Assembly: GCA_027490155.1 (NCBI GenBank) | Contig: JAIXYP010000021.1 | Span: 1-46,608, forward strand | DNA: 46,608 nt | DNA from: Cytophagaceae bacterium | Lineage (GTDB): Bacteria; Bacteroidota; Bacteroidia; Cytophagales; Flexibacteraceae | Direction: 5' to 3' | Shown: in pieces, positions 1 through 46,608 of the stretch | Position numbering within the stretch: the first letter of the stretch is position 1 | Layout: every line of letters begins with the position of its first letter | The notes under the pieces: model-generated | Databases searched by the model: none | Seen by the model: the letters and a program-made list of their open reading frames with translations, nothing else | Told to the model about the DNA's origin: nothing | Made by a program: the position numbers and the translations under genes

Positions 1-125
1 GCTTACGTGCTGGATGGCTTTTCGGTTGTGAATTGGTCTCAAACCTAGTAGATTCGCAACACGATCGCAGCAAGACCATTGCCTTTGTGGTTGTGAATTG
101 GTCTCAAACCTAGTAGATTCGCAAC
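1..125 (+). CRISPR. CRISPR array, trailing end (type II-C), two repeats visible
   Basis: Two identical 36-bp repeats lie at 25-60 and 90-125, each beginning GTTGTGAATTGG and ending GATTCGCAAC. A complete 29-bp spacer lies between them (61-89), and at least 24 bp of another spacer precedes the first (1-24). The array continues off the left edge, so its length is unknown. The first 15-16 nt of the repeat are complementary to the tracrRNA gene at 4743-4758, which sets the crRNA strand as +. No further repeat follows position 125; a strong + strand terminator comes next, so this is the transcriptional end of the array. The terminal repeat is not degenerate. Neither visible spacer has an obvious match elsewhere in this window. 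Confidence 0.93.
50..56 (+). promoter_or_regulatory. Possible promoter box inside the CRISPR repeat
   Basis: The 3' part of each repeat contains TAGATTCG (repeat positions 25-32; here from position 49, and again from 114), a 7 of 8 match to the Bacteroidota -7 box TAnnTTTG. The repeat starts with GTTG, giving a TTG about 20 bp upstream, close to the usual -33 spacing. Transcription would begin near the first bases of the next spacer. Repeat-internal promoters are established for Neisseria type II-C arrays; here this is an inference from sequence. Confidence 0.35.
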
Positions 126-128
126 ATT

Positions 129-170
129 AACGTCACAACCTGCAGATTACCAGCAGGTTGTGACGTTTTT
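129..170 (+). terminator. Intrinsic terminator of the CRISPR array
   Basis: A perfect 13-bp stem (131-143 CGTCACAACCTGC pairing with 153-165) closes a 9-nt loop and is followed by TTTTT (166-170). The T-run lies on the + strand side, so it ends transcripts coming from the array before they run antisense into cas2, whose stop codon is at 178. On the - strand the hairpin is followed by TTAAT, a weaker tail, though it could also serve cas2. Confidence 0.85.
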
Positions 171-177
171 GACTCTG

Positions 178-507
178 TTAAAATAGCTCCAATTGTTGTG
201 GACCTTCCTTTAGTTTGGCCTCTGAGCGGCAATAAAAGTTCACGATGTCCTGGTACTGGCGGTCGGTCATGTGCATGATCATTACATGGCCGGCGGGTGG
301 CAGATGATTTTTGATCCGCTGTATTTGTGCTTCCATCCGCTCTCTGCTGCCACAAAAGCAGTTGTACACAGAAAACTGTTGCATGCCGAATCCTAGTTTT
401 TCTAATGATTTACGGAAGGTCGTGTAGTCCTTGCGCTGTGCTTTGGTCAGGACGGGTAGGTCAAATAGTACGAAGATCCACATAATGCGATAAGGGGTTA
501 GTTCCAT
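178..507 (-). CDS. cas2: CRISPR-associated endoribonuclease Cas2
   Basis: 109 residues, the usual Cas2 length. Cas2 forms the Cas1-Cas2 integrase that captures and inserts new spacers. The start used is the ATG at 507 (MELTPYRIMWIFVLFDLP...). It gives the typical first beta strand with the conserved Asp in FVLFDLP, followed by a basic helix (KAQRKDY..FRKSL) and the LGF..QQFSVY strand. A longer reading from 549 would only add residues encoded inside cas1. It overlaps the end of cas1 by 10 nt, so the two are probably translationally coupled. It is the last gene of the cas9-cas1-cas2 operon and converges with the array; only 7 bp separate its stop from the array terminator's T-run. Confidence 0.93.
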   Translation of the reverse strand: MELTPYRIMWIFVLFDLPVLTKAQRKDYTTFRKSLEKLGFGMQQFSVYNCFCGSRERMEAQIQRIKNHLPPAGHVMIMHMTDRQYQDIVNFYCRSEAKLKEGPQQLELF

Positions 508-1403
508 GGCTCGATTAGTTCTAGGTCTGAATGGATGCCCAGCAGGCATTCGGCAAGGCTGGTTGCTGTTTGGCTGATGGCTTGGTGCAATGGTCGTGTT
601 CGGCCTCCTTGTTTAACTGGACGATGGATGATTCCGAGTAGTACTTGTTTGTCTGCCTTGGTCATGATTAAATCTTCTTGGGCTTCGGGGTAGTCTCTGA
701 TGTATTCATAGACCAGTTCATCAGCAATTGGTCGATAGGGTTCCATCAAGTCATCGGCAAGTGGGAAAGGGTTATACTGGTTTTTGTGGAAAATGCCTGG
801 TGCAAGCTGGAGGCCTGCACAAACCAATGACCTTGCCATCAAACTTCTGATGATGGCATAGGCATAGTTGAGCTTAGTATTTGGAGTTTCACCTTCTGGG
901 TCGCGCAAGAAATCATCCCCAAACATGAGTGGGAAATAGATGCGGGCAGCCTGACCCTCAAGAGCAGATTTATCCCCCTTTAGTACCTCTTTGGTCATAC
1001 GCTTGAGCCTCAATTGTTCCATTCCTTGTCGCTTAAGGCAGCAATACTGTTGCTCGATTTTGCTCTGGATCACCTTCTGCCAAAGCGCTGGTGCCAGTTT
1101 GGTTTGATTTTGGAATTGGGCAATCTGGTAACGTCCCTGAAGGGTATGACCAACAAAGGGCAACATCAGGCCACCTGGTAGATGCCGATCATCCGTTACT
1201 AGGATTGCCACCCTGTTTTTTATCAGTAGCTGCATGGCTCCTTGCGTGATAGTGACCTGCGGGTGATCAAGCTCCACAAACAAGATGGTGTCTGCGGAGC
1301 GTGTCACAGGTGGCGCACCTTCGGCTTTGGGCTGTATTACCAACTGCTCTAGCCTTGATGAAAGGTGAATTGCGGAACCGATATAGAGGGCTTGGTTACT
1401 CAT
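498..1403 (-). CDS. cas1: CRISPR-associated integrase Cas1 (type II)
   Basis: 301 residues, normal for type II Cas1, the metal-dependent integrase that acts with Cas2 in spacer acquisition. The C-terminal catalytic region is recognisable. It has EGQAARIYFPLMFG with the conserved Glu, a helix NTKLNYAYAIIRSLMARSLVCAGLQ, then GIFHKNQYNPFPLADDLMEPYRP, which supplies the conserved His and Asp. The N-terminal beta domain includes the ILFVELDHPQVTIT segment. Its ATG overlaps the cas9 stop by 8 nt (ATGAGTAA) and its own stop overlaps cas2 by 10 nt, so the three proteins are made from one transcript. No csn2 or cas4 follows, which fits subtype II-C. Confidence 0.95.
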   Translation of the reverse strand: MSNQALYIGSAIHLSSRLEQLVIQPKAEGAPPVTRSADTILFVELDHPQVTITQGAMQLLIKNRVAILVTDDRHLPGGLMLPFVGHTLQGRYQIAQFQNQTKLAPALWQKVIQSKIEQQYCCLKRQGMEQLRLKRMTKEVLKGDKSALEGQAARIYFPLMFGDDFLRDPEGETPNTKLNYAYAIIRSLMARSLVCAGLQLAPGIFHKNQYNPFPLADDLMEPYRPIADELVYEYIRDYPEAQEDLIMTKADKQVLLGIIHRPVKQGGRTRPLHQAISQTATSLAECLLGIHSDLELIEPWN

Positions 1404-4400
1404 TTGATAAAGTAAGAAAGCCAGCTGGATCTACTTTTAGTTTTAGGCAGGTGATTAGCGATAGACTATTGATTTTTCTGCCCACACTTTGGTCTTTTAA
1501 CTTTGCCTCTGTATTGTACTCCAGCTTTGCTAACAGTCCGAGCCTAAATGAACCTTGCAAGTTTGTTCTATCCAACTTTTGAACCCGATACACCTTGTAA
1601 AGCAGCTCCCGATAGAAGCCTTTGTTTTGGAGCATTTCATTGCTGAGCCCTTTGACATCAAAGCAAACCAGCTCATTTGCTTGCAGTGTAATCAACACCT
1701 CCTCATTTGGCTTTGGCTCAGGTTTGATTGCCAGTTCTCGTTTGTTGATTCTTTGGGCGGTTTCAAGGTATTGAATAACCTCCCCACGTTGTTTACCTGT
1801 GTCCACATTTTTGTACACTACAGCATGGTGGTTTCCTTCGGGGGCAACCCATGCGCCTTCTTTGTAGTTGGTGCGATCCTTGGCTCTGATCTGGACATGG
1901 CTAGGTGCGTTAATTGCAATGCGCACCTTTTTGATCGGTAGTTTGTTTTTGTGCACCACCTCTAGGTCCTTGTGCCAGTCTTTGGGCAGGTCATGACCTG
2001 GTTGCCACCCCGAATGTTTGGCCTTGATTGCTGCAAAAACACAATCACGGACTTGGTTGTCTACGATTTCCGTGATCTCCCCTTTCGTAAGTTTAGATAG
2101 GTCCTTGCGCACAGTTGAGACAAGCTCCCCTTGTGCCACATTGTCAAGTATGCGTTGCCCCGGTGGTACTTTAATTTTTCCATACAACGTTTCGTTGTGG
2201 AGGGCTTGGTTTGGCTTGTTGGTAATCTTGTAGCTGACAATAATGCGCTCCAGATGTTCCTTGGCTTGTTGCTGGAGATTTTCTTTTCCCCAAGGCACAG
2301 CACGTCGCACATTGGGTTTGTTGGCTAGCTGTGTGTCCCTTCTAGTCGAAAGGGCCACCACTAATGCATCCAAGGCGTGGTGGCGGTGGTCAAGCCTGCT
2401 TTTGTCACCTGCCCATTCGGACGGCAAAAGGTCTGCCTTGTCCAGTATCTCGTTGTAAATAAATGGATGGTTCCTTCCATTGATGTTTTTACCCGGGAAC
2501 CAATCATTCCTTAGTGAATGGGTCAATTTGCCATTCACATTGAGTACACCATCCGGTCCATTGTCTTTGACGACGGCCCTCAGGACATTCATCGCGGTGC
2601 GGGTAGCGGCCCTCGTATCATTGAGTTGACGCGTGCTAAAGCCCTTGTATTTATCTGGCAGGTCGGCCATCGATGGGCAGAAAAGCCGTTCCTTTTTGCC
2701 ATCAGGATAGCCATTCGGAAAACTACCGACGATTTCCCTAAGTTTGATGCTCCTGTGTTGGTTTAGCCACTCGAGTGGTAGCCGCATGCCTTTGTCCCGG
2801 TTTTCTGAAGCCAAGCACAAGACCTTGTTCATGTAGCTGTCATCTGCCCCCCCAGTAGCACCTTGGGGGATAATATGATCTACGTCAACAGTGGCGTTTG
2901 CACCAAAGATATCCTTAACACCAATCGGTAGCCCACTATAGATACATTTACCACCCTGTTCTTTCCAGAGTTTGTACTTGATGATTTGGGACTTGGAGGC
3001 GAATGGAATGCCTACTTCCTGCATGATATTCTCCTGAGCCTTGGCATTTTTGGCTTCGTTTTCTTTCTGCTTCTTGATATACTCATTGCGGTCATCTGGT
3101 GTCATGGCGGCTTCCCTTGCCAGCTCAAGGTGGATTCGATCAGGGTTGCCATAGTGTTTGATGACGCTATTAACGACACGTGCCAGCTCAAATAGGCAGG
3201 TACTGACAATCGGGTTCCTGACAGCCGTCCCTTCGATCAGGATACAGTTTTTGGTTAGGCTGCCTTTGCGTCTATCCACCTCGAAGGCAATGGACTTTTG
3301 GTACGTAGTCTTGTTGCCTATGCGTTGGTCATAAAGATTGTGACCCTGAAAGCCAGCCTCAGTGATGGCCTCATCATAACGTTTGCCGAGTGGCATGAAC
3401 TGCATCAATTGCTCGATAGCGGCCCTACTAAGGCTACTGGTTCCTTTTGGTGCGGGTGCTTTGCTAAAGAATGCCAAGGCTTGGCCTTCGGCTGCTTCTG
3501 GATACTTGGCTTCAAACCAGGCGATAAAGCCTTCCACACCTTGGTCTAGCTGGTCAAACAAGATTTTTGCTTCTTGGGCGACATAAAAGTAGTCCGTCAG
3601 GTCCTTCTTGGCCACTAGTTTGCTAAGTGCACTGTAGGTGAACTTGATAAATGGAGCACCTGCCAGCGCTTTTTGCTGGTCATAGTTGCTAGTGAGATCT
3701 TCTGGGTCACGGATATCGATTCCCTGTGGTTTCCCATCCTCTACATACTCCAACCTGATCGGCAGGGCCAGCTTTTTAATGTCTTCAAGTGCAACTTTGT
3801 CTGACTTGTAGAGCTTATCAATGATTTTGAGCCGTTTGGCATCAGGTAGCTCCTGAAACCTGATCTTGGCTTGCCTGTAGATCGAGTGCTGAAACTCAAG
3901 GTTATTGAGTTGCTGGTAAATGGCGAACTGTTGGAAAAGTGGGTCAGCTTTTGTGGTCCGTTTTTCGGTCGGCACAAACTTGCAGGCACCCCTCAGCTCC
4001 GTTTGCTTCTTGAGTTTTCGTTGAAAAAAGATGATTTGATCCTCAACGATCGCTCTATTTTCTGCTGTAAGGACATCTGGGTGGTGCTGGGCTTGCGTTT
4101 TCCAAATCAAGTCAAACTCTTGGGCGTACCATTTCCTGAAGGTATAACGGCTCCTTTTCTTGAGTGTTTTGTTGCCTTGGGACTCTAGTTTGTAGAGATA
4201 TTGGCCATAACTCATAAATCCGAGCTCCTCCCAATTGCTATCATTGGCCCCGATCATGCCGGTTTTAGGGCTGCCTTCGTACAAACTACCTGCCTCGGTG
4301 TCTTTCCCGTTGGACAGGTACCCCCTGCGTTTGACTAGGTGCAACATGATCCTCGCGAGTTCCACTGTTGTCAAAGGTCGCTCTAATGCTTCAGCACGTA

Positions 4401-4701
4401 GTCGGTATGGGTCCAACTCCTTAAACTGCTTTTGTTCGTCTGTGTTTTGTGGCCAGTACAGGTTATTCGAAAGCCACTTTACCAAGTCCTTACGGCGTTG
4501 TTGTTTACGGTCCAGCTGCAGCCTCATCCTAAAAGCACCTGCCCTTGTGGCATTTTTGCTGGTTTCTTTCTCACCCTGTCCTAGGTTATCGACCCCTGCA
4601 GGAAAGATCCTGACACCCATGTCAATGATTTGTTCTGCCTCGGTATCTACTAATGACCATCCTAAGGAGTTGGCACCAAGGTCTAAGCCTAAAATTTTCA
4701 T
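1396..4701 (-). CDS. cas9: Cas9 RNA-guided endonuclease, compact type II-C
   Basis: 1,101 residues, within the small type II-C size class. Cas9 uses crRNA and tracrRNA to cut matching DNA with its HNH and RuvC nucleases. Visible parts in order: RuvC-I KILGLDLGANSLGW with D7; an Arg-rich bridge helix near 58-76 (RMRLQLDRKQQRRKDL); the recognition lobe; RuvC-II IHLELAREAA with E526; the HNH domain around 588-635 with CIYSGLPI and DHIIP (H609), then N and K residues downstream; RuvC-III HHALDALVVAL with D778; then a C-terminal PAM-interacting region of about 300 residues. All catalytic residues are present, so it looks active. The start chosen is the ATG at 4701, which places the RuvC-I strand at the N terminus. 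A longer reading runs into the tracrRNA gene. The ATG follows an A-rich leader. Confidence 0.96.
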   Translation of the reverse strand: MKILGLDLGANSLGWSLVDTEAEQIIDMGVRIFPAGVDNLGQGEKETSKNATRAGAFRMRLQLDRKQQRRKDLVKWLSNNLYWPQNTDEQKQFKELDPYRLRAEALERPLTTVELARIMLHLVKRRGYLSNGKDTEAGSLYEGSPKTGMIGANDSNWEELGFMSYGQYLYKLESQGNKTLKKRSRYTFRKWYAQEFDLIWKTQAQHHPDVLTAENRAIVEDQIIFFQRKLKKQTELRGACKFVPTEKRTTKADPLFQQFAIYQQLNNLEFQHSIYRQAKIRFQELPDAKRLKIIDKLYKSDKVALEDIKKLALPIRLEYVEDGKPQGIDIRDPEDLTSNYDQQKALAGAPFIKFTYSALSKLVAKKDLTDYFYVAQEAKILFDQLDQGVEGFIAWFEAKYPEAAEGQALAFFSKAPAPKGTSSLSRAAIEQLMQFMPLGKRYDEAITEAGFQGHNLYDQRIGNKTTYQKSIAFEVDRRKGSLTKNCILIEGTAVRNPIVSTCLFELARVVNSVIKHYGNPDRIHLELAREAAMTPDDRNEYIKKQKENEAKNAKAQENIMQEVGIPFASKSQIIKYKLWKEQGGKCIYSGLPIGVKDIFGANATVDVDHIIPQGATGGADDSYMNKVLCLASENRDKGMRLPLEWLNQHRSIKLREIVGSFPNGYPDGKKERLFCPSMADLPDKYKGFSTRQLNDTRAATRTAMNVLRAVVKDNGPDGVLNVNGKLTHSLRNDWFPGKNINGRNHPFIYNEILDKADLLPSEWAGDKSRLDHRHHALDALVVALSTRRDTQLANKPNVRRAVPWGKENLQQQAKEHLERIIVSYKITNKPNQALHNETLYGKIKVPPGQRILDNVAQGELVSTVRKDLSKLTKGEITEIVDNQVRDCVFAAIKAKHSGWQPGHDLPKDWHKDLEVVHKNKLPIKKVRIAINAPSHVQIRAKDRTNYKEGAWVAPEGNHHAVVYKNVDTGKQRGEVIQYLETAQRINKRELAIKPEPKPNEEVLITLQANELVCFDVKGLSNEMLQNKGFYRELLYKVYRVQKLDRTNLQGSFRLGLLAKLEYNTEAKLKDQSVGRKINSLSLITCLKLKVDPAGFLTLSNE

Positions 4702-4708
4702 ACTTTTT

Positions 4709-4738
4709 TTTGTTGGATAGAAAGTTATCTTACTTTTG
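4709..4738 (+). promoter_or_regulatory. Bacteroidota-type promoter of the tracrRNA
   Basis: A perfect -7 box TACTTTTG (4731-4738) is preceded, after 18 bp, by TTTG at 4709-4712 in the -33 position. The expected start site, about five to seven bases past the box, falls at about 4743-4745, the first bases of the anti-repeat. The -33 element lies 8 bp from the cas9 start codon on the other strand. Confidence 0.75.
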
Positions 4739-4742
4739 TGAC

Positions 4743-4814
4743 GAGACCAATTCACAATAAGGGCCTGCTTGCAGGTCCGCAATTAGCGCCAGACGTGTCT
4801 GGCGCTTCTTTTTT
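4743..4814 (+). ncRNA. tracrRNA
   Basis: A trans-activating RNA of about 72 nt that pairs with the crRNA repeat and anchors it in Cas9. Bases 4743-4757 (GAGACCAATTCACAA) are the exact reverse complement of the 5' part of the CRISPR repeat, and 4758 adds a G:U pair, giving a 16-bp duplex. A first hairpin follows at 4761-4778 (GGGCCTG with CAGGTCC, one G:U). A second hairpin of up to 10 bp (4785-4794 with 4797-4806) ends in a T-run at 4809-4814 and doubles as the intrinsic terminator. A consensus promoter sits directly upstream. The anti-repeat is shorter than is usual for type II-C because the predicted transcript starts inside it. Confidence 0.88.
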
Positions 4815-4838
4815 GTCCCTACTACTGGCCCTCCGCCC

Positions 4839-4867
4839 AATTGCCGAATATCATATTTTCGGCAATT
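4839..4867. promoter_or_regulatory. Inverted repeat upstream of cas9/tracrRNA
   Basis: A perfect 10-bp inverted repeat, AATTGCCGAA (4839-4848) and TTCGGCAATT (4858-4867), is separated by an AT-rich 9-nt centre. It lies about 140 bp upstream of the cas9 start and 25 bp past the tracrRNA terminator. Neither strand has a T-run after it, so an operator or an RNA structure in the cas9 leader is more likely than a terminator. I found no consensus -7 box for cas9. Confidence 0.4.
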
Positions 4868-5168
4868 AGACGTGATTGCGCTCCAACTTACGGATTTGTT
4901 TTGATCCCTGTTCACACCTTTGCTACCAAGGCAAGGTTTTTTTGACGAACCTCAATTATCGCCAATTCGCTTCCCGTTTGGTTAAGCCAATATTTTTTCT
5001 AGCAGACGTTTTTCTCTATTCTTACCTAGTCCAGCACCCTAACCCTACCGGTATTTAACCAAGGGAGATTTCCAATTCAATACAGTTGATGACACCTGCT
5101 GGCTTTATAGTTCTTCCCTATACGCTGCTGAGCAATAACCGCTAGCAGACCGGTTTGGGCTAATGGGT
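4868..5168. other. Non-coding gap between the CRISPR locus and the UMF1 transporter gene
   Basis: About 300 bp with no convincing gene. Both flanking genes are read on the - strand, so it must hold the 3' end of the transporter transcript and the cas9 promoter. I see no strong terminator hairpin and no perfect TAnnTTTG box on the - strand. Confidence 0.5.
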
Positions 5169-6491
5169 CTATGTCTTGGATACTGCCTTAACCCGTTGGA
5201 GCAACAGACCACCAATCACAAAAAATAGGGCTAAAAATAAAATGCTGCTACGCATGCTGCCGGTCCAGTCCAGCACAGCGCCAAAGACAAAGGTTCCGCC
5301 TACGATGCTGACCTTCTCGACGACATCATAAAAACTAAAGAAGCTGGCATGGTCCTCGGTAGGAGGTAATAATTTGGCATAGGTTGACCGGCTAAGGCTC
5401 TGGACGCCGCCCATCACTAAACCAACGAGGCTCGCAACGCCATAGAATCCATATTCGTCCTTGACAAAATAGGCCCAGGCACAAACCACTAACCAAATGC
5501 CAATGATGATCTGGAGGGTGAGGATATTTCCGCGCCGAGCACTGAGGGCCGCAAAAATTCGCGCGCCAAAGATGGCCACCACCTGCAACAGAATAATGGT
5601 AATAATGAGCTTATGCGAGGCAAGGTGCAACTCCTGATCGCCGAATAAGGTGGCCAAATACATAATGGTCTGGACCCCCATGTTGTAAAACAAAAAGGAA
5701 ATCAGGAACCGAAAAAGAGGGCGCTCGGTCTTGGCCTGCTGCCAAACCTTGCCTAGCTCACGGAATCCGGACAGCAACCAATGTTGGTCCTGCTTCTGGA
5801 AGGCAGGTTTACGATCTGGCGGGAGACCCAATAATGGTATCAATGACCATAACCCCCACCATAAGCCTACTGATAAAAATGAAAGCCGCAAGGCCAAGCC
5901 TGCCGTTATCCCGAACATTTCGGGCATCAGGACGGGCACTAGGCATAAAACCTGCAAGATCAAGGAGCCTATATAGCCACGTGCAAATCCCTTGGCCGAA
6001 ACAGAATCCATTTGGTCGGGACTTGCGATCTCGGGTAGGAATGAGTTGTAAAATACAATGCTGCCAGTATAGCCCATCGTTGCCAGCACAAAGGCCAGCA
6101 CACCCCACTGAAAGGTTTCAGTTGTGAAGCCGACCAAGCTTACGCAAGCCATGGAGCCAATCAAACAGAATAAACCCATGAAAAGCTTCTTACGACCAGT
6201 ACTATCGGCAATACCTGATAGAATAGGACTCAATACTGCCATCAGGCCAAAAGCAAATGACAGCATCCAGCTGAAAAGCACCTTGCTACTCAGCACCCAA
6301 CCAAACACATTTACTAAATCAGTTCCATCGGGTTGCTCGGCAACTTTGCTGTAATAGATCGGAAAAAAGGTAGTGGTGATGATCAGCGAATAGGCCGAGT
6401 TAGCCCAGTCGTACATACACCAAGCATTGATGACTTTAGGGTCATCAACGGATATGGTATGCTGGTCGCCAGTTGTTGTGATGGAACTCAT
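5169..6491 (-). CDS. MFS transporter, UMF1 / Atg22-like family
   Basis: 440 residues, a typical 12-helix major facilitator of the UMF1 (Atg22-like) family in the inner membrane. The family marker CMYDWANSAYSLIITTTFFP is near the N terminus (residues 25-44). Further hydrophobic segments follow throughout, with the MFS loop GIADSTGRKKLFMG between helices 2 and 3 (about residues 92-105) and a GVQSLSRSTYAKLLPPTEDHASFFSFYD stretch typical of the C-terminal half. The family is linked to amino acid or peptide efflux in eukaryotic vacuoles; the bacterial substrate is not known. It starts 41 bp after the M28 peptidase gene on the same strand and may share its transcript, which would fit uptake or export of peptide products, but this is inference. 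Confidence 0.85.
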   Translation of the reverse strand: MSSITTTGDQHTISVDDPKVINAWCMYDWANSAYSLIITTTFFPIYYSKVAEQPDGTDLVNVFGWVLSSKVLFSWMLSFAFGLMAVLSPILSGIADSTGRKKLFMGLFCLIGSMACVSLVGFTTETFQWGVLAFVLATMGYTGSIVFYNSFLPEIASPDQMDSVSAKGFARGYIGSLILQVLCLVPVLMPEMFGITAGLALRLSFLSVGLWWGLWSLIPLLGLPPDRKPAFQKQDQHWLLSGFRELGKVWQQAKTERPLFRFLISFLFYNMGVQTIMYLATLFGDQELHLASHKLIITIILLQVVAIFGARIFAALSARRGNILTLQIIIGIWLVVCAWAYFVKDEYGFYGVASLVGLVMGGVQSLSRSTYAKLLPPTEDHASFFSFYDVVEKVSIVGGTFVFGAVLDWTGSMRSSILFLALFFVIGGLLLQRVKAVSKT

Positions 6492-6532
6492 GCTAGTTGG
6501 ATGCGGCTATACTAAATAGTCAGTGCTTTGGC

Positions 6533-8212
6533 CTAGAGCTTGGTGCGTGATCTTGACAAATGCCATCCCATATTAAATATGAGCCTTGTCCGCCCTAGGT
6601 AGTTTGTCCATTCGATACGCTCGACATGGTCATTGACACCGTGATAGTCTGGATGGAGGCCCGAAAAATAGAAAATGACCGGCACGCCCGACTTGGCAAA
6701 GTTATAATGGTCGCTACGTTCGTATAGGTGCTCGGTGTCATCTGGGCGGTCATAATAATAGTCGAGACCGATGTTGCAGCACTTGTCGTTGATGGCCTCG
6801 TGTTGCTCTTTTAGGCTTTGTTTGATTTTGTCAGAGCCAATGGCATAAATGTAAGGTTTACCTGAGGGGTGTCTATCGTCCGAGCGGCCAATCATATCCA
6901 CATTAAGGTCAACCATGGTAGATGCCATTGGCCATAGTGGCTCTTTTGCATAGTGCGCACTACCGAGTAGGCCCTTCTCCTCAGCCGTAAAGTGAGCAAA
7001 GATGATGGTGCGCTCTGGTCCTTGCTTGGCTTTGGCTGCAAAGGCAAATTGCTCGGCCATCGTCAGCAAGGCTGCGGTGCCAGTGCCATCGTCATCAGCA
7101 CCATTATAGATGTCAAACGCATCCCGCCCGATATGGTCCGAGTGGGCCGAAATCACCACCGCTTCATCTGGCTTTTTGGTACCGCGGATTACGGCCATCA
7201 CATTAGAGGTATGATAGACCGTCGGGCGAAGGGTAAGCAAAAAACGGGCGGTATCAGCATCTGTAATGTAAGGCCAGCCTGTGCTATGGCCTGTTGATGT
7301 AGCCTTACCCCAGGTATTGATCAAAGACTCTAGGTTAAGGAACGTGAAGGCCTCCATGGCGCTACCTTCCTTGGCAAGGTTTTGGAATAGGGGCCACCAT
7401 TGAGAAAGTGAGTTATAGGTGGCTTTGCGCAGAAACATCCTAGCCATCCGGGGGCCACAGACCATTGTTGGTGTGTTACCACGGCGGCCAGCGGTGAAAC
7501 CATGCGCCTCTTCTGCCCAGAAATTGTCCACGTTTTGTTGCCACCAGTCAAAGCGGGTCGTGATGATCATGATTGGTCCACGGACTTTGCGTCGCATGGC
7601 TTTGAAGCGCGCCTCTAGGTTGTGTTTGGCCCAATAGGCTTGGTTGAGCCCAGGTACGGAGGCTGAGTCCAGCAGCAGCCAAAGGGTCGGCTCCGTTTCG
7701 GTCACCTCGCCAGTAAGGCCAAGGCCGCTCAGGAGGTTGAGCGTGTCGCAATCAGGACCGAGTCCTGCCCACCGGACCCTAAAGCGCTTGTCTTGTAGGC
7801 TTTGCTCGGATGGCATACGGGTCCCGGGTAACATCATGAAATCGCGCCCGTGCATGTACCGACGCTCTTTTACGTCACGAATGCGGCAGTCGAATAAGTC
7901 CCACTTCGTGATCGGGACGGTGAAGGTCTGCCTGTAGTTATCAGTGCCACTGAGGGCCGGTATCCCTAGCTTTTTGTATTGACGGATAAGGTAGTTACAT
8001 GCCTTTTCGTGACCTATGGTGCCCGCCTCGCGGCCTTGGAGGCTATCATGGGCCAAAATCTGTAGATGCTGCTTAAGTGTAGATTCCTGCAGGCTCAAGT
8101 TGTATTCGAGCGCAACACGGTCTAGCTTCTGGGCAACTAGTGCCAAAGGCATCAACCAAGTGCCTAGCAGGACAATGAAGCCAGTTGCTAACGATATGGA
8201 TAGGTTTTTCAT
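6533..8212 (-). CDS. Secreted M28-family zinc aminopeptidase
   Basis: 559 residues from the ATG at 8212, which begins with a clear signal peptide (MKNLSISLATGFIVLLGTWL, cleaved near LALVAQ). The longer reading upstream lacks one. The M28 domain is in the C-terminal half and shows its two-zinc site: H357 in SAHSDHIG, D373 in NGADDDGTG, catalytic E411 and ligand E412 in HFTAEEKGLLGS, D439 in LNVDMIGR and H524 in DYHGVND. The N-terminal third (ESTLKQHLQILAHDSLQGREAGTIG) is the usual prodomain-like start of Bacteroidota M28 enzymes, with a PA-like insert between. It probably removes N-terminal amino acids from extracellular peptides in the periplasm or outside. The UMF1 transporter gene follows 41 bp downstream. 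Confidence 0.9.
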   Translation of the reverse strand: MKNLSISLATGFIVLLGTWLMPLALVAQKLDRVALEYNLSLQESTLKQHLQILAHDSLQGREAGTIGHEKACNYLIRQYKKLGIPALSGTDNYRQTFTVPITKWDLFDCRIRDVKERRYMHGRDFMMLPGTRMPSEQSLQDKRFRVRWAGLGPDCDTLNLLSGLGLTGEVTETEPTLWLLLDSASVPGLNQAYWAKHNLEARFKAMRRKVRGPIMIITTRFDWWQQNVDNFWAEEAHGFTAGRRGNTPTMVCGPRMARMFLRKATYNSLSQWWPLFQNLAKEGSAMEAFTFLNLESLINTWGKATSTGHSTGWPYITDADTARFLLTLRPTVYHTSNVMAVIRGTKKPDEAVVISAHSDHIGRDAFDIYNGADDDGTGTAALLTMAEQFAFAAKAKQGPERTIIFAHFTAEEKGLLGSAHYAKEPLWPMASTMVDLNVDMIGRSDDRHPSGKPYIYAIGSDKIKQSLKEQHEAINDKCCNIGLDYYYDRPDDTEHLYERSDHYNFAKSGVPVIFYFSGLHPDYHGVNDHVERIEWTNYLGRTRLIFNMGWHLSRSRTKL

Positions 8213-8371
8213 ACGGACTAAAGGTATTATCAAAACTGATAAGGCCAAAAAGTAGTTTCTATTAGGGTCTATAAATATGACCCTTCCTATCGTGGAAGCT
8301 AAATCAGACCCTAAGGGCCGTATCATGGCCTTTGACCAAGATTTACGAACTTGCCTCCGATATCTACCTTC

Positions 8372-9070
8372 ATGGCACGACCACTAGGCACAAATACCTC
8401 TACAATAAATAACCTTGCCTCAAAGGTTAGCAAGTTCTGGATCGGCAATTGGTGCCTTTGGGTGCTGATCATCGTCCATGTGGTTGGGGTCATTGGCCTA
8501 AGTCAACAAGCACCTATCCGAGATATATTTCTCTGGCTGACACCTGTCAACTTGCTGCTAACGCTATACCTATTTGCGGGTGCAGCAGATGGAATAACAA
8601 GTCGGCAGATAGGTGTGCTGGTGCTAATAGGCGTGTTGGGCTTCCTTGTGGAGGTGGTAGGGGTGCATACTGGCCTTATCTTTGGCAACTATTGGTATGG
8701 AGAGTCTCTTGGCTTTAAGGTGGTGCAGGTTCCGGTGGTTATTGGGGTTAACTGGGTGATCTTGGTCTATGGGATGACTTGCTGGCTTGGTATGTTGGGC
8801 CTATCGGGCGTGTGGCGGGCGACTCTGGGCGCCGTCTTGCTTACTGCCCTAGACTGGGTTATGGAACCAGTGGCAGTATCATTAGACTTCTGGCAATGGC
8901 AACAAAATATCATCCCTGTCCGAAATTATATCGGCTGGTTCGGAACATCTTTTACCCTCCTATTGTTATCAGGGCAATTAGAGCCCAAGTGGAAAAATAA
9001 ACTTGCTAGTAGCGTTCTGCTGATCGAGCTTTTGTTTTTCGTAATCTTGAGACTGTTGTTGCTGACATAA
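8372..9070 (+). CDS. Carotenoid biosynthesis membrane protein (CruF / PF04240-like hydratase)
   Basis: 232 residues from the ATG at 8372; a TTG at 8351 in the same frame is less likely. The protein is almost entirely membrane-spanning, with about seven hydrophobic segments. It carries the family's LGFLVEVVGVHTGLIFGNYWYGESLG and ALDWVMEPVAV stretches; the Glu, His, Tyr and Asp residues in these are typical of carotenoid 1,2-hydratases of the CruF/bisanhydrobacterioruberin hydratase type. Such enzymes add water to the end of acyclic carotenoids in the cytoplasmic membrane. It is divergent from the M28 gene and lies 54 bp upstream of a CarH-like regulator on the same strand, which supports a role in pigment synthesis. 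No other carotenoid gene lies in the window, so the exact substrate is unknown. Confidence 0.8.
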   Translation: MARPLGTNTSTINNLASKVSKFWIGNWCLWVLIIVHVVGVIGLSQQAPIRDIFLWLTPVNLLLTLYLFAGAADGITSRQIGVLVLIGVLGFLVEVVGVHTGLIFGNYWYGESLGFKVVQVPVVIGVNWVILVYGMTCWLGMLGLSGVWRATLGAVLLTALDWVMEPVAVSLDFWQWQQNIIPVRNYIGWFGTSFTLLLLSGQLEPKWKNKLASSVLLIELLFFVILRLLLLT

Positions 9071-9124
9071 AGGCCTCAACCAGATAAACCTGAATATCAC
9101 TGCTGACTTTACGCACAAACCAAC

Positions 9125-10015
9125 ATGGCCTATTCAATCAAAGACTTAGAGCACCTCAGCGGCATCAAGGCGCACACACTCCGGATCTGGGAGCAACGCT
9201 ATGACATCCTGAAGCCTAAACGTACGGATACAAACATTAGGTACTATGACGACCATGATCTGAAGCTGATCCTGAACATCAGTATGCTGAACGATAATGG
9301 CTATAAGATCTCGAAGATTGCGGAGATGACTCCTGGCGAGATGCACAAAGAGGTCGTATCGTTAACAGAGAGTACCTACAAGTACCCCGAACAGATTCAG
9401 GCCCTCACCCTCAGCATGATCGACCTAGACGAGGATCGGTTTGAGAAGGTGATTAGCACCAATATCCTCCACTTTGGGTTTGAGAAGACGATGCTTAACA
9501 TCGTATTTCCGTTCCTGAACAGGATCGGATTTTTGTGGCAGACAGGCAGTATCAACCCAGCACAGGAGCACTTCATTACTTTCCTGATCCGCCAGAAACT
9601 CATAGTGGCCATTGACGGCCTTGTCAACCACAAACATGAGAATGCCAAACGGTTCATGCTATACCTCCCGCAGGGCGAAATGCACGAAACGAGCCTCTTG
9701 TTTAGCAACTTTCTGATCCGGTCTCGCAAGCACAAGGTGATCTACCTAGGGCAGAGTCTTCCTTTTGAGGACGTCAAGGTGGCCCACGGAATCTATGATC
9801 CGGATTACGTCCTATGTTTTGCGACTACCTCCCCAGGCCAAAGCGAAATCCAGCAATATCTGGACATGATGGCCATTGCCTTACCAGAAACGCAGATATT
9901 GCTTAGTGGGTACCAGATTGTGGCTCAGGACCTTGAGCTGGCACCCAATATGCACGTCATCACTAACATCGATGACCTGATCAACCTGCTCGAAGGGATC
10001 AATCTGGGGAGATAA
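9125..10015 (+). CDS. MerR-family regulator with B12-binding domain, CarH/LitR-like photoreceptor
   Basis: 296 residues. Residues 1-70 form a MerR-type winged helix (YSIKDLEHLSGIKAHTLRIWEQRY, then RYYDDHDLKLIL). Residues about 85-165 match the four-helix cap of cobalamin-binding regulators and contain W138, then nine residues, then E148-H149. This W-x9-E-H signature is established for light-sensing adenosylcobalamin repressors such as CarH. Residues about 175-290 form a Rossmann-like B12 domain with E185-M-H187 in the position of the lower-ligand motif E/D-x-H-x-x-G, although the final Gly is Ser here. In known cases the dark form represses carotenoid genes and light releases it. The adjacent carotenoid hydratase gene fits that. 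Binding of B12 and the target operator are inferred, not seen. Confidence 0.85.
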   Translation: MAYSIKDLEHLSGIKAHTLRIWEQRYDILKPKRTDTNIRYYDDHDLKLILNISMLNDNGYKISKIAEMTPGEMHKEVVSLTESTYKYPEQIQALTLSMIDLDEDRFEKVISTNILHFGFEKTMLNIVFPFLNRIGFLWQTGSINPAQEHFITFLIRQKLIVAIDGLVNHKHENAKRFMLYLPQGEMHETSLLFSNFLIRSRKHKVIYLGQSLPFEDVKVAHGIYDPDYVLCFATTSPGQSEIQQYLDMMAIALPETQILLSGYQIVAQDLELAPNMHVITNIDDLINLLEGINLGR

Positions 10016-10199
10016 GGGGTCTTAGGAACTGACACAAGGGGCCCAGTCCTTGGTCAATTTGACAAACAATATTAGGCAGCTGACACCCCACCGAGACTAA
10101 AAGTTTCATTTTGTTTGGTGCCTTGTGGCACTTGCCGTAACTTGCATTCGCTGGCTTGATAGTACAAGCCCATTACACCAAACCCCCGATAGCATACGC

Positions 10200-11366
10200 A
10201 TGGAAGCCACGCTTACCAGCACTGGTCTGTCCTTTGACATGACTGAAAACCAGCGCATGATTGCTGATATGGTTCGCGATTTTGCCGAACGAGAGATCAA
10301 GCCCTTCATGCGCGAGTGGGACGATACCCAACATTTCCCGATCGATACGTTCCACAAAATGGGTGAGCTAGGCCTCTTAGGTGTCCTAGTACCTCAAGAA
10401 TATGGCGGCTCTGGCTTCGGCTACACTGAGTATGTAACAGCCATTGAGGAGCTCAGCAAAGTTGACCCCTCCATCGGTTTGTCGATGGCTGCGCATAACT
10501 CGCTTTGTACTGGCCACATCATGCAGTTCGGTAACGAACGTCAACGCCAACAATACCTCCCGAAACTAGCCACTGGCCAATGGATCGGTGCCTGGGGCCT
10601 AACAGAGCCGAACACGGGTTCTGATGCTGGCAATATGCGCACTACTGCGGTCCAGGATGGTGACTACTGGATCCTGAACGGTGCCAAGAACTTTATCACC
10701 CATGGCAAAAGTGGCCACGTCGCTGTTGTCATCGTCCGCACTGGCGAAGTAGGTGACAGCCATGGGATGACCGCCTTTGTGGTTGAACGTGGCACACCAG
10801 GTTTCAAAGCCGGCCGCAAAGAAGACAAACTTGGTATGCGCGCAAGCGAAACCACTGAGATGATCTTTGAAGATTGCCGTATCCATAACGACCAAATGTT
10901 GGGTCAGATTGGTGAAGGTTTTATCCAGTCAATGAAGGTGCTTGATGGTGGTCGTATCTCGATCGCTGCCCTGAGTCTAGGTATTGCCCAAGGAGCTTAC
11001 GAAGCAGCCCTCCAGTACAGCAAGGAACGCCAGCAATTCAACCGCCCGATCTCTAGTTTCCAAGGCATCAGCTTTAAGCTGGCCGATATGGCGACTGAAA
11101 TTGAAGCAGCCCGTCTGCTTACTTTCCGTGCCGCTGACCTCAAGAACCGTGGCAAGTCTGTCAACCTCGAGAGTGCTATGGCTAAGCTATACGCCTCTGA
11201 GTGTTGCGTACGGGTGGCTAATGAGGCTGTCCAGATCTTCGGTGGCTACGGCTACACAAAGGACTACCCAGCCGAAAAATTCTACCGTGATAGCAAACTA
11301 TGCACCATCGGCGAAGGCACCTCTGAGATCCAGAAACTCGTCATTGGTCGGGCTATCCTGAAATAG
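10200..11366 (+). CDS. Acyl-CoA dehydrogenase (short-chain / butyryl-CoA type)
   Basis: 388 residues from the ATG at 10200, the normal length of the family; upstream in-frame TTG reading adds an unrelated segment. It is an FAD enzyme that makes the first double bond in beta-oxidation of short or medium acyl-CoA. Visible signatures are [12 protein letters not shown]-type substrate/FAD motif ([14 protein letters not shown]), the [20 protein letters not shown] helix, [12 protein letters not shown], and at the C terminus [22 protein letters not shown] followed by IGEGTSEIQ with the likely catalytic Glu at E372. Chain length cannot be set from sequence alone. It is a single gene followed by a strong terminator. 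The sequence is well conserved and shows no sign of damage. Confidence 0.93.
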
Positions 11367-11388
11367 GGACCCGCCTTATTGATATTAC

Positions 11389-11419
11389 AAAACACCACTT
11401 GGAAACAGGTGGTGTTTTT
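11389..11419 (+). terminator. Terminator of the acyl-CoA dehydrogenase gene
   Basis: A 9-10 bp stem (AAACACCAC at 11390-11398 with GTGGTGTTT at 11409-11417) closes a 10-nt loop and runs into TTTTTG. It lies 22 bp after the stop codon. Confidence 0.85.
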
Positions 11420-11423
11420 GTTT

Positions 11424-11738
11424 GGTGGGTATGATAATCAGGACACATTGTAAATCAGATCTTGAAATTGTTTCCCAGCCTCTTAGCATTGTATTGCGGA
11501 AAGGGAGATATTGGTCTGTTGCACCATGCCGCAAAAGAACCTGTACCGCAAGTTGATGGCTTTTTTGCACTGCTAAATTAAAGTAGAATAAAAAATCTAA
11601 ATAATTAATTCCTTTAATTTCATATTTAATCTAAATTAGTATGTGCCTAAAAGGAAATCAAACCAATATAAATCTATATGCTGATCATAATTAAATAAAA
11701 AAAACAAACAAGTAGCTAGAAATTAACGCAAAAATAAC
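11424..11738. other. AT-rich non-coding gap
   Basis: About 315 bp with no supported gene. From about 11570 the sequence becomes much richer in A and T than the flanking genes, and this continues through the small orphan gene to about 12060. The change in composition marks the left end of an accessory segment. Confidence 0.6.
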
Positions 11739-12038
11739 CTAATGATATCGCTCTGTCTTATTCAAGAGTAAAATAATAAAAAACCAGATAGCTATACCTA
11801 CTAAGAAGGCATAATAATACTTTCTATACTGATTCGAGGCTGCAATGTTTTCGTTGTTTTTTGGGTTCGGCATCAAAAAATAATCTCTTAACGGAGTGTA
11901 TGATGAAAAGCAACCAGGCAACAAATCATAACGACCAATCGTAATGTAATAATCGTGTCTGTAGGATCTACTCAAGTAATGACAGATACCAAGCCCAATA
12001 AACAACACTAATAAGAAGATAAAGGCGATACTATACAT
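11739..12038 (-). CDS. Hypothetical small membrane protein (orphan)
   Basis: 99 residues from the ATG at 12038; a TTG at 12068 would add ten residues and overlap the RHS remnant. I do not recognise a family. It has a hydrophobic segment at residues 3-20 (SIAFIFLLVLFIGLGI), a polar Tyr-rich middle, and a second hydrophobic segment near the C terminus (YAFLVGIAIWFFIILLL). Codons are AT-rich, unlike the neighbours. It lies directly downstream of the truncated RHS/YD-repeat sequence on the same strand. That is where polymorphic-toxin loci keep immunity genes, so a former immunity protein is possible. No evidence beyond position and composition supports this. Confidence 0.5.
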   Translation of the reverse strand: MYSIAFIFLLVLFIGLGICHYLSRSYRHDYYITIGRYDLLPGCFSSYTPLRDYFLMPNPKNNENIAASNQYRKYYYAFLVGIAIWFFIILLLNKTERYH

Positions 12039-12054
12039 ATTATTCCAAGAGAGA

Positions 12055-12561
12055 TTATGTAAATTCAAACTTGTCCAAAAGCGTATTTAGGCAAGTCTCT
12101 ACATCTTTCCTTAGGAAGATCATCGATTTTGTCCGGGCGTTATTGGCTGCAACATAACAACGTTGAAGCTTGTAGCGGTAATCCCATTCGCAGTAATGAT
12201 TACCATTACCCGATGTCAAATTATCGTTCTCATCATACGAAAAGGCAAAGGTATTTCCACCAGCAGTCATACTAGTAAGCCGATTTGAGCTACCATTAGA
12301 ATACCTCCGTCTATATTTATAGCTTGTGTCTTCAGCCCGATGCTTCAGATCAATCATAAAACCGATCTTATCATAGACATAATGCTCAAAGTAGGGTCTG
12401 TTAACATCATTAGGTGCAGCAGAATCCCACTCTTGCCAAGGAATGGTATCCTGCCAAAGGCCTTTCTCCTTGCCAGTTGCGCTCAAAAGCCGATAAAGTG
12501 GGTCATACGTGCAGGTTTTCATGTCACCATCACCAGTTTGGTCTTCAAAGGTAACGATATT
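12055..12561 (-). pseudogene. Truncated RHS/YD-repeat protein remnant
   Basis: The longest open piece runs from the ATG at 12522 to 12055 (155 codons). It reads as a run of RHS/YD-type repeats: TYDPLYRLLSATGKE near the start, FEHYVYDKIGFMIDLKHR, then NRLTSMTAGGNTFAFSYDENDNLTSG and HYCEWDYRYKLQ. These are typical of RHS and Tc toxin C-like proteins, which are normally over 1,000 residues. The same frame continues upstream to an in-frame TGA at 12562-12564, only about 48 bp from the acr3 stop, and no signal peptide or remaining RHS core is present. After about residue 130 the RHS similarity stops. It is therefore a fragment, probably left by recombination or deletion at this site, and is not expected to work. 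Confidence 0.75.
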
Positions 12562-12609
12562 TCAGACTTGGGTATTACTTCCAATTCCAAAGCAGTTCAA
12601 GTCATCAAC

Positions 12610-13635
12610 TCAATACCTCCACCTCTTAGCCACCCGCACCAGTAAAATTAGCACAGGCACCTCAATCAATGGGCCTATGACAGTGGCAAAGGCTTGGGGT
12701 GAGTTGAGCCCAAAAACTGCAATCGCTATGGCTATTCCCAGTTCGAAATTATTGCCTGCTGCTGTGAACGCCAAAGAGGTAGCCCGGCTATAGTCCGTAC
12801 CCGCCCTTTGGGATAGCCAAAAGGCAGCTGTGAACATGATCACAAAATAGCAGGTCAATGGTAAAGCAATTTTGAGCACATCTAGTGGCAGGGCCAAAAT
12901 CAAATTACCTTTCAGGCTGAACATTACAACGATGGTGAATAGCAGCGCTACCAAGGTGATTGGGCTAATGCGGGGTAGGTAGCTGGTTTCGAACCAAGCC
13001 AAACCGCGGGTTTTCACCAATACAAGCCGGCTAAGCCATCCTGCTAAAAATGGCAGCCCAAGATATAGCCCAACACTCTGCAACACCTCAATCGGATCCA
13101 CTTTGACTTCGCCCAGATCAAGGCCAACCAACGGCGGAAGCACGGAAACAAATATCCAGACAAACAGGCTATAAAACAGGATCTGGAATAGACTATTGAA
13201 TGCAACCAAGGCTGCCACATATTGTCGGTTGCCACCTGCCAAATCGTTCCAGACCAAGACCATGGCAATGCAGCGAGCAACGCCAATCAACATTAAGCCA
13301 GTGAAATAGGCAGGTTCAGCACCCAAGAAAACCCATGCTAGCCCAAACATCAACAAAGGCCCGACGATCCAGTTCTGGACCAAGGATAACACCAGTAGTT
13401 TGACATCGGCAAAGACCAAAGGCAGCTCTTGGTAGTTTACCTTGGCCAATGGTGGATACATCATGACGATCAAACCTATCGCTATCGGAATGCTTGTGGT
13501 ACCAATAGAAAGCTTATTGACAAGGGCTGGAAACCCTGGCAACAAGACCGACAAACCAATGCCTACAAGCATGGCCAAAAAAATCCAGAGAGTCAGGTAG
13601 CGGTCCAGGAACCCTAGTTGTTTGTTGCCTTCCAT
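12610..13635 (-). CDS. acr3: Arsenite efflux transporter, ACR3 family
   Basis: 341 residues with about ten membrane helices, the usual ACR3 layout. The protein pumps arsenite out through the inner membrane. The family signature VARCIAMVLVWNDLAGGN in helix 4 includes the conserved Cys needed for arsenite transport (about residue 120). LNKLSIGTTSIPIAIGLIVMMYPPLAKV-like N-terminal and FTAAGNNFELGIAIAIAVFG C-terminal helix sequences are also typical; the latter contains the conserved NNFELAIA-type motif. Its ATG shares one base with the stop of the preceding arsC-like gene (TAATG), so the two are translationally coupled. It is the last gene of the ars operon; the RHS remnant begins directly after it. 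Confidence 0.95.
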   Translation of the reverse strand: MEGNKQLGFLDRYLTLWIFLAMLVGIGLSVLLPGFPALVNKLSIGTTSIPIAIGLIVMMYPPLAKVNYQELPLVFADVKLLVLSLVQNWIVGPLLMFGLAWVFLGAEPAYFTGLMLIGVARCIAMVLVWNDLAGGNRQYVAALVAFNSLFQILFYSLFVWIFVSVLPPLVGLDLGEVKVDPIEVLQSVGLYLGLPFLAGWLSRLVLVKTRGLAWFETSYLPRISPITLVALLFTIVVMFSLKGNLILALPLDVLKIALPLTCYFVIMFTAAFWLSQRAGTDYSRATSLAFTAAGNNFELGIAIAIAVFGLNSPQAFATVIGPLIEVPVLILLVRVAKRWRY

Positions 13636-14291
13636 TATGCTGTTTTTGAGGGTTTTGTGTTGGCAATTAATTCCTTGACTTGTTGCATGAGGTAAAGTTG
13701 CTCGACCGCTACTTGGCCAGAACGAAGATCATAGACTTGGGCTTCTTCTGCTGTGTCATCCGCAGCTTTGGGGTCGATGTAGGGCAAGGAAATCCGGATG
13801 GCAGAACCTGTAACAAATGGGCATCCAGCATCTGCAGAGCCACAAGTCATGATGGCGGCAAAGCCCTTGCTTGGGTTGCTAGGGTCATCATAGACCTTAC
13901 TGAAACCAACGCCAATAGGTTGATCGGTATCGATAGAAATGCTGTAGCGAGGGTTTTGTTCACCATTCGTGACATCCTTATGCACTGTAAACCCAGCCCT
14001 TTCGAGCGCAGCAACAGAGCGAGGATTCATGGCAGTAACTTCGGTACCGCCAGACCAGGTCCTGATGCCATCAACCTGAAAATAGTTGGCTGCAGCGGTG
14101 GCCCAGAATTGCCCAAAATGGCTACGGCGGCTATTATGGGTACAGATATAAACCAAGTCAACGGGTTGATCATGCTGTTGCCGATCGACTACAAAAGCAG
14201 CCAGTTGATCAAGCAAGGCCAGCCGTGAAGGCTCTATTGATCCGACTTGATCGAGGTAGCCAACTAGGCTTGCAGATAGTGTTGAGTACAT
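13635..14291 (-). CDS. arsC: Arsenate reductase / LMW-phosphotyrosine-phosphatase family protein
   Basis: 218 residues, longer than the classic 130-140 residue thioredoxin-coupled ArsC; this larger form is usual in Bacteroidota. It has the phosphatase loop C50-x5-R56 (CTHNSRRS), further Cys residues C150 and C157 (MTCGSADAGCPF) suited to relay the disulfide, and a DP pair in YIDP (D173) at the general-acid position. It would reduce arsenate to arsenite in the cytoplasm, handing the product to the ACR3 pump encoded immediately downstream. The N-terminal 40 residues form an extra helical segment. A hairpin lies between this gene and the arsI-like gene upstream, so its level may differ from the first genes of the operon. 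Exact electron donor is unknown. Confidence 0.88.
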   Translation of the reverse strand: MYSTLSASLVGYLDQVGSIEPSRLALLDQLAAFVVDRQQHDQPVDLVYICTHNSRRSHFGQFWATAAANYFQVDGIRTWSGGTEVTAMNPRSVAALERAGFTVHKDVTNGEQNPRYSISIDTDQPIGVGFSKVYDDPSNPSKGFAAIMTCGSADAGCPFVTGSAIRISLPYIDPKAADDTAEEAQVYDLRSGQVAVEQLYLMQQVKELIANTKPSKTA

Positions 14292-14355
14292 TGTTTGATC
14301 TTTAGGTGGATAGTTTGGTCAAATGAATTGCGGAAGCTGAATATAGACCCCATCA

Positions 14356-14393
14356 TAAAAGATGGTCACCTTCTTTAAAGAAGATAACCATCT
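14356..14393 (-). terminator. Intra-operon terminator or attenuator in the ars operon
   Basis: A hairpin with AGATGGT/ACCATCT arms (14360-14366 and 14387-14393) and an inner palindrome at 14370-14383 is followed on the - strand by TTTTATG. It lies 19 bp past the arsI-like stop and 69 bp before the arsC-like start, so it probably reduces transcription of the last two genes or protects the upstream message end. Confidence 0.6.
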
Positions 14394-14411
14394 GGTCGAT
14401 GAGGCAAAACA

Positions 14412-14945
14412 CTAGCAACAATTACCACCTGGGGCGCAGGCCTCAGACGTTGCTTTGGGTTTTACCCGGAACTGGGCAGGCATTACAAGTGGTTCGGCAG
14501 CAGGTGCTATACAGCAAGCAGAGGCAGTGTCAGAGGCATAATGCGGATCGTTGAACTGGGCATCCTCCTTAAAGAGGTAGACCTCCCATTGGTAGCCATC
14601 AGGGTCAGTGGCCCAGAACTTATCCTGGACGGCATAGCAGCAGGAAACATCCATTTCCTCACGGAGGTTTAGCCCAGCTGCACGTGCCAGATTCAGGCGA
14701 TCAGTTAGCTCCTCAATGGAGTCAACCCGAAAACCGAGGTGGCCAAACTGGCTCTGGACCTTGCTTGGGTTCTCTACAAAGGAGATCAGCAGGCCAGGGA
14801 TCTGGAGCTCGAACTTGGCATAGCCAGGCATCACTTTGGTGGCAGACTGGCCAAAAAAGGCGGTATAGAAGGCGACTGTCTGTTGTATGTCGTTGACATA
14901 CAACAAAACGTGCATCAGAATAGGGTTGGAGGGGCTAGTAGTCAT
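14412..14945 (-). CDS. ArsI/CadI-family VOC metalloprotein (possible C-As lyase)
   Basis: 177 residues. The N-terminal 130 form a vicinal-oxygen-chelate domain with the expected metal ligands H12, H69 and E121 and the ArsI/CadI signature SCCYAVQDKFWATDPDG, in which C102-C103 is the pair known to bind trivalent organoarsenicals. ArsI members use Fe(II) and oxygen to split the C-As bond of methylarsenite and aromatic arsenicals; CadI members were named for cadmium induction. The C-terminal 45 residues are a Cys-rich tail (ACC and GGNCC), which may bind arsenic or another soft metal. Its position second in an ars operon favours the arsenical role. Start: ATG at 14945; an ATG ten codons in would begin just before H12 and is possible. 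Confidence 0.85.
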   Translation of the reverse strand: MTTSPSNPILMHVLLYVNDIQQTVAFYTAFFGQSATKVMPGYAKFELQIPGLLISFVENPSKVQSQFGHLGFRVDSIEELTDRLNLARAAGLNLREEMDVSCCYAVQDKFWATDPDGYQWEVYLFKEDAQFNDPHYASDTASACCIAPAAEPLVMPAQFRVKPKATSEACAPGGNCC

Positions 14946-14973
14946 TATGAGATTGGTAGTAGTGGTGAAAGGT

Positions 14974-14993
14974 CTGTACCAGATTAGGTACAG
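14974..14993 (-). promoter_or_regulatory. Hairpin between arsR and the arsI-like gene
   Basis: A perfect 7-bp stem, CTGTACC and GGTACAG, encloses a 6-nt loop in the 123-bp spacer. No T-run follows on the - strand, so an RNA-processing or stabilising structure, or an extra operator, is more likely than a terminator. Confidence 0.35.
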
Positions 14994-15068
14994 GCAAAGA
15001 TTCGGTAATGGATCAGGACCTAGAGACTATGGTCAATCATTCCAGGGGTGTTTAGGCGACAATAACGA

Positions 15069-15395
15069 TCAGCAGCAACTAGTTGGTTTGTTATTGGTCG
15101 TAAACCCTCCTAGGTGATCAATCAGTTGCTGATAGCCTTCTGGGTCGATACAGTAACAAATGGTCTGTCCCTCGATGGTGCCCTTGATGAGGCCAGCGGC
15201 TTTCAGCTCCTGCAGGTGCTGACTGACAGTGGCCCGTGCTAGGGGCAGTTCATTGGCTATATCCCCACTGATGCAAACCCCGACTTTGGCCAAATGCTCC
15301 AGGATGGCCACGCGGGCAGGATGCGACAGCGCCTTGGCCAATTTGGCGATCTGTTGTTGTTGCTCGGTAAAAACGGTTAGTTTGGCAAAGGTCAT
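15069..15395 (-). CDS. arsR: ArsR/SmtB-family metalloregulator
   Basis: 108 residues, the normal ArsR length. The winged-helix core is plain: LAKALSHPARVAILEHLAKVGVCISGDIANELPLARATVSQHLQELKAAGLIKGTIEGQTICYCI. It represses the operon and leaves the DNA when As(III) binds. The canonical ELCVCDL site of the E. coli protein is absent; only C41 remains in that helix. Other Cys residues are C80 and C82 in the wing and C107-C108 at the very end, so As(III) is probably held by a different set of thiols, as is known for other convergently evolved ArsR proteins. It is the first gene of the ars operon, with a consensus promoter about 100 bp upstream. Confidence 0.92.
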   Translation of the reverse strand: MTFAKLTVFTEQQQQIAKLAKALSHPARVAILEHLAKVGVCISGDIANELPLARATVSQHLQELKAAGLIKGTIEGQTICYCIDPEGYQQLIDHLGGFTTNNKPTSCC

Positions 15396-15445
15396 GGCGG
15401 GGGCAAGGCAGGTAAAAACCGATAGGATTACCGATCAGTCTACAA

Positions 15446-15484
15446 TGGTTGCCATTTGAGGAGCATGCCTAGACAGAGCAACCA
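15446..15484. promoter_or_regulatory. Possible ArsR operator (spaced inverted repeat)
   Basis: TGGTTGC (15446-15452) and GCAACCA (15478-15484) form 7-bp arms separated by 25 bp, lying between the predicted ars start site and arsR. The spacing is wide for an ArsR site, so this is a weak call. Confidence 0.3.
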
Positions 15485-15495
15485 GTTGTATGACG

Positions 15496-15526
15496 CAAAT
15501 ATACGACACGTTCGGAGCCCCACAAT
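15496..15526 (-). promoter_or_regulatory. Promoter of the ars operon
   Basis: Read on the - strand, a perfect -7 box TATATTTG (15503 to 15496) is preceded after 19 bp by ATTG (15526 to 15523), a 3 of 4 match to the -33 element. It would give an mRNA leader of about 95 nt ahead of arsR. Confidence 0.65.
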
Positions 15527-15734
15527 TTTTTCTTTTTCTTTTGGCCAAATCTTATTTTAGGTACGGAGCGGCAAATACCCCTCTATCTTGGCTATTGACG
15601 CAGGATCTAGGCCAATCCCGATTGATTAGGTACCTTTGGGGCCCTTGTCGGCCAATACGCTGGCTAGTTCACCTTTCCTTATCCTCTTGCCTTTGTGGTT
15701 CGGGACTTGCCTCCTGATCTCAAAACCCCCAAAT
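15527..15734. other. Divergent intergenic region, ars operon / glycosyltransferase
   Basis: The gap from 15396 to 15734 holds the ars promoter and putative operator at its left end. The rest must contain the glycosyltransferase leader; I see no perfect TAnnTTTG box on the + strand. An in-frame upstream extension of the glycosyltransferase from 15636 is open but unlike a GT2 N terminus. Confidence 0.45.
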
Positions 15735-16544
15735 ATGTTTGCAGCAAGTGTCATCATTTCGGTCTATAACAAGCTGGATTTTTTCAGGCTGGTGTTAGCC
15801 GGATTTGAGCGGCAAACAAACAAGCACTTTGAGCTCTTGATCGCTGATGACGGGTCAGGAGAGGAATTTGTGACTGGTGCCAAAGCTGCACTTGACGCCA
15901 GTGGGATCAGCTACCAATACCATTGGCATGAGGACCAAGGCTGGCGCAAAAACAAGGCACTTAATGCCTGTTTTGTTGCAGCAAAGGCACCTTGGATTAT
16001 CGTCATCGATGGGGATTGCATACCGCATAGTGCCTTTGTGGCTCAACACCTAGCACATGCAGCACCCCGCACTATGCTCACTGGTCGCAGAATGAACCTA
16101 AAGCCAGCACCAAGCAGTTGGTTAACACCTGATAGGGTACGGGCAGGATATCTCGAGTGGGGCTATGTTTTCTTTTGGCCTTGGCACCTGACGGGATACT
16201 ATACGCTTTATTTCAAAGGTTGGTACCTCCCTTGGCTTGACAAGGTGCTTAACCGAGGCCCTAAAGGACTATTAGGCTGCAACATGTCAATGGCCAAGGA
16301 AGACTTGTTAGCCATCAATGGCTTTGACGAACGATATAGCAGCCCTGGCACAGGCGAGGACTCAGACCCAGACTATAGGCTTCGCTTGCTAGGAGTCAAA
16401 GAGCGCCCCATCGTAAACCTAGCGGTGCAGTACCACCTCTGGCACCGTGAGCTGACACATCCCAATGCTAATCATAAAATTATTGAGGAAGTCAAGGCCA
16501 AGAAACAGATGTGGACGCCCTTTGGCATCCAGAAGACTGACTGA
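15735..16544 (+). CDS. Family 2 glycosyltransferase
   Basis: 269 residues from the ATG at 15735 (MFAASVIISVYNK), which places the first Rossmann strand of the GT-A fold at the N terminus. Signatures are VIISVYN, LLIADDGSG with the nucleotide-sugar binding Asp pair, KALNACF, and IVIDGDCIPH, a DxD-like metal site. The GCNMSMAKEDLLAINGFDERY and GEDSDPDYRLRLLG region marks the acceptor side, with the likely catalytic acidic residues. It transfers a sugar from a nucleotide donor to an unknown acceptor, probably a cell-surface glycan, at the cytoplasmic face. Members with this GW(R)KNKALN and GEDSD arrangement often act in surface polysaccharide synthesis. There is no neighbouring polysaccharide gene, so the pathway cannot be assigned. 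Confidence 0.9.
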   Translation: MFAASVIISVYNKLDFFRLVLAGFERQTNKHFELLIADDGSGEEFVTGAKAALDASGISYQYHWHEDQGWRKNKALNACFVAAKAPWIIVIDGDCIPHSAFVAQHLAHAAPRTMLTGRRMNLKPAPSSWLTPDRVRAGYLEWGYVFFWPWHLTGYYTLYFKGWYLPWLDKVLNRGPKGLLGCNMSMAKEDLLAINGFDERYSSPGTGEDSDPDYRLRLLGVKERPIVNLAVQYHLWHRELTHPNANHKIIEEVKAKKQMWTPFGIQKTD

Positions 16545-16668
16545 TTCTAAATTGTGATCAAAAAAGGGGCAAACGTAAAATTTGGGCATTCCCGTCGCTG
16601 ATTGTCGTAAATTAGTGCCATAGAAAGCACGTTACCTTCCGAGGATCAACTAGGTGTACCTTTCAGAA

Positions 16669-17073
16669 ATGATTTCAAAATTGGTTTTGTGGTTCATGAT
16701 CGGCCTTTTCGGGCTCGGAAGCCTATTCCCCGGCACTGATGTCGAGGAGGTGATGAAGCTACCTGCCCTTTTTGGTCATTACCTAGAACACCAAGCCGAA
16801 AGCACAAGCGGAGTTAGTATTTTAGATTTTTTGGCCCAACATTATGGGGCTGACGCTGCCGACAAACACCAGGGCGACAACCATAACCACGACAATCTGC
16901 CGATGGTTAAACATGCTTGCTCCCCTGCTTATTGGGTACTGCAGCAGTTTCACTTCGAGCTCAAGCAGTCGGAGACTTGCACAACATTGCTAGTAATCCA
17001 CCAGAGCTATTTGGTCGAGCGCCATTCCGACCAAGTGATCGATACTTGGCCACAGCCTCCACAACAAGCCTAA
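16669..17073 (+). CDS. Small His-rich exported or membrane-anchored protein linked to the czc genes
   Basis: 134 residues from the ATG at 16669; a GTG at 16654 is the alternative. A hydrophobic N-terminal segment (MISKLVLWFMIGLFGLGSLF) is a signal peptide or anchor. The middle contains FGHYLEHQAESTSGVSILDFLAQHYG, then a His/Asp/Asn-rich stretch (HQGDNHNHDN), then LPMVKHAC. Small proteins of this plan, with H-rich loop followed by LP-K-H, commonly precede CzcA/CusA-type permease genes in Bacteroidota; their function is not known. A periplasmic metal-binding role is suggested by the histidines and by the position 220 bp upstream of the CzcA-like gene. I do not recognise a named domain. Confidence 0.7.
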   Translation: MISKLVLWFMIGLFGLGSLFPGTDVEEVMKLPALFGHYLEHQAESTSGVSILDFLAQHYGADAADKHQGDNHNHDNLPMVKHACSPAYWVLQQFHFELKQSETCTTLLVIHQSYLVERHSDQVIDTWPQPPQQA

Positions 17074-17293
17074 CCCAAGTATTTTTACTGCCACTGATGC
17101 CAATTCGCCCGATTGCGAATCAGTTAATCAAAACTAAAGATCTTGTTTAGGAGATCTTGGATCAAAGAGCAGTATTTAGGCCCAAAGCTGGTCCCGATCC
17201 AGCGGACACGTTTGCTCCTATCCGAGGATTGACGAAGGTCAAAGGGCGATTTCTCACCATTGCTTAGTGTCTGGACAAGACCACAATCCCCTT

Positions 17294-20200
17294 ATGTTTT
17301 TTGATGCAATCATCACCTATAGCTTGCACAACAAGCTGGTGATCGGTATGCTGGTGTTGCTGCTGGCCTTTTGGGGCATCAGGGCCTATACCCAGCTACC
17401 GATAGATGCCGTACCTGACATCACCAACAATCAGGTTCAGATCATTACCCAATCGCCTGCCTTAGCTGCCCTCGAGATTGAGCAACTGATCACTAGTCCG
17501 CTCGAAATCAGTATGTCCAACCTGCCGATGGTGGAGGAGGTACGGTCTATTTCTCGCTTTGGGCTATCGGTAATTACTGTGGTATTTGCCGAGGATGCTG
17601 ACCTCTATAAGTGCCGTCAGCTCACTGCCGAGCAGATCAAAAAAGCAGAGGCCGACATCCCTGCCAATATCGGAAGGCCAACTTTGGCACCAATCACGAC
17701 GGGCCTTGGCGAAATCTACCAATATACCATCGACGTTGAGCCAGGGTACGAGCATCTCTATGACCTAACTGACCTACGCACCACGCAGGACTGGATTGTC
17801 AAACGCCAGCTGTCAGGCATCCCGGGTGTGATCGAGGTTAGCAGCTTCGGTGGTAACGTCAAGGAGTATGAGGTCTCTGTGGATCCGGGCGTCCTAGAGG
17901 CCAACAAAACCACACTGGCCGAAGTCTATGCCGCCCTGGGCAACAATAATAGCAACACGGGTGGCAGCTACCTCGAAAAGGCCGAGAATGTCTATTTTAT
18001 TCGGGCCGAAGGGATGATCAAGTCCCTTGCCGATATCGAAAATAGTGTTGTCAAAACGGTCAATGGTACCCCATTATTGATCAGGCACATCGGAAAAGTA
18101 AAGTGGGGAAAAGCTGTGCGGTATGGTGCGATGACCATCAATGGACAAAGCGAAACCGCTGGCGGCATCGTGATGATGCTACGAGGGGCCAACTCAGCTA
18201 AGGTCATCGAGGCAGTCAAGATCCGCATCGCCCAAATCCAGAAAAGCCTGCCTAAAGGGCTGGTCATTGTTCCCTTCCTCGATCGTAGCAAATTGGTTAA
18301 TTCCGCAGTTAGCACCGTTGCTACCAACCTCATTGAGGGGGGGCTCATCGTGATCTTTGTGCTGGTTTTGCTGCTGGGCAACCTGCGGGCAGGTCTGATC
18401 GTCGCCTCCGTAATCCCACTCGCCATGCTGTTTGCTATCGGGATGATGGAGCTATTTGGCATTTCGGCAAACCTAATGTCTTTAGGCGCCATCGATTTTG
18501 GGCTGGTCGTTGATGGGGCAGTCATCATTGTAGAGAGTATTTACCACCACCTAGTCTTGCGCTACGCTGGTCTACCTGGTCGCCTTAATCAGGATCAATT
18601 GGACCATGTAGTTCATGATGCAGCACTCGGTATCCGGAAGTCAGCCTCATTTGGAGAAATCATCATCTTGATGGTCTATTTGCCCATATTGGCCCTTGTG
18701 GGGGTCGAAGGCAAGATGTTTAGGCCAATGGCCGAAACCGTGATTTTCACCATCATCGGAGCTTTGATCCTGTCCCTAACATGGGTGCCAGTTGCTTCTG
18801 CTTTATTCATGCCACGGCGGTACAGCCTCAAGCCAACATGGGCTGATCGGTTTATTGGTGCCTGCCAACGTGGTTACCTACCCCTACTCAAGGCCAGCCT
18901 TCGCCACGGAGCCGTTATCTTGGTTATTGCCTTAGCTCTATTCGGATTTAGCCTCTGGCAACTGACCAACCTAGGAGGTGAATTCATGCCAGAGCTAGAC
19001 GAAGGTGACTTTGCCGTCGAAACCCGGCTGCCTGCCGGTAGCTCACTGTCCGAAACAACTCGGGCTACCCTTGAGGCCGAAAAAATCCTGCTTAAGTATC
19101 CAGAAGTCAGCCAAGTGATTGGCAAAATCGGCACCAGCGAGGTCCCAACCGACCCGATGCCACTCGAAAGTGCTGATCTAATGGTCGTCCTAAAACCACG
19201 CAAATCATGGCCGGACCCTAGCAAAGGCCGTGAAGAGCTCGCTGCTGAATTGGAGGAGGCGCTATCGGTGCTCCCGGGCGTTGCATTTGAGTTTCAGCAG
19301 CCCATCCAGATGCGATTCAACGAGTTGATGACCGGTGTGCGGTCGGATGTTGCTATTAAAATCTATGGGGATAGCCTTCATACCCTTTTTGATCGAGCAA
19401 ATGACCTAGCAGCCAAACTTAAGAATGTGGAGGGCATCAATGCGATCAAGGTGGAGGCCATTGGGGCAGTGCCACAGCTACAAGTCAACTATGACCGCGC
19501 AAAACTCGCCTCATTTGGCCTTAACATCGCCTCGGTTAATCAGTTAGTCGAAGCCTCTTTTGCAGGCGGCTATGCAGGCCAAGTCTATGAAGGTGAACGT
19601 CGTTTTGGGCTTGTCGTACGTCTGGACTCAGCCATACGTCAAAGTCCCAATCAACTAGCAAAGCTACTAGTACCGCTTCCGGGTGGGGGCATTGTCCCAC
19701 TGGGCAACATTGCAGATGTCAGGCTCTTAGCAGCCCCTATGCAGATTTCGAGGGACAATACCCATCGGCGGATTGTGGTCGGCGTGGGTGTTTCTGGCCG
19801 GGATATGGAGTCCGTCGTGAACGAAATCAAGGATAAAATAGCACCAAAGGTCAAGCTCCCCTCTGGTTATTACATGACTTATGGTGGGCAGTTTCAGAAT
19901 TTTGAGCGGGCCAAGGCACGCTTAATGATTGCGGTGCCTCTGGCCTTAATGCTAATTTTTGTGTTATTGTTCATCACATTCGGGTCGGTGGTGCAGGCAA
20001 TGTTGATCTTCACGGCGATACCCTTGTCTGCTATTGGTGGTGTCTGGGCCCTAACGCTCAGGGGAATGCCATTTAGTATATCGGCAGGTGTGGGTTTCAT
20101 AGCCTTGTTTGGTGTTGCCGTCCTAAACGGTATCGTCCTGATAGGTCACCTCAATGGCTTACGGCAGAAAGGTCATGGCACGTTCTACAGCATCTTGGTA

Positions 20201-21658
20201 GGTGCGATCGAGCGCCTACGCCCCGTGATGTTAACGGCTTTGGTCGCCAGCCTAGGCTTTATACCGATGGCTCTATCTACTTCAGGCGGAGCTGAGGTTC
20301 AGCGTCCCCTAGCAACAGTGGTGATCGGTGGGCTGGTGACAAGCACGATTTTGACCCTTGTCGTTTTACCCGTCCTATACTTGCTGTCAGAGCGTTGGAA
20401 ATATCGTAAAGGTGGTCCCAACCCAAAGGTGCCGAAGCTGGTTTCTGCGATTGTTTTGGTGGGGTTATTGTTTGCTAGTGTAGGAGCGATCGCTCAACCA
20501 AAGGCAGCCGTTTCTGTCAACCAAGGTCCGCTTAGCTTAGTAGCTGCCCTTGACCTCGCCAAGGCCCAAAACCCTGCCGTCGAGATCAGTAAGTTGGAGC
20601 TAGAACAAACCATGGCGATGGTCGGCACCGCCTTCGACCCTACCAAAACCACTGTTGACTATCAATATGGCCGCACCCAGGTATCCACCAATAACGACTA
20701 TACCATTGCCATCGGCCAGACCTTTGCACTACCTGGTGTCTATAACGCCCAAAGGCAAGTTTATGAAGGCCATGCTCAGATAGCAACCAGCAAGGTGGCC
20801 CTCACACAGGCTCAAGTTAGCTTGCAGGTCCGAAATCTATACTTTCAATACCTATCCAGCACCCGCCGGTCCCGCATCTTGCAACACCAGATCGATGTCT
20901 ATACCGATTTGGCACGGGTGGCAGCTGCCAAACTCAAGGAGGGCGAGTCGATCAAGCTAGCATACCTGAGTGCAACAGCCAAAAACCAAGAGCTGAGCCT
21001 TTTGGCACGTCAAGAGGAAGCAGACCGCAAAGAGTTAGTTGCCGAGCTAGCCTACCTACTAAAACTCGATGCCACTACGCTCCTGATCGATACCAGCAAC
21101 ATAGGTAACCGGACATTGACCCTACCGACTAGAATTGATAGCGTTAAACATCCCGAGCTGGATGGTGCCCAAAATGCACTTCTGACAGCGCAAGCCCAGA
21201 CCAAACTAGAAAGCCGAAGGCTGCTGCCAGAAGTCAAACTTGGGTATGGCAATCAGTCTATCGAAGGGGTCAATGGGCAACAATTTGCCATCCTTGGCCT
21301 TAATGTCCCGCTGTTCGCTCGGGCTACCCAACGCCGTAAAGCTGCTGCTCAAATTGCAACAAAGGCCGCTGGTGCCAATATCGATTTGGTGCGAACTCGG
21401 CTGAGCAAAGAAATCCAGATGCGCCAACGGATGGCAGCACAATACCAACTGCAGCTGCAATACTATCAGCAAACGGGCCTCCGACAGGCAGACGAGTTGA
21501 TCAGTGTAGGCCTCAAATCCTACAAGGCTGGTGAGGTGGACTATTCTGACTATATCCTGAGCACCTCCCAAGCATGGGATATCCGGTTAGCCTATCAGGA
21601 CATGTGGCAGAAAGCGGCACTTAATATCAACGTCTTGCTTTACCTGCAGGGGCAATAA
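17294..21658 (+). CDS. CzcA/CusA-type heavy-metal RND permease fused to a TolC-like outer-membrane channel
   Basis: 1,454 residues from the ATG at 17294 (a GTG at 17267 is possible). Residues 1-1040 form a complete 12-helix heavy-metal RND permease. Helix 4 reads DFGLVVDGAVIIVE with D401, D407 and E414, the same spacing as the proton-relay acids of CzcA (Zn, Co, Cd type). Residues 1045-1070 (LVSAIVLVGLLFASVGAIAQ) are a hydrophobic segment resembling a signal peptide. Residues about 1075-1454 are a TolC/CzcC-type outer-membrane factor, with LVAALDLAKAQNPAVEISKLEL, ALPGVYNAQRQVYEG, repeated Gln/Ala-rich coiled-coil helices and a final SYKAGEVDYSDYILSTSQAWDIRLAYQD. The permease and channel are therefore one polypeptide, a form seen in Bacteroidota. 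The adaptor gene follows 74 bp downstream. Internal cleavage at the AIAQ site is possible. Confidence 0.93.
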   Translation: MFFDAIITYSLHNKLVIGMLVLLLAFWGIRAYTQLPIDAVPDITNNQVQIITQSPALAALEIEQLITSPLEISMSNLPMVEEVRSISRFGLSVITVVFAEDADLYKCRQLTAEQIKKAEADIPANIGRPTLAPITTGLGEIYQYTIDVEPGYEHLYDLTDLRTTQDWIVKRQLSGIPGVIEVSSFGGNVKEYEVSVDPGVLEANKTTLAEVYAALGNNNSNTGGSYLEKAENVYFIRAEGMIKSLADIENSVVKTVNGTPLLIRHIGKVKWGKAVRYGAMTINGQSETAGGIVMMLRGANSAKVIEAVKIRIAQIQKSLPKGLVIVPFLDRSKLVNSAVSTVATNLIEGGLIVIFVLVLLLGNLRAGLIVASVIPLAMLFAIGMMELFGISANLMSLGAIDFGLVVDGAVIIVESIYHHLVLRYAGLPGRLNQDQLDHVVHDAALGIRKSASFGEIIILMVYLPILALVGVEGKMFRPMAETVIFTIIGALILSLTWVPVASALFMPRRYSLKPTWADRFIGACQRGYLPLLKASLRHGAVILVIALALFGFSLWQLTNLGGEFMPELDEGDFAVETRLPAGSSLSETTRATLEAEKILLKYPEVSQVIGKIGTSEVPTDPMPLESADLMVVLKPRKSWPDPSKGREELAAELEEALSVLPGVAFEFQQPIQMRFNELMTGVRSDVAIKIYGDSLHTLFDRANDLAAKLKNVEGINAIKVEAIGAVPQLQVNYDRAKLASFGLNIASVNQLVEASFAGGYAGQVYEGERRFGLVVRLDSAIRQSPNQLAKLLVPLPGGGIVPLGNIADVRLLAAPMQISRDNTHRRIVVGVGVSGRDMESVVNEIKDKIAPKVKLPSGYYMTYGGQFQNFERAKARLMIAVPLALMLIFVLLFITFGSVVQAMLIFTAIPLSAIGGVWALTLRGMPFSISAGVGFIALFGVAVLNGIVLIGHLNGLRQKGHGTFYSILVGAIERLRPVMLTALVASLGFIPMALSTSGGAEVQRPLATVVIGGLVTSTILTLVVLPVLYLLSERWKYRKGGPNPKVPKLVSAIVLVGLLFASVGAIAQPKAAVSVNQGPLSLVAALDLAKAQNPAVEISKLELEQTMAMVGTAFDPTKTTVDYQYGRTQVSTNNDYTIAIGQTFALPGVYNAQRQVYEGHAQIATSKVALTQAQVSLQVRNLYFQYLSSTRRSRILQHQIDVYTDLARVAAAKLKEGESIKLAYLSATAKNQELSLLARQEEADRKELVAELAYLLKLDATTLLIDTSNIGNRTLTLPTRIDSVKHPELDGAQNALLTAQAQTKLESRRLLPEVKLGYGNQSIEGVNGQQFAILGLNVPLFARATQRRKAAAQIATKAAGANIDLVRTRLSKEIQMRQRMAAQYQLQLQYYQQTGLRQADELISVGLKSYKAGEVDYSDYILSTSQAWDIRLAYQDMWQKAALNINVLLYLQGQ

Positions 21659-21732
21659 GTTACAACTAACAACACATTCGCAGTCCTATTTCACGTCCAG
21701 CGCTTTAGGAAGCGATTAAAAATATCCATAAA

Positions 21733-22959
21733 ATGTATACCACCAAACTTCCGATGGTCCTAGGTGCCAGACAGGCCCAGGCCATAGTGACCTACTGGTC
21801 CAGTTTGTTTTTCATCACTGGCCTAATAGCCCTAGTTTCGAGCTGCAGTCCAAACCCGACTTCTGATGGGCCAGCAGCTCCCGATAGCACTGAGGTCCAT
21901 GATGTGACCTTCAGTGCCGAACAGTACAAGCGTGCAGGTATTACTGTCGGCAGCGCCACGGAGCGGCAAGTACCTGTCATGGTCCAGGCAACAGGCATTG
22001 TTGATGTGCCACCAACAGCAATGGTCAGCATCCATGTACCGATTGCCGGTATGGTCAAAAATCACCGCATCTTGCCAGGGGCCCATGTGCACAAAGGAGA
22101 GCTTCTTTGTGAGTTAGAGCACCAAGACATCATTCAGATGCAACAAGACTACCTTGAGAACGCCAGCCAACTTACCTATCTGAAGGCTGATGCACAGCGG
22201 CAGCAGAACTTATTATCGGAAGAGGCAGGTGCCGCCAAAAAATCGGAGCTAGCCGCTGCAACCTACCAAATGGCACTGGCCAAACACCAAGGCTTGGAGG
22301 CTAAGTTGCACATGCTAGGCATCAACGCCAAGTCCCTCCATGCTGGCAACATCCGGACCACCATGCGGGTTTTAAGCCCTATTGATGGATACGTCAAGTC
22401 CGTGAAAGTAACTCAAGGGGCTTTCGTCAACCCACAGGATATTATGTTTGAAATCGTAGACAAACGCCACATGCACCTCGAACTTAAGGTGTTTGAGCGG
22501 GATGCCGCATCCATTGTAGAGAAACAACCCCTCACTTTTAGGGCTGCAGCCACTGGCAACACTCTTATGAAGGCGTCAATATTCCTAACTGGAAAAACCT
22601 TCGATGCCGTCGAGCGAACGGTTAACATCCATGCCCACCTACAGGACGAAAAAGACGGAGACAAACTACTGCCCGGGATGTTCGTCCAAGCAGAGATACT
22701 GACTAGCACCAAAGGGGCAAACATTCTGCCAATGTCAGCCATTGCTACCGACGGGGATGTAAACTTCGTTTTTGTGCGGACCACAACAAATGAGGGTGAA
22801 TCTAACTTTAGGCAGGTACCCATCAAGGTACTGAGTCGCTACGAAAACGATGCAGTTGTATCATTACCTACCGAACTTTCCAAAAGTCATATGATTGTCC
22901 TGACAGGAGCGGTCAAACTGCAAGCACAGCTTAGCCTAGGCCAAGGTGAAGAGGAGTAG
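21733..22959 (+). CDS. RND efflux periplasmic adaptor, CzcB/CusB-like lipoprotein
   Basis: 408 residues. The N terminus holds a long hydrophobic segment ending in a lipobox (LVSSC, Cys at residue 38), so it is a lipid-anchored periplasmic protein. It then shows the membrane-fusion protein order: beta-barrel lead (VPVMVQATGIVDVPPTAMVSIHVPIAGMVKN), lipoyl half (LPGAHVHKGELLCELEHQDI), a helical hairpin about residues 135-195 (QQDYLENASQLTYLKADAQRQQNLL), the second lipoyl half (RVLSPIDGYVKSVKVTQGAFVNPQDIMFEIVD) and barrel strands ending in LLPGMFVQAEI. It links the CzcA-type pump to the channel in a tripartite complex. In this operon both partners come from the single fused gene upstream. It is probably cotranscribed with it. 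Confidence 0.92.
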   Translation: MYTTKLPMVLGARQAQAIVTYWSSLFFITGLIALVSSCSPNPTSDGPAAPDSTEVHDVTFSAEQYKRAGITVGSATERQVPVMVQATGIVDVPPTAMVSIHVPIAGMVKNHRILPGAHVHKGELLCELEHQDIIQMQQDYLENASQLTYLKADAQRQQNLLSEEAGAAKKSELAAATYQMALAKHQGLEAKLHMLGINAKSLHAGNIRTTMRVLSPIDGYVKSVKVTQGAFVNPQDIMFEIVDKRHMHLELKVFERDAASIVEKQPLTFRAAATGNTLMKASIFLTGKTFDAVERTVNIHAHLQDEKDGDKLLPGMFVQAEILTSTKGANILPMSAIATDGDVNFVFVRTTTNEGESNFRQVPIKVLSRYENDAVVSLPTELSKSHMIVLTGAVKLQAQLSLGQGEEE

Positions 22960-22982
22960 GCAGCGTTTGCACTGTGTTTATC

Positions 22983-23024
22983 CCAAAACCATTAGGTGTA
23001 GCAAGGCGTTAGGTTTTGGTTAAT
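22983..23024 (+). terminator. Likely terminator after the czc operon
   Basis: CCAAAACC (22983-22990) and GGTTTTGG (23012-23019) form an 8-bp stem with a 21-nt loop, 24 bp past the adaptor stop. The T-run is within the right arm and the tail is weak, so termination may be partial. Confidence 0.45.
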
Positions 23025-23038
23025 CAATATCAATATCC

Positions 23039-23941
23039 ATGTTCCGCATCGCTTGGGACCCAACGTATTGTCATCCACTCCCAGAAGGTCATCGCTTTCC
23101 GATGGAAAAATATGACCTCCTGCCAGAGCTACTAATCAGGGAAGGTACGATCGAGGAAAGTAACCTATTCAGGCCCTTTATGCAGCTTGATGTGGTTCTG
23201 ATGGCGCCACATTCGGCAGATTATTACACCCGCCTGACCAACTTAGCACTAAGCCCAGCGGAAATTCGGAAAACCGGATTTCCGCTCAGCTCAGCTTTGA
23301 TACTACGTGAAAAACTGATCATGAGCGGGACAGTAATGACCGCAATTGAAGCTTTGAAATATGGTGCTAGCTTCAACATTGCGGGCGGAACCCATCATGC
23401 ATTTAGCGACCGAGGTGAAGGTTTCTGTCTACTTAATGATATTGGCATAGCGGCTAGATACCTGCTGGACAATGGCCTGGCCCAGCAGATACTGGTCATT
23501 GACCTAGATGTGCATCAAGGCAATGGCACAGCCGAAATGTTTGGGCAGGAGCCACGGGTGTTTACGTTCAGCATGCACGGTGCACACAACTATCCTCTGC
23601 AGAAGGAAAAAAGCGACTATGATATCCCATTGCCAGATGGTACAGATGATGGTCACTATCTCCAGACCCTAAACCTCAATCTGCCCAGATTGATCGATAA
23701 GGTGCAGCCAGATTTTGTTTTCTATCAATGTGGGGTGGATATCCTATCAACCGACAAACTAGGCCGGATGCAAGTCAGCAGGACTGGATGTGCAAAACGG
23801 GATCAAATTGTGCTAGAGCTTTGTCATCGGCACAAGATTCCGGTGGCTGGTAGCCTAGGTGGCGGTTATTCAGCTAATATCAATGACATATTAGAGGCCC
23901 ATGCCAATACGTTCAGGATAGCGGCTGGACTTTGGTTCTAG
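23039..23941 (+). CDS. Histone deacetylase family (HDAC/AcuC-like) zinc amidohydrolase
   Basis: 300 residues, a single arginase-fold deacetylase domain. The catalytic set is visible: H119-H120 (GGTHHAFSDRGEGFCLLND) as the acid-base pair, zinc ligands D157 and H159 in IDLDVHQGNGT and D239 in GVDILSTDKLG, and the Tyr loop SLGGGYS near residue 280. Bacterial members remove acetyl or other acyl groups from polyamines, acetoin-pathway proteins or unknown amides in the cytoplasm, so the substrate cannot be given. It is short, with none of the C-terminal extensions of eukaryotic enzymes. It ends with a 4-bp overlap with the convergent YdeI-like gene and is separated from the czc genes by a weak terminator, so it is likely to be transcribed alone. 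Confidence 0.9.
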   Translation: MFRIAWDPTYCHPLPEGHRFPMEKYDLLPELLIREGTIEESNLFRPFMQLDVVLMAPHSADYYTRLTNLALSPAEIRKTGFPLSSALILREKLIMSGTVMTAIEALKYGASFNIAGGTHHAFSDRGEGFCLLNDIGIAARYLLDNGLAQQILVIDLDVHQGNGTAEMFGQEPRVFTFSMHGAHNYPLQKEKSDYDIPLPDGTDDGHYLQTLNLNLPRLIDKVQPDFVFYQCGVDILSTDKLGRMQVSRTGCAKRDQIVLELCHRHKIPVAGSLGGGYSANINDILEAHANTFRIAAGLWF

Positions 23942-24549
23942 GGCAGATCTTTAATCAAGATTTGATTTTTGCCCTTAGTTTCAATGCCAATTTCTGGCAA
24001 GAAATAGCCAAAAAGCTTGCCTTCTGCTGTTTTGTCAACCAATGAGTTTAACCTTTTGACAAACTCAGCTGGCAATTTACGGCACTCTTCCACATAATCG
24101 ATCCTGATCCGTACGTATACCTCTGGTAACAGCTGAAAGTTGGTCCAAGCCCGGTCATTAGCCTTAAGTGCCGCAATGATATCCGCAGGGATTATAAATG
24201 CGCTAAGGTCAAGATTGGGCAAAATACGAGCACCTGCCGGGGTCATAAGGCCACCTGCAATTAGTTGGCGACATCGCTCCTTATTGAGCTCAGTCCATCG
24301 GCTTTTGGGTCTTCGTGGCGTAAATCTCTGAGCCTTCCATTCAGGATCAATTCGCTTTTCCACGCCATCAACCCATCCAAAGCAAAGCGCCTCTCGCACA
24401 GCCTCGAGGTAGGGCAAAAGAGGATAATCAGGATTTGGATCAGGCCACAATAACCAAGCTTCAGCTGAAGTTTGGTGATGATCAAGAAGCCACTCACGAA
24501 AGCACTGCCTGTCAGGTAAGTAATAATGATTGGGTATTTGTGGGATCAT
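23938..24549 (-). CDS. YdeI/OmpD-associated family protein
   Basis: 203 residues. The N-terminal half reads FREWLLDHHQTSAEAWLLW and YLEAVREALCFGWVDGVEKRIDPEWKAQRFTPRRPKSRWTELNKERCRQL, which is the typical YdeI start. The C-terminal half (about 130-190) holds the OmdA-like region with DIIAALKANDRAWTNFQLLP and YVEECRKLPA. The family is cytoplasmic and soluble; it is named for an association with OmpD expression and bacteriocin protection in enterobacteria, but its biochemical activity is not established. It converges on the HDAC-family gene with a 4-bp overlap and is 52 bp downstream of no other - strand gene start, so its own promoter should lie within the DUF2721 gene end or the short gap. 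Confidence 0.85.
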   Translation of the reverse strand: MIPQIPNHYYLPDRQCFREWLLDHHQTSAEAWLLWPDPNPDYPLLPYLEAVREALCFGWVDGVEKRIDPEWKAQRFTPRRPKSRWTELNKERCRQLIAGGLMTPAGARILPNLDLSAFIIPADIIAALKANDRAWTNFQLLPEVYVRIRIDYVEECRKLPAEFVKRLNSLVDKTAEGKLFGYFLPEIGIETKGKNQILIKDLP

Positions 24550-24601
24550 CAGTCCATGGACGGAAGCATCAAACAGAATACTTGAAGGGATCCTGAACGA
24601 C

Positions 24602-25126
24602 CTAGGATTTTGAATCTGATTCTTGTTCTGGGCTAGAACTAGTAGGATCCTGCTTGGCCTCGGGATGCGACATGAGTTTGTTCAATGGGTTCATGTTCAT
24701 CAAGGTCTGGCCAAAGGAGTGGTTCCCTTTGTTAATATCTTCTTGGATATCACTAAGCTCAAGGGTCAGGGCCTCGGTGCTGATGATGATCTCTAGCATA
24801 CAAAGTCCAAGGGATAGCAACATCAGGATAAGGGCAGCCGAAAGCAAATAGACTGCAAATTCGTAATAGCCGCTATGAATCAAGAACATACAACCTACAC
24901 AAAGGAAGATCGCTAGAATACCGGCAGCAGTCATGTTCCTGATCAAGATAATGCGTCGGCGCAGGTTCTTGATCTGCCCCAGTACATTTTGGTCCTGTTT
25001 CTTGATGTAGGTGGCATGCAAATCTCGAATCAACTTTGCCAATGACACAAACCTATTGGTGTAGGCCAGCAGGATTAGGGATAGCGTCGGAAAGAGTAGG
25101 GCAGGGGTAGAGTATTCTAAGGTCAT
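24602..25126 (-). CDS. DUF2721 membrane protein
   Basis: 174 residues. Three hydrophobic segments are visible: residues 6-24 (STPALLFPTLSLILLAYTN), about 66-86 (NMTAAGILAIFLCVGCMFLI) and about 90-113 (YEFAVYLLSAALILMLLSLGLC). The FVSLAKLIRDLHATY and LRRRIILIRNM loops between helices 1 and 2 are characteristic of DUF2721 proteins. The C-terminal 45 residues are polar and low in complexity (ending in a Ser/Glu/Asp-rich tail) and probably cytoplasmic. No function is known for the family. The gene has its own predicted promoter 30-56 bp upstream, with a very short leader. Confidence 0.75.
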   Translation of the reverse strand: MTLEYSTPALLFPTLSLILLAYTNRFVSLAKLIRDLHATYIKKQDQNVLGQIKNLRRRIILIRNMTAAGILAIFLCVGCMFLIHSGYYEFAVYLLSAALILMLLSLGLCMLEIIISTEALTLELSDIQEDINKGNHSFGQTLMNMNPLNKLMSHPEAKQDPTSSSPEQESDSKS

Positions 25127-25155
25127 GCGTTGTTCGTCAGAGGTGGTTTATTCCA

Positions 25156-25182
25156 CAAAGGTAGGTATAGACCGGCTGACAA
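25156..25182 (-). promoter_or_regulatory. Promoter of the DUF2721 gene
   Basis: On the - strand a perfect -7 box TACCTTTG (25163 to 25156) is preceded after 16 bp by TTG (25182 to 25180). The predicted leader before the ATG at 25126 is about 25 nt. Confidence 0.55.
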
Positions 25183-25268
25183 CGGGCCCGTGATAGATCG
25201 CTTAGCAACATGTTAACCACCATCTAATAGCTCAATTAGCCCTAGTAATGCATCTTAAATTCCCTATC

Positions 25269-26060
25269 TCAGAAGCTCCAGAAGCTACGTTTTTTGGCCT
25301 TCACTGGTGCCACCTTGCTGCCTTTAGGGCAATGTGCCCAGCCATAATGCTCTTTTTTAGCATTCTGGTCCATCGCAAGCTCTGGCATATTGCTACGACG
25401 TGCCACTGGCTGTGCGACCATGTCAATAACGGTAATGTAACACTGGCTGCGGTGGGGTCTTATGCTACAGCCGACCATTTGGAGTTTCTGGCTCAGGAGG
25501 GCACGACGGGTCAGTCGCTCCTCATCGCGAGCATCCATCAACAAGGCGAGGGCGATGTCTAATGGTGCATTAGTTCCAGCATTGACCACCTCTGCATATC
25601 GAGGAGCACCAGGCACGTATTGATGAATGCGGTCATAATAGGGCTGACCATTTGTGCTTTCCGTCCCTTGTCGACCGCTGAACCCAAGGTCAGAGGCGTG
25701 TGCCGAGGCAGATTTATAAAGCTGATATTGGGGCTGTAGTGGCTCCATTGGTTTGAGGTTGCGCAGGTGCTGAAGCAGGCTTGCGACCGCAGGATGGGTG
25801 CTATCTGGTCGATGGACCAAAAGGACTCTTGATGCAAATAGTGGTCCGTTGACCCTAGCAAGATTGATCCAACGGACGACCTCCTTCTCAGGGGCACCCA
25901 TATAGTTTTCGCTTTTGGTTGTGTGGGCATAGTCATAGTCTGCATGGTCCAGCCCGACGAACATGGCAGGTACGCGGCTCCCATTCTGCTGTGCAGTCGT
26001 GGGCAGAGCATAGAGGGTAATCAACAGGAAGCAGGCGAGGATGAGGGTGGCTGGATTCAT
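25269..26060 (-). CDS. Secreted CAP-domain (SCP/PR-1-like) protein
   Basis: 263 residues from the ATG at 26060, which begins with a signal peptide (MNPATLILACFLLITLYALP, cleaved near TTAQQ). The CAP domain spans about residues 55-210: EKEVVRWINLARVNGPLFASRVL is the family's first helix, LYKSASAHASDLGFSGRQG holds the usual His-Asp neighbourhood, YAEVVNAG replaces the common GENI motif, and ALLMDARDEERLTRRALLSQKLQMVGCSI with YITVIDM follows. Bacterial CAP proteins are extracellular; their activity (lipid binding or proteolysis) is not settled. The C terminus is basic and aromatic. It is divergent from the gamma-glutamyltransferase gene across about 320 bp. Confidence 0.8.
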   Translation of the reverse strand: MNPATLILACFLLITLYALPTTAQQNGSRVPAMFVGLDHADYDYAHTTKSENYMGAPEKEVVRWINLARVNGPLFASRVLLVHRPDSTHPAVASLLQHLRNLKPMEPLQPQYQLYKSASAHASDLGFSGRQGTESTNGQPYYDRIHQYVPGAPRYAEVVNAGTNAPLDIALALLMDARDEERLTRRALLSQKLQMVGCSIRPHRSQCYITVIDMVAQPVARRSNMPELAMDQNAKKEHYGWAHCPKGSKVAPVKAKKRSFWSF

Positions 26061-26378
26061 CTGATTGCTTGTTTTGTCAATGTGGTGGGTCAAATCTGGG
26101 AGGGTTAGGGTAGTTAACGCCGACCCTTACCCAAATCGACACTTATTTGATTCCAAATGTCAATAGTCCTTAGTTCGGGTCTTTGGGGCAGAATCTTGGC
26201 CAAATCAGAATTCGGCGTCTTCGGTTATGTATCCGTTTTGCAGGTCAGAAGTAACATGTTTGGCTGCAACTTATTCTCGATCAGCCAAATCTATGCCAGT
26301 CAGTTAAGCTGATTGCCAATAAAAAGGCTGAGAGAAAGCCTCATTTTGCTATATTTAATGGATGAATTTCTGCCAAAG
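26061..26378. other. Divergent intergenic region, CAP-protein / gamma-glutamyltransferase genes
   Basis: About 320 bp with no gene. It should contain both promoters, but only partial -7 boxes are visible on the + strand (CATGTTTG near 26258 and TATATTTA near 26350, each 7 of 8). A weak hairpin, AGGCT and AGCCT, lies near 26325-26341 just before the transferase leader. Confidence 0.4.
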
Positions 26379-28166
26379 ATGAAGAACCTGCTGTCGTTGT
26401 TGTGCATCATAATTAGTGCTTTGTTCCTCCCCTACGTGACGTATGGGCAATATGAGGTCAGCAAATCAGCTAGTGGCCAACATGGCATGGTTGTTTCGCC
26501 ACACCCATTGGCCACCAAAGTTGGCCTTGAGATCCTGAAGGGGGGCGGCAATGCGTACGATGCTGGCATTGCCATCGAGTTTGCCTTAGCGGTTTGTTTC
26601 CCGGTGGCAGGCAATATTGGCGGAGGTGGATTTGGCCTCTACAGGACCTCGGCCGGGGAAGTATTGTCACTCGACTATCGGGAGCGGGCACCGAGCCAAG
26701 CAAGTACCAAGATGTACCTAGATGCCAAAGGCCAAGTTATGGATAGCCTTTCGAGGCTAGGTGCACTCGCAGTTGGGGTACCAGGGACTGTGAAGGGCAT
26801 GGAGCAACTGCACAGAAAGCTAGGCAAGCTGCCTTGGGCTACGCTCCTTCAACCTGCCATTAACTTGGCTTCTGATGGATTTGCTCTGACGGTCATTGAT
26901 TCAGATTTGATGTTTAATCACGCCCAAAAGTTCAAACAGGTTAATGCTTGGCCTACCCCATTTGTGAAGCAACAAGGGCGTCGTTGGCGGATGGGTGATA
27001 CACTAAAGCAACCCATGCTTGCCAAAACCTTGCGGACGATACAAGAAAATGGCTCGGCTGGATTCTATGAGGGTTGGGTTGCGGCTTCTATTGTTACCGA
27101 AATGAAACGCCACAACGGCTTGATCTCAACTGAAGATCTTAAGTCATACAAAGCAATATGGCGAGATCCGATCAAGTTTGACTATCAGGCCCCGACGGAC
27201 ACGACCTACCGAATTTATAGCATGGCCCCTCCTAGCAGTGGTGGTATCATCCTTAATCAAGTCTTGGGTATGCTGAACCATATCCCCAAATCTGACTGGC
27301 TGGCCAACAAGGATAATCATCTCTGGCGCATCCAGCAGTTGGTGGAAACCGAACGATTAGCCTATGCCGATCGGTCAGAGTACTTAGGCGACCCAGACTT
27401 TTTCCAGATACCAGTCCGGCAGTTACTAGACAAATCCTACCTTAAATCTCGATTCGCGCATGCCCATGTAGGTCCAGCAATCAATAGCCTAAAAGTTGGG
27501 CCAGGGCTTGGTAATCATAAAATGGTTCGACAACCTAATGCTGGGAGTCAACCTAAGGAACATGACGAAACGACGCATTACACTGTTGTGGATGGGCAAG
27601 GGAATGCCCTATGTACGACGACAACACTAAATGGGGCTTTTGGCAGCAAGCTGGTGGTGGAAGGCAGTGGCATCTTGCTCAATAACGAAATGGATGACTT
27701 TAGTGCCAATCCTGGGAGCCCCAACAGTTATGGTTTGATTGGAGGTGTGGCCAATGCCATCGAACCAAGGAAACGTATGCTAAGCAGTATGTCACCTACG
27801 ATCATAACAAGATTAGTCCCATCACCCAAAGGTTCGACGGAGATGTTAGCCTTTACTGTTGGCACCCCGGGTGGGAGCACAATCCCGACAAGTGTGCTGC
27901 AGGTTATCCTAGGCCTGACTGTGGATGGATTAAGCCCTGCTGAAGCGGTAGCCAAACCTCGGTATCATCACCAATGGTTCCCCGATCAGATCCTGAGTGA
28001 ATACAACTCCATCATCCCCGAGAGAGCCACCGAACTTGGCAAACTGGGTTATACCATTAAACTCATTGAAAAGATTGGCAGGGTCGAAGCTATCAAGGTA
28101 AGCGAAGGTGGGTTGTTGATCGGCGGCGCTGATCCACGCGGAGATGACTCAGCAGCTGGTTATTGA
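26379..28166 (+). CDS. ggt: Gamma-glutamyltransferase (periplasmic)
   Basis: 595 residues from the ATG at 26379, which gives a good signal peptide (MKNLLSLLCIIISALFLP, cleaved near TYGQ). An ATG at 26358 is possible. The enzyme hydrolyses or transfers the gamma-glutamyl group of glutathione. The precursor cleaves itself before the nucleophilic Thr, here T398 in DETTHYTVVDG. Further signatures are GGNAYDAGIAIEFALAV, NIGGGGFGLYR, LDYRERAPS, PSSGGIILNQVLGML and, in the small subunit, LNNEMDDFS, MLSSMSPTI and GTPGGSTIP. The expected large subunit is about 375 residues after signal removal and the small one about 198, both normal. It is a single gene with no obvious partner. Confidence 0.93.
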   Translation: MKNLLSLLCIIISALFLPYVTYGQYEVSKSASGQHGMVVSPHPLATKVGLEILKGGGNAYDAGIAIEFALAVCFPVAGNIGGGGFGLYRTSAGEVLSLDYRERAPSQASTKMYLDAKGQVMDSLSRLGALAVGVPGTVKGMEQLHRKLGKLPWATLLQPAINLASDGFALTVIDSDLMFNHAQKFKQVNAWPTPFVKQQGRRWRMGDTLKQPMLAKTLRTIQENGSAGFYEGWVAASIVTEMKRHNGLISTEDLKSYKAIWRDPIKFDYQAPTDTTYRIYSMAPPSSGGIILNQVLGMLNHIPKSDWLANKDNHLWRIQQLVETERLAYADRSEYLGDPDFFQIPVRQLLDKSYLKSRFAHAHVGPAINSLKVGPGLGNHKMVRQPNAGSQPKEHDETTHYTVVDGQGNALCTTTTLNGAFGSKLVVEGSGILLNNEMDDFSANPGSPNSYGLIGGVANAIEPRKRMLSSMSPTIITRLVPSPKGSTEMLAFTVGTPGGSTIPTSVLQVILGLTVDGLSPAEAVAKPRYHHQWFPDQILSEYNSIIPERATELGKLGYTIKLIEKIGRVEAIKVSEGGLLIGGADPRGDDSAAGY

Positions 28167-28238
28167 TGTTCGGTGGTAGGGTCATGTATCATTCACAAAC
28201 ATTAACAACCAACTAACAAAATTGTGTAGACTTGTATG

Positions 28239-28259
28239 TGGAACAGGTTCCATATTTGT
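28239..28259 (+). promoter_or_regulatory. Palindrome overlapping a possible promoter
   Basis: The perfect palindrome TGGAACAGGTTCCA (28239-28252; 6-bp arms) abuts CATATTTG (28252-28259), a 7 of 8 match to the -7 box. The arrangement suggests a repressor site at the promoter of the small outer-membrane protein gene that starts at 28354. Confidence 0.4.
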
Positions 28260-28353
28260 GATGTCAGAAATCGACCTGCATAACGCTATTTGCGGGCCTG
28301 ACAGAATCCTCCTAATCCGAATCATTTATCAGACAATAATCAAGAGCACGCTC

Positions 28354-28986
28354 ATGAAAAAGCAATTAGTCCTAATCCTCTTGCTGATGATTTCAGGCAT
28401 CAGTACTCTTTATGCTCAAAACTCTGCTGACCGTCCAGTGCAAACACTAGGGGGGAGTGGTAACGGAACGATCACAATTGGTGGTTATGCTACTGGCGGA
28501 ATGCGCTTAGGTAGTCTCGATGGCAAAACTGCCATGTTTATGGGTGGGTATGGTGGCCTACTGTTAGGTCGTAGTGTCATGATTGGCGCTGGTGCATACT
28601 CTTTGGTCAATGACTACAAAATCAAAGAGGGCGCCCTGAGCAACTATCCACTTAGCAATGATGTGTTCATGAGCATGAACTATTTCGGCCCAATGGTCGA
28701 GGTGACTTTCATGAGTAATGATGCCATCCACTTCGGAATGAATACTTTAGTAGGCTTTGGTAATGCCAGCTTTACCTCGTCCGAGTCTTCAATCCTTGCC
28801 CTGCCGACAAGCCGTATAACAGTGATCGAACCTGGTCTATTTGCGGAGTTCAACGTCACGGAGTGGTTTAGGGTGGCTGCGGGTGGCACCTATCGTTTCG
28901 GGCTGACAAGTCGCCTGCCTGGTTATGATGCCAGATCGATTGGTGGGCTTAACTTTGACCTTAGCCTCAAGTTTGGGATTTTTTAG
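28354..28986 (+). CDS. Hypothetical exported protein, putative outer-membrane beta-barrel
   Basis: 210 residues from the ATG at 28354 (MKKQLVLILLLMISGISTLYAQ), a clean signal peptide cleaved after YA. A reading from 28222 would hide this signal. The mature part is rich in Gly with alternating hydrophobic residues (TITIGGYATGGMRLG, MFMGGYGGLLLGRSVMIGAGAYSLV, IHFGMNTLVGFGNASF, FRVAAGGTYRFGL) and ends in an aromatic residue (LSLKFGIF). This is the pattern of a small barrel of about eight strands in the outer membrane. I do not recognise the family and no function can be given. It lies alone between the gamma-glutamyltransferase and subtilase genes. Confidence 0.7.
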   Translation: MKKQLVLILLLMISGISTLYAQNSADRPVQTLGGSGNGTITIGGYATGGMRLGSLDGKTAMFMGGYGGLLLGRSVMIGAGAYSLVNDYKIKEGALSNYPLSNDVFMSMNYFGPMVEVTFMSNDAIHFGMNTLVGFGNASFTSSESSILALPTSRITVIEPGLFAEFNVTEWFRVAAGGTYRFGLTSRLPGYDARSIGGLNFDLSLKFGIF

Positions 28987-29086
28987 TCCTAATTGACTTC
29001 TTGGATTGCGGGAACTGGCAACACCGCAACTTTTCAGAATGCCACCAAACGTCTATAACTGATCAAAATCCGCTATAGATGTAAAC

Positions 29087-29123
29087 AATAGGTCGGATGT
29101 CAAGTTTAGACCTCTGACCTATT
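29087..29123. promoter_or_regulatory. Inverted repeat upstream of the subtilase gene
   Basis: AATAGGTC (29087-29094) and GACCTATT (29116-29123) form 8-bp arms around 21 bp, 29 bp before the subtilase start. It follows the barrel gene by 100 bp with no T-run beyond one TTT, so it could be a weak terminator or an operator. Confidence 0.35.
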
Positions 29124-29151
29124 TCATTAATACACATTTCTATAACCTAGT

Positions 29152-30759
29152 ATGACAACCGGCATCCAGATTCGATTATTGCTTTTGACCTTAGGCCTAT
29201 TCGGACTTACCCCCCAATGGTCCGGTGCACAAATCACCGAGACCTGCAACTATTGGGTGTATTTATCCGATCGCGAGCCAAGCCCAGTCAACACTCGAAT
29301 CAGTCCTGCCACAATTCAATCACGGATAAACCTCGGTCTGGATCTGGACCAAGTAACAGACCAAAGGCCATCCTCAGCATTGATCAAACAAGTTTGCGCA
29401 ACTGGAGCTCAGGTACGTTTCCTGAGCAAATGGTTAGGGGCCATCAGTGTATCTGCAACAACAGAGCAGATCAATCGGATTAAGGTAATCAGGGGTGTGA
29501 CTGAAATACAGGGTTTTGGTGGTCTCTTTTTGGCCGCAAGCACCAAAGGACCGTTAATTCAGGAGGCAAATGCCGATAACCCAAGTTTATACCCTGCTTT
29601 GGCCCAGATGCAGACGGATGCTTTCATCAACAGAGGCTTGACGGGCAAGGGAATTAAAATGGGGCTAATCGATGCTGGTTTTCGGGATGCTGATCTCACA
29701 CCTGTTTTGAGTCATCTTCAGAGCCGAAAAGCTGTCAGGTCGGTAAGGGATTTTGTTGTGCCTAAAAGATCACCTAGGTTTTTCCGTGGGCCAGCTGATA
29801 GCCTAGATACGCATGGGACCACCGTACTGAAGATGGTGGCGGGATATGATAGCATCAAGGCTCGTTGGCTAGGCTGCGCCACAGGTGTGGACCTATATCT
29901 TGCTCGTACGGATGATGCCAAACACGAGTATCGAGCCGAGGAAGACCAATGGCTTGCTGCAATGGAGTGGATGGACAGTTCTGGAGTGCGCCTAATCAAT
30001 TCGTCACTTGGATACGGTAAAGGCTTCGACAAGGAAAGCGATAACTACAAACCATCGGACATTACTGGCAAAACCACGGCAGTGAGTAAAGCTGCAACTA
30101 TTGCCGTTAACCAGAAGGGACTAATGGTGGTTGTTTCTGCTGGTAACGAAGGCGAGGACGAAGCCTGGGGTATCATAGCATCCCCAGCAGATGCCGAAGG
30201 TGTCCTGACAGTGGGGGCAACGGTAGGCAAACCATTCAAAAAGGCTGGTTATAGTGGCATCGGACCTGCAAAATTACCCTACTTAAAACCTGATGTTGCC
30301 GCCTACTCGCTAACTGGCACCAGTTTTTCGTCTCCGGCGGTGGCTGGCTTTGTGGCTTGTCTTATGGAGGCCAATCCTGCACTCACCAACAAACAACTAC
30401 ATGCGATCATGAGGCGGTCATCATCATTGTACCCTTATGCTAACAACTATTTGGGTGCTGGCTTTCCGTCTGCTCCACTCGCTCTAGAGGCGGCCAACAA
30501 ACCCAATGGATGGGAAAAAGGATCGAGCATTTCGTCCAAATTGATCAGGCAGAATCGCAACTCCCCTGCAGTCCTTGATATCTTGGACTCGACGACCCAA
30601 CAAGTTGTCGTCTTCCATAAGTCAAATAAGACAATAGTCATTAAGCAGGAAGTCCTGACTATCCAGAAAGGTAAACTATCAGTCGCCAGCATTCAGGCAG
30701 AGAACCTCTACTCAACAGTTATGTTGCCTGATCAGGTAGTGGAAATCGAATGGAAATAA
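29152..30759 (+). CDS. Secreted subtilisin-family serine protease (S8)
   Basis: 535 residues. An N-terminal signal peptide (IRLLLLTLGLFGLTPQWSGA, cleaved before Q) is followed by a prodomain-like region of about 120 residues (NYWVYLSDREP, SKWLGAISVSATTEQINRIKVIRGVTEI). The catalytic domain has D174 in MGLIDAGF, H221 in DTHGTTVL and S391 in GTSFSSPAVAGF, with the oxyanion Asn region VVSAGNEGEDEAW. All triad residues are intact. The C-terminal 90 residues form a small beta region that does not look like the common Por sorting domain. It is an extracellular or periplasmic protease of Bacteroidota type. It converges with the MBL-fold gene across 41 bp, which contain a 6-bp inverted repeat (30769-30774 and 30784-30789). 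Confidence 0.92.
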   Translation: MTTGIQIRLLLLTLGLFGLTPQWSGAQITETCNYWVYLSDREPSPVNTRISPATIQSRINLGLDLDQVTDQRPSSALIKQVCATGAQVRFLSKWLGAISVSATTEQINRIKVIRGVTEIQGFGGLFLAASTKGPLIQEANADNPSLYPALAQMQTDAFINRGLTGKGIKMGLIDAGFRDADLTPVLSHLQSRKAVRSVRDFVVPKRSPRFFRGPADSLDTHGTTVLKMVAGYDSIKARWLGCATGVDLYLARTDDAKHEYRAEEDQWLAAMEWMDSSGVRLINSSLGYGKGFDKESDNYKPSDITGKTTAVSKAATIAVNQKGLMVVVSAGNEGEDEAWGIIASPADAEGVLTVGATVGKPFKKAGYSGIGPAKLPYLKPDVAAYSLTGTSFSSPAVAGFVACLMEANPALTNKQLHAIMRRSSSLYPYANNYLGAGFPSAPLALEAANKPNGWEKGSSISSKLIRQNRNSPAVLDILDSTTQQVVVFHKSNKTIVIKQEVLTIQKGKLSVASIQAENLYSTVMLPDQVVEIEWK

Positions 30760-30800
30760 GTGCATTCAATTGGTGTTAGTAAGACCAATCAACTTGCCAT

Positions 30801-31592
30801 TTAATTGATCGGTATCTGGATTTGCAAACCATCATAGGCTAGGAAAACGTTGGCTGGCAACTTTGTCGCCTCTACATCGGCGTGCTTGCCTAGGCGATGG
30901 CTGATATGTGTGAGGTAAGCCGTATCAGGATTAAGCTCCTCAATAACTTCTAATACCTCTGCCAGGGTAAAATGGCTATTATGTGGTTCTTCTTGTAGGC
31001 CATTAAACACAATCGTCTTAGCGCCGCGGATTAGGTCTAATTGGTCTGGGTCAATGGTTTTGGCATCGGTGATATAGACAAAATCGGCTATCCTAAACCC
31101 CAGTATTGGTAGCTTAAAGTGCATAACTTCGATGGGGGTGATCTCCAGACCAGCTAATTCAAACGGTACACCAGCCGCCACAGGATACAGCTCCAACTCA
31201 GGCACACCGGCATATTTATGCTCGCCAAATGCATAGGCAAACTCAACCTTGAGTCTATCGAGGACTCGCTGCTGTGCAAATAAGGGCATTGGCCTATTTT
31301 GTCTAAAATTATAGCCCCTGACGTCATCCAGACCTGCAATATGGTCCTTATGCTCGTGTGTAAAAACAATGCCATCGAGCGTCATTATTCGGTTCCGTAG
31401 CATTTGCTGCCGAAAATCTGGCCCCGAGTCAACGACGATGCTTTGGCCCTCATACGCAATATGAATTGAAGATCGCAGTCGCTTGTCCCGAAAATCGAGG
31501 CTGCTGCAAACAGGGCATGGACAGGCGATCATCGGGATGCCTTGGCTAGTGCCAGTACCTAAGAATGTGATGGTCGCCAGTGGTGAGTGCAT
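30801..31592 (-). CDS. MBL-fold metallo-hydrolase, PhnP-like
   Basis: 263 residues. The metallo-beta-lactamase fold shows FLGTGTSQGIPMIACPCPVCSS at the N terminus with three Cys residues that often form a structural zinc site in PhnP-like proteins, VDSGPDFRQQML, the metal motif THEHKDHIAGLDD (HxHxDH), and later histidines in MHFKLPILGF and THISHRLGKH. The D in YITDAKTI bridges the two metals. PhnP is a cyclic phosphodiesterase in phosphonate breakdown; no phn genes are nearby, so this is probably a general phosphodiesterase of the family. It starts about 310 bp after the fumC stop, on the same strand, and is separated from it by a strong hairpin. Confidence 0.9.
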   Translation of the reverse strand: MHSPLATITFLGTGTSQGIPMIACPCPVCSSLDFRDKRLRSSIHIAYEGQSIVVDSGPDFRQQMLRNRIMTLDGIVFTHEHKDHIAGLDDVRGYNFRQNRPMPLFAQQRVLDRLKVEFAYAFGEHKYAGVPELELYPVAAGVPFELAGLEITPIEVMHFKLPILGFRIADFVYITDAKTIDPDQLDLIRGAKTIVFNGLQEEPHNSHFTLAEVLEVIEELNPDTAYLTHISHRLGKHADVEATKLPANVFLAYDGLQIQIPIN

Positions 31593-31817
31593 TGCGCAAA
31601 TTTAGGGAAGAATAAAGAGGATTCGAGCTTGGTGTTAGGTGCTGCTTTTGACTAATGTACAAGCAGGCAATCTTATCATCCAATCCGCAATGTGGTGCAA
31701 TACACTGTTTGAGGCTTGCCGTCAATTTAGTTGGCCAATTAAAATGCTCAACCAAAACCATCAATAAGTCTTGTAAGCGCCGACCTCGGTAATGGGGCTG
31801 ATCCTGATGATTACAAA
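31593..31817. other. Intergenic region upstream of the MBL-fold gene
   Basis: Between the hydrolase start and the fumC terminator. A - strand reading frame of 112 codons (31546-31884) spans it but starts inside the terminator hairpin and ends inside the MBL gene; I do not accept it. No promoter box of good quality is seen. Confidence 0.4.
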
Positions 31818-31856
31818 CCAAAATAGCTTTCGGATCTGGGCCGAAAGCTATTTTGG
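31818..31856 (-). terminator. Strong hairpin terminator after fumC
   Basis: A perfect 16-bp stem, CCAAAATAGCTTTCGG (31818-31833) with its complement (31841-31856), closes a 7-nt loop, 46 bp past the fumC stop. On the - strand the stem ends in TTTTGG followed by TTTG. The stem starts with A/T-rich bases on both sides, so it may work in both directions. Confidence 0.75.
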
Positions 31857-31902
31857 CATAAGCAAAAAATGTAGTGATCGGCAACCCCGCCAGTTGGTGT
31901 CC

Positions 31903-33297
31903 TTATTTTAGACTACCAACCATGTCTTCAGCTACGACCCATTGGTCAAACTGCTCAGAGGTCAGCAAACCAAGGTCGATGGCAGCAGCACGAAGAGTGG
32001 TATTCTCCTTGTGGGCCTTTTTGGCGATTTTGGCAGCATTTTCGTAACCGATGTGCGGATTGAGGGCAGTGACCAACATCAGGCTGTTCTCAAGGTTTTT
32101 CTTGATGTCAACCAAGTTTGGCTCGATACCGACAGCGCAATGCTCGTTAAATGACTCGCAAGCATCACCTAGCAACCTAGCGCTCATCAGCAGGTTGAAG
32201 ATGATCACCGGCTTAAATACATTGAGCTGGAAGTGTCCATTCATGCCACCAACAGCAATGGCCGCATCGTTGCCGATTACCTGTGCGCACACCATCGTAA
32301 GGGCTTCACACTGGGTTGGGTTTACCTTACCTGGCATTATGGACGAACCTGGCTCATTTTCAGGAATGAAGATTTCTCCAATGCCACAACGTGGTCCACT
32401 AGATAGCATCCTGACATCATTGGCGATTTTCATCAGACTGACTGCCAATGTTTTGAGGGCACCGCTAGTACTGACGCAAGCATCATGGGCGCTTAGTGCC
32501 TCATACTTGTTAGGAGCTGTCACGAAGGGATGTCCTGTGATGGCTGCGATCTTTTCTGCAACTAAGACATCATATCCTGCTGGGGTATTAAGGCCTGTGC
32601 CGACTGCCGTGCCACCAAGGGCAAGCTCTGCAAGGTGGGCAAGGGTCGCCTCTATGTGTTTTATCCCATGATCTAGCTGAGCGACATAGGCGCTGAATTC
32701 TTGTCCTAAGGTCAGCGGAGTAGCATCCATAAAGTGGGTGCGGCCGATCTTGACAATGTTCATGAACTCTGCCGTTTTGCGAGCTAACGTATCACGGAGA
32801 ACCTTGACCTTTGGCAAAGTATGCTCAACGATATAGCTATATGCCGCAATGTTCATTGCGGTCGGGAAAGTATCGTTCGAGCTTTGGCTTTTGTTAACGT
32901 CATCGTTGGGATGGATTTTTTTCTTCTCATCTAGCAGGTTGCCGCCCAGCAACACATGCGCACGGTAGGCCACAACCTCGTTGACGTTCATGTTACTTTG
33001 GGTGCCGCTACCTGTTTGCCACACCACAAGCGGGAACTGGTCAGCTAATTTGCCTTCTGCGACTTCGTCACAGACTTGGGCGATGATTTTCATTTTATCC
33101 TCGCTCAGGACACCAAGTTCGTGGTTGGCTTGGGCGGCTGCCTTCTTGAGGACAGCAAAGGCTGCAATGACCTCAGTTGGCATCTGGTGCCCACCGATCG
33201 TGAAGTTTTGTTTAGAACGTTGGGTCTGTGCACCCCAATATACATGGGCAGGTACCTGTACCTCGCCCATAGTGTCGCGCTCAATGCGGTAGTCCAT
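31903..33297 (-). CDS. fumC: Fumarate hydratase, class II
   Basis: 464 residues from the ATG at 33297 ([16 protein letters not shown]), the normal length for class II fumarase; a TTG 19 codons upstream is unlikely. It interconverts fumarate and malate in the TCA cycle as a homotetramer without an iron-sulfur cluster. Signatures are [41 protein letters not shown], the [18 protein letters not shown] active-site histidine loop, and the superfamily signature [15 protein letters not shown] with the flexible catalytic Ser. Everything is intact. It lies between the glutaryl-CoA dehydrogenase-like gene upstream (158 bp away with its own terminator) and a strong hairpin downstream, so it is probably a single-gene transcript. 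Confidence 0.97.
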
Positions 33298-33404
33298 GTG
33301 ATAGTCTGAGACAGGTTTTGACGTTTGCTGAATTGCAAGGTTGGTACCTGTCAAGGGGAATAATGGGTTGATTGAAAGGGTAGTTGATCTAAGTAATCAG
33401 GGGC

Positions 33405-33437
33405 AATAAAAAGGCTGTTACATCTCTGTGACAGCCT
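33405..33437 (-). terminator. Terminator of the glutaryl-CoA dehydrogenase-like gene
   Basis: An 11-bp stem with one G:U pair (33412-33422 and 33427-33437) closes a TCTC loop and is followed on the - strand by TTTTTATT. It is 17 bp past the stop codon. Confidence 0.88.
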
Positions 33438-33454
33438 CGTAATGCAATGTTGAT

Positions 33455-34681
33455 TTATTTGAAAGCTGGTATGCCGGTGATGTCGGCACCTAGGATCAGC
33501 AAGTGGATATCATGGGTACCTTCATACGTCACGACTGACTCGAGGTTCATCATGTGGCGCATGATGGGGTACTCGCCAGTGATGCCCATACCACCATGGA
33601 TTTGGCGTGCCTCCCGAGCGATCTCCAGTGCAATCTGGACATTGTTACGTTTAGCCATGCTGATCATTGGGGTGGTAGCACGTCCTTGGTCCATCAAGTC
33701 GCCGATGCGCATTACTAGCAACTGTGCTTTCGTGATTTCGGTCAGCATCTCGGCTAGTTTTTTCTGGATCAGCTGGAAACTAGCAATAGGTTTGTCGAAC
33801 TGAATGCGCTCCATGGCATATCGGCGGGCGCTGTCATAGCAATCCATCGCAGCACCAATGGCTCCCCAAGCAATACCAAAACGGGCCGAGTCGAGGCACA
33901 TCATTGGTGCACCTAGGCCACTTTTGCCTGGTAGTAGGTTCTCTTTAGGTACTTTGACATTATCAAATACAAGCTCACCAGTGCAACTAGCCCTTAGGCT
34001 CCATTTGTTGTGGGTTTCTGGGGTGCTAAACCCTTCCATGCCACGCTCAACGATGAGGCCATGGATGCGGCCTTCTTCGCTTTTGGCCCAAACAACGGCA
34101 ACATCCGCCTTAGGCGAATTGCTGATCCACATCTTGGCACCATTGAGCAAATAATAGTCGCCCATGTCCTTAAAGTTGGTCGTCATGCCACTTGGGTTGC
34201 TGCCATGGTCTGGCTCAGTAAGGCCGAAACAGCCGAGCCACTCACCACTTGCAAGCTTTGGCAAGTATTTCTGCCGTTGCAGCTCAGAGCCAAACTTGTA
34301 GATAGGGTACATCACGAGCGAGCTCTGCACAGAAACAGTGGAGCGCATGCCGCTGTCTCCACGCTCGATCTCTTGCATAATAAGGCCATAGCTGTTATAG
34401 TCTAGGCCGCCTCCACCATATTCGGTCGGGATGGTAGGGCCAAAGGCACCAACTTCACCAAACTTGCGCACGATGTCATACGGGAAGTAAGCTTTCTGGC
34501 AGCAGTCCTCGATGATGGGGCTGATTTCCTTTTTGACGAACTCACGGACTGAGTAGCGGATGAGTTTTTGCTCCTCGGTCAGTAGGTCGTCAAGCAACAA
34601 AAAGTCAGGCGACTCAAACGAATCGATGGCTGTGCGACGCTCAATGGTAACGTCTGTGGTCGGCATGGTAGCAGTGGTCAT
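33455..34681 (-). CDS. Acyl-CoA dehydrogenase, glutaryl-CoA dehydrogenase-like
   Basis: 408 residues. The FAD fold shows CFGLTEPDHGSNPSGM, YYLLNGAKMWISNSP, the RFGIAWGAIGAAMDCYDSARRYAMERIQFDKPIASFQ region and, near the end, ARQIHGGMGITGEYPIMRHMMNLESVVTYEGTHDIH with the catalytic Glu at E387. The wording YEGTHDIH and the early QEIERGDSGMRSTVSVQSSLVM stretch match glutaryl-CoA dehydrogenases more closely than straight-chain enzymes. Those convert glutaryl-CoA to crotonyl-CoA in lysine and tryptophan breakdown, with transfer of electrons to ETF. Start: ATG at 34681; nearby internal ATGs would trim a few residues of a poorly conserved N terminus. It is the second acyl-CoA dehydrogenase of the window, clearly distinct from the one at 10200. 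Confidence 0.9.
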   Translation of the reverse strand: MTTATMPTTDVTIERRTAIDSFESPDFLLLDDLLTEEQKLIRYSVREFVKKEISPIIEDCCQKAYFPYDIVRKFGEVGAFGPTIPTEYGGGGLDYNSYGLIMQEIERGDSGMRSTVSVQSSLVMYPIYKFGSELQRQKYLPKLASGEWLGCFGLTEPDHGSNPSGMTTNFKDMGDYYLLNGAKMWISNSPKADVAVVWAKSEEGRIHGLIVERGMEGFSTPETHNKWSLRASCTGELVFDNVKVPKENLLPGKSGLGAPMMCLDSARFGIAWGAIGAAMDCYDSARRYAMERIQFDKPIASFQLIQKKLAEMLTEITKAQLLVMRIGDLMDQGRATTPMISMAKRNNVQIALEIAREARQIHGGMGITGEYPIMRHMMNLESVVTYEGTHDIHLLILGADITGIPAFK

Positions 34682-35423
34682 ATTGCGGATGTCGGTGGTG
34701 TACTAAGCTGGGCCCTGTTATTAGGATTTGGCACCGCAAAGATAGTGATCAGGGCCGTATGTCGTGGCATCTTGGTGCTGACAATGATGGGGTAAGGTAG
34801 TAGTTATTGGCTACTGGCTGGGAAGGATCTACAGTTGGCCTTCTCGCATCGGTGGTGGGCTCTCATTTCGTCCTTTCGAAAGGTCAGGTTCTCTGGTTAT
34901 TGGGATAAACTTTGCCTACAAAACTAATGTTTACAAAGTTCATCCACGGAACTACCCTTGGATGTGCCTAAGAAAAAACTAGTCCTGAATCAGACCAATA
35001 AGGGTGATTTGATTGCACTTAAATAAGGTATTCATTTAGGATTCAATCTATCAGTAATTTACATTGATAAATATATAATCCCATCTGCTATCAGTCTGTT
35101 TTAAATTAGTCTTAGAGCTTACATTAGCTCTCAGGCATTGAGATTGGTGATAGCAATAAATTGATCAATTTAGTCAGTTAACGCACGATTGAGATTGGGG
35201 TAAAACCGCTATTTTGGCGCTTAAGACTGTCTTTGGGGTAAGATTTTGAGCTAATATTTATAATACGTTCATTTAACTATCCAGGGTTTCCAGACAGTTG
35301 AAGTCTCTGTTGGTTCTTGTGTGCGGTTTAAATCTTCTTAGGTGCTCATTAATTGTCCTAACGTCTAATTAAAATAGCTGCGATAAGTATTTCTGCAAAA
35401 TCAAATTATTTTTTTATACAATA
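34682..35423. other. Long intergenic region upstream of the glutaryl-CoA dehydrogenase-like gene
   Basis: With the hairpin that follows, this is nearly 900 bp without a credible gene between two housekeeping genes. Two consensus -7 boxes point to the - strand: TATCTTTG (34744 to 34737), giving a leader of about 50 nt, and TAGTTTTG (34926 to 34919). Neither has a clear -33 element. The part from about 35030 to 35420 is AT-rich and unstructured by eye. A small RNA is possible but I see no terminator for one. Confidence 0.45.
34737..34744 (-). promoter_or_regulatory. Candidate -7 box of the glutaryl-CoA dehydrogenase-like gene
   Basis: TATCTTTG on the - strand is a perfect TAnnTTTG match, 56 bp from the ATG at 34681. 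No good -33 element is visible at the right distance. Confidence 0.45.
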
Positions 35424-35467
35424 GAACCACCTTTATATGACCACTTGGTCAAGTATAAAGGTGGTTC
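35424..35467. repeat. Long nested inverted repeat downstream of lepA
   Basis: A perfect 14-bp outer stem (GAACCACCTTTATA at 35424-35437 with 35454-35467) encloses a second palindrome TGACCACTTGGTCA (35438-35451). The combined structure has about 20 paired bases with a 2-nt bulge. It lies 110 bp past the lepA stop and has no T-run after it on either strand, so it is not a standard terminator; an mRNA 3'-end stabiliser or a protein-binding site are the alternatives. Confidence 0.6.
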
Positions 35468-35577
35468 GCTGACTAGTTGCCGACAGAAACTAAAGTGGCA
35501 ATCACATTATGTGGGACAGACAAAGCAAAAAAAAATATTGCAAAGATCCTGTCCACATGAAAAAGAATGTTCTTCCC

Positions 35578-37368
35578 CTATTCACTCAACTTCAGCACAG
35601 CCATAAAGGCTTCTTGCGGGATTTCGACATTCCCGACTTGGCGCATGCGTTTTTTACCCTTCTTCTGCTTTTCTAGCAGTTTGCGTTTACGGCTGATGTC
35701 ACCACCATAACATTTGGCAGTTACATCCTTCCGGAGGGCTTTGAGGGTTTCGCGGGCGATGACTTTAGTACCAATGCTGGCCTGGATAGCGATCTCAAAT
35801 TGTTGCCGGGTCAGGAGCTCACGGAGCTTTTCGCACAGGCGTTTGCCCCAATCATACGCCTTGTCCCTGTGCACGATGGCACTGAGCGCATCCACTTTCT
35901 CACCATTAAGCATGATGTCAAGCTTAACCATGGTGGACTCCTGGAAACCGATTAACTCATAGTCAAGCGAAGCATAACCACGGCTCAAGGTCTTAAGTTT
36001 GTCAAAGAAGTCAAACACGATCTCTGATAGCGGCAAGTCAAACTGCATCTCGACACGGTCTGTGGTGAGGTACACTTGGTTCTTGATGATGCCACGTTTT
36101 TCCATGCATAGCCCCATAATAGCGCCTACATAATCACTTTTGGTGATGATCTGGGCCTTGACATAAGGCTCCTCGATGTAGTCAATAAAGCTAGGGTCAG
36201 GCATATCGCTCGGGGCGTTGATGACCATCAGCTCCTTCTTGGTGTTGTAGCACCGGAACTGTACCGAAGGCACAGTTGTGATGACAGTCATGTCAAATTC
36301 ACGTTCCAGACGCTCCTGCACGATCTCCATGTGCAACATTCCCAAGAACCCGCACCGGAAACCGAAGCCAAGCGCAGCAGAGGTTTCAGGCTCCCAGACT
36401 AAGGAGGCGTCATTCAGCTGCAGTTTTTCCATTGCAGAGCGCAGGTCCTCAAACTCGCTGGTTTCGACTGGATAAATACCAGCAAAGACCATCGGTTTGA
36501 CATCCTCAAAACCTTGGATAGCTGCAGTAGTTGGGCGGTCAACGGTAGTGATGGTATCACCGACTTTAACTTCGCGAGCATCTTTGATACCGCTGATCAG
36601 GTAGCCTACATTGCCAGCACCCATCTCTAGGCGTGACTCTTGGGTTAGCTTCAAGACACCAACTTCGTCAGCATAATACTGCTTGCCAGTGTTCATGAAT
36701 TTGACCTTGTCGCCTTTCCGTATTGTGCCGTTGAAGACACGGAAATATACCTCGATACCCCGGAACGAATTGTAAACCGAGTCAAAAATCAAGGCTTGCA
36801 ACGGGGCTTCTGGGTCACCTTTAGGGGCAGGGATACGGGTACAAATAGCATTTAGGATGTCAAAAATGCCGATGCCTTCCTTGCCAGAGGCCGCAATGAT
36901 GTCATCCCGGTCACAGCCTAGCATATCCACAATTTCATCTTTAACTTCCTCAGGCATGGCCCCTGGCAAGTCAATCTTGTTCAGGACAGGGATGATTTCG
37001 AGGTTGTTCCCGAGTGCGAGGTATAGGTTGCTAATAGTTTGGGCTTCGATCCCTTGGCTTGCATCCACGATCAGGAGGGCACCTTCGCAAGCGGCAATCG
37101 ACCGCGATACCTCGTAGCTAAAGTCAACGTGGCCAGGGGTATCAATCAGGTTCAGGACGTAGTCTTCACCCTCAAATTTGTACTTCATCTGGATCGCATG
37201 GCTCTTGATCGTTATGCCACGCTCGCGCTCTAGGTCCATGTCGTCCAGCACCTGGGCCTGGGCAGATCGTTGGTCTGTCGTGTTGGTGAACTCCAACAGG
37301 CGGTCTGCCAAGGTGCTTTTGCCGTGGTCGATGTGGGCAATGATGCAAAAATTGCGGATGTTCTTCAT
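35578..37368 (-). CDS. lepA: Elongation factor 4 (LepA)
   Basis: 596 residues, the normal LepA length. It is a ribosome-associated GTPase that back-translocates or assists ribosome assembly under stress. The G domain shows the P loop [16 protein letters not shown] at residues 10-25, [25 protein letters not shown] (G3) and NKIDLPGA (G4). Domains II, III and V follow, and the LepA-specific C-terminal domain is present ([44 protein letters not shown], ending in EAFMAVLK). Nothing is missing. The start [18 protein letters not shown] is standard. The NUDIX gene lies 158 bp upstream on the same strand; no consensus promoter is visible between them, so read-through from the NUDIX gene is possible. 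Confidence 0.98.
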
Positions 37369-37526
37369 GGTTGACTATTGCTGGTGTCCTGCCAAGGGCA
37401 AGCTCTAAATACTGATGCCCATCCTAATTCTATGGGCTTGGTTGATATTGTTATAGGGATAAACGACTGAGCAAGCTGAGTGGTTTGGCCCTTGGGGATT
37501 TTTTGTTTTGGTTCTGCTCCTGCGGC

Positions 37527-38204
37527 CTAAACTGCTGTGGCAATCAGGTCCCGATAGGTAGCCACCACATGTTTGATGCTGGCATAAGAGTTCTGGATGG
37601 CTTTGTCCAATTCGGCTGGGTTCATCCAGCGTAGATCCTCGATTCCTTCCTCTTGCTGAGGTTTCATCAGGGCATCGTCATGACATTGCATGATGAACCA
37701 GGTTGTTTTCTTGATCGATCTGCGGCCGCCGTCGGTGTAGGTGTGCCAAGTGCTGCAGAGTTTTTCGTCTGCCGTTACCTTGACATTACACTCTTCGGCC
37801 ACCTCGCGCAGTGCCCCTTGTACAGGTGTTTCCTCCTTCTCGAGTTTGCCTTTGGGTAGGTCCCAACGGCCAAGGCGATAGATCATCAAGACCTTGCCCT
37901 TCTTTAGGACCAAACCACCACCAGCTTTGACGACCTTGTACTCGGTCTTGACCCACTCCCTGATGGCCTTATAGTCCTGTGGGACCATCGTGACCCGTAC
38001 CAATTTTGACACCCGCCTGAGCTCCATCAGCCGCATGATTGCCGCCAGGGTGGCAGGTTCGGCATTCAGGATCAGGACATGACCTTTAAGGTTTTCGGCT
38101 GTGATCTGGGCAAGGGAGGTCAGCTGCTTGGTATAGTCCGCCAGCGGAACATTGTTAGGCTGGCGTTGTACGTCAATCAAGATGTCGTTTACAAACAGTT
38201 TCAT
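37527..38204 (-). CDS. NUDIX hydrolase with N-terminal extension
   Basis: 225 residues. The C-terminal two thirds (about 78-215) are a NUDIX domain: GGLVLKKGKVLMIYRLGRWDLPKGKLEKEE is the strand and loop leading into the box. The box itself reads G-x5-E-x7-REVAEE-C-N-V, which keeps every catalytic Glu but has Asn where the consensus has Gly. The final KKTTWFIM and WMNPAEL segments are typical. The N-terminal 75 residues (MKLFVNDILIDVQRQPNN, then HVLILNAEPATLAAIMRLMELR) form an additional alpha/beta segment seen in Bacteroidota relatives. Such enzymes hydrolyse a nucleoside diphosphate linked to another group; the substrate is unknown. It is divergent from pyrE, with promoters in the 333-bp gap. 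Confidence 0.9.
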   Translation of the reverse strand: MKLFVNDILIDVQRQPNNVPLADYTKQLTSLAQITAENLKGHVLILNAEPATLAAIMRLMELRRVSKLVRVTMVPQDYKAIREWVKTEYKVVKAGGGLVLKKGKVLMIYRLGRWDLPKGKLEKEETPVQGALREVAEECNVKVTADEKLCSTWHTYTDGGRRSIKKTTWFIMQCHDDALMKPQQEEGIEDLRWMNPAELDKAIQNSYASIKHVVATYRDLIATAV

Positions 38205-38378
38205 ATTGGCCTTCAGGCTGACTTGTTTTTGCTTGGAGCCTAGTAAGCGGCTTGTGGCCCTTTACTGACTTTCATACACCACTATAAATCTAATCTAGCC
38301 CTAAAGATACCCCTGCCTTTGCAAGGACCCTACAGGATGCCGAAAGTTGCAAAAATAGCAAATTATTCGCCCTTTGGT
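38205..38378. other. Divergent intergenic region, NUDIX / pyrE (left part)
   Basis: The 333-bp gap between the two starts contains no gene. On the - strand TATTTTTG (38357 to 38350) is a perfect -7 box for the NUDIX gene with a leader of about 140 nt, though its -33 element is unclear. It lies only about 20 bp from the pyrE -33 element, so the two promoters face away from each other over a short core. Confidence 0.5.
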
Positions 38379-38409
38379 TTTGCCATCGACGCTGTCCCTG
38401 ATACTTTTG
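38379..38409 (+). promoter_or_regulatory. Promoter of pyrE
   Basis: A perfect -33 TTTG (38379-38382), a 19-bp spacer and a perfect -7 TACTTTTG (38402-38409). The same -7 sequence drives the tracrRNA. The predicted leader is about 120 nt and contains the direct repeat CCTACTACTG twice (about 38474-38493), flanked by TAGCC and GGCTA. Confidence 0.8.
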
Positions 38410-38537
38410 CTGATAAGTCTGAATACCGAGGGCGCACTTGGAGGTCCTGTTTTAGACTCAACGCTCACAATAGCCTACTACTGCCTACTACTGGCTAAAT
38501 TCTACCCCACATTCTTTAATTCCCAGCCCACCGCACC

Positions 38538-39185
38538 ATGATCACGATAGCAGACCTAGGCATTGCCGAACAAGTAGCCAGCTTTCTGCTTGACCACGAA
38601 GCGGTCAAATTGCGCCCGCACGAACCTTTCACATGGGCGAGCGGCTGGTTGTCACCTATTTATTGCGACAACCGCGTCACTCTTTCCTACCCTGTCGTCC
38701 GGAGCTATATTAAGGAGAGCCTCTATGACCTGTTCGAATCCCATTATGTGACAGCCAATGTCATAGCTGGGGTTGCAACTGCCGGGATCCCGATGGCTAG
38801 TCTCGTTGCTGACGAAGCTTTACTCCCACTTTGCTACGTCCGGAGTGCACCAAAGGGCCATGGTATGCAAAACCTGATCGAAGGTAGGCTACCAACGGAG
38901 GCAAAGGTCATGGTTGTTGAGGACTTGATCAGCACAGGGGGCAGCTCGCTCAAAGCAGTAGATGCACTTCGTGGCGCTGGTGCCAACGTCCTTGGGATGG
39001 CTGCCGTCTTTACCTATGGTTTTGATGTTGCTTCGGAGGCCTTTGCCGCCTCTGGCACTGACTTAGTAGCGTTGACCGACTACGCGACCTTAGTACGTGT
39101 CGCACTAGACAAAAAAATAATCCAGGATGCAGACCTGGAGCTCCTTACAGCTTGGCGGGCAGACCCTGCAGGGTGGGGGAGATAG
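38538..39185 (+). CDS. pyrE: Orotate phosphoribosyltransferase
   Basis: 215 residues, normal for PyrE. It joins orotate to PRPP to make orotidine monophosphate, the fifth step of pyrimidine synthesis. Visible are the substrate loop LRPHEPFTWASGWLSPIYCDNR at residues 26-47, VIAGVATAGIPMASLVADE, CYVRSAPKGHGMQNLIEG (flexible catalytic loop with Lys) and the PRPP motif VMVVEDLISTGGSS (about residues 125-138). The ATG at 38538 follows a strong promoter and a leader of about 120 nt. No other pyr gene is adjacent. The sequence is complete and looks functional. Confidence 0.97.
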   Translation: MITIADLGIAEQVASFLLDHEAVKLRPHEPFTWASGWLSPIYCDNRVTLSYPVVRSYIKESLYDLFESHYVTANVIAGVATAGIPMASLVADEALLPLCYVRSAPKGHGMQNLIEGRLPTEAKVMVVEDLISTGGSSLKAVDALRGAGANVLGMAAVFTYGFDVASEAFAASGTDLVALTDYATLVRVALDKKIIQDADLELLTAWRADPAGWGR

Positions 39186-39763
39186 ACCAGAATCCTATAC
39201 AAAGACCACAGTATTGCATCATGCCTTCGCTTGGTCTGCCTAGGCCAAAATGCGCATGCAGGCTTGACTTGCCTTTGCTGATGTACTATTTTTGTGTACT
39301 ACGCAATTGTCCAAGATTCTCGGAGCTGATGCAGCAATGGATACCGACTTGGTTGGGGGCAGCTTTATCCATCATTTTTACCCCTTTTGGGGGTGGACTT
39401 GTCTTTTTTATTGGCCTTTTAACCTGGTTACTTTTCCGCTTCGAGGGGTATCTAATACTGCAAAGGACACCAAACAGCCTGTAATCTAGACCTAATAATG
39501 TTAAGATTAATAGGACATTAACCTCTTGTCAACTACCAAAATCCTACCTTGAGTACCTTTTTCTGGAGATTTACCGAAAATATCTCCCGAATCTCAAAAC
39601 AAAATGCAATATTTATGGCCATATAGCCTGCTTGGCTCCTTGCCATGCCTTGTTATTAGCTTCATTACCCACGTACCCAACTATGACCACATTGCCAGCT
39701 ACGAAAAGCCGCCCAGAAGGCACCATTGACCCTTTTACCAAATCCAACTTTACCCAACCAGGG
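39186..39763. other. Intergenic region ahead of the giant surface-protein gene
   Basis: About 580 bp. TATTTTTG (39287-39294) is a perfect -7 box on the + strand with TTG (39264-39266) 20 bp upstream, so a promoter for the giant gene may lie here, with a leader of over 450 nt. Small + strand frames in this stretch (up to about 110 codons, ending at 39484) begin inside pyrE or overlap the box and are not accepted. The part nearest the gene, after 39490, is AT-rich with a weak hairpin at about 39565-39585. Confidence 0.45.
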
Positions 39764-42700
39764 ATGAAAACAACTCTACTCAGCACCTACATCAGGCGTA
39801 CCCTCTGCTCAATGGCTCTGCTATTGGGCCTAGGCAGTATGTCTGCCTTTGCACAGACGACCTACACCTGGGATGGTGGCGGGGGCGGAGATACCCGCTG
39901 GACCACAGCTGCTAACTGGTCTTCGGACGTGTTGCCAGTCTCTAACGTCGCAAGCATTGTTGTATTTCCGACAGGGACTACGGTAACTGTGCTCGATGTG
40001 CCAACCATCACACTTGGTGCATTGCGCACCCAAGGCACTGCTAATGTAACCCTGAAGCCAGCTACGACTGCTGCTGCGGTTCTTACACTAGGCAACACTG
40101 GTGGTGGCGCATTCAACCCAGCGGTAAGTGTAGAGGCATCGGCAAAGCTTACCCTTGTGGGCCGTGATAACCCATCTGGCGCAGACCGTGACCTGACGTT
40201 GACCCAGCTTTCGAACGCTGCAGTCAGTGGTACCATTTCGGGTACACTAGTCATTGAGCAAGATGATGATGTCAACTATACTGGGTCGGGCGTATTGACC
40301 ACCCCAACTGTTGGTTTGCTAACATTTGCTTCAGCATCTACATTAGAGTGGGCACGCGATGGTGGCACACTTCCTATACCATCTGCTTTTCTGGTATTTG
40401 ATGCGGCCAGCACCCTCAAAGTCACTGGTGTAAGGCAAAACGCGCCAACCACTATCGCAACGGCTTCTACTTTCGGTCACTTTGTTTGGGATTGCCCTAA
40501 CCAAGTTACCTCTTCAACTGCTTTTGCTAACAACACTACCATTAGGTTTAATGGTGACTTTACGATCAACCACACTGGTACAGGGCATTTCGTACTGGCT
40601 AACGGAAACAATGACGGTACCATACTCAACGTTGTTGGCAACATGGTGATCGGCAGTGCCACTGTTGCAAATAAGGCTGTGTTCAATCTTCGCAGTAATC
40701 AATCAAACAGGAGTAATGTCAATCTTAACGGAAACTTAACCGTTAATGCCAGTGGCACCCTAACTGCTTCGAGTTCAACAACCAATGTGTTTACCTTTGG
40801 TGGTAACATAACTGGCTTTACCAATACCGCAATGACGGTCAACAGCACTGGCACTATTGACCTAGCAAGCCAACTGTATGCCCTTGCTGGTACAGGCGGT
40901 AGTTTTGCCCTTGCTACAAATGCCAACTCACTTGGCGTAACTGTAACATGGAACGCTGCAGGTAGCCGTGCCATGGCTACGAACGTTGGTGCAAGTTGCG
41001 TACTATTACCTACCGTCAACTGTACATTAGGTACTGCACTTTCAACTGCTCCGGGTTCGCTTTCTTCTGTTACATCAACCCTGACAGGTACTATAACTTT
41101 TCCTTCTGGGCAGAACATAACAGTTGAGTTTGGAAACCTTACGATGGCTGCTGCTGGTGTCCTGAATATGAATCAGGTAGGTCGCACCCATAGCCTCAAT
41201 CTGAGCGGACAAACAAATTCAGTGGCCACCGTTGGCAATTTCCAAGCTGGCTCTAGCACCGTTACCTTCAGCGGCAAGGTCAACACGCAACAAATCCCAC
41301 TCGGCTTAACATTCAATAACCTAACGATTGACGGAAGCCCATTCGTCAACAACACTACTGGCTCATCAGGTGCAGGTACCGTAACAGTCAATGGTACCCT
41401 TACGCTCAAGTCCGGCAGCCTTAATACTGGTACTTTTGCTGTTAATAATGTTGTCAGGACAGATGGTACCGTTGGTTCTGCAACCATACAGCCAATTGGC
41501 GCTGGAACCTATAACCTAACCTACGGCATACCAACACTGGTACTAAACCGTAATACCGGCGCCGAATGGTCTTCCAATGCAGCACATGTCAATAACGTAA
41601 CCATCAACACAGGTGCGGGCAACATCGTCACAATGTTGTCTTTACGTACATTAAACGGTGTTTTGACTTTTACTTCTGGTTACCTCAATTCTGGTGCTTT
41701 CGGTAATGGTGTCGTTTTTGCATCTACAGCTTCTCACACTGGTGCCTCTAATACCAGCAACATAATAGGTATAGGTTCTGGTTTTGTTTTCCGTACTGGC
41801 ACTACTACAACGCCATTCACCAATTTTGAGTTTCCCCTTGGATCAATTGGCACCTACACTCCAGTTACCGTTACCAACGTAGCCTTTACTGGTGCTACCC
41901 TTACTTTGGGATACAGATCGACACCAAACCGTTCTGGTTTAGCCCGTCCCTCCACTGTCAACCTAAATCGGAGTTGGGTTTACACTACCTCAGCAGGTAC
42001 ACTAACTTCTATCACTTCCAATTTCACTTATGGTGCCTCTGAGGCAACTGGTACATTAACCACCGTTCGTGGCCGTTCCTTTGTTGGTAGTTCTTGGGCT
42101 ACACCTGCTGCCGTCGGCACCATCACCTCTACCACGTTGCCTGGTGTCCAGTTCACCACCATCCCAACCTTGCCTGCAGAGGTAACGGCTGGGGATGCCA
42201 ACGCATTCAATATTACCGCTGCCAATGGTGTTTACATCCTTACGGCAGCTGCTTGGGGCACTGCTGGCAACTGGGTAGGTAGCAATATTCCAACTGCTAA
42301 CAATGGCACCGAGCATATCATGCTTGTGCCAAGCGCCAATATTACACTGAGTGGAAACCCTGTCTTCAACGCTGCATCTCTTTCAGTGTCTAATGGTGGT
42401 GGTGTAACGATCAACGGCAATGCTTTTACTGTACAAGGAGATGTTGTTGTGAACAACCAGCTCAACTTTGGTACAGTTTCTACCATCAACGGTAACATCT
42501 TTATTGGTACAGGTGGGCAGCTAAATTTCACTTCCAACCAGAATATCAACCTTTCGGGCACTGGTAACCAAACCATAACCAACAATGGTGGCAGCCTCAG
42601 TTCAAGCAACATATTTATATGTAATGCTGCATCTGGAACAAGGACAGTTACTTTCGGCGGTCCTAATGCTTATACAATTGGAGGCATCAACATTGGTGGC

Positions 42701-45700
42701 ACATCTGCAGCCAATGCTGTTAGTGTTGTTTTTAGTTGTGACGAGCCAAATTCAGGTATTACAGCCAATGGGCAGCTCAACAATATAGGTGGCAATACCT
42801 TTGGCCGATTTACGGTTGCGGCCAACAAAGTGCTAACCCTATCAGGTACCACTCCATACGGTTTTTCTGGTGGAGATGTCGCTGACACCACCAACTTTGA
42901 TGCTTCTGCTACGGGTTGCACAGTTCGTTATGATAACAGCACTGGCAACCAAAATATTATGCCAGGTATCTACCAGAATGTTATCCTTGGTACCTCAGGT
43001 AGTACTACAGCTAGGTCAAAATTTTTGCCTGACGGCGATCAGGTCCAGGTCTTGGGCAACTTAGAAATCAGAGATGCTGCTACGCTCAACGATAACAGTA
43101 CAGCAACTGCTAGTAGTATGCTCATTTTAGGCTCCAAAACGCAAGCCTCAACCTCGCAACTCATTCTCAAATCTAGCCAAGGAAGTGCAGTTGTAGTAGG
43201 CGCTTCTCCTACTAGTAACAACAACGCTGCATCCCTTTGGGTACTGAGCAATGGAGATGTCTTTCCGAGGACCGTCGAGAATCCTTCGAGCTCAATACAA
43301 TTTGGTCGGATTTACTTTGATGCTTTTGGAGCAAATACAATCAACATCAACCGTGATCTTGTCGTTTCCAAAGGGATATATACATCAAAGATTTACTCTG
43401 GCAACGACGTCATCATTCAAAATCCGCTCAATACCACGACGTTCCTGAGTTCAAACACTACTCGTACAGGCATGGAGTTAGCTCTTGGGGGTACTAGCAC
43501 CAATGCTGGGGATGACATCACCTTAGGTAACTTTCGGGTTGGCAACACTTCGGTTAACACTAACAATCTCACGATTAGCCGGAACGTAAAATTTGCGGGT
43601 ACTGCGATCGGCAGTAATGCAAATGCCTCTGATGCAATGTTTGGGGTAACTCACAATAGCGTTGCGGGTACTGCCAATTCGTTGACTATCGGTGCTAATA
43701 CCGTCCTAGATGTTGACTTTAGCAACATCCCGGATGGACGTGGTAACATGGTGTTTTCATCAACTGCTACATTGCCAACCTTCAGTATGGCAACTACCAG
43801 TACAATCAGGATTACAGCGCCAAATCGTGCAGCTTGGCTTAATGGAGCTACAGGCTATACCTTAGCTGGGACAGTTGATTTCAATGGTGGCATTTTCACG
43901 ATGGCTGGTCCTCATACTTTCCAGGGTCGCATCCTGAACGTTAACCGTGTTACCTTATCAGGTGCTGTTGCTATCCAAGGCTTGGCCACCACCTCAAGCT
44001 CACTGCCCAATATCACCAAGACTGGCGATGGTGTCCTAACCTTGAGTGCGGCAGCAACTTTCTCAGGTAGTTTCGACTCTTTTTCGGGTGCTGATTTAGT
44101 TTTTGGTAATACCATTACCACCACACGTTCTATATCTGGTGTTTCTGGTAGTACCTTCTACACAGCCTTTGGTACTAATAATTCAGTTACAGGAGCAGGC
44201 TCCTTCAATCCTTTCAACTGGCGTCACCAACCAAGTGCTAACACCACAACCTTAGCAGTCAATGCCAACGTTGCTAATGATTTGTCAGTTGAGTCTGGTA
44301 CATTGACGGTTGGCAACTCTACCACTTCCCCAACCCTTACTGTAAGCAATGATGTTACGGTTCGCGGCGGTACATTAAATGCCAACACTACCGTCGGTAC
44401 AGGAGTCCTGACCCCAACGCTGATTGTTGATGGTAATTTATCCGTCCTGAGTGGTACCTTCTCTTTTGCTGGCTCATTTACATCTCCTAACCAAGTGGCG
44501 CCGGTAGTTAACTTGCGCATGGGTAATGGGGTAGCTGGTGCCAGAACGATTTCAGGTACGTTTGCCTCCATGCACAACCTGATCATTGGTGACAATGCAG
44601 GTGACGTCTTGACCAACACGGCAACCATTTCTAGCCTGACAGGTAACATCTCCAACACTGGTTCGATGACCTCTACTGCTGGTACGATCACTGTTGGTTC
44701 TACCGCTACCAACAACTCAAGCATCACGGCCAACACCATTGGTAGCAATCCTGGTCTTAACTTCTTCAACCTGACAGTAGGTAACAACAACACCAATGCC
44801 CAAGTGATCACGCTTGGTGCCGATGTTACAGTTGGCAATACCAACAATATCCAGATTAACAACACCTCTGGTGGTTTTGCGCTTAATGGTTTTCAACTGA
44901 CTGTCAATGGCCAAACAACTGGTACTGGTAGTTTCCGTGGCGATGTTAACGCTACCCCGGGTACTAGCCGCCTTGTATTGTCTGGATCTGCTGGAGCAAC
45001 AGGAACGTTCGGTTTTGCCTCTACACACCAAAATCTGCAGGCACTTACCCACAACAGGACAGCATTCAACCAACAATTAACCTCTAACTTGGTGATCACT
45101 GGGGCAGCTGGCAAAAAACCAAGCCTCAACCTACTTGCTGGTAATCTTGATGTCAGCAGCTCAAATGTGATTTCCTTCCAAGCGTCTGGTGCCCTAATCC
45201 GTCGAGGTGTTGGTTCTGTTACCGCTGCTGATATTGTTTCAACCAGCATGACCTCCGTCGGCTACGAATACACAGCCACAGCTACCGTTGGTGCTGGTAA
45301 CGAAGTCCTCACTGGCATTGCTGTCGATACCCTGACCATCAATGCACCTAGCGGAACTGTAACCGCCGCCGCTGCTATTGCCACCTCTGGCAAACTCCGT
45401 ATGACTAATGGTATCCTATCACTTGGTGCCATCAACTATACAGTAACCGATGCTAATCCGTTCATCACTGGCTCTAATAGCTTTGTAGATCAGTCTGGTA
45501 CTGGCCGCTTGACCCACTCTCGTGCTGCAGGCACCGCATCCGACTTTAACGGAACTTGGCCTATCGGTACTGGTTCTAGCTACAGCCCAGCAACCATCAG
45601 CGGTCTTGCTGCTACTGTATCTGGCACTCGTACCTTAAACGTCCTGCCAACTGCAAGTGCCAACCCGAACTTCCAAGTTGCTTCTTTAGGTCTTGCAAGG

Positions 45701-46608
45701 TTCTTTAGCTTTACCTCAACTAACATCACTACGCTGACTGCAGGTTCAGTTGCGTTTAGCTATGTGGATGCTGACATCAATGGCAACGAGGCCAACTACC
45801 CTAGCAATGTCTATTATTGGGATGGTGCCATCTGGACTCTAGCAGGTACACCTTCAGTAAATACGGGTGCAAATACCTTTACCGCTGGTGACCTCAATGG
45901 TCTAACAACGCTTAACGGTACGCAATGGTCAACTGGTGAGTTGCAAGCCTTCATCGTAGCCACTGTTTACAGCATTGCTGGTGGTGGTCTGTTCTCCGAC
46001 GGCTCTAAATGGGCTGATACCGAAGGTGGTGCAGCACGTGGTTCTGCGCCAACTGCCTCTGAGAAAATGGTTATTACCTCTGGCAATAACATCACCCTCA
46101 CAAACGGAGCTACATTATTAGCTACAGAAATTAGGTCTGGTGCAACCCTTACCCAAGATGGCGCAACTGGTGTTGATCTTGGTGGCCTTGGCGGTACCGG
46201 AACCCTCCGTCTTAATTCTGCTACTGCTCCTACCGCCATTTATACCAACTTTGTCTCTACCCTTGGCGGTACTGTTGACTACTATGGCACCACAGGTTTT
46301 GCCTTGCCAAACCTTACTACCTATCGTAACCTTACGGTTTCTAACACTGGTGGTGTTACGTCCTCGACTAATTTCACCCTTAATGGTGACCTGACAGTAA
46401 CGGGCAAGTTCCAGAATACACACGTTGTAACCCTCAATGCTGCCAGTGGTCTCATTGCTGGTACAGACTCTGTTCGTCTTCACAACAGTATTTTCCCAGT
46501 CAGTAAAACCTACGCCATTAGCAACACTGGCGGTGTTAACTTCTCTGGTACCACAACTGGTACAGGTATTCTGACCATGATCGCTGGTGGCAAAGTGGGT
46601 TATACCCA
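39764..46608 (+). CDS. Giant secreted Ser/Thr/Asn-rich beta-repeat surface protein, partial (runs off the right edge)
   Basis: At least 2,281 codons stay open from the ATG at 39764 to the last base, so the C terminus is missing. The start gives a signal peptide (MKTTLLSTYIRRTLCSMALL, cleaved after AFA before Q31); an in-frame ATG 27 codons upstream (39683) lacks one at the N terminus. The mature protein opens with YTWDGGGGGDTRWTTAANWS, a module common at the start of large Bacteroidota surface proteins. Shorter versions recur at about 42245 (AAAWGTAGNWVGSNIP) and about 45970 (GGGLFSDGSKWAD). Between them run hundreds of short strands of the type NLTVNASGTLT, typical of right-handed beta-helices. 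Two FPLG/WPIG...YSP domains are also present (about 41830 and 45560). An adhesin or biofilm role is likely; the missing end would show whether it has a sorting domain. Confidence 0.88.
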   Translation, partial: MKTTLLSTYIRRTLCSMALLLGLGSMSAFAQTTYTWDGGGGGDTRWTTAANWSSDVLPVSNVASIVVFPTGTTVTVLDVPTITLGALRTQGTANVTLKPATTAAAVLTLGNTGGGAFNPAVSVEASAKLTLVGRDNPSGADRDLTLTQLSNAAVSGTISGTLVIEQDDDVNYTGSGVLTTPTVGLLTFASASTLEWARDGGTLPIPSAFLVFDAASTLKVTGVRQNAPTTIATASTFGHFVWDCPNQVTSSTAFANNTTIRFNGDFTINHTGTGHFVLANGNNDGTILNVVGNMVIGSATVANKAVFNLRSNQSNRSNVNLNGNLTVNASGTLTASSSTTNVFTFGGNITGFTNTAMTVNSTGTIDLASQLYALAGTGGSFALATNANSLGVTVTWNAAGSRAMATNVGASCVLLPTVNCTLGTALSTAPGSLSSVTSTLTGTITFPSGQNITVEFGNLTMAAAGVLNMNQVGRTHSLNLSGQTNSVATVGNFQAGSSTVTFSGKVNTQQIPLGLTFNNLTIDGSPFVNNTTGSSGAGTVTVNGTLTLKSGSLNTGTFAVNNVVRTDGTVGSATIQPIGAGTYNLTYGIPTLVLNRNTGAEWSSNAAHVNNVTINTGAGNIVTMLSLRTLNGVLTFTSGYLNSGAFGNGVVFASTASHTGASNTSNIIGIGSGFVFRTGTTTTPFTNFEFPLGSIGTYTPVTVTNVAFTGATLTLGYRSTPNRSGLARPSTVNLNRSWVYTTSAGTLTSITSNFTYGASEATGTLTTVRGRSFVGSSWATPAAVGTITSTTLPGVQFTTIPTLPAEVTAGDANAFNITAANGVYILTAAAWGTAGNWVGSNIPTANNGTEHIMLVPSANITLSGNPVFNAASLSVSNGGGVTINGNAFTVQGDVVVNNQLNFGTVSTINGNIFIGTGGQLNFTSNQNINLSGTGNQTITNNGGSLSSSNIFICNAASGTRTVTFGGPNAYTIGGINIGGTSAANAVSVVFSCDEPNSGITANGQLNNIGGNTFGRFTVAANKVLTLSGTTPYGFSGGDVADTTNFDASATGCTVRYDNSTGNQNIMPGIYQNVILGTSGSTTARSKFLPDGDQVQVLGNLEIRDAATLNDNSTATASSMLILGSKTQASTSQLILKSSQGSAVVVGASPTSNNNAASLWVLSNGDVFPRTVENPSSSIQFGRIYFDAFGANTININRDLVVSKGIYTSKIYSGNDVIIQNPLNTTTFLSSNTTRTGMELALGGTSTNAGDDITLGNFRVGNTSVNTNNLTISRNVKFAGTAIGSNANASDAMFGVTHNSVAGTANSLTIGANTVLDVDFSNIPDGRGNMVFSSTATLPTFSMATTSTIRITAPNRAAWLNGATGYTLAGTVDFNGGIFTMAGPHTFQGRILNVNRVTLSGAVAIQGLATTSSSLPNITKTGDGVLTLSAAATFSGSFDSFSGADLVFGNTITTTRSISGVSGSTFYTAFGTNNSVTGAGSFNPFNWRHQPSANTTTLAVNANVANDLSVESGTLTVGNSTTSPTLTVSNDVTVRGGTLNANTTVGTGVLTPTLIVDGNLSVLSGTFSFAGSFTSPNQVAPVVNLRMGNGVAGARTISGTFASMHNLIIGDNAGDVLTNTATISSLTGNISNTGSMTSTAGTITVGSTATNNSSITANTIGSNPGLNFFNLTVGNNNTNAQVITLGADVTVGNTNNIQINNTSGGFALNGFQLTVNGQTTGTGSFRGDVNATPGTSRLVLSGSAGATGTFGFASTHQNLQALTHNRTAFNQQLTSNLVITGAAGKKPSLNLLAGNLDVSSSNVISFQASGALIRRGVGSVTAADIVSTSMTSVGYEYTATATVGAGNEVLTGIAVDTLTINAPSGTVTAAAAIATSGKLRMTNGILSLGAINYTVTDANPFITGSNSFVDQSGTGRLTHSRAAGTASDFNGTWPIGTGSSYSPATISGLAATVSGTRTLNVLPTASANPNFQVASLGLARFFSFTSTNITTLTAGSVAFSYVDADINGNEANYPSNVYYWDGAIWTLAGTPSVNTGANTFTAGDLNGLTTLNGTQWSTGELQAFIVATVYSIAGGGLFSDGSKWADTEGGAARGSAPTASEKMVITSGNNITLTNGATLLATEIRSGATLTQDGATGVDLGGLGGTGTLRLNSATAPTAIYTNFVSTLGGTVDYYGTTGFALPNLTTYRNLTVSNTGGVTSSTNFTLNGDLTVTGKFQNTHVVTLNAASGLIAGTDSVRLHNSIFPVSKTYAISNTGGVNFSGTTTGTGILTMIAGGKVGYT

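Follow-up and report, generated by a model that had tools for sequence, protein, structure and literature searches.

Two questions are raised by the locus at the start of this DNA: whether it encodes a known kind of CRISPR-Cas9 system, and what, if anything, sets its protein and its guide RNA partner apart. The stretch analysed (46,608 nt, here called the window) makes up contig C34 in a genome of 3.99 Mb and 69 contigs, base 1 of the window being base 1 of the contig, and the whole locus lies within bases 1-4814 (Table 1). It is almost certainly a CRISPR-Cas9 immune locus of type II-C from a member of Bacteroidota, presumably of the order Cytophagales. This reading, already given in a preliminary description of the sequence, is supported by an operon of cas9, cas1, and cas2 that no further cas gene adjoins in the window, by a Cas1 of type II and a Cas9 of compact size, and by a predicted tracrRNA adjacent to cas9 that matches the array. 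Repeat, ORF, family and fold searches placed the array end, the hairpin, the three genes and the parts of the tracrRNA where that description had put them.

Table 1. Features of the CRISPR-Cas9 locus and their positions in the window.
Feature	Position	Strand	Remarks
Partial spacer	1-24		upstream of first whole repeat
CRISPR array end: two identical 36-nt repeats and one 29-nt spacer	25-125	+	repeats at 25-60 and 90-125
Terminator-like hairpin and T run	129-170	+	between array and cas2
cas2, 109 aa from likely start 507	178-507	-	longer ORF to 549
cas1, type II, 301 aa	498-1403	-	overlaps ends of cas2 and cas9
cas9, 1,101 aa	1396-4701	-	RuvC D7, E526, H775, D778; HNH D608, H609, N634
Promoter-like site, Bacteroidetes type, TTTG-N18-TACTTTTG, for predicted tracrRNA	4709-4738	+	
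Predicted tracrRNA, about 72-74 nt	4741-4814	+	divergent from cas9
Predicted tracrRNA, anti-repeat	4743-4757		followed by a G-U pair at 4758
Predicted tracrRNA, stem-loop	4761-4778		
Predicted tracrRNA, terminator	4785-4814		

The three protein genes are intact ORFs with overlapping ends, all on the minus strand. Each was matched by an NCBIfam model well above its cut-off (cas_Csn1 for Cas9, 2.2e-164, 549 bits against 100; cas1_NMENI for Cas1, 4e-68, 230 bits against 120; a cas2 family for Cas2, 6.4e-15, 55 bits against 24.5), and the assignments by Pfam and PADLOC agree. The start of cas2 at 507 is the likely one because, in the longer ORF, alignments with relatives mostly set in around residues 10-20. 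In Cas1, residues E149, H206 and D217/D218 are present, in blocks common to 14 aligned relatives. In Cas9, Pfam matched the RuvC_III and HNH_4 domains, and all the active-site residues of Table 1 are in place, including the four that had been named beforehand (D7, E526, H609, and D778); D7, E526, H609, N634, H775, and D778 are invariant across 48 aligned Cas9s. An AlphaFold2 model built from 48 sequences (mean pLDDT 75.4, pTM 0.64) matches solved Cas9s from end to end, namely CbCas9 (Z 29.4, rmsd 5.2, 836 residues aligned), Nme1Cas9 (Z 25.9, rmsd 9.4, 881 residues; first by Foldseek), ThermoCas9 (Z 24.9, rmsd 9.9, 861 residues), and iGeoCas9 (Z 24.0). Residues of about 453-492 form an insertion with respect to the other nine rows of a ten-row alignment, and their pLDDT in the model is under 50. 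The protein had been called small. This holds against the Cas9s of 1,300-1,500 aa of the same phylum, whereas among compact relatives (about 980-1,220 aa, with only ORFs of 900-1,250 aa kept) its size is ordinary.

The features of type II are all found at the locus: a cas9 with intact RuvC and HNH sites, a predicted tracrRNA with an anti-repeat, and a regular array. The gene content in the window is that of II-C, with cas9, cas1, and cas2 only; neither csn2 (II-A) nor cas4 (II-B) was found next to them in the ORF list or by Pfam. The subtype is read from this content; the Cas9 trees consist solely of relatives retrieved with the window protein, and the structural ranking places CbCas9 first and leaves St1Cas9 (Z 25.4), presumably a II-A protein, tied with Nme1Cas9. 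The Cas9d family scored 162 bits, below its NCBIfam cut-off of 375. Beyond cas9, Pfam identified an Atg22-like transporter and an M28 peptidase as the next genes; past the other end of the array, which lies on contig C27, the gene content was read by eye as ORFs.

The array itself is broken by the assembly. Contig C27 (58,927 bases) carries at its end, at 56626-58906, 35 repeats identical to those of the window and in the same orientation, and both C34 and C27 end inside the array. Since repeat and orientation are shared by the two contigs, we infer that the two pieces belong to one array, whose true length is at least 37 repeats. Counted over both contigs, all 37 repeats are 36 nt long and identical, and whole spacers measure 29-31 nt. 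The locus had been described as complete, which is right for the genes and the RNA and not for the array, split as it is between the two contigs. The hairpin that follows the array in the window has two perfect 15-nt arms (129-143 and 153-167) and a run of five T (166-170), two of which lie in the stem; hairpin and T run together suggest a terminator-like end of the array transcript. The repeat also contains TAGATTCG, one mismatch from TAnnTTTG. Promoters encoded in the repeats have been proposed, in passages of one report, for the II-C system of F. columnare (PMC8092290); a promoter within each repeat was nevertheless dropped here, as a single mismatch to TAnnTTTG counts as weak.

The RNA partner of Cas9 is predicted from several concurring features. 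The anti-repeat is an exact 15-nt complement of the repeat, the tracrRNA region folds with a z of -3.04, and the terminator hairpin has nine pairs and a run of six T ending at 4814. In many relatives, the tracrRNA is likewise divergent and just upstream of cas9, with a CACAAYAAGG-like motif, hairpins, and a T run. The preliminary description had found the RNA to be predictable with unusual clarity, which is overstated, since many relatives give tracrRNAs just as clear. Rfam matches to mir-374 and sR3, both below gathering scores, were discarded as chance. With regard to the promoter, the pattern alone is at chance level (two in the window versus 1.06 expected), and the site gains weight only because the exact -7 motif TAnnTTTG also precedes the tracrRNAs of relatives. 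This motif lies upstream of 14 of 25 tracrRNAs, with a shuffled mean of 1.87 and a maximum of 7 in 500 rounds, a count to be taken as support and not as a probability because the 25 (the window included) are related. They comprise 24 of 32 motif matches, picked by eye, plus L094; the eight that were dropped were outside the group, second matches or unconvincing. With up to one mismatch the motif is uninformative (24/25 versus a shuffled mean of 18.6), and when the upstream stretch of the window itself was shuffled 500 times, the exact form turned up in 47 rounds. In one relative (L121), the candidate anti-repeat site differs between this comparison and that of the duplexes.

The usual spacing between promoter and start in Bacteroidetes, applied to the promoter-like site, would set the start of the tracrRNA near 4741 and its size at about 72 nt. 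The best match to the -7 motif lies 14 nt before CACAA in the window and 29-47 nt before it in 22 of 24 others, the distance being 64 nt in L134 and 13 nt, with two mismatches, in L160. From CACAA to the end of the T run there are 62 nt in the window versus 61 in a flavobacterial relative. The short part of the predicted tracrRNA is the anti-repeat, and what extends from CACAA onward is normal; as a prediction, made by comparison with relatives, the short tracrRNA announced earlier holds. The true tracrRNA might lie elsewhere or be longer, 4741-4814 being only a part of it, for instance with a start further upstream. The promoter-like site alone is a weak call and energy folding permits a few further weak pairs beyond the 16 bp described below. 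Such a tracrRNA is however unlikely, as the 15-nt anti-repeat is matched nowhere else in the window outside the array, even with up to three mismatches, the bases upstream of 4743 do not extend it exactly, and the order of promoter-like site, anti-repeat, one stem-loop, and terminator on the plus strand is the same as in the relatives. The RNA of Table 1 is thus retained in what follows.

The position of the Cas9 among known proteins bears on the second question. The best full-length identities by BLAST are 31.0% (L051) and 30.8% (L097, equivalent to L079), and the best in a multiple alignment, with L097 or its twin L079, is 34%. In the genome searches, identity over the full length nowhere exceeded 34%, though single stretches reach 45% in a class-level search. 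Among plasmid records, identity is at most 31% in the best 10 of 57, and the one match in phage records is also at most 31%. When contigs were scanned with the single protein for a close orthologue, genome contigs gave 12 pattern matches and no relative, and viral contigs gave no match; an alignment-based scan of genome contigs returned at least 463 relatives among at least 595 pattern matches, and the 80 relatives kept have a best segment identity of 31%. The best phmmer match to a solved Cas9 has an E of 1.2e-61, in two stretches, and solved Cas9s are 16-27% identical to the window protein in the 50 structural alignments listed. In the open literature, supplements aside, searches on Cytophagales Cas9 and on Bacteroidetes II-C orthologs found no study of this protein; nothing retrieved by the first evidently deals with a Cas9 from Cytophagales, and the second led to the work on the F. 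psychrophilum Cas9. These distances render it very improbable that the protein is a close orthologue of a characterised Cas9 with nothing new about it, even though it has the fold and the domains of Cas9s already known and large metagenomic surveys of type II systems, as the available portions of two reports describe them (PMC10278012, PMC11043407), hold sequences outside the comparison made. No close characterised orthologue, which the preliminary description had named as a finding that would count against it, appeared in the collections searched.

With its own genome excluded, matches to the window Cas9 at E 0.001 were found in 6 of 38 relatives, 1 of 10 genomes of the family, and 37 of 240 genomes of the order; at E 1e-30 they were found in 25 of 394 genomes of the phylum, and at E 1e-35 in 8 of 394 of the class. 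The family's other Cas9 (L179, from G010, the one of ten other genomes) is not a neighbour of the window Cas9 in the tree, and the only further genome of the same genus gave no Cas9 match. The locus is thus no common trait of the close kin examined, though its base composition equals that of the window. A recent foreign origin, considered on this composition, was dropped, as there was no signal (G+C of 0.479 in the cas genes versus 0.487 in the rest of the window).

A Cas9 phylogeny, which had been proposed for placing the protein, groups the window with L097 and L051 at an SH-aLRT of 99 in a tree of 68 rows, where its end branch (1.54) is the second longest. In a tree of 79 rows, the window pairs with L097 at only 82, L051 joins only inside an open group of five rows, and the end branch of the window (1.53) is the longest of all. 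The window Cas9 would therefore be a deep, long branch within a sparse lineage of compact Bacteroidota Cas9s together with L051 and L097, a placement obtained with a long branch and a quick search.

The duplex between repeat and anti-repeat is the other feature in which this locus departs from most of its compact relatives. In the window, repeat bases 1-16 are predicted to pair unbroken, forming 16 bp with no loop, by minimum-energy pairing alone; in most compact relatives an internal loop follows after about 8 bp, and the anti-repeat is longer. A comparison was drawn from 89 loci with a readable repeat, 84 of which had a candidate anti-repeat and 45 of which passed the motif and folding filters. 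Uninterrupted pairs before the loop number nine or fewer in 31 of these 45 loci and at least 11 in the other 14, many of the 45 being close relatives. Eleven of the 14 long-duplex loci belong to one Bacteroidota clade, and seven of those eleven have Cas9s of at least 1,300 aa. The remaining three are the window, L051 (via L091), and L138, which is doubtful because another anti-repeat site was also found for it. L091, whose anti-repeat had been masked as a repeat copy, was entered by hand, bypassing the folding filter; its duplex pairs 25 of the first 26 repeat bases, with one mismatch. On the tree, the duplex labels (available for 37 of 68 rows) need three changes versus a shuffled mean of about 11.5.

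Since the loop-free duplex resembles those of the large Bacteroidota Cas9s, the window Cas9 might be regarded as a shortened member of that group. This idea was rejected by an AU test (p 8.1e-5), with the group picked after the tree was seen and with long branches involved. Because the placement of the window in the clade of large Cas9s is rejected, the lineage of the window probably acquired its smooth duplex independently. In the clade of three, the loop appears to be absent or cut to one mismatch in both members whose tracrRNA could be read; for L097, no tracrRNA was seen within about 500 bases upstream of cas9. The loop-free duplex is a variation within the known type II-C kind, because the duplexes of large Bacteroidota Cas9s are near-smooth too and because, among predicted tracrRNAs of type II systems, many do not follow the canonical stem-bulge-stem fold, according to the portion of the survey available (PMC10278012). 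A more ambitious proposal is that the window, L051, and L097 form a distinct, sparse lineage that lost the loop independently of the large Bacteroidota Cas9s, and that the tracrRNA of the window starts almost at the anti-repeat (about 72 nt, with a 16-bp duplex), so that the loop would be dispensable and little 5' trimming would take place. This proposal is tentative, and we would place its chances somewhat short of even.

Judging from the families present, the locus would work as follows. Transcription of the array would run toward cas2 on the plus strand and end at the hairpin at 129-170, by analogy with reports on flavobacterial systems. A tracrRNA of about 72 nt would be transcribed divergently from cas9 and would pair with the first bases of each repeat in a duplex of 16 bp without interruption. 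After processing, the dual RNA would load Cas9, whose HNH and RuvC sites would each cleave one strand of a DNA match flanked by a PAM, and Cas1-Cas2 would add spacers. On the other hand, the locus might be a decaying or silent remnant, in which the genes are still readable and a fast-evolving Cas9 no longer works. The end branch of the window Cas9, among the longest in both trees, would fit such decay, and so would the lack of convincing protospacers for the spacers searched, which is detailed below. This explanation is highly improbable in view of three intact overlapping ORFs, the catalytic residues of both Cas9 and Cas1, 37 repeats without any change, and a tracrRNA that matches the repeat exactly over 15 nt, and the reading as an immune locus is kept.

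A comparison of more spacers with phage genomes had been suggested for inferring the PAM. Run on phage records, it gave only chance matches: two of 50,697 records for the 35-repeat array piece of C27 (E 2), and four for the array piece of the window (E 1 to 4). In 72,556 plasmid records, the C27 piece matched one (E 0.6). Among 241 genomes of the order, with only two candidates scored per genome, the C27 array had matches at E up to 0.05 in 24, one of which is its own genome; the largest number, 26 in G011, are mostly 66-72% identical and fairly evenly spaced, like another array. Within its own genome, the array piece of the window matched the array, the anti-repeat, and short sequences by chance, the best of these being 90% identical over 21 nt. 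Finally, an exact search of viral contigs for seven spacer ends of 19-20 nt (of about 37 spacers) found none of the seven. As these searches of phages, plasmids, order genomes, and viral contigs yielded no convincing protospacer, no PAM is given.

The locus is of interest for the depth of its Cas9 branch and for its shortened duplex without a loop, each a variation within type II-C. A sparsely sampled branch thereby gains a small Cas9 system that looks intact, with three overlapping cas genes and a short and clearly bounded predicted tracrRNA. Compact Cas9s from new branches are useful because PAM recognition differs even between close II-C orthologues, as stated in the part of the source available (PMC9433092). 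The duplex comparison over 45 loci also offers a simple, lineage-aware way of asking whether the duplex loop is needed.

Compared with known systems, those close in fold include CbCas9, Nme1Cas9, GeoCas9, and ThermoCas9, which we take to be II-C; they match the predicted model of the window end to end at 22-27% identity, although CbCas9 is a chain of 1,442 residues versus 1,101 aa in the window. The closest in the tree are known as sequences: L097, from the MAG of an uncultured member of Bacteroidia (contig CALAJH010000032.1), and L051/L091, from the Bacteroidota genome G346. They share the window's clade, but only 31-34% identity. L091 resembles the window in its near-perfect duplex, which is about 9 bp longer, and in the strand order cas9-cas1-cas2. 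In 20 of 36 relatives' loci, cas1 or cas2 lies on the strand of cas9, and the window and L091 are of this kind; in 9 of 36, of the flavobacterial kind, cas1 or cas2 is on the opposite strand and some kilobases off, and the other seven showed neither gene, several of them being cut short. Flavobacteriaceae provide the published II-C systems nearest in design, at least from the parts of the reports available, with Fp2Cas9 of F. psychrophilum (PMC10309648) and the II-C system of F. columnare (PMC8092290). The compact flavobacterial loci compared (L096, L098, L100, L105, L108, L109, L117, and L122) share with the window a compact Cas9 (about 32% identical), cas1 and cas2 nearby, a tracrRNA divergent upstream of cas9 and preceded by an exact or one-mismatch Bacteroidetes -7 motif, and a repeat starting with GTTGTG or GTTGTA (36 nt where read whole). 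They differ from it as follows: in the nine loci of this kind where cas1 or cas2 was seen, these genes are some kilobases from cas9 and on the other strand, whereas the window has all three in a single operon with overlapping ends; the -7 motif is mostly 32-35 nt before CACAA instead of 14 nt; and their duplex is interrupted after 8 bp by an internal loop and then continues for about 15 bp, in contrast to the 16 bp predicted to pair without a loop in the window.

The predicted tracrRNA and cas9 of the window diverge from a narrow interval, and the putative -7 sites of the two genes adjoin within positions 4720-4738, so that their transcripts may use this single stretch in common or compete for it. 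Promoter-like motifs also lie inside two of the CRISPR repeats. The exact Bacteroidetes -7 motif, TAATTTTG, lies close to the 3' end of the repeat of L091 (a Cas9 locus of the Bacteroidota genome G346), and this motif, together with its one-mismatch counterpart in the window repeat, would fit repeat-encoded promoters.

Candidate and accessory features of the window
Feature	Position	Strand	Remarks
Candidate cas9 -7 site	4720-4727	minus	TAACTTTC; one mismatch to TAnnTTTG
Candidate tracrRNA -7 site	4731-4738	plus	TACTTTTG; promoter-like
-7-like motif in repeat	49-56		TAGATTCG; one mismatch to Bacteroidetes -7 motif
Second inverted repeat	4834-4872		18 nt, 83% complementary; directly beyond tracrRNA terminator
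Efflux ORF	17267-21658		single ORF, 1,463 aa; AcrB-type pump (15-1040), outer-membrane efflux domain (1294-1435)

The two domains of the efflux ORF are usually carried by separate proteins. In L097, whose Cas9 is the closest relative of the window protein in the tree, inspection by eye of the region directly upstream of cas9 (L097 4500-5010) revealed no tracrRNA; an ORF with an ATP-binding-like motif starts there.

Near-uninterrupted repeat:anti-repeat duplexes occur in 11 loci of one Bacteroidota Cas9 clade (L204, L206, L207, L211-L216, L160, and L181), which encode Cas9 proteins of 1,154-1,410 aa and have in common the tracrRNA body AAGGATTATTCCGTTGTGAAAAC or a near variant. The compact Cas9 clade differs from this one in duplex continuity and tracrRNA body. 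The cas genes of the window form one operon, whereas in flavobacterial-type loci cas1 and cas2 lie kilobases away from cas9 on the opposite strand (L095, L096, L098, L100, L105, where cas2 but not cas1 was seen, L108, L109, L117, and L122).
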